IMG/VR virus record: IMGVR_UViG_3300035698_001018
Span: 1-23,442 of that record
Source: a virus
Length of the DNA stretch: 23,442 nt
Strand: one strand, 5' to 3'
Position 1 is the stretch's first letter; each line of letters begins with the position of its first letter. Of this stretch, positions 1-23,442 are shown piece after piece. The translations under genes were made by a program, and so were the position numbers. Below the pieces are notes generated by a model, which made no database searches, was not told the origin of the DNA, and saw only the letters and a program-made list of their open reading frames with translations.

Positions 1-1
1 G

Positions 2-226
2 CCCGCACAGCAGCCGGTCATGCAGCAACAGCCGCAGCCGGTCATGCAGCAACAGCCGCAGCCGGTTTATGCGGACCCAAACGCTGCGCCCGGCCCGGTT
101 GCCCCGGCTGGCGTCGATACAATGGGCAATCCTATTGTGGCTACAGCGGCGAATCAGATTGCATCCCCTACTAATCCAGCGCCGGGGACATACGCACCTA
201 ATCCGCAAATTCTGCAACCGCAATAA
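2..226 (+). CDS. Proline/glutamine-rich protein, C-terminal part (partial, runs off the left edge)
   Basis: The open frame enters from the left edge (first whole codon at base 2) and stops with TAA at 224-226, leaving 74 visible codons. The first visible residues are two tandem copies of the octapeptide QPVMQQQP, followed by a Pro/Ala/Asn-rich tail with no charged patches and no membrane segment, so this looks like a flexible, disordered C-terminus. The ATG at 20 lies inside the repeat and has no ribosome binding site, so it is unlikely to be the true start. A strong terminator follows 10 bases after the stop. I do not recognise the family; the position ahead of a DNA polymerase hints at the replication module, but the function is unknown. 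Confidence 0.6.
   Translation, partial: PAQQPVMQQQPQPVMQQQPQPVYADPNAAPGPVAPAGVDTMGNPIVATAANQIASPTNPAPGTYAPNPQILQPQ
11..58 (+). repeat. Two tandem 24-bp repeats inside the Pro/Gln-rich gene
   Basis: Bases 11-34 and 35-58 are identical 24-bp units, and a third partial unit begins at 59 (cagccggt). The unit length is a multiple of three and each copy encodes QPVMQQQP, so gain or loss of copies keeps the reading frame. The array may extend left of the window. Confidence 0.9.
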
Positions 227-236
227 AGCAACAGGG

Positions 237-272
237 AACGGCGCGGCTGTAATGGTCGCGCCGTTTATTTTT
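237..272 (+). terminator. Strong intrinsic (Rho-independent) terminator
   Basis: A perfect 9-bp GC-rich inverted repeat pairs AACGGCGCG (237-245) with CGCGCCGTT (257-265) around an 11-base loop, and is followed directly by TATTTTTA. It starts 10 bases after the stop codon of the Pro/Gln-rich gene. The next start codon is only 14 bases past its end, with the ribosome binding site between, so there is no room for a promoter between this terminator and the polymerase genes. Confidence 0.85.
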
Positions 273-285
273 ACAGGGGTACGAC

Positions 286-474
286 ATGGAACACAGTAAA
301 TTTATTGATGCCGTGGAAGCGTTCACCTTTAACGGTGAAACAGGCGTTAAAGCGCTGACGTCCGTTCTTGACGGTATTATTGAAGGTGACGACACAAGTG
401 CTGACGGGTCTTATTCCCTAGACTACGCGCACGAAGGCTTGGTTGAATTCATCAAATCGCTAGACACAGCATGA
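286..474 (+). CDS. Small acidic phage protein upstream of the polymerase, unknown function
   Basis: A 62-residue acidic protein rich in Asp, Glu and Ser, without a signal peptide, membrane segment or recognisable motif. ATG at 286 is preceded by AGGGG at 275-279, a good distance for ribosome binding. The stop TGA overlaps the ATG of the polymerase as ATGA (471-474), so the two are probably translationally coupled and co-expressed. The tight coupling suggests a replication-linked role, but I do not recognise the family and cannot assign one. Confidence 0.75.
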   Translation: MEHSKFIDAVEAFTFNGETGVKALTSVLDGIIEGDDTSADGSYSLDYAHEGLVEFIKSLDTA

Positions 475-2504
475 ACAACCAACCGCGCGAATTTTTCATT
501 TATGACGAAGAAACTTACCCGAACATTTTTGTCGTTGGTTTCACCAGTGTGCAGACCGGTGAACGGTGGGAATTTGAAATCAGTGAATGGAAAAACGATT
601 TTACACAGTTGATTGAATTTGTGTTTGCCATTCAGGCCCGTGGCGGTTTCATGGTCGGGTTTAACAACGTCGGTTTTGACTACCCGGTTCTGCACTTCAT
701 TATTGAAACCGGTCCGACCGTCACAGTCTGGCAAATTTACCAGCGTGCGCAAGCCATCATCGACAGTAAAGACAAAATTGAATTCATGGTGTGGGGTAAT
801 CAGCGCCACGCCAAACAACTAGACCTTCAGTTAATTCACCACATGCAATACAACAGTGCAAAACCGACGTCGCTGAAAGCCGTCGAGTTTGTCATGCGGT
901 CGAAAAGTATTGGTGACTTACCATACCCACCCGGCACAGTGTTGACGTTTGAACAATCGCGTGAATTGGTCGTTTACATGTGGGATGATATAGACGACAC
1001 GTTACGATTCTTCCATTTTTCAATGCCGCAAATTCAGTCGCGGTTTGAATTTTCCGACCGCTATGGGCTTGATTTCATGAACGACAATGACGTCGGAATC
1101 GGCGTCAAGTATTTCACCAACAAACTAGAAACCGCGTCGCCGGGGTCATGTTACACCCGCGTGAATGGTAAGCGCGAACCGCGCCAGACAATCAGGAATT
1201 CAATCAAACTTTCAGAAATCATTTTTCCATACATCAATTTTCAAAGTGCGGAATTCAACAGCGCCCTAGATTACATGATGGCGCAGACGATTTACAGCAC
1301 GAAGGGTAGTCTGACATATAAGGGCTTCGTTGACGGTGTCGAATATTCCATCGGCACCGGTGGCATTCATGGGTCAGTTCACAGGCAATCAATCTTTGCC
1401 GACGCCGAAACCGAAGTTATCGACGTTGATGTGTCCGGGTTTTATCCGGCGGTCGCCGTGGCGAATGGTCTTTACCCGGAACACCTCGGTTCGTTGTTCT
1501 GTGATGCCTATGCCGAAGTTGCCGCCGAACGAAAGACGCACGCCAAAGGTACACCGGAAAACGGCATGTTGAAACTTGCATCAAATGGGGTCTATGGAAA
1601 CACGAACAGCACTTTTTCAGTTTTCTTTGATCCTAAATGCACAATGTCAATCACGATCAACGGGCAACTATTATTGTTGATGGCTGTTGATCGTTACACG
1701 TTAATTCCGGGTGTGAAATTAATTCAGCTGAACACTGACGGTGCGACGTTCAAGGTGCCGCGAAACCAGCGGGTGAATTTCGACGCGGTCACTGATTGGT
1801 GGCAAAAATACACACAGTTGGAACTTGAAGAAGTCAATTACCAAGAAATGCACATTCGCGACGTCAACAATTATCTGGCAAAATCCGTTGACGGTAAAAT
1901 CAAACGCATTGGCGCATATGACCATGTCCCAGCACAAGACCGCAAGCCTATCGGGTGGCACCAAGACTTCAGTTCGCTGGTCGTGGCGAAAGCTGCCGAA
2001 GCTGTGTTGTTTGACAGTGTTGACCGGGTTGAATTCGTGCGGAACCACCGTGATTTTCTGGACTTCGCCCGGCGTGGTCGTGCCAAGGGTAAATCATATC
2101 AGGTTTTGAAGGCCGCAGACGGCACAGAGAAGCCAGCACAGAAGATCACCCGCTATTATGTGTCAATCGGTGGCGAAACGTTGTTGAAGGTGTCACCACC
2201 GCCCAAAGGTCGCCTTGACGGTGCCTGGAAACAAAAAAGCAGGCTGACAGCCGCACAGAAGAAAATCACGCCTGAAGGTACCGAACTAGACGTTCACGGC
2301 ACACCATGGGATGCACGTTGTCACACCGGCGTGAAATCGAAATATGGTCAAACGGTGTCGCACCAGTGCAAGGGTCAGACTGTCACGGATATTTCAGACT
2401 TGTCAGCGTTCCCGGTGCGCCCGATAAACTATGATTGGTATATTGCTGAAGTCGATAAATTGACGGCATTGGCAGGGCTGAACATGCGACCGACTGTGAT
2501 TTAA
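471..2504 (+). CDS. Family B DNA polymerase with 3'-5' exonuclease domain
   Basis: A 677-residue template-directed DNA polymerase, the likely replicase of this phage. The N-terminal proofreading domain keeps Exo I (D12 and E14 in YDEETYPN), Exo II (NNVGFD, D70) and Exo III (YMWDD, Y169 and D173). The polymerase domain has motif A (DVSGFYP, catalytic D320), motif B (KLASNGVYG, 368-376) and motif C as LNTDG, where D423 is kept but the usual first Asp of the DTD signature is Asn421. Downstream, GKIKRIGAY (475-483) resembles the conserved Lys-rich motif after motif C. The protein is short for family B, consistent with compact phage versions, and no TPR1/TPR2 protein-priming insertions are obvious. 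It starts inside the stop of the 62-residue gene. Family assignment is firm; the mode of priming is not known from sequence. Confidence 0.93.
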   Translation: MNNQPREFFIYDEETYPNIFVVGFTSVQTGERWEFEISEWKNDFTQLIEFVFAIQARGGFMVGFNNVGFDYPVLHFIIETGPTVTVWQIYQRAQAIIDSKDKIEFMVWGNQRHAKQLDLQLIHHMQYNSAKPTSLKAVEFVMRSKSIGDLPYPPGTVLTFEQSRELVVYMWDDIDDTLRFFHFSMPQIQSRFEFSDRYGLDFMNDNDVGIGVKYFTNKLETASPGSCYTRVNGKREPRQTIRNSIKLSEIIFPYINFQSAEFNSALDYMMAQTIYSTKGSLTYKGFVDGVEYSIGTGGIHGSVHRQSIFADAETEVIDVDVSGFYPAVAVANGLYPEHLGSLFCDAYAEVAAERKTHAKGTPENGMLKLASNGVYGNTNSTFSVFFDPKCTMSITINGQLLLLMAVDRYTLIPGVKLIQLNTDGATFKVPRNQRVNFDAVTDWWQKYTQLELEEVNYQEMHIRDVNNYLAKSVDGKIKRIGAYDHVPAQDRKPIGWHQDFSSLVVAKAAEAVLFDSVDRVEFVRNHRDFLDFARRGRAKGKSYQVLKAADGTEKPAQKITRYYVSIGGETLLKVSPPPKGRLDGAWKQKSRLTAAQKKITPEGTELDVHGTPWDARCHTGVKSKYGQTVSHQCKGQTVTDISDLSAFPVRPINYDWYIAEVDKLTALAGLNMRPTVI

Positions 2505-2514
2505 ATGTAAACGC

Positions 2515-2543
2515 TTGACTGTTTCCGGCAACGCGCCTATATT
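2515..2543 (+). promoter_or_regulatory. Sigma-70-type promoter for the AP2-domain gene
   Basis: TTGACT (-35, 2515-2520) and TATATT (-10, 2538-2543) are separated by exactly 17 bp. It lies directly after the polymerase stop codon at 2504 and before an AT-rich leader. The predicted transcript start is near 2550, giving a leader of about 60 bases before the ATG at 2609. It is the clearest host-type promoter in the window. Confidence 0.75.
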
Positions 2544-2558
2544 TAAATCAAGGAAACA

Positions 2559-2609
2559 GAAACACCAACTCGGAGAAAATAAGACCGAAACACCAACTCG
2601 GAGAAAATA
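2559..2609 (+). repeat. Duplicated 23-bp leader carrying the ribosome binding site
   Basis: The 23-bp segments 2559-2581 and 2587-2609 are identical (both begin GAAACACCAACTCGGAG), giving a 28-bp period. Each copy contains the CGGAG ribosome binding sequence and ends in AAAATA; only the second runs into a start codon (ATG 2609). The first copy is followed by AGACC instead, so it is a ribosome binding site without a gene. Confidence 0.9.
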
Positions 2610-3037
2610 TGAAAAAATTAGTACAGGGCCACGGTGTAAATGACGCTAACTATTCGGTGACAACCCGTGTCAATGGTAAAAAATTATATTGCCCGTATTA
2701 TCAAAGATGGCGAACCATGCTTGGACGTGCATATTCACCGGCAGTTCATGCCATTCGACCGACATACAAAAATGTCACGGTCTGCGATGACTGGTTGTCA
2801 TTTACAAACTTTAGGCTGTGGATGGTTGACCAAGACTGGTCAGACAAAGAACTAGACAAGGACATAATTGAACCGGGCAATACTGTGTATTGCCCCGACA
2901 AATGTTGTTTTGTGTCAGGCGCACTAAATAGTTTACTACACAAAAACGAGGGTCTTAATAGTGCGTATCCAAGGGGGGGTCCACTTCGTGCCGCACACTT
3001 TAAAAAAATACCACGCCACTTGCTCGGTCAACAATAA
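2609..3037 (+). CDS. AP2-domain homing-endonuclease-like protein, 5' part of a frameshifted gene
   Basis: This 142-codon frame holds the N-terminal half of a widespread phage family that joins an HNH-like Cys/Trp-containing region to a C-terminal AP2 DNA-binding domain. The family pattern is visible as CPYYQRWRTMLGRAYS near residue 28, then RPTYKNVTVCDDWLSFTNF, LDKDIIEPGNTVYCPDKCCF and the linker before AP2. After YPRG the frame leaves the family pattern at a run of seven G (2973-2979) and ends in an unrelated 17-residue tail. Removing one G restores YPRGVHF and continues into the AP2 domain found in the other frame at 2961-3200. ATG 2609 has CGGAG 7 bases upstream and its own promoter. It behaves like a separately transcribed mobile or accessory gene. 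The family call is by remembered similarity; the frameshift is directly visible. Confidence 0.8.
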   Translation: MKKLVQGHGVNDANYSVTTRVNGKKLYCPYYQRWRTMLGRAYSPAVHAIRPTYKNVTVCDDWLSFTNFRLWMVDQDWSDKELDKDIIEPGNTVYCPDKCCFVSGALNSLLHKNEGLNSAYPRGGPLRAAHFKKIPRHLLGQQ

Positions 3038-3200
3038 ACCAATTAATTTAGGGTTTTTCAAAAGCGTTGACCAGGCCGCGTCAGCATACGCAGATTACAA
3101 ATATGATTTGATTATGACAGAAGCGGAAAAACAAACTGACCCACGAATCGCTCACGGGCTGACATTGCACGCAGAAGCGTTATACGATGCCTGTACCTGA
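2961..3200 (+). CDS. AP2 DNA-binding domain, 3' part of the frameshifted gene
   Basis: This frame, read from the G7 run onward, gives GVHFVPHTLKKYHATCSVN and then PINLGFFKSVDQAASAYADY, a typical AP2/ERF-like three-stranded sheet plus helix that binds DNA, and a C-terminal extension ending in TGA at 3200. It is in the +1 frame relative to the 5' part at 2609. The ATG at 2961 has no ribosome binding site and lies inside the 5' part, so independent translation is doubtful; it is better read as the end of one protein of 196 residues (2609-3200 with one G removed). The last 14 bases overlap the next gene. Whether the shift is a sequencing error, a mutation or productive slippage cannot be decided here. 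Confidence 0.75.
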   Translation: MRIQGGVHFVPHTLKKYHATCSVNNKPINLGFFKSVDQAASAYADYKYDLIMTEAEKQTDPRIAHGLTLHAEALYDACT

Positions 3201-3462
3201 CGTTTATTATTTTGGGCGCGGGTCGGAAAACTGTCTGGCTTTCGAATGCACGGACGGCGACGGAATACGGGTGTTTATTGGCAACGGTAAAGCTGGCGAA
3301 AAATCGCAGCACATGTTGATCCCGAAAAACCAAATCACCGAATTGATTAATTTTTTGACAGCGCTGCAAACCGACGACGTCAGAACATATTTAATTGATA
3401 AATTCGGCGGCAATCCTGAACGGTTTATTGAACGTCGGCAGACTAACGAAACCCCAGGCTGA
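3187..3462 (+). CDS. 91-residue phage protein of unknown function
   Basis: A soluble-looking 91-residue protein, with a probable beta-rich N-terminal half (around LAFECTDGDGIRVFI) and a helical C-terminal half (ITELINFLTALQ onward). No signal peptide or membrane segment is seen. Its ATG at 3187 lies within the last codons of the AP2 frame, a 14-base overlap, and only a weak AGAAG-like ribosome binding site precedes it, so it may depend on coupling. Its end overlaps the end of the leftward lipase gene by 20 bases (3443-3462). Codon use matches the polymerase gene. I do not recognise the family. Confidence 0.6.
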   Translation: MPVPDVYYFGRGSENCLAFECTDGDGIRVFIGNGKAGEKSQHMLIPKNQITELINFLTALQTDDVRTYLIDKFGGNPERFIERRQTNETPG

Positions 3463-4027
3463 CACCATAACCAGATTCAAGCATGTGGTCATCATAGCGC
3501 CCTTGCGTTTCACCAATCACCAACGCTTCGCACGGGTGGCGATACCCCCACAGGGGCCACGGGTGATCCGGCACGGCGTCTTCAGCGTTGACATACCGTT
3601 TGATTGGCACAGGCTTTAGAACCCGCACCATTTGACTGAACCCGCACCGGGGCGAACCGAACGTCACCAACGACAACGGAACGAACCCGGCATTGACTGC
3701 CAGTGCCGCCGTGATCGTCGCCTCTGCGCCGCCCTTAGAATGCCCTGCAAGGATGGTCGGGCGTCCGTTGGCGATGATCGGCAATAGGTCAGCCCAAACC
3801 AGCTTGACCGACTTGTAAAACCCGCTATGGGTCATTCCAACCGGTGACGCCCACGGCATAGCGCGAAGGTCTTTGATTGCGTCAGCTGCGTCGCTGGTAC
3901 CACGGAACGCAAGCAAGTCTGTGGTGCCGATTTGACTGTGTAAAACTTCAACGCCAGCCGCCTGAAATGTCGGTTCGTTGTTATAGGTGTCAACGCAGGA
4001 TTCGAAAACGTCGCAAAGGTCAACCAT
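3443..4027 (-). CDS. Class 3 lipase-like alpha/beta hydrolase in the lysis cassette
   Basis: A 194-residue serine hydrolase of the class 3 lipase type. It shows FRGT (41-44, oxyanion region), the nucleophile elbow GHSKGG with S97, TFGSPR (122-127), DAVP with the probable acid D150, and a probable catalytic H181 in DDHMLESGY. There is no signal peptide or membrane helix, so it starts out cytosolic. It would hydrolyse ester bonds, probably of host lipids. ATG 4027 is chosen because it overlaps the stop of the lipoprotein gene as TAATG; an upstream in-frame ATG at 4060 would overlap that gene by 34 bases. It is the last gene of the leftward operon, after membrane protein, endolysin and lipoprotein, which suggests a part in envelope disruption. 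Lipase fold is well supported; the substrate is inference. Confidence 0.85.
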   Translation of the reverse strand: MVDLCDVFESCVDTYNNEPTFQAAGVEVLHSQIGTTDLLAFRGTSDAADAIKDLRAMPWASPVGMTHSGFYKSVKLVWADLLPIIANGRPTILAGHSKGGAEATITAALAVNAGFVPLSLVTFGSPRCGFSQMVRVLKPVPIKRYVNAEDAVPDHPWPLWGYRHPCEALVIGETQGRYDDHMLESGYGVSLGFR

Positions 4028-4341
4028 TATTTGCAGCCCATACGGTCGCCAGCAATCCACAACAGGTCGCTGCGCTTGCGTTCGCCGGTTGTGTCAATGT
4101 CCAAGTTCCAAACCAGCGGTGCGGCAACAACAGCCGCAGCCGGGTTGACCACGGCACCCACAAGCATCATTCCCCATTTGCGAAGGGCTGACGCCTGTGA
4201 TTCAATTTTCAGTTTCTTGGCGATGGTGACGCGTTCGGCGTCAATACCTTCACAGGTCGTCGGGGCTGGTTTGTACGGGTCCATACTGGCGCACGCAGAC
4301 AACACCAGTGCAACAGCTGTCAAAACAATAAATTTTTTCAT
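4027..4341 (-). CDS. Small outer-membrane-type lipoprotein in the lysis cassette
   Basis: A 104-residue protein with a classic lipoprotein signal: positive MKK, a hydrophobic stretch and the lipobox LSAC with the lipidated Cys at position 17. The mature part has a helical charged region (about 35-55), a hydrophobic stretch (about 57-77, from WGMMLVGAVVNP) and a charged end. ATG 4341 is preferred over an in-frame TTG at 4347: it follows the endolysin stop by two bases (TGA CC ATG) and has AGGGA upstream. Its place between endolysin and lipase makes an outer-membrane lysis role plausible (spanin-like or a release factor), but it lacks the proline-rich sequence of a typical o-spanin, so this remains open. 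Confidence 0.75.
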   Translation of the reverse strand: MKKFIVLTAVALVLSACASMDPYKPAPTTCEGIDAERVTIAKKLKIESQASALRKWGMMLVGAVVNPAAAVVAAPLVWNLDIDTTGERKRSDLLWIAGDRMGCK

Positions 4342-4343
4342 GG

Positions 4344-4838
4344 TCAATTATCCCTGTATTTTTCAATGAAATCAGAAACTTTTCCAGCGCCCTGCGCGGT
4401 GTTGTAGTGGTCTTTCCAATACTGCGCCAGACCTTCAATGTCGTCAGCGTCGGGCAACGGTGCCGACACCATCCAATAACGCAACCGCGCCATCGCACAA
4501 GCGAACCGCATATCGCAAATCAACTTCGTCACCAAGTCGTGACCGTTGACGTTGCCCCAATCAATGCTGGTGCTTGAAATAACATTCACAGCGCGTGCAA
4601 ACCTGTCGCCAAGTTGTTCGCGGTGGGTCATATATCGGTTCGCAATGTCAATCGCGGTGTTCGGTTCCATTTGGAAAAACCCGACCGCCGGACCACCGCC
4701 AAGCTGTTTAATATATGTCAGGTTGCTTTCAACCAACGCAGTTCCGACAAGTAAATTTTCAGACGCCTGTGACCACATGCCCATTTTTATCAGGGTGTCA
4801 ACAACGACCAACGACCGGAATTGCGACGGGTCAACCAC
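4344..4838 (-). CDS. Transglycosylase-like endolysin
   Basis: A 164-residue lysozyme-superfamily protein that would cut the glycan strands of peptidoglycan. The probable catalytic Glu is E37 in TALVESNL, followed by GGGPAVGFFQMEP (47-59), the G-x-x-Q-M-x-P signature of a common phage endolysin family. There is no signal peptide, so export would depend on a holin. The start is GTG at 4838; the sequence GTGGTTGA places it 8 bases inside the end of the upstream membrane protein gene, and no ATG alternative exists nearby. The ribosome binding site is poor, which fits coupling to the upstream gene. Alternative reading: a virion-associated lytic transglycosylase, less likely given the lysis-gene neighbours. 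Confidence 0.8.
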   Translation of the reverse strand: MVDPSQFRSLVVVDTLIKMGMWSQASENLLVGTALVESNLTYIKQLGGGPAVGFFQMEPNTAIDIANRYMTHREQLGDRFARAVNVISSTSIDWGNVNGHDLVTKLICDMRFACAMARLRYWMVSAPLPDADDIEGLAQYWKDHYNTAQGAGKVSDFIEKYRDN

Positions 4839-5157
4839 CGGTTTTCGCTTTCAATATTTCCTGAATGCCAAGCCACAACGCAGCCAGCAACCCGACCGTC
4901 ACAGCTGCAATGACTGATTTCCGCATTTGCTTGACCATCGTTTCATTTGCCGTTCGCTGACGTCTGACCCATGCGTTATCAACCTGAATTTGAATGGTCG
5001 ATTCAGGGTTGGATAGGTCATGGCCTAACAGCTGAAAAATTTCATGGGTCGCGGCGATGGCGGCACGTTTTCCGATTTCGTGTGCTTGGTGCCGGGTCAC
5101 ATATTGATCGGCGTTCTGTTTATCGGCAACGCGCTTTTCTGCGTCAACTTCAGTCAC
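4831..5157 (-). CDS. Membrane protein with one C-terminal helix, candidate holin
   Basis: A 108-residue protein with a charged, mostly helical N-terminal part and a single predicted membrane helix at about 82-98 (VIAAVTVGLLAALWLGI) followed by a short charged tail. A basic patch (MVKQMRKS) just before the helix suggests the N-terminus stays in the cytoplasm. It lies directly upstream of the endolysin and overlaps it by 8 bases, the usual position of a holin. It recalls small membrane proteins annotated as DUF6127-like in alphaproteobacterial phages and gene transfer agents, but that is from memory. The start is GTG at 5157, within a GTGA overlap with the upstream gene. Holin function is inferred from position and topology only. 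Confidence 0.65.
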   Translation of the reverse strand: MTEVDAEKRVADKQNADQYVTRHQAHEIGKRAAIAATHEIFQLLGHDLSNPESTIQIQVDNAWVRRQRTANETMVKQMRKSVIAAVTVGLLAALWLGIQEILKAKTGG

Positions 5158-5351
5158 GATTGTGACGCCTTCTTTTTAGCAGCTTTTGGAAGCGGCTTTT
5201 TAGCAGCTTCCAGTTCGGCGGTCAGCGCAACGATTTGTTCACGCGCGTCGTCGCGTTCGACACACGCCTGAATTTCACCGGACATAGCCCGGTCGCGTTG
5301 CATTGATATTGCGTCGATTATGCACTGTGGATTTACCTGTCTGCCGGTCAT
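5154..5351 (-). CDS. Small coiled-coil protein, unknown function
   Basis: A 65-residue protein whose middle (about 18-50, from MQRDRAMSGEIQ to LTAELEAAKK) is a probable coiled coil, followed by a Lys/Ala-rich basic tail. No membrane segment or signal is present, so it is not an i-spanin as it stands. ATG 5351 has AGGGG 7 bases upstream. Its stop overlaps the GTG of the candidate holin as GTGA. Similar small coiled-coil genes sit between tail fibre and lysis genes in many phages; the function is not known to me. Confidence 0.65.
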   Translation of the reverse strand: MTGRQVNPQCIIDAISMQRDRAMSGEIQACVERDDAREQIVALTAELEAAKKPLPKAAKKKASQS

Positions 5352-5373
5352 TTCACACCCCTAGTTTATTAAA

Positions 5374-5670
5374 TTAGTTTACGTCAACAGCTGCCGAATA
5401 AATATCAAGTGACTTCAGCGCAGCATATGCACCCGCAACGCTGGCGTCGTCGGTCGCAGGGTCAAACGCGAACTTGTGTTTGTCCATTGTCGGGGCTTGT
5501 AATCGTGAACTTTCGGTGCGGGCTGTCGCGTTTTTATAACAAGCCACGTCAACCATTAAAAACCATTCGGTTTCGCCGTCTTTTTTACACGCGCGAACGT
5601 CAGTCACACGAACATAACCGTTGGCCTGACTTGCACCGCCTTGTAGTGGAACCGTGATTTTAAGTGCCAT
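5374..5670 (-). CDS. Tail-fibre-associated small phage protein
   Basis: A 98-residue protein, mainly beta-strand by appearance, with the N-terminal pattern MALKITVPLQ...YVRVTDVRA and a C-terminal AYAALKSLDIYSAAVDV. Proteins with this arrangement (a YVRV strand and an ending of the AYxxLKxLxxxxxAVD type) are common next to tail fibre genes of marine siphoviruses, but no function is established to my knowledge. ATG 5670 follows the fibre stop codon by one base, and its AGGAG ribosome binding site lies inside the end of the fibre gene, so the two are coupled. A role in fibre assembly or in the baseplate is an inference from position. Confidence 0.65.
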   Translation of the reverse strand: MALKITVPLQGGASQANGYVRVTDVRACKKDGETEWFLMVDVACYKNATARTESSRLQAPTMDKHKFAFDPATDDASVAGAYAALKSLDIYSAAVDVN

Positions 5671-5671
5671 T

Positions 5672-6835
5672 TTATATTGCTCCTAATGTTGGAAGTTTGT
5701 TTGCGGTCAGGGCATTCGCCAATTTCATTCCGAAACCCGGCACCATTTCGTCAAGGGTTTTCCGCAGGGTTTCAAACATCGCGCGTTGTTGCCAGATCGC
5801 ACCGTTTGCAAGTTTCATCCAAGGTTGAACGACTATGAAATCATTTTCGCTAGACAGCACGCCAAGTTCTTTTAGGCGGGTGTCGTTGCGTTCTACGAAC
5901 CTATCCCACTCTGTTTCAACAATGCCACGAGGGCTTGCCGAGTAGTCAAGTTGCCGCATGAGCATAGCGTCATCTTCGTGATCCAATGCAGCAATCGTGG
6001 TATTAGTCACATGTAGGTCGCCGTTTCCTTTAAGCAATAGGCGGGTTGTGATAAGGTTCTCAATTGTGAAAATGTTAGCCGTTGCGCCGAACGATGTTAC
6101 GCTTGTTCCGTTCGCTTTATATGCGGAAATATCAAACGTGCCGCCAGATGATGACGTATCTGTGGTTATCTCTGTAGCCGCAACAGCATTCAATGTCATA
6201 GACACAGAGGAAGTGCCAAGGGATTGTATATTAACGCCCCCTGTACTTGCGCCACCCTTTTGAATTTGCAGGAATGTGTCTGTCTCTGTTGTCCCAGTAA
6301 CACCGTGAGCAACGTCAGAAGATTTCAGGGCAAAGGCTTGGTCGTCATTCGCGCCTTGATTGATCGTCAGGCCTTGCGTCATATTGCTGTTGGCCGTGTC
6401 TCCAATGTAAACAGTATCATCAAATATCGCACTGGTTGAACTTAATGTTAAATGGTTAGCCACGCCAGTGACGCCGAAAGTCAGAACATCCGAGCTAGAC
6501 GAAAGTGACCAACTTTTTCCGCCTGTGTCATCAAGTGTCAGTCGCGCACTGGTAGCATCGGATATAACCACGCCGCCTGAAAACGCACCAGCACCAAGCC
6601 ACGTCACAACACCTGTTGACGCATTGACACTGTACTGCGTGACCCAATTCGTGCCATCCCACCGTTTCAACACCCAAGGCGTCGCGGCGTCGTCAAGCCA
6701 ATTCATTCCGACATATTTTGTCGTCGGTGCCGTTGAACCTTTGTTGTCGGATGCCAGCGCTTGAAACGCCAGATTCAAATCTGCGCGCGTCGCTGGGAAT
6801 GCCTGATCGGCAATTACATAGTCATGCTGGCTCAT
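5672..6835 (-). CDS. Tail fibre / receptor-binding protein
   Basis: A 387-residue fibre-like protein located right after the J-like tip gene. The N-terminal 1-80 residues (ADQAFPATRADLN, then WLDDA...KRWDGTNWV) resemble the conserved attachment part of many phage fibres. Residues of about 85-280 are Ser/Thr/Gly-rich and strand-like, as in trimeric fibre shafts. The C-terminal 290-387 region (DDAMLMRQLDY, then a helical stretch rich in Trp and Glu) is likely a tip or trimerisation part. ATG 6835 has AAAGG at a suitable distance. The middle of the gene differs in base composition from its neighbours by eye, which fits exchange of the receptor-binding part. The receptor is unknown. Confidence 0.8.
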   Translation of the reverse strand: MSQHDYVIADQAFPATRADLNLAFQALASDNKGSTAPTTKYVGMNWLDDAATPWVLKRWDGTNWVTQYSVNASTGVVTWLGAGAFSGGVVISDATSARLTLDDTGGKSWSLSSSSDVLTFGVTGVANHLTLSSTSAIFDDTVYIGDTANSNMTQGLTINQGANDDQAFALKSSDVAHGVTGTTETDTFLQIQKGGASTGGVNIQSLGTSSVSMTLNAVAATEITTDTSSSGGTFDISAYKANGTSVTSFGATANIFTIENLITTRLLLKGNGDLHVTNTTIAALDHEDDAMLMRQLDYSASPRGIVETEWDRFVERNDTRLKELGVLSSENDFIVVQPWMKLANGAIWQQRAMFETLRKTLDEMVPGFGMKLANALTANKLPTLGAI

Positions 6836-6860
6836 TCGTCAACCTTTCAATATTCCGGCA

Positions 6861-9800
6861 CTATGACACAGCGCCATAGCCTTTTGCAACCCAATCAATA
6901 GTTCGACCCACACCCACACCCGCTGAGTTCTTGAACTGCACAGTGAACCCGGTTGCTGACGCCGACGACCGAACCATGAAATCGCCAGTCGCCATATTTT
7001 CAGCGGTGATTTCTATTGCTGGCTTCACCTTAAACGCCGGGGCGAATGTTATAGCTGTGCCACCCGCGTCAATCGCAACGTCGTCATCACCAGCAACACG
7101 GTCAGGCATGTCGATTGTCACGGTTAGTTCTTCAATTGACGGCGTTAAATAACCGTTTGACGAAGTCAACACAGCTTTGAATTTAAATGCCCGCGCGGCG
7201 TAATCACCAACAACGAACGGTGCGAAATCAGACCAAACAGGCGCGCCCGCAGGGTCATCGTCAGTCGTGGAAATTTGCAACACAACATCAACGTCGCTTG
7301 GCACTTCGCCGTCGAATGTTCCGGTGCGGGCGTCGAATGACCCGGTTGCACTGTCAAACAGGTTCAGCGAATCGACCGCCGTTGATTTAATGCTTGCGGT
7401 GACACGCGACGTGAACACAGCGGTCAAGTCAATATAATCTGCGAATTCATACGAACCGCTTGACGCAATGGTGCCAACGCCAGCGTCGAACAATCCGGGC
7501 GCGTCGTCAAAGTTTCCGGCGGTCGCGTCGAACGTGCCGGTCGTTGAAAGTTTCAGACGACTGTCAACGGCGTCAGTGTCAACTTTAGCACCGGTAAATG
7601 TCGGGTGTTCGTTTTGCGTTGACACGACATTCAACGCGTTCAGACCGGCGGCAGTTGTCACAACAGATGTTTCGTTGTCGCTTTCAAATCCGTCAACGTC
7701 CACAGCTTTGACCAGGTACGTTCCGACCCGCGCGGCGTCTTCGTACTGCGGCGAACGAACGGTTGTTGACAGGTCGATTGCCGACCCCCAAACAACGCCC
7801 GCAATGTCCGGCGAATATCTGACGCGCCAGTGATCAACGCCGACGTCGTTTGTCCATTTCAGGCTGATTGTCGAATCGCGTATTGACGCCGACAGCCCTG
7901 ACACGTCAGCCGGTGAAATACCGACGACCGTGTGCGTGATGTTTGGTGCGTTGATAATTTCAAGTTTCGAACCTTTAGGTGACACCGCGACCACGGCAAA
8001 ATAAACGACGTCGCCGCGTGACAGATTGGTGAAACTGTATGACGTGCCGGTGATGACGTCTTGCAAGACCCACCGCGCCCCGTTGCGGGTGTAAACCTCG
8101 TATGTGCTGCCGTAATAACCTAGCGGCGCTGTCCAGGTCATGTTGACCCGGTAAACATACGACCCCGACACCTTTGTTGATTCTTCGGTCGCTGTCAGGT
8201 TTTCAACTGCCGCCGGTTTTGTGTCTTCAGGGTCGGCGCTGTCTTGCGCCGTGTAAACCGGGATTGTTCCGGTGTCAGACGTATGCACACCGGGCGCAGC
8301 ATCCACCAACCGCAGCCTGGCGGAAAAGTCAGGACCGGGGAATATTTCCTTGACTAACAGTTCAACCGATTCGGCGTTGGTTTCACCGAACATGACCAAG
8401 TTGCCGACCGCCGGTGCGTTTGCTGCCGCAATCACCGTTGTGAATACCAACGTGTTATTTGTGCCAACAACCAAGTCGGGCGTCGCGCTAACCTGAACCC
8501 CTGTCGCAAGTCGAATTCGCACACCGTAAACAGTCGGCGATTCCATGGTGATATAGTCATCAAGGGTCAACCCCGTGACGTCACCGCCGCCGTCCAGCGT
8601 GACAGCTTTGATTCGGTTGGTTGTCTGACCCCACCGTGTGACGTCATGCTGAACCCTGACCAAATCGCCACGGGTGCAAACTAGATTTTCAATGTCCACA
8701 TTCAGACTGTAAATGTCAGGGCGCAGTTTTGCCGCCGCGATGAAATACCGACCTTGACGCCATGCCTGACCGGCGCTGGTGCAGCCGAACAATTCCATTG
8801 GTTCAAATTTGGTCGCATTGCTGACGTCGTAACCGTCATCATAAACAATAACTTCGCGCTGTTTCCATTCTGAATCCGGGTCAACAAATTTGACCTTCAG
8901 CGCGTGCGGCTGGTCAAGGAACATTTTGGTGCCAGTGAACCCGGTTGAATTGCGCGGTGAAAACATTTGAATCGGTGTTGTTTGGGCAACGTCGCGAACC
9001 ACCGAATACTTGCCGTCATTCGACGCCCTGGACGCGCGACCAGCTGCCGCAATGTCATTCAGCATTTGAAAAACAGTTGTCGGGTAGTCAATAATTGCAT
9101 TGAATTCAAACATCGGTTTGCCGTCTTGGTCAAGCACGTCGCACGCATTCGCCCAGGTCAACAGGTCATCGCCGTGAATTCTGGTGTCAGCCAGCGCCTT
9201 AATGTTTGCATCACCCCGTAGGACGTCCGCATAGGCCCACGCGGGGTTATTGGTCGCAACAGGTGCCGACCACGCCGACCCGGTCCATTTGGGCAGTCTG
9301 GACGTCACCACGCCCGACAATTCATTGACCACGCCGTTCAGCTGGTCGGTCGCCCTGATTTTCAGTTCAAGCATTGCCAAACCGGTTTTTATAACCGGAT
9401 CAGTGTATGTAATTGTGCGGACCGCTGAAATCGTGAATTCTGACCGGATGGTGTCAGCTACGTCGTCAACGGTGATTCGTGTCACCCTGACGTCATAAAT
9501 GTCGCGTGACCCTGTCTTGATTGGCACAGCCCGGCGAATGACTTGTTCACTTTTGTCTCTGAAAAACAGGTTGCCGCCGGTGCGTTCAGTCGCCATCGTG
9601 ACCGACGCGCCCGCCGCTTCGTCAACCAACTGACTTGACACGCGCACTTCGTGATCACCGACCGACGTGACGTTGAACGTGCCGTTGTTTGCCGGGTCAG
9701 CAAATCCCGCCGTGGTGATAGTTCCCAACGCGTTACTTGTGATCAACCCACCTGCTAAAATTCCGTTGTCTCTGAAATTGGTGGTGACAGATTTGAACGC

Positions 9801-10937
9801 TTTAGGAACAAGAATTCGGGTGCGAATTTCACTGCCGAACCCCGTTTCGACAGTGTATTGTTCGCTGACTTCAGCCTGTGCCGAAATATCTGTGACCGCC
9901 GAATTAATGCCGTCGTCACTGCCGACAATCACCCACGCGCCGCCGCTGGTTGGTCTATATTCAACCTTTACTTCAACTTCTTTTTCGTTGCGTTTCTGCG
10001 TGTCGGTGAATGACACCAACCCGGAAAACTGCAAGTCAAGTGAAATTTCGTCGGCGTCAAGTTGTGTCGTCACGGTTTGCGCGCCGCCCGCTTCGGTGAC
10101 AGTTATCGAATAGGCGTCTTGTTTTACAATATTTGTGTAGATTGAAAAATCATATGCTTCGCTGCCATCGAAATAATTATATTCAATATCTTCAAACTGT
10201 TCGATTGACGACGTGCCAATTCGCAAGTCGGTCAGGTCAAGCGGCCCAATCCCGAAACAAAACAACATTCGCATATATTGGTCATCACCGATTGTTTCGG
10301 TGAACGGCACAGCCGCAAGCGGTGGAAATATTTTGTGCGTGCCATACGGACGCGGAATGACACTGAACGGCGTCATGCGGTTTGAACTGCCAGTGATTGA
10401 CAACGTCGGCGACGTGCGTTCTGACCCGCCAATTTGCGACAGACCTTGCGGCGACGCGGGCGGAATAAGCGCGTTCATTACCAGATTGCCGACGATTGAA
10501 ACAGCGCCTTTGATGACCATGCCCGCAAGGGCCACTTGTGACGCCGTAGCCACACCGGCACCGGTTGCCGACAGTGCGAGACTAGTCGCGAAAGCACTAG
10601 CCGCGCCCGCACTAATCACCATAATCGCGACCATGGCAATCAGCTTCAACGGTGACTTGCCACCTTCGCCACCACCACCGGCAGGGACAGCCCGCACAGT
10701 TATCAGCGTGCCGGGTTTCGGGCGTAATGTTTTAAAATATTTCGGGTCAATTTTATTGTCGCCGACGAAAACGACACAATGGGCCATCATCACCGGGTGG
10801 GTGATGCCCACGCCCGCAATAATTTCCGTTACCGTGGAACCGGCAAGAACAACCTTTTTGACCTGTTTATTTGAGAACGGGTGCGGTGCCGCGTGAATTC
10901 GCGTTTGTCCGGTTTCAACCAGTGCTTTATCCAACAT
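6861..10937 (-). CDS. J-like tail tip / host specificity protein
   Basis: A 1358-residue tail tip protein of the lambda gpJ type, the central fibre and host attachment part of the tail. Residues 1-90 look like a small beta-grasp domain, comparable with the separate gpI of lambda, followed by Gly-rich AGGGGEGG and a long hydrophobic region (about 96-160). Then come the conserved J core (about 160-880, including PFSVIPRPYGTHKIFPPLAAV and the FPGPDFSARLRLVD region), two fibronectin type III-like domains (about 907-1000 and 1008-1095), a section with FD-type short repeats (about 1133-1208), and a C-terminal beta domain (about 1285-1358). ATG 10937 lies 11 bases inside the end of the K-like gene. 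The length is close to lambda gpJ (1132) plus extra C-terminal domains. Confidence 0.92.
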   Translation of the reverse strand: MLDKALVETGQTRIHAAPHPFSNKQVKKVVLAGSTVTEIIAGVGITHPVMMAHCVVFVGDNKIDPKYFKTLRPKPGTLITVRAVPAGGGGEGGKSPLKLIAMVAIMVISAGAASAFATSLALSATGAGVATASQVALAGMVIKGAVSIVGNLVMNALIPPASPQGLSQIGGSERTSPTLSITGSSNRMTPFSVIPRPYGTHKIFPPLAAVPFTETIGDDQYMRMLFCFGIGPLDLTDLRIGTSSIEQFEDIEYNYFDGSEAYDFSIYTNIVKQDAYSITVTEAGGAQTVTTQLDADEISLDLQFSGLVSFTDTQKRNEKEVEVKVEYRPTSGGAWVIVGSDDGINSAVTDISAQAEVSEQYTVETGFGSEIRTRILVPKAFKSVTTNFRDNGILAGGLITSNALGTITTAGFADPANNGTFNVTSVGDHEVRVSSQLVDEAAGASVTMATERTGGNLFFRDKSEQVIRRAVPIKTGSRDIYDVRVTRITVDDVADTIRSEFTISAVRTITYTDPVIKTGLAMLELKIRATDQLNGVVNELSGVVTSRLPKWTGSAWSAPVATNNPAWAYADVLRGDANIKALADTRIHGDDLLTWANACDVLDQDGKPMFEFNAIIDYPTTVFQMLNDIAAAGRASRASNDGKYSVVRDVAQTTPIQMFSPRNSTGFTGTKMFLDQPHALKVKFVDPDSEWKQREVIVYDDGYDVSNATKFEPMELFGCTSAGQAWRQGRYFIAAAKLRPDIYSLNVDIENLVCTRGDLVRVQHDVTRWGQTTNRIKAVTLDGGGDVTGLTLDDYITMESPTVYGVRIRLATGVQVSATPDLVVGTNNTLVFTTVIAAANAPAVGNLVMFGETNAESVELLVKEIFPGPDFSARLRLVDAAPGVHTSDTGTIPVYTAQDSADPEDTKPAAVENLTATEESTKVSGSYVYRVNMTWTAPLGYYGSTYEVYTRNGARWVLQDVITGTSYSFTNLSRGDVVYFAVVAVSPKGSKLEIINAPNITHTVVGISPADVSGLSASIRDSTISLKWTNDVGVDHWRVRYSPDIAGVVWGSAIDLSTTVRSPQYEDAARVGTYLVKAVDVDGFESDNETSVVTTAAGLNALNVVSTQNEHPTFTGAKVDTDAVDSRLKLSTTGTFDATAGNFDDAPGLFDAGVGTIASSGSYEFADYIDLTAVFTSRVTASIKSTAVDSLNLFDSATGSFDARTGTFDGEVPSDVDVVLQISTTDDDPAGAPVWSDFAPFVVGDYAARAFKFKAVLTSSNGYLTPSIEELTVTIDMPDRVAGDDDVAIDAGGTAITFAPAFKVKPAIEITAENMATGDFMVRSSASATGFTVQFKNSAGVGVGRTIDWVAKGYGAVS

Positions 10938-11340
10938 AACGATAGAACCCCATATTACGGTTTCGCCATATTAGACCGTTATATTTTTCAAGACAAGAAT
11001 CAACGCCTTTTTCAATATGCAACATCCATTCGTGGTCCACTACCACACCGACATGAATCGGAAAACCCATAGACCGAAGCAAGACCAGGTCAAAACATTT
11101 CTGTTCACCGTCGTCAATTTCTAACCACAGCCCTGCGTCGCGTTCTGCAACCAATTGTTCGCCGACGTCTTCAGCGTCGCGCCGGGTCGTGTAGTAAACA
11201 TTATAATCGGGAATAACAACGTTGTGTTCAGCCCGTTCAACGACCATCGCCAGACCCCAACAATCAACGCCTTGAATTGTCCGGCCCCGGTTGTCATACG
11301 GAACCCCGATGTATTTTTCACACCAAGCCGGGGCGACCAT
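10927..11340 (-). CDS. NlpC/P60 (C40) tail tip peptidase, K-like
   Basis: A 137-residue papain-fold cysteine peptidase expected to cut peptidoglycan stem peptides during DNA entry or to act in tail tip assembly. The catalytic Cys is C27 in GVDCWGL, the His is probably H96 in FPIHVGVV, and H108 is a good third residue. Lambda gpK also has a Mov34/MPN domain; here only the NlpC/P60 part is present, as in several lambda-type tails of non-enteric phages and in gene transfer agents. ATG 11340 overlaps the stop of the L-like gene as TAATG. The product sits in the tip with the M-, L- and J-like proteins. Confidence 0.9.
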   Translation of the reverse strand: MVAPAWCEKYIGVPYDNRGRTIQGVDCWGLAMVVERAEHNVVIPDYNVYYTTRRDAEDVGEQLVAERDAGLWLEIDDGEQKCFDLVLLRSMGFPIHVGVVVDHEWMLHIEKGVDSCLEKYNGLIWRNRNMGFYRYVG

Positions 11341-11813
11341 TAGAAAATCGCCGGGGTTGTTGACGGGTCAAACCTGTGACTAGGAAACGCCTGACTTAAA
11401 ATGTCTTCAAACACCAGCGCGCCGGTGACTTCCATTACGTCGTATTTAGCTTGTTCAAGTCGCATTCCCAACGCTTCCAGTTCGACGGTGTCAGGCGACG
11501 ACGCAAGCACAATTTCAATTGACAGGCTTGGCGGTGACGATATTGACCGGATAGTGTCAACAATTTGCCGGTCAACGTTGTCAATTTGCAACGTCGTGCG
11601 CGGCATGGTTTCTTCGCTGTCCTGCGGCAATATTAATTTATACGGAAACGCGATGTATTCGTTGCCCCGGCTGGTTACGTTGGTGGTGTTGTTCACGAAG
11701 TACAGCGGCGCGGCTAAATCGTCATGCGTGATCGTCAGCAATTCTAAATAAACTTCAGCGGTTTGTTGTGCCATTAACCCGGCGACAGCTGGACCACTTA
11801 GCGTCCTACTCAT
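11340..11813 (-). CDS. L-like minor tail protein (DUF1833 type)
   Basis: A 157-residue protein with the usual features of the DUF1833/L group: an N-terminal EVYLELLTITHDDL strand, then PLYFVNNTTNVTSRG and FPYKLILPQDSEETMPRTTL, and a central VDRQIVDTIRSI segment. Members sit at the tail tip between the M- and K-type proteins. Cysteines, which bind an iron-sulfur cluster in lambda gpL, are absent here; the shorter DUF1833 proteins also lack that domain. ATG 11813 overlaps the stop of the M-like gene as ATGA. Assignment rests on the sequence pattern and on the M-L-K-J order. Confidence 0.85.
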   Translation of the reverse strand: MSRTLSGPAVAGLMAQQTAEVYLELLTITHDDLAAPLYFVNNTTNVTSRGNEYIAFPYKLILPQDSEETMPRTTLQIDNVDRQIVDTIRSISSPPSLSIEIVLASSPDTVELEALGMRLEQAKYDVMEVTGALVFEDILSQAFPSHRFDPSTTPAIF

Positions 11814-12163
11814 GGTAGAATCTCAAGATACAACATGACCCGGTAATTACCCGCACCGATGGCGTCATATGTCGGCGGTTTTAAAAACCTGAAATCCGCA
11901 GCCGCGCCGGTTCGCGCGTTGACCCATGTGAACGGCAGCGCACCGTTGCCAAGCGTCGTTTTATAAAACGTGTCCAGCGTGGCAACCTGTGCCGTCGTCA
12001 TTATTTCAGGGTATTTGAATTCAGGAATGCCCACAGTAAAGCGCGACCGAACTTTTGCCGGTCCGGTGTCCATAGCAGACCGCAGCAACGTGTCAGGCAC
12101 CGTTTCGCTATACCCGGCATTCAGGACCGTTTGCGGCAGCGTGCCGGGCCATGCGTCAGCCAT
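11810..12163 (-). CDS. M-like minor tail protein
   Basis: A 117-residue protein matching a well-populated phage family located directly after the tape measure gene. Visible pattern: WPGTLPQ near the N-terminus, GYSETVPDTLLRSAMDTGPAK, the central TTAQVATLDTFYKTTLGNG, LPFTWVNARTG, and an ending in MLYLEILP. It corresponds in position to lambda gpM, part of the distal tail ring. Its ATG overlaps the tape measure stop as TAATG at 12161-12165, and its own stop overlaps the L-like start. Confidence 0.85.
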   Translation of the reverse strand: MADAWPGTLPQTVLNAGYSETVPDTLLRSAMDTGPAKVRSRFTVGIPEFKYPEIMTTAQVATLDTFYKTTLGNGALPFTWVNARTGAAADFRFLKPPTYDAIGAGNYRVMLYLEILP

Positions 12164-13818
12164 TAGCCCACACCCCCGACACGATTGACGCCGTGATTTG
12201 TTCGCAAGTCTCTGTCAAATCCGCCATCGTTAAACCCCTTTGACACTTCGTCGCGAATGATTATTCGCACGAACTGGTCGCCGTCAGGACCACGCCCGCG
12301 CTGTTGTTCGACTGCCGGTGCCGACGCTGCACGCTGGTCAATCACTTGCACAGTCATCGTGTTGCTGTTGCTTGCCATCGGTGAACCGCTGCCAAACGCT
12401 TTTGAATTTGAAATGACTGTTCCGGCTGAATCGGGAATGAACAATTCCGGCCCGTCTTCGCCAACCACTGACGGACGGTTAGCGGGTGGGCGACCACCCC
12501 CAACAAAGAAACCACCAAAATCAATCGAATCAATCCCACTTGAAATAGCACCCGCCAACGGTTTTGAAACCTGTTTTTGAAACACCATTTTGGCAATGTC
12601 CAAGGTTAACGCCTTAATTGCCTCCGATGCTGATTTAGCCCCAAAAACGTAATCTTCAAACGCACTGGCACCAGCCTGACCGACAGCGTCAGAACTGTCT
12701 TTCAGGTCTTTGAATTTTTTGTCAAGGTCAGCGGACAATCGGCCCAATTCTTCGCCTTCAACAGTAGCGTTCGACCAGGTCCCGGCTAGGTCTTGCCAAA
12801 TGTCCACACCTTGCGAACCCTCACGGTTCAACCGTTCCATTCCGGCATGGAACGGGACCATCACAGTGTCCAGTTCTTCCACCGATTTTTTGAACGGTTT
12901 GAATTCCAGACGGGTTTGAATCAACGACGTTTTCATGTTTTTCAAAGCGTTGGCATATGCCCGGAATACACCGCCGCCAATCGCGTCAGGAATTGTACCC
13001 ATCGCTTCGTAAAGTGACTGCAACCGGTCAAGAATAACAACAGTACCTTCAACAATGAAATTGCGCGTTTTAACCCACCCACGACTAAAGTTTTCAGCGG
13101 CCTGAACCAACGCGCCACCAAGGAACCGAGCGAACACTTCCAGCGCCGGAAGTATTTTTTCGCCGATAGCGTTTGCGAATATTGAAAAGCCATCAGACAG
13201 GTTCGACAGCGCACCGCCAAGCGTGGCAGATTGCCGTTCCATCGCACCAGCAAATTGAACGTCACCAATCCCGCGCAAAAACCCTTCAATTTCTTTGGCG
13301 TTTTTACCAACCGTCGTTGTCACACCCTGAAAAGTGAACGTCACTTTGTCGCCTTCAGATTTTGACTTAATGCCGAATTCTTTCAGTCGTTCAAATTCGC
13401 CCGTGGTGGCGTCGGCAATGGCTTCAACCATTTGCGACATGCTTTTTCCCATGGCTGAAGCTGTGTTGCCGTATGACCGCAGCGCGGCAGTGCTAGGGTC
13501 CAGACCAAGCGCCTTCAGTTGAATAAACGCCCGTGTTGACTGTGCCAAGCTGAACGGTGTGGTTGACGCGAATTGTTTTAGTTTAGCAAACGCGACGTCA
13601 GCCGCTTCAGCCGACCCGGTCACGGTGGTCAAACTGGCGTTCATGTTTTCGAATTCAACACGGGTGTCAATTAGACCTTTGGCTAAACCGATGCCAGCAA
13701 GTGCGCCAGCCATTCGAATCAGACCGCTGTTCAGACCGTTCAACCGACCCTTGACAGAATTGAAAGCGCGACCGGTCTTGTCCGTCGCTGTGATCGGAAT
13801 TCGAACCGGTTTAACCAT
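12163..13818 (-). CDS. Tail tape measure protein
   Basis: A 551-residue tape measure protein that fixes tail length and is extruded at infection. The conserved tape measure domain spans about 50-245 (FENMNASLTTVTGSAEAADV, TTPFSLAQSTRAFIQLKALG, ATTGEFERLKEFGIKS, FAGAMERQSATLGGALSNL). A hydrophobic stretch near 30-45 and around 215-235 may insert in the membrane. The C-terminal third is Gly-rich (GGFFVGGGRPPANRPSVVGE, a motif common near the ends of tape measures). It is short; at about 0.15 nm per residue it predicts a tail near 80 nm. ATG 13818 lies 8 bases inside the frameshifted chaperone extension, which mirrors lambda T and H. Confidence 0.92.
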   Translation of the reverse strand: MVKPVRIPITATDKTGRAFNSVKGRLNGLNSGLIRMAGALAGIGLAKGLIDTRVEFENMNASLTTVTGSAEAADVAFAKLKQFASTTPFSLAQSTRAFIQLKALGLDPSTAALRSYGNTASAMGKSMSQMVEAIADATTGEFERLKEFGIKSKSEGDKVTFTFQGVTTTVGKNAKEIEGFLRGIGDVQFAGAMERQSATLGGALSNLSDGFSIFANAIGEKILPALEVFARFLGGALVQAAENFSRGWVKTRNFIVEGTVVILDRLQSLYEAMGTIPDAIGGGVFRAYANALKNMKTSLIQTRLEFKPFKKSVEELDTVMVPFHAGMERLNREGSQGVDIWQDLAGTWSNATVEGEELGRLSADLDKKFKDLKDSSDAVGQAGASAFEDYVFGAKSASEAIKALTLDIAKMVFQKQVSKPLAGAISSGIDSIDFGGFFVGGGRPPANRPSVVGEDGPELFIPDSAGTVISNSKAFGSGSPMASNSNTMTVQVIDQRAASAPAVEQQRGRGPDGDQFVRIIIRDEVSKGFNDGGFDRDLRTNHGVNRVGGVG

Positions 13819-14280
13819 CGTTCTCGCTTTCTAATTCAAAATAGGCAATCCATAACTGAAATTGACTATATGGCAAATTTAAAACATCATCCAGCGAACA
13901 GTGCAGCCGAAGCGCCAAGGCCATAGAAAGTTTTAAGTTTCCGTCGCCTTGGATGGTTCCAAAGGGTCAGCCACGGAATGCGCGTCCATCAATTCGCCCC
14001 CTAGGCGGGCAATCGCGTTGCTGATTCCTTTGAAGCGCAACAACTTCGGTTTGTCTTCAATCGTAAACATGCGTTCGCCCTGTTCGTCAAGAGCAAGCAT
14101 GATCACAGTTGTGATTGCTGACGTGAACGCGTCTTCGTTGGCCGTTTTTGCCAGCAATTCGCGACGTTGTTTCAGCGTCATAGCTTCGGCGTAAACTGTC
14201 AGCTCGATTTCAGGAACTTCAAGTTTGACCGTTTCCATACTTGCGGAATAAGCCTTGAATTTGTCCATAGCTTCAGACAT
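13811..14280 (-). CDS. GT-type tail assembly chaperone made by -1 frameshift (156 residues)
   Basis: Reading the chaperone gene from 14280 to the slippery heptamer CCCTTTG (13966-13960) and shifting back one base opens a frame to a TAA at 13811-13813. The added part begins GTIQGDGNLKL and contains MALALRLHCSLDDVLNLPY and then SQFQLWIAYFELESENDG, a pattern typical of T-type extensions (a helix with a central Leu-Pro and a W-I-A-Y-F ending). The fusion would be 156 residues, against 115 for the unshifted product. In lambda and many other phages both forms are required for tape measure wrapping and tail tube assembly. The T-like part overlaps the tape measure start by 8 bases. An independent start at ATG 13924 (37 codons) is possible but has no good ribosome binding site. 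Confidence 0.75.
13933..14280 (-). CDS. G-like tail assembly chaperone
   Basis: A 115-residue mainly acidic protein in the position of lambda gpG, between major tail protein and tape measure. Visible features are LEVPEIELTVYAEAMTLKQR, TANEDAFTSAITTVIMLALD, and FKGISNAIARLGGELM, in line with short-chain tail chaperones. It would bind the tape measure and keep it soluble during tail assembly; it is not expected in the finished virion. ATG 14280 has AGGGG 8 bases upstream. It ends with TAA at 13933 shortly after the slippery site, and the larger form continues in the -1 frame. Confidence 0.82.
   Translation of the reverse strand: MSEAMDKFKAYSASMETVKLEVPEIELTVYAEAMTLKQRRELLAKTANEDAFTSAITTVIMLALDEQGERMFTIEDKPKLLRFKGISNAIARLGGELMDAHSVADPLEPSKATET
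13960..13966 (-). promoter_or_regulatory. CCCTTTG slippery heptamer for -1 ribosomal frameshifting
   Basis: On the minus strand the bases read C-CCT-TTG in the frame of the chaperone gene (Asp-Pro-Leu), which fits the X-XXY-YYZ rule for a -1 slip. After the slip the frame continues GGA ACC ATC without a stop for 49 codons. It sits 27 bases before the zero-frame stop. I did not identify a convincing downstream pseudoknot by eye. Confidence 0.7.
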
Positions 14281-14311
14281 GAATTTAACCCCTTCAGTTA
14301 AATGTTAAAAA

Positions 14312-14704
14312 TTAAGCAACAGTCCCGTCAGCTAGTGCGCCGTTGCCGGTCAGGCCGAATGAATTTTCAACCATTGTGCCGTTGTCAGCACGCGCGCCGA
14401 TTGACGTGACTGTTGCCGTGCCGGTTTTGTAGACGTCGGTGCTGGCGTCGCCTTCAGGGTAAAATTCGACAGTGACCGAAGCACCGATTGTCATAGCACC
14501 CTGACCGGTGGTGTCGGCTTCATCCCAAAGAACTTCCATGGTTCCGGTCCAACTGGTTTCGCCGGTTTTGTGCGTCGCGGCTGCGTCACCTAGAATTGTA
14601 TCAGGGATAGTCGCGGCTGTTTCGTCATACGCCCATGACACCAGTTCAGCAACGTCGTTGACGCCGATTTTTACAAGACCTTCAGAACCTTTATGATTCG
14701 CCAT
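14312..14704 (-). CDS. Major tail (tube) protein, V-like
   Basis: A 130-residue beta-rich protein typical of short tail tube proteins: N-terminal GSEGLVKIGVNDVAELVSWA, central TGETSWTGTMEVLWDE, and a late GTATVTSIGARADNGTMVENSFGLTGNG. It forms the tail tube by stacking hexameric rings. Lambda gpV is longer because it has a C-terminal Ig-like domain, which is absent here. ATG 14704 has AAGGTG upstream, and its first codons overlap the end of the 47-residue gene. Its place just before the chaperone gene supports the call. Confidence 0.88.
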   Translation of the reverse strand: MANHKGSEGLVKIGVNDVAELVSWAYDETAATIPDTILGDAAATHKTGETSWTGTMEVLWDEADTTGQGAMTIGASVTVEFYPEGDASTDVYKTGTATVTSIGARADNGTMVENSFGLTGNGALADGTVA

Positions 14705-14834
14705 TATCTGTCACCTTTTCTTCAGTTGCCGCCGGACTAACCAGCTTCCATTTTCTGCGTGTCATTACGTCCACATTCACCGGCAGCACGTCCACAGGTG
14801 GGGATTTTTTACCAGGGGGAACCATTAAAACCAT
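14691..14834 (-). CDS. 47-residue small protein between tail terminator and tail tube genes
   Basis: A short frame starts with ATG at 14834, preceded by AGGTG at 5 bases, and ends with TAA at 14691-14693, 14 bases inside the major tail protein gene. The product begins MVLMVPPGKKSPPVDVLP, has a basic middle (MTRRKWKLVSP) and an acidic end. It fills an otherwise empty gap in a very dense operon and has good translation signals and neighbour overlap, so it is probably real. A second in-frame ATG at 14825 is possible. Similar tiny genes occur at this place in other phages; the function is unknown. Confidence 0.6.
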   Translation of the reverse strand: MVLMVPPGKKSPPVDVLPVNVDVMTRRKWKLVSPAATEEKVTDNGES

Positions 14835-14842
14835 GTCTGCAC

Positions 14843-15289
14843 CTATGTTGCCAAAGTGACGTTGTTTTCTTTAATATAGTATTCCACTGCAAATGTCATC
14901 CTTGCATTGCCAAGCGGGTTTTGCGCGTCGCCGGTCAGCCCGGTTTCAATCAGTGACAGCGTCGCGTCTTTGACCAGCCCGCCGATTGTAGTGTCGGCAG
15001 CAATCGCGGTTTCAACTTCTTTCACGATAGTGTCAAGCGTATCGTCAAGCGCCGTGTTGCTTTTTGCGACGCCTTCAATGACCAGTTCAAGGTTCCGTTC
15101 TATCGAACGCGGGTGGGTCATTGTTTGCGGTCCTGAACTTTCGTCTTTCGTGTAAACCAATAGGCCCGGCACTTCTGAATCTTGAATAGGGTGAACCCGC
15201 GACGGGAACACGTTGGTGGTGGTTGTCGTCAGACCTGTGACCAGAACAACGACAGCGTCGCGAATTTGTTTCCTTACATGGTCAACCAT
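14843..15289 (-). CDS. Tail terminator, U-like
   Basis: A 148-residue protein matching the lambda gpU-type terminator family: an N-terminal helix VRKQIRDAVVVLVTGL, then VFPSRVHPIQDSEVPGLLVYT, a central RNLELVIEGVAK strand, a helix DDTLDTIVKEVETAIAAD, and a final ARMTFAVEYYI strand. It stops tail tube growth and provides the joining face to the head. ATG 15289 directly abuts the stop codon of the FII-like gene (TAA then ATG). No separate gpZ-like gene is present between this and the FII-like gene, unlike in lambda. Confidence 0.85.
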   Translation of the reverse strand: MVDHVRKQIRDAVVVLVTGLTTTTTNVFPSRVHPIQDSEVPGLLVYTKDESSGPQTMTHPRSIERNLELVIEGVAKSNTALDDTLDTIVKEVETAIAADTTIGGLVKDATLSLIETGLTGDAQNPLGNARMTFAVEYYIKENNVTLAT

Positions 15290-15589
15290 TTATTGCTTCT
15301 CCAGAACCAAGGCGGTCAGCCCTGTGCCGTCAGGTTGCACACCTTTGACCGCGTATGTCGTGCCGTCGATTACCAGTGAATCGTCATGCACAGCGCCGGG
15401 AATGTCTGCGGAACGGGTGACAAAAATCAATTGTGCGGATTCAATCGGCACTTCAGAATCGGTCAGGGCGTCGAAAAATTCGTTGTCGAATATCCCGTTG
15501 ACCGTCGTGGCACCTTTCCACAGGGCAGCAACGCCGAAATCATCAACGCCAAAGAACGCAGCCCGGTCCGTTGATGATTCCGCCGCCAT
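15290..15589 (-). CDS. Head-tail joining protein, FII-like
   Basis: A 99-residue beta-rich protein in the FII position. It has the features of the family once named ATP-binding sugar transporter-like prophage protein: an N-terminal FFGVDDFGVAALW, a central FIFVTRSADIPG-like strand (QLIFVTRSADIPGAV) and the ending LVIDGTTYAVKGVQPDGTGL that runs into a final strand. It would complete the head neck so that the tail can attach. It starts 6 bases after the preceding stop codon and abuts the tail terminator gene. Confidence 0.82.
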   Translation of the reverse strand: MAAESSTDRAAFFGVDDFGVAALWKGATTVNGIFDNEFFDALTDSEVPIESAQLIFVTRSADIPGAVHDDSLVIDGTTYAVKGVQPDGTGLTALVLEKQ

Positions 15590-15595
15590 TGTCCG

Positions 15596-16126
15596 TTAAA
15601 CCTTTTTGACCAGCCAAGCGCCGTTTTCGTCTTTGCGCTTGTTGGCATAGTGCAGTTCGGCGTCAAACGGTACACCGTTAACGTCTTCTTCAAACACGTC
15701 TTGCGTTGTGGGGGCTACAGGGGCGACCGGTGGCGTTGTGGGGGCTACAGGGGCGACCGGTGGCGTTGCAGGGACCACAGGGGCCACAGGGGCGACCGGT
15801 GGCGTTGCTGCCGGGGCTTCGTCTTCGCCTTCGGTGTCGTCTTCGCCTTCGGTGTCGTCTTCGCCTTCGGTGTCGTCAACCAGCGGTTCACCGTCCGGGC
15901 CAAGTTCCTGAAGGTTTTGCATTGCCCCACGATCAACGGCGGAATGAATACCCAAGATTTCACCGATTTTGAATTGCACTGGCGCGCTGGCTTCAAACCG
16001 TCCGCCGCCGTCGAATGTTTCAAGTTCTTTCAGCGCGTGCTTGCGTCGTCGCGCTTGGTCATCGTTGATTGTAACGATACTGCCCGCAGCCATGTTTAGA
16101 ATTGCTAATGTTCGAAAAACTCGCAT
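15596..16126 (-). CDS. FI-position protein with acidic and proline-rich repeats
   Basis: A 176-residue protein located between the capsid and FII-like genes, where lambda has FI (a head-maturation and packaging factor). Three parts are visible: a conserved-looking N-terminal domain (1-80, MRVFRTLAILNM, APVQFKIGEILGIHSAV); a low-complexity linker (about 85-140) made of three DTEGED repeats and three TPPVAPVAP repeats; and a C-terminal module NGVPFDAELHYANKRKDENG, a pattern I recall on several phage proteins. The acidic linker recalls the charged, disordered nature of lambda FI. ATG 16126 has AGGGG 7 bases upstream. FI equivalence rests on position and character, not on clear similarity. Confidence 0.7.
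   Translation of the reverse strand: MRVFRTLAILNMAAGSIVTINDDQARRRKHALKELETFDGGGRFEASAPVQFKIGEILGIHSAVDRGAMQNLQELGPDGEPLVDDTEGEDDTEGEDDTEGEDEAPAATPPVAPVAPVVPATPPVAPVAPTTPPVAPVAPTTQDVFEEDVNGVPFDAELHYANKRKDENGAWLVKKV
15706..15804 (-). repeat. Proline-rich tandem repeats, 30-bp unit
   Basis: Bases 15706-15735 and 15736-15765 are identical 30-bp units, followed by a diverged 39-bp third unit (15766-15804). On the minus strand they encode PPVAPVAP-type decapeptides. The length keeps the frame, so copy number can vary without breaking the gene. Confidence 0.9.
15819..15872 (-). repeat. Three perfect 18-bp repeats encoding DTEGED
   Basis: Units 15819-15836, 15837-15854 and 15855-15872 are identical (tcgtcttcgccttcggtg on the plus strand) and encode the acidic hexapeptide DTEGED on the minus strand. 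They lie next to the proline-rich array in the same gene. Confidence 0.92.
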
Positions 16127-16152
16127 GTCAAAACCCCTTGTTTAAATGGTGA

Positions 16153-16179
16153 CGCCCCCACCCGTTCAAGGCAGGGGCG
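16153..16179 (-). other. GC-rich hairpin in the gap after the capsid gene
   Basis: CGCCCC (16153-16158) pairs with GGGGCG (16174-16179) around a 15-base loop in the 66-base gap between the capsid gene stop (16193) and the next start (16126). On the minus strand it is followed by TCACCATTT and not by a clear T run, so it is a weak terminator at best. It could reduce read-through or protect the abundant capsid message from decay. Confidence 0.4.
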
Positions 16180-16192
16180 ATTTAGACCGACT

Positions 16193-17137
16193 TTAGATCA
16201 TGGTGACGTAACAGGCACCGGACCACATGCCATACCCAGCATTGCGCCAAGCGTCAACACCGTATTGGTGTGCGTCGTTGTCAAATTCGTATTCTGACCC
16301 CTCCGCTTTCACCTTCAGGCCAACTTCGGTTTCTTGCTGACGGATGAACGGCGAAATGTTGCCGTCAGTCCGAATAACAACCAGTGAATCGGTCCAAGTC
16401 AGACGTGCATTTGACACGACTGAAATGTTCATTCCGGTCGCTGGAATGACGTTTGATTCACCGTTGTCAATCATCGGCAGGGCAACCGCAGCCAATGCCG
16501 TATTTAGCAATGAAACCGGCACCATGACCAGAAATTCAAGGGCGGTTTCGTTGATTGGTTCGCCCTGGTCATCCTTATAACCGTAGATTTGCTGAATGCC
16601 CTGCAAAATAGTCTTTTGCATTTCACCAACAGAAGGCGCAGTGACCACACCGTGATTTGTAACGGCAAGCGCTGAAATATCAACGGTAATGTCGTTAGAC
16701 TGAACACCGCTGTCGCCTTCTTCGTGGTCAGTGTCAAAGAAAAACTGACCGTCATAACAAACCGTTGATGTTCCGTTCATCAACAACGTTGACAGCAACT
16801 TTGCCCAATGCGAATTGGTGCGGTCGGCAAGTTCGTTCATGCGAATACGGATTTGACCGGTTTTGTCACGACGCATTTCAGACACTTGCACTTCTTGCGT
16901 TGCTTCAAAATGTTTGTTGACAATCGTGATTCCGTTTTCGCGGAAGCCTTTGGCGTTACGTCCACCAATCCATTCGCGCATTTGCGGGGATTGACCAAGC
17001 CACTTGTAGGTTTCCGATTCTTGGTCGGAATTGAACAGGTTTGTCACCTTGTCAATCCAACCCATTCCAACGTTCATTTCTAAACGCTGAAAATACATGC
17101 CGATAATTGCACGGCTGCTAAGACCTTGTGCGCTCAT
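16193..17137 (-). CDS. Major capsid protein of the Mu gpT type
   Basis: A 314-residue capsid protein whose sequence pattern matches the Mu-like major head subunit gpT: a YKWLGQSPQMREWIGGR block (44-60), IVNKHFEAT, then a long helix with MRRDKTGQIRIRMNELADR, and CYDGQFFFDTDHEEGDSG (127-144). It forms the icosahedral shell and is expected to take the HK97 fold. ATG 17137 is chosen because AAGGAAAC lies just upstream; the longer frame would need a TTG at 17173 and adds a highly basic 12-residue tail. In lambda this position is held by gpE, to which I see no similarity. It lies between the decoration protein and the FI-position protein. Confidence 0.88.
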   Translation of the reverse strand: MSAQGLSSRAIIGMYFQRLEMNVGMGWIDKVTNLFNSDQESETYKWLGQSPQMREWIGGRNAKGFRENGITIVNKHFEATQEVQVSEMRRDKTGQIRIRMNELADRTNSHWAKLLSTLLMNGTSTVCYDGQFFFDTDHEEGDSGVQSNDITVDISALAVTNHGVVTAPSVGEMQKTILQGIQQIYGYKDDQGEPINETALEFLVMVPVSLLNTALAAVALPMIDNGESNVIPATGMNISVVSNARLTWTDSLVVIRTDGNISPFIRQQETEVGLKVKAEGSEYEFDNDAHQYGVDAWRNAGYGMWSGACYVTMI

Positions 17138-17181
17138 TTTTCGTTTCCTTTTTCTAGCCTGTGTTTGGGTCAATGTTGGTT

Positions 17182-17946
17182 TTAGGCTTCAGCTGCCCAA
17201 ACACCGTTGATTGCTGTGACTTGCCAGCCGTCAGCGTGACCAGATGAAACAGTGACGTAATCGCCGCGCTTCGCCGTTGCAAGTGTGTTGATCAAATCTT
17301 TATTATCAACGCCCGCAAGGTTCGGCCCCATGATTTTATCAGCTGCCGCAGGGTCAAGACTGATTTCGCCAACACCGTCAGCCGAAGCATTGACAAAGGT
17401 GATGTTCTGACCGGCGGTCGCTGTCACTGGTAATGTGATAACGGTTGTCACTTCGCAGAAAATCGTCTTGCTGACGTCCTGTGCGTCAATGGTCAAAGTT
17501 GCGCCCGCAAGCGTTTCTTTAACACCAAGGCCGAACGGGTCAACACTGTTTTCAGTGTTGAATGCCACGATAGCCACACCAGCCGAAACAAACCGGGTGA
17601 TATAACCGATGAAAGTGCCGCCGGTACCAATGAACGAAAACGCGTTGTCGTCGTTTGCGTAAACCGGTTGACCGACGTCAGTGATGACCGCACCAGAAAC
17701 AGCCAGTGAAACCCGACCTTCAGTGTGCAATTCAACATTCAGGTCGCCAGCTGCACCGGCGCTGTTGTCGGTTTTGACTTTTGCGAAGCCAAGGAAAGGG
17801 TCGCCAGCAACCAGCGGGCGGGCATAACCTGACCCGTTGTCGCCAACGGCGGAACCTTCATAAATAACATCGGAAGCAATAACCCCGATGTTGTTGCGTT
17901 CCCCGATTTCATATGTCCGGGGTGTGTCTTTAGCAAGGGTTGTCAT
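17182..17946 (-). CDS. Capsid decoration protein with an added C-terminal domain
   Basis: A 254-residue protein in the lambda gpD position. Residues 1-130 resemble the small beta-rich decoration/cement proteins of the DUF2190 kind (GVIASDVIYEGSAVGDN, YARPLVAGDPFLGFA, GQPVYANDDNAFSFIGTGG, then a final IVAF strand). Residues of about 138-252 form a second module with the pattern DAQDVSKTIFCEVTTVITLP, then FVNASADGVGEISLDP, and a late GWQVTAINGVWA; such modules occur on phage fibres and surface proteins. It would sit on the outer capsid surface and stabilise the shell. ATG 17946 has GGAGGG at 8 bases. Lambda gpD has only 110 residues, so the second domain is a clear addition. Confidence 0.8.
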   Translation of the reverse strand: MTTLAKDTPRTYEIGERNNIGVIASDVIYEGSAVGDNGSGYARPLVAGDPFLGFAKVKTDNSAGAAGDLNVELHTEGRVSLAVSGAVITDVGQPVYANDDNAFSFIGTGGTFIGYITRFVSAGVAIVAFNTENSVDPFGLGVKETLAGATLTIDAQDVSKTIFCEVTTVITLPVTATAGQNITFVNASADGVGEISLDPAAADKIMGPNLAGVDNKDLINTLATAKRGDYVTVSSGHADGWQVTAINGVWAAEA

Positions 17947-17961
17947 TTTTCAGACCCTCCG

Positions 17962-18450
17962 TTATTTGGTCAGGATTTGAGCGCGACCGTCGTCAGTCGC
18001 TTTCGCGCCCGCAAGGTAGCATTCAAAATCATTGGCGAATTCGGCCCGCAAGTCTGCGTCAGAATCCCAAGCAACTTTTGCCCGTTCTTCAACCGGCGCA
18101 TTTGCGTCAGCTGCCGGTTTAGAAACAACCGGGTCAGCTGCAACAGCCGGGACATCTTCAACAGCTGCCGCGATGGCGTCCATTGCCGCCGGACCTTTGC
18201 CGCGTTCAGCGTTCAGAACTTGAACCGCAGCCTGTTCAGGCGTGGTTGTTCCGTCAGCTTTCAGGGTGGTGATTAGGGCGTCGTGGCCCGGAAGTGCGTT
18301 GGCTTCAATGCCCAAAATACGACCGCGTTCAGCGGTGGCACCTTCGGCAGCGAACGCCGTTGCGATGGCTGGATAATCGGCGCGAACCGAATCCAGTGTC
18401 AACACCTGTGCCACTACGGCGACGGGTGTTGCGGTCGTGTTTTCTGTCAT
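17962..18450 (-). CDS. Nested capsid scaffold, Nu3-like internal start
   Basis: Within the protease gene, codon 287 is an ATG (18450) preceded by GAAAGG 7 bases upstream, a good internal ribosome binding site. Starting there in the same frame gives a 162-residue protein (MTENTTATPVAVV...) that is Ala/Glu-rich and mostly helical, which corresponds to the scaffold part of the gene. Lambda makes its scaffold Nu3 in just this way from inside C. The start is inferred from the signal, the domain border and precedent; it has not been shown here. Confidence 0.6.
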   Translation of the reverse strand: MTENTTATPVAVVAQVLTLDSVRADYPAIATAFAAEGATAERGRILGIEANALPGHDALITTLKADGTTTPEQAAVQVLNAERGKGPAAMDAIAAAVEDVPAVAADPVVSKPAADANAPVEERAKVAWDSDADLRAEFANDFECYLAGAKATDDGRAQILTK

Positions 18451-19308
18451 CAAATTGCCTTTCAAGCTAACAGAATGTGAAGACGCTAACGACGCCAGCG
18501 CCCCTTCAAATGATCCGACAGCATCGACAAGTCCAGCGCTTACAGCGTCGGCACCCATCATCACACCACCTTGACCAAATTTTGACAAAACCGTTTCAGC
18601 GGACACACCCCGGAACCCTGCAACGGAATTGACGAAGACAGCCGCGAGACTGTCAACCATTTCTTGAACACTTAATGCCCCGGCGTCAGTTGTCGGGTCA
18701 AGCTGTTTGTTCGGCGACACCGATGAAATGAATTTCAGTGTCGTGACACCAGTTGCCGCGTCGCGGGTGCTGGTGTCCTGAAAAGATGCCACCACACCAA
18801 TTGAACCGGCAAAACCAGTTTTTGAAATCGTGATTTTTTCGGCGGCTGCGGCTATCCAATAGGCTGCACTAGCACCGCTGCCGTCAATGAATGCTTCAAT
18901 GGGTTTCACTGAACGGGCGTCAAATACCATGTCCGCAAATTCAGCAATGCCGTCAGCCTGACCGCCGGGGCTGTCGATGTTCAACAAAATGCTGTTTACA
19001 TCGGTGTCAGCCAGTGCCGTGTTGAAATCTTTTGCCAACATAGCCAGCGATTGCGCGCCTGAAAAATTGGTCATCATGTTCGCGTGTCGGAAAATCGGCC
19101 CTTGAATATTGATGATACCCACACTGTCGCGAATCGTGAACCCACCAGCACGGGCGCGGGAACCGTCAGCCGCTTCAACAGCTTCAACTTTCCATTCGCG
19201 CAATGTGTCTGTGCTGATTTCAGCGCGGTCGGCAATTTCTGTTATCGTTTTCAACGCCGGTTCCATGATCGCCCAGGGCGTTCCGGTGACTAGATTTAAA
19301 GCTGTCAT
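17962..19308 (-). CDS. S49 head maturation protease, C-like, with scaffold region
   Basis: A 448-residue protein with an N-terminal S49 (SppA/ClpP-like) serine peptidase of about 60-275: GIINIQGPIF, ILLNIDSPGGQADG (oxyanion Gly-Gly), GSGASAAYWIA with probable nucleophile S147, and SPNKQLDPTTDAG with probable general base K201. Residues of about 287-448 are Ala/Glu-rich and helical and act as the scaffold, as in lambda where Nu3 is the C-terminal part of C. The protease cleaves scaffold and itself during prohead maturation. ATG 19308 overlaps the portal stop as ATGA. The dyad assignment is from family knowledge and alignment by eye. Confidence 0.9.
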   Translation of the reverse strand: MTALNLVTGTPWAIMEPALKTITEIADRAEISTDTLREWKVEAVEAADGSRARAGGFTIRDSVGIINIQGPIFRHANMMTNFSGAQSLAMLAKDFNTALADTDVNSILLNIDSPGGQADGIAEFADMVFDARSVKPIEAFIDGSGASAAYWIAAAAEKITISKTGFAGSIGVVASFQDTSTRDAATGVTTLKFISSVSPNKQLDPTTDAGALSVQEMVDSLAAVFVNSVAGFRGVSAETVLSKFGQGGVMMGADAVSAGLVDAVGSFEGALASLASSHSVSLKGNLMTENTTATPVAVVAQVLTLDSVRADYPAIATAFAAEGATAERGRILGIEANALPGHDALITTLKADGTTTPEQAAVQVLNAERGKGPAAMDAIAAAVEDVPAVAADPVVSKPAADANAPVEERAKVAWDSDADLRAEFANDFECYLAGAKATDDGRAQILTK

Positions 19309-20870
19309 TCTTCAGCGTCCTTTTGTTCAATCGGTTCGTCAGCTTCAACGGGGTCAACAGTCAACCCCAAATCGCGACGGGTGTTCATTTCTGCGGCGCG
19401 TTGCTTTGTTACCCTGACCCAATCGCCGCCGGTCCGTTCTACAGTAACATCTTTCAAAGTCTTCACACCGATGTTTATATATTTTTCATCGCTGTTCGCG
19501 TCTTGCATTGGGTTCAAACTAATCCGCGCCGGTCCAACCCATTCAGCGCCCAAGTATGCCCGCCTGATTAAAGGGTTATCAAAAAAACCGGGTGCTTGCA
19601 AGTACCCTGCCGCCACAGCTTCAGAAATAACCCATTCATAAGTTGGTTGACAGAAGCGACCAGCAAGCCACTGACGGCGACGGCTGAAGAATTGCCAAGC
19701 CATTTCAAGGGCTGCGCGTGACGCACTGAATGACGCGGTGAAATGCTTTGTCAGAACTTCAAAAGGTATTTCAAGGGCGATACCAACCTGACGCAAAATC
19801 GCCGTCATAAACGGGTCAAACGCAGGGTTCGGTCTGCCGGGGTTCATAACTTCAATATCTTCGCCCGGTGCCAGGTCAACAATCATGCCCGACGCCAGTT
19901 TAAAATCTTTGTCTGACGACGCGCTGCCGGTTTCGCTGGTCGGTTCAGTTGCCGCCAACCCCTGCGCGCTTTCCGTCTTGACGAAAACTGACAGCATCCC
20001 CGACACAACAGCCGCCATCAATTCAGCTTCGGTGTATCGGTCAATTTGTTTCAGGGTTTCAATCACTGGCGCAAGGTAAGGTTCGCCGCGTGTCTGACCC
20101 GGACGCAAGCGCTGATACATGTGCAATATGACCCGTTCGTGCGCGACCTTCGGCGGAATGGCTGACCACGACGCTGACGTTTTGTAAACGTTGCCGGGGT
20201 GGGTGTCAGAAACATGGTAATTCAGAACCCGACCAGTTGCCGGGTCAATTTCTACACCGCCCGACAGTGACGCGCTGTCGCTTTTGCGATTGGGATTGCT
20301 GACGCGGTCAGCTTCAACGACTTGCAACCGTGTTCTAAACAGTCCACCCGGCACGCGCTGTTTCAACATCCGACGAATAACAAAATCGTCACCGGATTCT
20401 AGTGCCGACCTGAACACTAAATCTTGAAGTTCACCAAAATTCAGTTCTTCGGAAAGGTCACATTCAGTCGAAAATATATCAAACAACCGTTGCGCTTGTG
20501 CTTCCCATGCCCGCGCGGCGTCTTCGGTCAATCCTAAATAATCGCTGTCAATTTGTGAGTTTAAACGCAGCCCATTACCGACGACATTTGTGACGACAGT
20601 ATTGATTGCGCCGCGCGCGATTGGGTTGTTGCGGACAAGGTCACGCGACCGTTCGCGGAGGCTGACAAGATCACCTGACAGGGCAGCGTTTGCGTCGCCC
20701 GTGTTAGCGTTCCATTCGGAAGTTTGTCGGCGGTCATTTCGTGCGCCGGTATAGCCACCAGCAAGCGCCATAAATCCGCGCGCCTGAAATCGTTTTGCGC
20801 CGGTCACTGGTGCGAAGTATTCAATGGTTCTGTCAACGATATTCCGTTTGACTTCAACTGACTTTTTCAT
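19305..20870 (-). CDS. Portal protein, lambda B type
   Basis: A 521-residue portal of the lambda family, forming the dodecameric channel for DNA at one vertex. Typical segments are RARDLVRNNPIARGAI-like RDLVRNNPIARGAINTVVTN (near 80), FVIRRMLKQRV, LQVVEADRVSNP, ILHMYQRLRPGQTRGEPYLA, and EVLTKHFTASFSASRAAL with the following WQFFSRRRQWL. ATG 20870 is chosen because it overlaps the stop of the W-like gene as ATGA; a longer reading frame would overlap that gene by 67 bases. The last residues are acidic (DPVEADEPIEQKDAEE). It is followed directly by the protease gene. Confidence 0.93.
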   Translation of the reverse strand: MKKSVEVKRNIVDRTIEYFAPVTGAKRFQARGFMALAGGYTGARNDRRQTSEWNANTGDANAALSGDLVSLRERSRDLVRNNPIARGAINTVVTNVVGNGLRLNSQIDSDYLGLTEDAARAWEAQAQRLFDIFSTECDLSEELNFGELQDLVFRSALESGDDFVIRRMLKQRVPGGLFRTRLQVVEADRVSNPNRKSDSASLSGGVEIDPATGRVLNYHVSDTHPGNVYKTSASWSAIPPKVAHERVILHMYQRLRPGQTRGEPYLAPVIETLKQIDRYTEAELMAAVVSGMLSVFVKTESAQGLAATEPTSETGSASSDKDFKLASGMIVDLAPGEDIEVMNPGRPNPAFDPFMTAILRQVGIALEIPFEVLTKHFTASFSASRAALEMAWQFFSRRRQWLAGRFCQPTYEWVISEAVAAGYLQAPGFFDNPLIRRAYLGAEWVGPARISLNPMQDANSDEKYINIGVKTLKDVTVERTGGDWVRVTKQRAAEMNTRRDLGLTVDPVEADEPIEQKDAEE

Positions 20871-21082
20871 ACTGGCGTCCCCAAACGAACACGGCGACCA
20901 CCAGCGGTCAGGCTTTTCGTTTTCTTGTCCCAATAGTCAACTTGTGCCTGGACGTCTGCCAGATTGGCGCGGGTCAGTGACCGCCCGTTGATAGTGTAGC
21001 TTTGATTTCCTGCGATGGCGTCCAATGCACCAAGCCACTGCGTCAACTGCGCGTCGGCCTGTGCTTGTGTAATTCCAGCCAT
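20867..21082 (-). CDS. Head-tail joining protein, gpW-like
   Basis: A 71-residue protein of the size and place of lambda gpW (68 residues), between large terminase and portal. It has the helix-strand-helix pattern of the family: ITQAQADAQLTQWLGALDAIA, the hairpin SYTINGRSLTRANL, and a second helix ADVQAQVDYWDKKTK with a basic end. ATG 21082 has AAGGG at 6 bases and follows the terminase stop by one base (TGA C ATG); a longer frame from 21145 would run into the terminase gene with no signal. It plugs the portal after packaging and lets the neck form. Confidence 0.88.
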   Translation of the reverse strand: MAGITQAQADAQLTQWLGALDAIAGNQSYTINGRSLTRANLADVQAQVDYWDKKTKSLTAGGRRVRLGTPV

Positions 21083-21083
21083 G

Positions 21084-22913
21084 TCAAACCCTTGTTCCTT
21101 GCCGCCTGACCCGGCGACCCTGTGCCGCAACCGGCGTCGCACCAACGGCGACGGCGTGCGCTTTCGCGGCTATTCTATCCATTTCCAGCTGTAAATCAAT
21201 GTCTATAATTTCAAGTGCCGCCATCGCATACACCCGGCAGTCAAGCGCCTCGTTCCGCGAACCGGCTTTTTTCTTGACCCATTGGCGGTAGGCAACGCCC
21301 GCGCGGAATTTCTTGACAGCCTTTTCACTGGTCAGTTGTTTGAAGAAATCGGCGTCATATGTCATCGGAAAGTGACAATAGCCCGGCCCGTCGATTTCTA
21401 TTGATAACCTTTCGAACAACAAATTTTTAGCCTTGTCCACATAGACCGAAAACAATTTGACGTTCGCCGCATTGCTGCGCGACCACTTGCCAGCAAGACC
21501 CGGACCGTCACCGGCACGACCTTTGATAGCGAACACGCCGCCTGACTTTTCCCGTTCTTTGCAAAATTTGTAAACCGCTTGCGTGTTGTGTCCACCACTG
21601 TCAATACAGGTCGCCTTAATCCACAAATCAGTGCCGACGTCAGACGGAAACAGCTTTTTCAAAACTTGCGCGTCTAGCGTCTCCCACGGGCTTGTTTTTG
21701 TCACATGTGATTTCAAAACATTCGGGTCGCCGTAAATAATACCGTGACCCATGCCCCACGTTTCGCCGTCCACACCGTGACCTAGAATTTCATATTCAAG
21801 GCGGTCAGGCTGGACGTCCACACCGCATGTCAAAACAGCCACACCGGCCGGGGCGATTTCATATGGTTCGCGGCGTTCCATTAGCCCGGTGTCGTCAACG
21901 CTTTCGCCTTGGTCTTCCCATGTTTCACCAAGCGACGTATTGATGAAAGTTTTCAGGGTGTCCGGCGATTTCTTCGCACTCAAAAATTCAGTCGCCATGT
22001 CGGCAAGTTTTACCCACGGTGAATAGATTTCATTAATGTGAAACCCTGCAATTCCTTTTGACTGTTCCGTTGCCCGCCATTCGCCCAAAGACACAGCGCG
22101 CCACCGCACAACATCATTCCAAATCGACCCGCAAAATTCACAGCTGTAAATTGCCGACGTCGGGTTGTCTTTTTTCCATGTGACATTTTTCCAAACTAGA
22201 ATTTGATGGTCGCCGCAGTCCGGGCAAGGAACGAAAAAATAGCGTTTGTCAGATTCTTCAAACGCGGTTTCAATTCTTGACAGACCTTTCATGGTCGGCG
22301 TTGACACCAAAATTAGAATTCTATTCCAGAATGTTGTTGACCGTTTCGCGGCAAGTTTTATCGGGTCGCCTTCGGTGCCAGCGCTTGCCGGGTATCTGTC
22401 AACTTCGTCGCACAGGACCGCCCGCACCGGACGCGATGCCAACGACGCTGAACTGTTCGCACCGGCGACAGTAATGTGACCACCCGGAAATGTTTTGTGC
22501 GTTATCGTGTTGCCGCTGTCGCGCGCCTTTGCATCCTGCACCAAATTTGACAGCGCAGGGGTATCGCGAAGCATTGGCGCAAGTCTGTCTTTTGACCAAG
22601 CCTCGCCCATTTCCAAAGTCGGCTGAATTAACAAAATCGGTGCCGGGTCCTGGTGCATGTGGAACCCGACCACGTTATTAATAAATTCCGTTTTACCTAT
22701 TTGTGCCGACGACATGACCACGACGGTGTGATTTAACGGGTCGCTGATTGCGTCCATCATCCCGCGTTGATACTCCGCGCGGCTGGTATCCCAACGCCCC
22801 GGTTCGGCGCTGGCTTCAGGTGACAACCTGCGTTCCGCGTCCGCCCATTGTGAAACTGTCATCACCGGTGGCGGTTTGAAAACCTGAAACGCAGTGCGCA
22901 ACAATTCAATCAT
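21084..22913 (-). CDS. terL: Terminase large subunit, lambda gpA (GpA) family
   Basis: A 609-residue packaging ATPase and nuclease. Walker A is SSAQIGKTE (68-76, K74), Walker B is AVLCDEVD (D169, E170), and the coupling motif is LVSTPT (202-207). A zinc-finger-like pair CPDC (230-233) and CEFC (258-261) follows. The nuclease domain has probable metal-binding residues D366 (CGVDVQPD), D438 (CIDSGGHNT) and D558 (EALDCRVYA). It cuts concatemers and drives DNA into proheads. ATG 22913 overlaps the small terminase stop by 8 bases (ATGATTGA) and is preferred over an upstream Met at 22952. The lambda gpA type suggests cos-type ends, although this family also occurs in phages with other ends. Confidence 0.95.
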   Translation of the reverse strand: MIELLRTAFQVFKPPPVMTVSQWADAERRLSPEASAEPGRWDTSRAEYQRGMMDAISDPLNHTVVVMSSAQIGKTEFINNVVGFHMHQDPAPILLIQPTLEMGEAWSKDRLAPMLRDTPALSNLVQDAKARDSGNTITHKTFPGGHITVAGANSSASLASRPVRAVLCDEVDRYPASAGTEGDPIKLAAKRSTTFWNRILILVSTPTMKGLSRIETAFEESDKRYFFVPCPDCGDHQILVWKNVTWKKDNPTSAIYSCEFCGSIWNDVVRWRAVSLGEWRATEQSKGIAGFHINEIYSPWVKLADMATEFLSAKKSPDTLKTFINTSLGETWEDQGESVDDTGLMERREPYEIAPAGVAVLTCGVDVQPDRLEYEILGHGVDGETWGMGHGIIYGDPNVLKSHVTKTSPWETLDAQVLKKLFPSDVGTDLWIKATCIDSGGHNTQAVYKFCKEREKSGGVFAIKGRAGDGPGLAGKWSRSNAANVKLFSVYVDKAKNLLFERLSIEIDGPGYCHFPMTYDADFFKQLTSEKAVKKFRAGVAYRQWVKKKAGSRNEALDCRVYAMAALEIIDIDLQLEMDRIAAKAHAVAVGATPVAAQGRRVRRQGTRV

Positions 22914-23382
22914 CGCTGTCAACTTCAACGCCGTCATATGCCAATTCGTCAAGGGCGTCGTGAATGAATTTTTTCAATGCCCGCTGTGCCAACGGTATAT
23001 CGCCCAGGGTGATGACCACAGGTGCAGCCTTCGTTGGTATCGCCAGCAATTTAGCCCGGACCGCTGCGAACGATTTCTGAAGGGCAGCGATTACGTCAGC
23101 CCGGTCAATGAAGTCACCACGGGTTTTCGCGTTTTCCATTTCTAACTTGTCGGCGCGGTTCTTTTCGCTGCGTGCCTTTTCGACTTCATAATTGTTGGCG
23201 TCAGCCAGACCAACACCAGCCTCGTAAATTAGTGGCAAGGCTTGACGCGTGTCATAGATAATTGCTGCGCCGCGCTTTTCAACAGGTTCCAGACCTATCA
23301 ACCGCTTTCGAACGGTCTGCGCAGCCTTCCCCGTTAACGCGGCAAGCTGGTTGATTGATTGGTGTGCGGGGTTAGTAATCAC
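22906..23382 (-). CDS. terS: Terminase small subunit, Nu1-like (DUF1441 type)
   Basis: A 158-residue DNA-recognition subunit that guides the large subunit to the packaging site. An N-terminal helix-turn-helix (about 8-35, SINQLAALTGKAAQTVRKRL) is followed by LEPV and YDTRQALPLIYEA, a long charged helix (EVEKARSEKNRADKLEMENA) ending in RGDFIDRADV, and a helical C-terminus with LAIPTKAAP. This order is that of the Nu1/DUF1441 group. The start is GTG at 23382: an in-frame TAA lies directly before it and there is no Met until the middle of the protein. The ribosome binding site is weak (GAAAG, 10 bases away). It is the first gene of the leftward operon seen here. Confidence 0.85.
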   Translation of the reverse strand: MITNPAHQSINQLAALTGKAAQTVRKRLIGLEPVEKRGAAIIYDTRQALPLIYEAGVGLADANNYEVEKARSEKNRADKLEMENAKTRGDFIDRADVIAALQKSFAAVRAKLLAIPTKAAPVVITLGDIPLAQRALKKFIHDALDELAYDGVEVDSDD

Positions 23383-23442
23383 TTAATTAAAACTTTCAAA
23401 TTTTTTTCGTATCTAAAATTAGTTCGCCGTCGCGAAATACCA
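23383..23442. other. AT-rich region upstream of the terminase genes, no gene
   Basis: Sixty bases remain before the right edge. They are AT-rich next to the terminase start and contain a short inverted repeat TTCGC-CGTC-GCGAA (23422-23435). No convincing sigma-70 promoter or gene is seen. In lambda-type phages the cos site lies just upstream of the small terminase gene, so it may begin here or beyond the edge; this cannot be confirmed in so short a stretch. Confidence 0.3.

Follow-up and report, generated by a model that had tools for sequence, protein, structure and literature searches.

Spanins (Rz/Rz1 of lambda; gp11 of T1) occupy the slot after the endolysin, include a lipoprotein, and disrupt the outer membrane. 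Kongari et al. (2018) could recognize no spanin in 91 of the 677 phages that they surveyed and do not mention lipases (PMC6139136); whether spanin-less phages encode disruptins or other outer membrane disruptors was described as open in a 2026 paper (PMC12819732). Disruptins, as in phiKT, are likewise non-spanin disruptors of the outer membrane and are short, cationic, amphipathic peptides of the antimicrobial type (PMC12819732). A phospholipase has been proposed to serve Gram-negative lysis without spanins in Wolbachia phage WO, whose putative lytic cassette is based on a patatin (PMC9203015), while the LysB mycolylarabinogalactan esterases of mycobacteriophages are serine esterases that end the lysis cassette and act on the outermost lipid layer (PMC6116114).

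The locus studied here, in which a lipoprotein gene and a class 3 lipase gene end a lysis cassette, resembles and differs from each of these systems. Like spanins, it lies after the endolysin, includes a lipoprotein, and has a proposed role in outer membrane disruption; unlike them, it has no i-spanin partner, encodes an enzyme rather than a membrane-fusing protein, and has its lipoprotein gene coupled to a lipase gene. The WO cassette uses the patatin family, has no endolysin, and carries an ankyrin protein where our locus has the lipoprotein, and the lipase, a 194-amino-acid enzyme with a net charge of -5, is not a peptide of the disruptin type. The parallel to LysB drawn in the original prediction holds in idea, but no sequence relation to the LysB/cutinase-like family was found: a Pfam scan of the lipase returned Lipase_3 and weak matches to alpha/beta-hydrolase families and did not return cutinase. 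Its Gram-negative-type cassette, lipoprotein partner, and presumably phospholipid substrate set it further apart from cutinase-like LysB. The PHROGs family to which it belongs, phrog_21992, is catalogued as "other" rather than lysis, with no link to a lipoprotein. A full-text search combining "lysis cassette" with "class 3 lipase" returned no paper, and no report of a lipoprotein-lipase pair was found in the open-access literature searched. The pair may represent a previously undescribed means of lysing Gram-negative cells; lying in the spanin slot, it is a concrete, genetically testable candidate for spanin-less phages, and if the proposal is true, lipolytic lysis enzymes, known from mycobacteriophages, extend to Gram-negative hosts.

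The stretch of DNA analyzed, referred to here as the window, comprises 23,442 bases and is a linear viral fragment from IMG/VR. On its minus strand, a lambda-like structural module extends from the terminase and portal region to the tail genes and is followed by a tightly packed lysis run in the order 65-amino-acid open reading frame (ORF), C-terminal-transmembrane (TM) protein, endolysin, lipoprotein, and lipase. The lipase is the final gene of the late operon, and the plus-strand genes are convergent to the operon end. The 65-amino-acid ORF (5154 to 5351, minus strand) overlaps the TM protein gene by 4 nt and is, from its start context, probably cotranscribed with the cassette. The 108-amino-acid TM protein (4831 to 5157, minus strand) matches phrog_6420 (7.7e-10), has a single C-terminal TM segment at residue 81, and is a putative holin-class protein. 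Its gene overlaps by 8 nt that of a 164-amino-acid lysozyme/transglycosylase-like endolysin without a signal peptide (4344 to 4838, minus strand; phrog_3108, 5.5e-36). The endolysin had no match in Pfam; it contains the lysozyme-like motif ESN...GFFQMEP and has relatives in 146 phages, some of them annotated as endolysin or lytic murein transglycosylase. The ATG of the lipoprotein gene (4027 to 4341, minus strand; 104 amino acids; MKKFIVLTAVALVLSAC) begins at 4341, 2 nt past the endolysin stop codon TGA, and the gene shares 1 nt with the lipase gene (TAATG), in line with the prediction that the lipase follows the three other genes without gaps. Shine-Dalgarno matches at the cassette starts are modest, which fits translational coupling. 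The lipoprotein, identified by a lipobox scan with a weak LPAM_1 match, has the lipobox LSAC at its N terminus and, besides the lipobox cysteine, two more cysteines near its N and C termini; it is the only real lipoprotein in the window.

The lipase ORF was verified in coordinates and strand (3443 to 4027, minus strand), and its product matches Pfam Lipase_3 (PF01764; 1.9e-15; 57.5 bits against a cut-off of 22) and phrog_21992, "esterase/lipase" (6e-28). The nucleophile Ser97 sits in a GxSxG nucleophile elbow (GHSKGG), and an alignment of 24 phage homologues shows no variation at S97, D150, or H181, confirming the predicted full Ser-Asp-His set. The protein has neither a signal peptide nor an N-terminal TM segment. 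An AlphaFold2 model, built from 20 sequences from lipase loci, has an alpha/beta-hydrolase fold (pLDDT, 93.6; pTM, 0.92), and a Foldseek search of the PDB with this model placed plant phospholipases A1 (7x0d and 7x0c; E value to phospholipase A1, 2e-9), fungal class 3 lipases, and feruloyl esterase A at the top, bearing out the proposed structural kinship with class 3 lipases. A profile search of PDB sequences returned mono- and diacylglycerol lipases at about 8e-29. The ORF is a genuine gene with the features of a class 3 lipase, and its product is predicted to hydrolyze lipid esters.

An alignment-based scan for related lipases yielded 80 viral and 7 bacterial loci. The lipoprotein and lipase genes form a translationally coupled pair that recurs in many other viruses. 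In a maximum likelihood tree, from which near copies had been taken out, 40 lipases form one clade (support, 100/99) of Burkholderiales phages and prophages, including Burkholderia and Paraburkholderia prophages; these lipases match phrog_21992, as the window lipase does. A signal peptidase II (SPII) lipoprotein is encoded upstream of the lipase in all 40 members, immediately so in 38 (most recognized by a scripted lipobox test and four by eye) and one gene further in loci L070 and L099. The background frequency of lipoboxes was 1 in 133 called genes in Shewanella phage QDWS and most of Burkholderia phage BgManors32. Among 35 scripted pairs, the window included, the junction is a 4-nt overlap in 27 and a 1-nt overlap in 6; QDWS and BgManors32 have the 4-nt overlap, downstream of a GH19 endolysin. 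Between lipoprotein and lipase, L070 carries a 99-amino-acid ORF (5591 to 5890) whose start resembles a signal peptide and which contains two cysteines, and extra small lipoproteins without an i-spanin partner occur in some Burkholderiales cassettes (L101, 5147 to 5347; L050, 4106 to 4411; L068, 1301 to 1651). QDWS (OK094664.1) and "Hujiaoplasma phage zrk29-1" (OP650936.1) are of equal length, and their lipase and endolysin matches are 100% identical; these genes are most closely related to those of Burkholderia phages, and the host label of one or the other may be wrong.

The Burkholderiales partner lipoproteins have the lipid-bearing cysteine and two further conserved cysteines, and were modeled as a four-helix bundle (pLDDT, 77) with no PDB match at an E value of 0.001 or below. 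A lipoprotein with two further cysteines also precedes the lipase in L051, outside the 40-lipase clade. The window lipoprotein has the identical slot and no detectable homology to the Burkholderiales lipoproteins, so the two genes may have been brought together on more than one occasion. Searches with it found no match among GenBank phages and two in IMG/VR, both of signal-peptide length. A scan with the lipase found the distant locus L002, whose lipase is 33% identical to that of the window. Its gene order is that of the window: the endolysin is phrog_3108-like, the next ORF carries TM segments plus a lipobox, and the lipase comes last. In L002 (5399 to 5965) and L051 (5034 to 5654), TM segments and lipobox share one open frame before the lipase, which reflects either an internal start or the fusion of the two-TM protein to the lipoprotein; the alignment of two-TM proteins was too variable for use in scanning. 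Relatives of the window selected by terminase, most of them short fragments, had neither the lipase nor a window-type endolysin.

Lipases of this kind come last in cassettes whose endolysins are of unrelated families: GH19 and GH24 among members of the Burkholderiales clade, GH24 in L055, GH108 in L051, and GH25 in L028. The phrog_3108 endolysin accompanies the lipase in both the window and L002, and L031 has a weak M15-like match near its lipase. Phage Lipase_3 genes were also found away from lysis genes, in cyanophage P-SSM2, CrV-01T, L029, and L063, and the family as such is therefore no marker of lysis.

To look for spanins, we used a topology scan for an ORF with an N-terminal TM segment and an adjacent or embedded lipoprotein; it recovered Rz/Rz1 of lambda as a control and misses some spanins. 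No two-component pair was detected on either strand of the window, in agreement with the prediction that no canonical spanin pair is visible; because the record is a linear fragment, this absence cannot be claimed for the whole genome. The scan was likewise negative for the complete QDWS genome and for positions 1 to 50000 of BgManors32, and positions 49000 to 59762 of the latter held a single lipobox-like ORF of doubtful reality. The original prediction had also proposed a survey of spanins in phages with this gene. Under strict topology, an i-/o-spanin pair was present in none of 31 pair loci, against 7 of 10 GH19 phages without Lipase_3 (Fisher P value, 5e-6, uncorrected for relatedness). 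Under relaxed limits, the counts were 1 of 31 and 10 of 13, the sole case being a weak 59-amino-acid candidate beside the lipase's own lipoprotein. The Rz families PF03245 and PF10721 were absent from 29 pair- or lipase-bearing viral records and from QDWS and BgManors32, and were detected in 4 of 6 controls. Since shared ancestry is uncorrected and the scan misses some spanins, these counts are support and not proof. A "lipase" of phiPSA1, considered as a spanin-bearing counterexample, was dropped when its sequence proved SGNH-like and not Lipase_3.

Within the window's endolysin family, Acetobacter phage phiAX1 has a spanin pair in the lipase slot. Some phrog_3108 phages have neither a lipase nor a detected spanin pair, suggesting that the cassette may be functional with neither present. 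The nearest relative of the cassette is L217, whose TM protein, 68% identical to that of the window, heads a run of endolysin (phrog_465), TM protein, overlapping i-/o-spanin pair (5369 to 5611 and 5514 to 5756), and an ORF containing a CxxHDxxY motif. Spanins can thus occupy the slot seen in the window. We had initially taken L217 as spanin-free, with a last gene of DUF1353/phospholipase-A2-like type; a scan of all ORFs revealed the spanin pair, and the DUF1353 match (0.0047) lies below the cut-off, so L217 is not counted in favor of spanin replacement. One DUF1353 member has been reported as a phospholipase A2, with a possible perturbation of the outer membrane beside a phage-type muramidase suggested by the authors (PMC11525133). 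The last ORF of L217 (5731 to 6069), for which a family search of the record gave no match, is a possible phospholipase A2-like lysis accessory, and if it is a lipid hydrolase, such an enzyme could coexist with spanins.

We consider that the lipoprotein and lipase form a two-gene outer membrane lysis step in a Gram-negative host, with a probability of roughly 50%. The best reading is of a lipolytic step that acts beside or instead of spanins. From the gene packing, the late operon would make the membrane protein, endolysin, lipoprotein, and lipase jointly. Both endolysin and lipase lack a signal peptide and, if they behave as lambda R does, would remain cytoplasmic up to the opening of the inner membrane by the holin-class protein; the lipoprotein, given its lipobox, would have been exported and lipid anchored in the envelope beforehand. 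The released endolysin would cut the wall, and the lipase, presumably active and needed for lysis, would hydrolyze phospholipid ester bonds and destabilize the outer membrane; the lipoprotein would probably guide or activate this enzyme. The functional unit is likely the lipoprotein plus the lipase and not the lipase alone.

The gene arrangement first described is confirmed, and its interpretation, that a lipid hydrolase does the outer membrane step in place of spanins, is supported in part. Unrelated endolysins, a coupled lipoprotein, and the absence of an adjoining i-/o-spanin pair, which phages with these endolysin families usually carry, fit this interpretation; they fall short of proof on an incomplete contig whose lipoprotein is arguable as a unimolecular spanin. 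Judged from sequence, the candidate module is the lipoprotein plus the lipase, recurrent in spanin-poor cassettes. More tentatively, and with somewhat less conviction than for the lysis step itself, it could represent a third class of outer membrane lysis module after spanins and disruptins, one that acts enzymatically by hydrolyzing lipids, is coupled to various endolysins, and occurs widely in Burkholderiales phages as well as in distant ones like that of the window.

Of the competing explanations, a unimolecular spanin is possible but not favored, and we hold it to be unlikely. The window lipoprotein would itself fuse both membranes, and the lipase would be an accessory for debris clearance or membrane weakening. 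The lipoprotein lies directly after the endolysin, like gp11 in T1, and has, besides its lipobox, an Ala/Val-rich hydrophobic segment from about residue 59 (Kyte-Doolittle, 2.02) with 24 residues after it. However, this segment contains N-P and a second proline, and on an approximate insertion-energy scale it scored +3.2, against -5.5 for the TM segment of T1 gp11; with this control, a spanin label assigned from hydropathy alone was dropped. Several partner lipoproteins pass the same Kyte-Doolittle threshold, which alone is therefore not discriminating, and partner lipoproteins in other phages were modeled as soluble bundles. Slightly less probable still is that these are accessory genes of the moron or lysogenic-conversion type at the end of the late operon, with a lipase that serves the lysogen or virion infection and not lysis. 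The lipase adjoins an integrase in QDWS and a recombinase in L002, and in other GH19 phages the corresponding position, next to a spanin pair, is taken by an unrelated "lipase" of SGNH type. Against this, the window has no integrase, its lipase is translationally coupled to the lysis genes, and such lipases recur next to several unrelated kinds of endolysin together with a coupled lipoprotein; spanin pairs went undetected where the lipoprotein-lipase pair is present. An esterase that assists the endolysin or release by acting on another substrate (such as peptidoglycan O-acetyl groups or the polyester or lipid stores of the host) seems improbable; feruloyl esterase A shares the fold family and the lipase comes after several endolysin types, but the closest structures are phospholipases A1 and glyceride lipases, and the lipoprotein partner and missing spanins would be left unexplained. 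Least probable is a lipase toxin with a lipoprotein immunity protein, directed against competing cells or phages as in type VI secretion (T6SS) Tle/Tli pairs, in some of which the lipase and lipoprotein genes are similarly adjacent, as no VgrG, PAAR, or adaptor genes were noticed in the pair neighborhoods read, the pairs lie in cassettes with endolysins, and the window lipase has no export signal.

Two further ORFs of the window were noted. A candidate homing endonuclease of HNH type (2609 to 3037, plus strand; phrog_953, 5.7e-53) lies directly downstream of a phage DNA polymerase, and an ORF in the head-gene region (15596 to 16126, minus strand) contains repeated EGEDDT and VAPTTPP low-complexity units.
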